DNA from: an uncultured Pseudomonadales bacterium
GTDB taxonomy: Bacteria > Pseudomonadota > Gammaproteobacteria > Pseudomonadales > IMCC2047
DNA length: 6,865 bases
NCBI GenBank assembly: GCA_947258895.1
Contig: CAMYKE010000086.1
Coordinates: 1 to 6,865 of the forward strand
Reading direction: 5' to 3'
The notes under the pieces were generated by a model that was given only the letters and a program-made list of their open reading frames with translations, was not told where the DNA came from and ran no database searches. Made by a program: the position numbers and the translations under genes. This document shows positions 1 through 6,865 of the stretch, piece after piece (the stretch's first letter is position 1; each line of letters starts with the position of its first letter).

Positions 1-772
1 AGCGCGAGCGCAAGCGCCGCTTGCGCGCCCGGTGGGCGGCGATCAACTCCTTGCGCGCAAATAACCGCACCAGCACCACGCCGCTGGCGAATCCCCCGAT
101 ATGTGCCCAGAAGGCGACCCCCCCCTTGCTGTTGCCCAATGCGGGCACACCGCTGAGTAGCTGCAGCACAAACCAGTACCCCAGCATCACGAAGGCCGGC
201 ACGGCTATCGTGGTGATAAATATACCCAGGAAGATGAGTGTATGGATATGGGCTCGGGGGTAGAGGAGGATATAGGCGCCCATGACTCCGCCGATCGCGC
301 CGGATGCACCCACCATGGGGATAATACTGCTGGTATCGGTAAGCACCTGGCTGAAGGCGGCGGCTAGCACCTGGCTGAAGGCGGCGGCTAGCCCGCAGCA
401 CAGGTAAAAAACCACAAAGCGCAGCGGTCCCATGATGTCTTCCACGTTATCGCCGAACACCCACAGAAACCACAGATTGCCGATAATATGCATCCAGCTG
501 CCATGCATGAACATGGAGGTGATGGGGGTGTGCCAACTCGCTGCGGTACCGAGTTGACAGTACAGGCCCTCGCCAAGTGGCAACCGGGTGCCGGTGGCTA
601 CGCTGCCGAGCAAATCGCCGGGTATCAAGCCATACAGGCATAGGGACTCGGCCAGGGTAGTTCCGGTTCCAGAACCCTGCAGGAATACCCAACTCAGGAT
701 GTTAAGGCCGATGATGGTCGCCGTGGCAATGGGAAAGCGCAGGTTGGGATTTTCGTCGTAGAGCGGGAACAT
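1..772 (-). CDS. Rhomboid family intramembrane serine protease (3' end cut by window edge)
   Basis: This gene encodes a polytopic inner-membrane protease that cleaves transmembrane segments of other proteins. The visible 257 residues carry the rhomboid signature: HGSWMHIIGN (H90, H95, N99; the oxyanion/His region of GlpG-type enzymes), the catalytic serine motif GASGAIGG (S157), and the partner histidine in AHIGGF (H224). Several hydrophobic segments surround these sites (about 16-33, 84-107, 118-145, 160-172, 178-203 and 226-238). The visible C-terminus is a basic tail (RARKRRLRSR), and the stop codon lies outside the window. The start is the ATG at 772, preceded by a weak GGAA; it follows the stop of the upstream COG3235 gene by 17 nt, so the two are probably one operon. 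A perfect 24-bp tandem duplication inserts a second LAAAFSQV (128-135 and 136-143), so S157 lies 58 residues after N99, against 47 in E. coli GlpG. The catalytic residues remain, so the protein may be active. Its substrate is unknown. Confidence 0.93.
   Translation of the reverse strand, partial: MFPLYDENPNLRFPIATATIIGLNILSWVFLQGSGTGTTLAESLCLYGLIPGDLLGSVATGTRLPLGEGLYCQLGTAASWHTPITSMFMHGSWMHIIGNLWFLWVFGDNVEDIMGPLRFVVFYLCCGLAAAFSQVLAAAFSQVLTDTSSIIPMVGASGAIGGVMGAYILLYPRAHIHTLIFLGIFITTIAVPAFVMLGYWFVLQLLSGVPALGNSKGGVAFWAHIGGFASGVVLVRLFARKELIAAHRARKRRLRSR
342..389. repeat. Perfect 24-bp direct tandem duplication inside the rhomboid gene
   Basis: Positions 342-365 and 366-389 are identical 24-nt units, and the identity runs three bases further (to 392). 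The unit is a multiple of three, so the reading frame is kept and the protein gains eight residues: LAAAFSQV occurs twice, back to back. Identity at every base, including third codon positions, suggests a recent slippage or a sequence-assembly artefact rather than an old duplicated structural element. Confidence 0.95.
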
Positions 773-789
773 GCTTCCGGGTCACCAAC

Positions 790-1458
790 TTATGGACGAT
801 CGAGGTAGTCCCGGTCGTCGAAGGTCTTTACCATATCCGGGTAAAAAACCGTCATCGCGGTAACCAGCGTGCCATTGATAAAAGCTTCCGGAAACATCAC
901 CAGTAACATCAATGGCAAGCTGGAAAGTTCCGGGGTAGGCAGCAGCGGACTGTCCAGTATACAGAACAAACCCGCAGCAAGCAGACCGGTTGCCGCCACC
1001 GCGAGTGCTGCGCCGGCAAAGCCCGCGCCGAGCATATAGACGAACAGGTTTTTGAACTTCAACGAATTTAGCGCGATGAGTACGAACCAGCTGACCGTCG
1101 CTGGCACCACCAGTGTCAGGACCGCATTGACGGGAAATGCAGCCCAGTCGGCGCGCCCCAGCAGGGTAATGAGCACCACCGCGACACTCGCCGCAAGGAT
1201 GGTAAGGCTCCAGCCAAATATGAGCACGGTCGCGGTAATTAACAGGGGGTGTATTGCAAACCCTGCCGTAACCTGGATCTCGAGCAGCCAAAAAAGTGCC
1301 AGGATAATGCTGCTGGCGTAGAAAAAGTGTTGCTTCCGGGCGTCTGCGCGCAGCGCATTGTAAGGGGCAAAATACAGCGCCAGCAGCAGGGAGGGAACAT
1401 AAACCAGCCAGGCACTCACCAGTAACCAGTGGGTCAGGAGCGCTGCGGCAATGGTCAT
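790..1458 (-). CDS. COG3235-type membrane protein, CbiM-like (energy-coupling factor transporter S/permease-related)
   Basis: A 222-residue hydrophobic protein with about six membrane segments (roughly 4-28, 46-64, 70-100, 108-130, 138-168 and 183-205). The C-terminal block FPEAFINGTLVTAMTVF followed by YPDMVKTFDDRDYL is what I recognise from the proteobacterial COG3235 family, annotated as an energy-coupling factor ABC transporter permease related to CbiM (PF01891). The central E60, H70 and FGWSLTILAA agree with the CbiM fold. In true CbiM/NikM proteins the N-terminal Met-His-Ile segment binds Co or Ni; here the N-terminus is MTIAAALLTH, so that ligand pattern is absent and the substrate cannot be named. 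No CbiO/EcfA ATPase or CbiQ/EcfT gene is nearby. The start ATG at 1458 has only a poor ribosome site (GCAAGC just upstream), but no other start exists before an in-frame TGA. It lies 71 nt after the SYLF gene and 17 nt before the rhomboid gene. Family confidence is good; function is unknown. Confidence 0.82.
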   Translation of the reverse strand: MTIAAALLTHWLLVSAWLVYVPSLLLALYFAPYNALRADARKQHFFYASSIILALFWLLEIQVTAGFAIHPLLITATVLIFGWSLTILAASVAVVLITLLGRADWAAFPVNAVLTLVVPATVSWFVLIALNSLKFKNLFVYMLGAGFAGAALAVAATGLLAAGLFCILDSPLLPTPELSSLPLMLLVMFPEAFINGTLVTAMTVFYPDMVKTFDDRDYLDRP

Positions 1459-1529
1459 GCTTGCGTTAATCGCCCGGTTCCGGTGGCGCGAGCAAGCCGG
1501 TCAGCCCCGCAGCCGCTTCGGCCTTAGGA

Positions 1530-2078
1530 TCACATTTCAACGCGCGTAATTTTGGAGCCCTCGAAGGTGAGGTTGTACATTAGCCCCTTGTTGGAATAAA
1601 TAAAGCCGATAATCGGCTTCTTGGCGGTTTCGGTGCTGATCTCACCACCCGCGCCCAGGGTGGCAATGGCGATGCTGCCATCGACGCCCGCTTCCCAGCC
1701 GCGGCTGTTGCGGAAGTTATTGAGGGCCTCGTCGTTCATAAAAAGAATAACCTGCTTCTTGATCTGGAGGCCCAACTGCCAGCCGATTGAGCCGCTGACG
1801 ATGTTGTAATAATTTTCGGTGCGGCCATTGATAATAAGCGCGCCCTCGCCGTATTCTCCGCCGATACCAATACCGCCCTTAACCACTGAAGGGAATACCA
1901 GCATTGCCGACGCCTTGCGGGCGAGAGTGCGGGCGGATGCACTGTGCTGGTACAACTCCTCAATAGCGCCGTTTACATCGGAGTCCAGTTCTTGCTTCGA
2001 GGCAAAATGGTTCTTGGTAGATGCGCAGGCTGCGAGTAGCAGGCAAAGTAGTCCCGTCAGGAGAGTCTTGGTGTACAT
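1530..2078 (-). CDS. SYLF-domain (Ysc84-related) lipoprotein
   Basis: A 182-residue lipoprotein. The N-terminus MYTKTLLTGLLCLLLAACAS is a typical lipoprotein signal: lipobox LAAC with Cys18, and Ala at +2, which favours transfer to the outer membrane. Residues about 35-182 match the SYLF/Ysc84 domain (PF04366), with ARTLARKASAMLVFPSVVKGG, the glycine-rich GIGGEYGEGALI, IGWQLGLQIKKQVILFMN, WEAGVDGSIAIATLGAGGE and a final GLMYNLTFEGSKI. In eukaryotes this domain binds phosphoinositides and actin; bacterial versions are periplasm-facing lipoproteins of poorly known role, so a lipid-binding role here is inferred. Three starts are possible: 2183, 2087 and 2078. I chose 2078 because AAGGA (2087-2091) sits 8 nt upstream, whereas an ATG at 2087 would overlap that site, and only the short form starts directly with the signal peptide. 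It is first in the leftward gene set and divergent from nfeD. Confidence 0.9.
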   Translation of the reverse strand: MYTKTLLTGLLCLLLAACASTKNHFASKQELDSDVNGAIEELYQHSASARTLARKASAMLVFPSVVKGGIGIGGEYGEGALIINGRTENYYNIVSGSIGWQLGLQIKKQVILFMNDEALNNFRNSRGWEAGVDGSIAIATLGAGGEISTETAKKPIIGFIYSNKGLMYNLTFEGSKITRVEM

Positions 2079-2091
2079 GATTTTCATCCTT
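2079..2091 (-). promoter_or_regulatory. Ribosome binding site deciding the SYLF lipoprotein start
   Basis: On the minus strand AAGGA (2087-2091) is followed by an 8-nt spacer and then ATG at 2078. The in-frame ATG at 2087 overlaps this motif and so cannot use it, and the ATG at 2183 would add residues before the signal peptide. This supports the shorter protein. Confidence 0.65.
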
Positions 2092-2217
2092 AATGTATAT
2101 AAGTTGCCATTTGTCCTGAGACAGCTAATCCCGGGTTTGGTTTGCAGCGGAGCGGAACTCCCCATGCTGGCAAGCGCCGCCAATCGGGCGTGCGCAAGTC
2201 ATTATGTCGCATATCCG

Positions 2218-2247
2218 GTGACACTAAAATCTAGCTGCTGTTATAGT
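2218..2247 (+). promoter_or_regulatory. Probable sigma70 promoter with extended -10, upstream of nfeD
   Basis: The -35 GTGACA (2218-2223, five of six against TTGACA) is separated by 18 nt from the -10 TATAGT (2242-2247, five of six against TATAAT). The -10 is preceded by TGT, which gives the extended -10 TGn element. Transcription would start near 2254 and leave a leader of about 85 nt before the nfeD ATG at 2339. It lies in the 260-nt divergent space between the SYLF gene and nfeD. The call rests on motif match alone. Confidence 0.6.
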
Positions 2248-2324
2248 ACCGGGCGGCATATTGTAATGATAAAGTCGCTCGGCGTGAACTCCCGTTGCCA
2301 ATAACTTGAGCAAACGCCCCCTTT

Positions 2325-2338
2325 GGAGGAGAACCTGG
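2325..2338 (+). promoter_or_regulatory. Strong Shine-Dalgarno setting the nfeD start
   Basis: GGAGGAG (2325-2331) lies 7 nt before the ATG at 2339. A longer reading frame could begin at a TTG at 2306, but that codon has no ribosome site and would place this strong site inside the gene and add eleven polar residues (SKRPLWRRTW region) before the first membrane helix. The ATG at 2339 is clearly preferred. Confidence 0.8.
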
Positions 2339-2791
2339 ATGGAGTTTGAAATCGTCTACTGGCACTGGCTGGTGTTCGGAATGGCCTTGATGATGATCGA
2401 AATCGTGTTACCAAGCTTCACCGCTTTGTGGTTTGGTGCGGGCGCAATCCTGGTTGGTGTCTTGTTGCTGGTTTTTCCCGGCATGGCGCTAGGTCTGCAA
2501 TTGTTTGTCTGGACCATAGTGTCGATATTGTTTACCTTCCTATGGTTCAAGTACCTGCGCCCGTTGGCGGTGGATCGCACCAAGGCCGGGCTTTCACGGG
2601 AAGCGATCGTGGGACAGAGCGGCCAGGTGCTATTCGCGCCAGTCGGAGAGCAGCGTGGCAAATTGCGATTTACCACGCCCATCCTCGGTGCGGAGGAATG
2701 GAGTTTTCTCTGTCAGCAGGAGGTAGCGCCGGGTGACCGAGTGTGGGTAGTGGATGTATCCGGGAATTCATTGATCGTTGAAAAACGCTAG
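2339..2791 (+). CDS. Short NfeD family membrane protein (YbbJ-like)
   Basis: A 150-residue protein of the short NfeD class (COG1585). The N-terminal half holds three membrane segments (about 8-26, 29-48 and 52-71), starting WHWLVFGMALMMIEIVLP, the usual opening of this family. The C-terminal half (about 86-150) is the small soluble OB-fold domain, with the landmarks VGQSGQV, a GKLRF strand, GAEEWSF and the closing APGDRVWVVDVSGNSLIVE. It lacks the ClpP-like serine protease domain of long NfeD proteins, so no peptidase activity is expected. Members of this class are encoded beside SPFH/slipin genes, as E. coli ybbJ is next to qmcA, and are thought to partner the SPFH protein in the membrane; the next gene fits that pattern. 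Translation starts at the ATG at 2339 (GGAGGAG 7 nt upstream), and a promoter is proposed at 2218-2247. A 191-nt gap separates it from the SPFH gene. Confidence 0.9.
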   Translation: MEFEIVYWHWLVFGMALMMIEIVLPSFTALWFGAGAILVGVLLLVFPGMALGLQLFVWTIVSILFTFLWFKYLRPLAVDRTKAGLSREAIVGQSGQVLFAPVGEQRGKLRFTTPILGAEEWSFLCQQEVAPGDRVWVVDVSGNSLIVEKR

Positions 2792-2982
2792 CTACCAGTC
2801 GTACGCGGCGGTAATTGCTGCCGAAGCACCCGCACGGGTCATCTTGTTTTCTTGCTCGTCACCTGCAGTAGCTATTTTCTCGCAGAGATTGGCATTTTGT
2901 GGCAAACGGGACGGTCCGCGCCGTCAGCACCCGGGTCTCGCAGGCTCACTCGAATTTATCTAAATTAATAACAGGAGTAAAA

Positions 2983-3837
2983 ATGGAAGGTTTGTTACCA
3001 GTAATCGTGTTTGTGGTATTGGTGGTTGTGACAATTGGAAAGGGAGTGCGATTGGTGCCGCAAGGAAGTAAATGGGTGGTGCAGCGGCTGGGTAAATACC
3101 ACACAACATTGCGTCCCGGCTTGAACATCATCATTCCGTATGTCGACAACGTGAGCCATAAAGTTACCTCCAAGGATATTGTGCTGGACATACCGTCCCA
3201 GGAAGTGATTACCCGGGATAATGCCGTGATCATCGCCAATGCCGTGGCCTATATGAACATCCTGTCTCCGGAAAAAGCGGTGTACGGGGTTGAGGACTAT
3301 GAAATTGCGATACAAAACCTGGTGCAGACCTCATTACGTTCGATCGTCGGCGAGATGGCTCTCGATGACGCGCTGTCTTCCCGTGACCAGATCAAGGCGA
3401 AATTGAAAAGCATGATTTCCGACGATATCTCAGACTGGGGTATCGTCATGAAAACGGTGGAGATCCAGGATATTAATCCGTCGCCTACCATGCAAAGCGC
3501 GATGGAAGAGCAGGCGGCGGCAGAGCGGGCGCGCCGCGCAACCGTGACGCGTGCAGATGGCGAGAAGGAAGCGGCGATTCTGGAGGCTGAGGGTCGGCTG
3601 GAAGCATCGCGGCGCGATGCGGAAGCCCAGGTCGTGCTGGCCGCTGCCAGCCAGGAAGCCATCAACAAGGTAACCGAGGCGATCAAGGGCAATGAATTGC
3701 CGGCCATGTATCTGTTGGGAGAGCGTTATATTGGCGCGGTCGCGGATATGGCGAGTTCGCAAAACAGCAAACTGGTATTGATTCCTGGCGACCTGCCGGC
3801 GGCAATCCGCGGCATTATGGGCTCCTTGCCGAAGTAG
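2983..3837 (+). CDS. qmcA: SPFH-domain (stomatin/slipin) membrane protein, QmcA-like
   Basis: A 284-residue SPFH/band 7 protein. One N-terminal membrane segment (about 4-19) is followed by the SPFH domain (about 22-190) with hallmarks LVPQGSKWVVQRLGKYHTTL, RPGLNIIIPYVDNV, the DIPSQEVITRDNA strand, AIQNLVQTSLRSIVGEM and LDDALSSRD. A charged, Ala/Glu-rich coiled coil follows (about 175-235, for example EEQAAAERARRA and EKEAAILEAEGRLEASRRDAEAQ), then the conserved NSKLVLIPGDL tail. E. coli QmcA (305 aa) has the same layout. Such proteins oligomerise into ring or cage assemblies on the membrane and organise membrane domains or modulate proteases; the specific client is unknown. The start is the ATG at 2983, preceded by AGGAG (2973-2977) with a 5-nt spacer. 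A frame extending upstream to about 2899 has no ribosome site and would add residues before the membrane anchor. It follows nfeD in the same direction and is probably co-transcribed with it, though the 191-nt gap leaves room for its own promoter. Confidence 0.92.
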   Translation: MEGLLPVIVFVVLVVVTIGKGVRLVPQGSKWVVQRLGKYHTTLRPGLNIIIPYVDNVSHKVTSKDIVLDIPSQEVITRDNAVIIANAVAYMNILSPEKAVYGVEDYEIAIQNLVQTSLRSIVGEMALDDALSSRDQIKAKLKSMISDDISDWGIVMKTVEIQDINPSPTMQSAMEEQAAAERARRATVTRADGEKEAAILEAEGRLEASRRDAEAQVVLAAASQEAINKVTEAIKGNELPAMYLLGERYIGAVADMASSQNSKLVLIPGDLPAAIRGIMGSLPK

Positions 3838-3936
3838 CTTTTGCGCCGCTATGGCTCCAGTTCGACACGGCTTCTTGCGAACCGTTGGCGGCCGTATTCA
3901 GCGGGTGCTGTTACATTCCGGAGTGTACCAACGAAT

Positions 3937-3960
3937 GAAGCCAGGCATTTGCCTGGCTTC
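3937..3960. terminator. Perfect hairpin between convergent genes (possible bidirectional terminator)
   Basis: GAAGCCAGGC (3937-3946), a 4-nt loop ATTT and GCCTGGCTTC (3951-3960) form a perfect 10-bp stem. It lies in the 155-nt space between the plus-strand SPFH gene (stop at 3837) and the minus-strand HDOD gene (stop at 3993), where a shared terminator is expected. Neither strand has a clear T-run after the stem, so it is not a textbook intrinsic terminator. It may instead stabilise 3' ends or end transcription inefficiently. Confidence 0.55.
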
Positions 3961-3992
3961 GTCGTGATCTCCCGTATTGCCCGTGGGCGCCA

Positions 3993-4883
3993 CTACACCA
4001 GCATGTTATGCAACTCTTCGATATCTTCCTTGGCTTCTTCCAGTATCACCAGACTATCGTCCGGGGATAATTCCTTGAAGGCCAGTTTATGGTACGCGGG
4101 GACGTCGGTCAGTTTCGGGCAGTCGCAGCCCAGGCCGCTGCCCATATAGTAGTGGTGGCGGGCGATGGTGACGATATCCGCGGTGTCGACGGCGTCACCG
4201 GAATTGCGTTGCCAGTCCTCCCGTGAGCGCACCACCTCGATAAGTTCAGGATCGAATTCCCAGGAGCGCAAGATGATCTCGCCTATTTTCGCAGCATGAT
4301 TCGCCCGGAGAGTGTGGAATTCCTCTACCAAATCATCTTTCGGCAGGTGGTTGTTTTTTAGCCAGTCCAGCAGGGGCAACGCGCCGATATCCTGCAGGAG
4401 TCCTCCAAGCATTGCCCGGTCAGGATCAAAATCTTCGCAACGCTCTGCCAGGATTGCACTGATGGCCCCGATATTAGTGCTCATTTGCCATTGGTTCTGC
4501 AACAGGGCATTCAGCGTGGTGTTTTCGGTTTCAAAGAGTGAGCGAACGGTATAGGTGAGGACGATATTTTGCACCGAGTGCTGGCCGAGTCGGCAGATCG
4601 CATGTTTCGCGGTTTTTATTGGCATGGGGCCACGGTGCAACGGGCTATTGGCGATTTTGAGGATATATGCGGCCAGCCCCGCCTCAGATTGAATAATCCG
4701 GGCAATATTGATGATGTCGTATTGCTCATCCTTGAAAGACGCACGAATTTTCATTACCAGGTCAGGCATTGCAGGAAGGCGAATTTCTTCCTTCTTGATC
4801 GCCGCTTCAATCTGCTCGAGAATTTCGTTTTGCTGTGCCTCGTGCTCGGAGTCGTCGACTAGTTCCAGTTTTTCCGCAAACAT
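3993..4883 (-). CDS. HDOD-domain protein (degenerate HD site)
   Basis: A 296-residue soluble protein. Residues about 32-235 form an HDOD domain (PF08668), the non-catalytic HD relative seen in signalling and stress regulators. Recognisable blocks are IRLPAMPDLVMKIRASF, the IARIIQSEAGLAAYILKIANSPL segment typical of the family, IKTAKHAICRLGQHSVQNIVL, and GGLLQDIGALPLL, where catalytic HD proteins carry HD (GLLHDIG); here it is Q164-D165. H196 (ANHAAKIG) and H243-H244 remain. Loss of the His argues against phosphohydrolase activity, as expected for this family, so a binding or regulatory role is inferred. No output domain (GGDEF, EAL or receiver) is attached; the N-terminus (about 1-30) is acidic and helical. 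The start is the ATG at 4883, with GGTGAG (4893-4898) 9 nt upstream; the longer frame opens with a TTG at 4922 that has no ribosome site. It is convergent with the SPFH gene and follows argF in the same direction after about 420 nt. Confidence 0.88.
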   Translation of the reverse strand: MFAEKLELVDDSEHEAQQNEILEQIEAAIKKEEIRLPAMPDLVMKIRASFKDEQYDIINIARIIQSEAGLAAYILKIANSPLHRGPMPIKTAKHAICRLGQHSVQNIVLTYTVRSLFETENTTLNALLQNQWQMSTNIGAISAILAERCEDFDPDRAMLGGLLQDIGALPLLDWLKNNHLPKDDLVEEFHTLRANHAAKIGEIILRSWEFDPELIEVVRSREDWQRNSGDAVDTADIVTIARHHYYMGSGLGCDCPKLTDVPAYHKLAFKELSPDDSLVILEEAKEDIEELHNMLV

Positions 4884-5305
4884 TGATTTGATCTCACCGT
4901 TGGTATTTGTCTGAAAGCGCAAATGCGTACCCTAAGAATAGTACGATTCCAGCAATTTTCATGAAAAAAACCGTTATCGAGCGAGAATTTGCAAGTTGGC
5001 GAGAGCGCCCGATTCAGGGGTATCACAGGCGGGGTAGAGGATTACCCGGGGCTCTTATGCAGGCGTCAAAGCTGCCGCGGTACATTTGAGAATAATCAAT
5101 GAGATCAGACCTCTATCCGACTCCATCGGATTGCGGGCTGTCAGATTTGCGTTACCGCTCTCTGGCGGTGGTTCGGCACACCCCGCATCACACTTTTCAG
5201 TACCAGAGCCACGTACCCCGAGTTTAGGTTATGAGCTGCGTGCTTGTGGCGATCTGCGCACCGATCGACTCGCCATCGCACACGCCAATTGGTGAAGGTT
5301 GCGGA
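4884..5305. other. Gene-poor interval between HDOD gene and argF (about 420 nt)
   Basis: No protein of recognisable family is encoded on either strand. The left part must hold the leader of the HDOD gene, and possibly its promoter, for which I find no convincing -35/-10 pair. It also holds the small ORF described separately and a perfect 12-bp palindrome TTTTCATGAAAA (4956-4967). The middle has a small hairpin ATCCGA-CTCCA-TCGGAT (5115-5131), and another 5-bp stem, ACCGC/GCGGT, lies near 5154-5169; neither has a T-run that would make it a clear argF terminator. Short plus-strand frames (for example the ATGs at 4961 and 5231) lack ribosome sites and family resemblance. Confidence 0.6.
4894..4962 (-). 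CDS. Possible 22-residue hydrophobic upstream ORF before the HDOD gene
   Basis: A short frame starts at the ATG at 4962 and reads MKIAGIVLFLGYAFAL, then SDKYQR, then TGA at 4894-4896. It has a positively charged start and about 14 hydrophobic residues, like a minimal membrane segment or signal-like peptide. Its TGA lies inside the GGTGAG that serves as ribosome site for the HDOD gene (start at 4883, 10 nt after the stop codon), a layout compatible with translational coupling or a leader peptide. Against it, there is no clear Shine-Dalgarno before the ATG at 4962 (upstream ends in a GGTTTTTTTC run), and a frame this short can occur by chance. I do not recognise the peptide. Confidence 0.2.
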   Translation of the reverse strand: MKIAGIVLFLGYAFALSDKYQR

Positions 5306-6223
5306 CTACTGCTCAATAAAGTCCTGCAGGAGGAATTCGATCAGCGCTTTCTGGGCGTGCAAACGGTTTTCGGCTTCGTCCCATACCACGCTGCGCGGAT
5401 CATCCAGCAGGGCCGAACTCACCTCCTCACCGCGGTGAGCGGGCAGGCAATGCATAAATAACGCGTCCGGAGCCGCGAGGTCCATGAGTTTCTGGTTGAC
5501 CTGGTACCCCGCAAATTGTTGCTCGCGTGTGGCCTGCTCATCTTCCTGGCCCATCGATGCCCAGACATCCGTCACCACCAGCTGGCTTCCGATAACCGCC
5601 TGGGCGGGATCCCTGAACAGGGTGACCCGGCCTTTGTTTTCTTCCAGTAATCGTGTCAGGGGCTCGTAGCCTTCCGGGCATGCGATGTGCAGATTGAAGT
5701 CCAGTAACTTCGCCGCGTTGATGTAGGAGTTGCACATGTTGTTGCCATCGCCAACCCAGGTAACGGTCTTGCCCCTGATTGCGCCTCGGTGTTCGTGGAA
5801 TGTCTGCATGTCAGCGAGTAGCTGGCAGGGATGAAATTCATCGGTCAGGGCGTTAATCACGGGCACCCTGGAATATCTGGCGAAGCGCTCAATCTTGCTG
5901 TGTTCAAAGGTTCGGATCATAATAATATCGACCATCCGCGACAAGACCCGCGCGCTGTCTTCTATGGGCTCGCCGCGGCCAAGCTGGGTATCGCGTGGTG
6001 ACAGAAACAGCGCATGGCCGCCCAGTTGCGCCATGCCGGCCTCAAAAGACACGCGTGTCCGGGTTGAGGATTTCTCAAATACCATTGCCATCACGCGCCC
6101 CGGCAGGGAGGCGTGGCTAGTGCCGCTCGCTTGCAGATGCTTGAGTTCTATCGCCCGTTGAATCAGCTGCGCAATTTCAGCCTGGCTGAGATCGCTTAGG
6201 GAGAGGAAATTCCTGCCACTCAT
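5306..6223 (-). CDS. argF: Ornithine carbamoyltransferase module, with its own start site
   Basis: A complete 305-residue ornithine carbamoyltransferase, which joins carbamoyl phosphate and ornithine to give citrulline in the cytoplasm. Counted from its Met: the carbamoyl-phosphate loop STRTR (53-57), the family segment [15 protein letters not shown] (79-93), FHPCQ (130-134), the ornithine loop DVWASMGQ (219-226) and [12 protein letters not shown] (258-269, with the C259 typical of the family). Its length is near that of other bacterial ArgF proteins of about 300-335 residues, and no key residue is missing. ATG at 6223 is preceded by GGGAG (6230-6234) with a 6-nt spacer, so it can be translated independently, although it also continues the argD frame. 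ATG at 6223 is the likely start if a separate enzyme is made. Catalytic ArgF is normally a trimer, so a fusion would have to accommodate that. No clear terminator follows the stop. Confidence 0.88.
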
Positions 6224-6865
6224 ATCGGGCTCCCGGTCCCGCAACCGGGTCAGCCGGGGGCGTGGCTGTGCGCGCCGCTGCTGACCACGGTCATCCCCTG
6301 CATAGACCTTGATCAACTTGACAAGGGACCGTACTGCCAGTTCCGCCTCGTCATCCTTGAGGATCAGCGGCGGCAGCAGCCGGATGACATTTTCAGCGGT
6401 AACGTTGATTAGCATGCCCTTCGCCATTGCCAGCATCACCAACTCGCTGCAGGGCTCATCCAGTTCGATCCCGAACATCATTCCCGCACCCCGGACTTCC
6501 CTGACATAGTTGGCAAACTTCAATTGTTCACGTAACTCGTCCAGCATCCGGCTCCCCAACTCTGCGGCACGCTCGGCGAACCGGTGCTCGACAATGGTGG
6601 AAACGGTAGCGATGGCAGCCGCGCAGGCCAGTGGGTTGCCTCCGAAGGTCGAGCCGTGCGAGCCCGGTTTGAATACAGAAGCGGCTCTCCCGCTGCTCAG
6701 ACAGGCACCGATCGGCACGCCATTGGCCAGGCCTTTTGCTGTGGTCACCACATCCGGCACGATCCCGGTGCGTTGATAGGAAAAAAATGTGCCGGTGCGG
6801 CCATTGCCCGACTGTACTTCATCCAGCATTAGCAACCAGTCATGCTCGTCGCAAATCGCCCTGAG
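5306..6865 (-). CDS. argD-argF: In-frame ArgD-ArgF fusion: acetylornithine aminotransferase (5' cut by window edge) joined to ornithine carbamoyltransferase
   Basis: One uninterrupted frame runs from the right edge to the stop at 5306-5308 (519 residues visible). Visible residues 1-189 are the C-terminal half of a class III PLP aminotransferase: [15 protein letters not shown] with the PLP-nitrogen Asp (D15), [14 protein letters not shown] with the Schiff-base Lys (K44), [11 protein letters not shown], and a family-typical end [17 protein letters not shown]...[10 protein letters not shown]. ArgD converts N-acetylglutamate semialdehyde to N-acetylornithine. About 25 Arg- and Pro-rich residues follow (190-214), then a full ArgF from Met215. 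No stop codon separates the two, although they are normally separate adjacent genes. The linker resembles translated intergenic sequence, and adding one G at the GGGG run (6295-6298) would end ArgD immediately with TGA, so a one-base deletion or sequence error is possible. Both enzymes belong to the same pathway, two steps apart, with deacetylation or acetyl transfer to give ornithine in between. I am sure of the frame but not that a fused protein is made. Confidence 0.8.
6228..6255 (-). promoter_or_regulatory. Hairpin covering the argF ribosome site at the argD-argF junction
   Basis: CCCGGT (6232-6237) and ACCGGG (6244-6249) pair perfectly around a 6-nt loop. GGCT/AGCC (6228-6231 and 6252-6255) can extend the stem past a 2-nt bulge. 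On the mRNA (minus strand) the argF Shine-Dalgarno GGGAG (6230-6234) lies inside the 3' arm of this stem. Such a fold could keep the site closed until ribosomes coming from argD open it, which would couple the two genes translationally. The GC-rich surroundings make chance pairing possible. Confidence 0.4.

Follow-up and report, generated by a model that had tools for sequence, protein, structure and literature searches.

Ornithine carbamoyltransferase (ArgF) and acetylornithine aminotransferase (ArgD) are read as one polypeptide at the end of a 6,865-nucleotide stretch of DNA from an uncultured Pseudomonadales bacterium, and the question that this locus raises is whether the joined frame describes a genuine bifunctional enzyme or two ordinary genes that have lost the stop between them. 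In what follows "the window" means this whole stretch of 6,865 nucleotides. The minus strand from 5306 to 6865 is a single open frame with no stop until the ArgF terminator, which confirms the report of the initial annotation that the ArgD frame enters ArgF without interruption. To address the question we combined profile searches, comparison of the junction with that of relatives and searches for fused chains in other genomes, proteins and structures.

Two enzyme parts in one reading frame

The open frame leaves the window at its edge on the ArgD side and has a visible length of 519 aa, in which Pfam recognizes Aminotran_3 at residues 1-184, OTCace_N at 218-358 and OTCace at 365-511. The N-terminal half of ArgD falls outside the window. 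The half that is present passes the test for class-III aminotransferases, scoring 189.1 bits against PF00202 (cut-off 30.5), and reaches 200.6 bits against the whole-ArgD model TIGR00707, whose curated cut-off of 410.05 bits has to be read with only the C-terminal half available in the window. ArgF carries both OTC domains and exceeds the NCBIfam cut-offs of TIGR00658 (394 versus 280.85 bits) and NF001986 (468.3 versus 306 bits), which places it within the family. Among the listed proteins the closest to the window ArgD is P0121, at 85% identity, and the ArgF protein P0001 is 90% identical to the window ArgF and likewise 305 aa long. The motif TTAKGLAN is kept in the visible half of ArgD, as are SSTRTR and HCLPAHRGE in ArgF; we take these to be the motifs expected of active ArgD and ArgF enzymes, and because they are kept both parts look able to work. 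Additionally, argF retains its own ATG and an upstream GGGAG, as had been noted before, and both are seen at the positions given in Table 1.

Table 1. Features of the argD-argF region of the window
Feature	Position	Strand	Basis
argF (ornithine carbamoyltransferase), complete, 305 aa	5306..6223	-	ATG at 6221-6223; Pfam and NCBIfam
Stretch unlike relatives, at the place expected for tail end, stop and spacer	6224..6259	-	Residue-shuffle test
GGGAG, putative argF ribosome-binding site	6230..6234	-	Sequence; function inferred
Five-G run on the plus strand (C on the coding strand), possible one-base error or indel site	6256..6260	.	Sequence
ArgD C-terminal tail, in-frame match to relatives	6260..6298	-	Tail alignment; DNA of L015 and G003
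ArgD (acetylornithine aminotransferase), C-terminal half	6299..6865	-	Visible residues 1-189; Aminotran_3 profile positions 216-402 of 403

The remaining genes in the window (CbiM-like, Ysc84, NfeD, Band_7, HDOD and rhomboid) are without internal stops, and these intact frames count slightly against a sequence full of errors throughout. The rhomboid gene, which extends past the window edge, contains at 342-392 a perfect 24-base tandem repeat of 2.1 copies that doubles AAAFSQVL and may be either real or made by the assembly.

The ArgD tail and the stretch ahead of argF

An Arg/Asp-rich C-terminal tail of the form DDRxxQRRxxxRxxSDRR is present in 58 of the 120 nearest ArgD proteins listed. Relatives that bear it include P0121-P0176 as well as L015 (Gammaproteobacteria bacterium F7, located in genome G001) and G003, the two nearest DNA relatives. 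The window matches this tail in frame from GDDR through QRRAQPR (6260-6298), and the R of QPR is found in all 37 distinct tails. When tail positions 0-12 are considered, 106 of 20000 residue shuffles reach the score of the real order; for positions 4-12 the real order is equalled by 5458 of 20000 residue shuffles and by 2001 of 20000 base shuffles. Because positions 4-12 alone resemble shuffles, the tail match is carried by AQPR.

This tail bears directly on the G run at 6295-6298, where the initial annotation had placed a missing base and the true end of ArgD. The arithmetic behind that proposal is sound, as one added G yields an immediate TGA, 67 nt ahead of argF by count. However, the DNA of L015 and G003 aligns across 6295-6298 without an indel and keeps the same frame with no added base, the residues downstream fit the tail of the relatives, and the extra G would delete that conserved tail. 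The nearest listed ArgD proteins, moreover, are mostly 409-419 aa in length with the tail included. Since the conserved tail of the relatives continues in frame past the run, 6295-6298 is, on this alignment, true coding sequence, and we regard a G dropped here as very improbable and rejected it. The related view that the Arg/Pro/Gln-rich junction is translated spacer does not hold for 6260-6298, which is in-frame conserved ArgD tail, and is left with 6224-6259, where likeness to the relatives is absent.

As counted, 45 nt separate the A of QRRA from the argF ATG in the window, against 58 nt in G003 and 67 nt in L015, and argF is in step with argD in the window while it is one base out of step in both relatives. 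The offset thus differs from that of both relatives; the net change in length is therefore indivisible by three, and it lies in the part expected to hold the tail end, stop and spacer. If an indel is involved at all it would be located in 6224-6260, and the five-G run at 6256-6260 is a possible site of such an error or indel. With one base removed from this run ArgD would end in AQPRPG followed by a stop, 26 nt ahead of argF by count. Against the tail of the relatives the version with one base fewer scores 12.53 and the frame as written 0.61; shortening reduces the number of positions scored, so these two values are not comparable.

From the A of QRRA up to the argF ATG the G+C content is 77%, versus 57-59% in argD and argF. 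Once a stop is gone, the probability that a 16-codon stretch is free of further stops is 0.85 at the composition of the junction and 0.53 at that of the window; an open junction alone is therefore no evidence of selection for fusion. When 118 blocks, each of 16 codons, are ranked by codon score the junction comes last; this is a weak test because the true tail scores low as well (-0.176 in its own frame and 0.282 in a wrong frame), and it argues weakly against a long-standing coding linker.

Junctions in relatives and apparent fusions

Relatives share with the window the gene order, orthologous proteins and the ArgD tail to QRRA, but their ArgD and ArgF are separate. In G003 ArgD is closed by a stop 7 nt before argF and in L015 by a stop 19 nt before argF, unlike the window, which has none. 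P0121 (ArgD, 413 aa) and P0001 are separate proteins whose genes are probably neighbours, since both list a longest contig of 25,801; pairing by equal longest contig joined 24 of 25 in hand-picked lists, a figure that serves for illustration and should not be taken as a count. Three genomes were compared in the family of G001, and the contig of one of them (G002) ends inside the ArgD tail. An alignment of the junction with relatives had been suggested as a check, and it places a stop between the genes with no extra G at 6295-6298. A no-stop junction common to the close relatives was thus not found among G003, L015 and the separate P0121 and P0001.

Of 150 distinct adjacent argD/argF pairs, 88 share one frame that a stop interrupts between the genes, 61 are in different frames and one, in genome G585, is open. 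The search procedure favours matches that are full-length and same-frame, which inflates the same-frame share, and at 45 further matching loci no argD-argF pair was obtained. The same-frame pairs (n = 89) comprise 68 with exactly one in-frame stop, 20 with more and one with none, and as a single stop separates the genes in so many of them the open state is one mutation away. The intergenic gap has a median of 18 nt (103 pairs). Read-through searches gave a similar picture in the best matches listed, which overlap each other and the 150 pairs: a stop is contained in all 48 listed full-length same-frame matches from 369 genomes of the class and in 58 of 59 from 390 genomes of the order.

The open pair in G585 (L183, G585:C4:559541-561022), a genome of the same order, is a 706-aa frame spanning ArgD and ArgF, and like the window it has both enzymes in one stop-free frame. 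The three loci most like it (L200, L201 and L202) have argD and argF separate, and in alignment with each of them G585 has one base missing within the first codons of argF. The best account of its open frame is a frameshift that arose either in the cell or during assembly, and we dropped it as support for an independent fusion. It differs from the window in that the base is missing within argF and that there is no such ArgD tail, while the argF start of the window is intact. G585 illustrates the ease with which one base creates a fusion-like reading. With this single pair an apparent frameshift, fusion in several independent lineages was not found among the 150 distinct pairs.

Other candidates were rejected as fusions, six because ArgD lies in another frame (L111 in G028, L146 in G266, L147 in G291, L148 in G330, L149 in G208 and L151 in G136) and two because a stop stands between argD and argF (L145 in G202 and L150 in G154). 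In L111, L146, L147 and L148 the argF frame is open for 366-490 codons upstream, crossing argD in the wrong frame. A long open frame upstream of argF is a trap for fusion screens that rely on its length; as argD is out of frame or a stop is present in such loci, open-frame length is no strict measure of fusion, and no count given here rests on it. P0241 (387 aa), ranked second in the junction search, was set aside as an ArgF with an internal duplication. This internal repeat is possibly an assembly fault. A search of viral contigs gave one match, confined to ArgF.

No protein longer than 444 aa occurs among the 338 distinct proteins listed (the best 120 per query, from the 8000 top word-sharing candidates); these lists of the best 120 each do not hold the G585 chain either, so fused proteins may be on record. 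Among 271 matched sequences with solved structures, the top 60 include no joined ArgD-ArgF chain, and no ArgD-ArgF fusion turned up in the portions of the literature searched.

Origin and meaning of the open frame

Against this background of separate genes the open frame is, as judged by these comparisons, a derived singleton. Most probably it represents ordinary neighbouring argD and argF genes whose stop has been lost in this sequence, by mutation or by error, and not an established double enzyme. The choice posed by the initial annotation, between a stop lost recently and a single-base error that joins two normal genes, still stands in this form, and in the relatives the genes are indeed divided by a stop. 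The starting state would have been that of the relatives, in which an ArgD with a short Arg/Asp-rich tail is followed by argF as a separate gene. A small indel or a substitution would then have removed the tail end and stop within the final 36 nt ahead of argF, a site that we infer from an ancestral junction reconstructed with relatives about 70-75% alike in protein, and the ArgD frame would have come to run on into ArgF. Free ArgF would probably still be made from its own ATG, since argF keeps its start and a possible ribosome-binding site. If the change took place in the cell, ribosomes completing argD would go on to produce, in addition, an ArgD-ArgF chain joined by a short basic linker.

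A stop lost by mutation in the cell, with a selected bifunctional enzyme counted among the outcomes, has about an even chance. That the assembly instead carries a surplus base or lacks one at 6224-6260, and that the organism has separate genes, is somewhat short of an even chance. One base fewer in the five-G run would close ArgD at a distance from argF that can be set beside the median gap of 18 nt, and the apparent fusion in G585 is likewise accompanied by a missing base, there inside argF. However, the version with one base fewer is without the DRR motif and does not restore an ordinary tail, deleting one base does not restore the argD/argF offset of G003 and L015, and the remaining frames of the window are intact. 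A very young real fusion, in which the lineage-specific basic ArgD tail now links ArgD to ArgF in a functional chain produced beside free ArgF from the internal start, is a possibility that we entertain only tentatively.

A selected enzyme that tethers two steps of the pathway is improbable. Both parts retain the motifs of active enzymes, with roles that we take from general knowledge, and fusions of arginine enzymes do exist. For example, one report describes argH(A) of marine gammaproteobacteria, in which argininosuccinase is fused to an acetyltransferase domain, as occurring in many species and complementing an argA mutant (PMC1382215). It resembles the window frame in joining two enzymes of arginine biosynthesis but differs in the enzymes involved, in its wide spread among species and in the complementation demonstrated for it (PMC1382215). 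An ArgD-ArgF arrangement, in contrast, is absent from the relatives except for the apparent frameshift in G585, the junction ranks last among the 118 blocks in codon score (the weak test in which the true tail is low too), and ArgF retains its own start.

The preferred reading of ordinary neighbours with a lost stop leaves room for the change to be real. If it is, this organism would have an ArgD-ArgF chain of a sort not met in the portions of the literature searched, and the locus would exemplify the birth of a fusion by stop loss, with the downstream enzyme preserved by an internal start. Additionally, since 68 of the 89 pairs that share a frame have a single stop codon between the genes, annotated argD-argF fusions merit a look at the reads.
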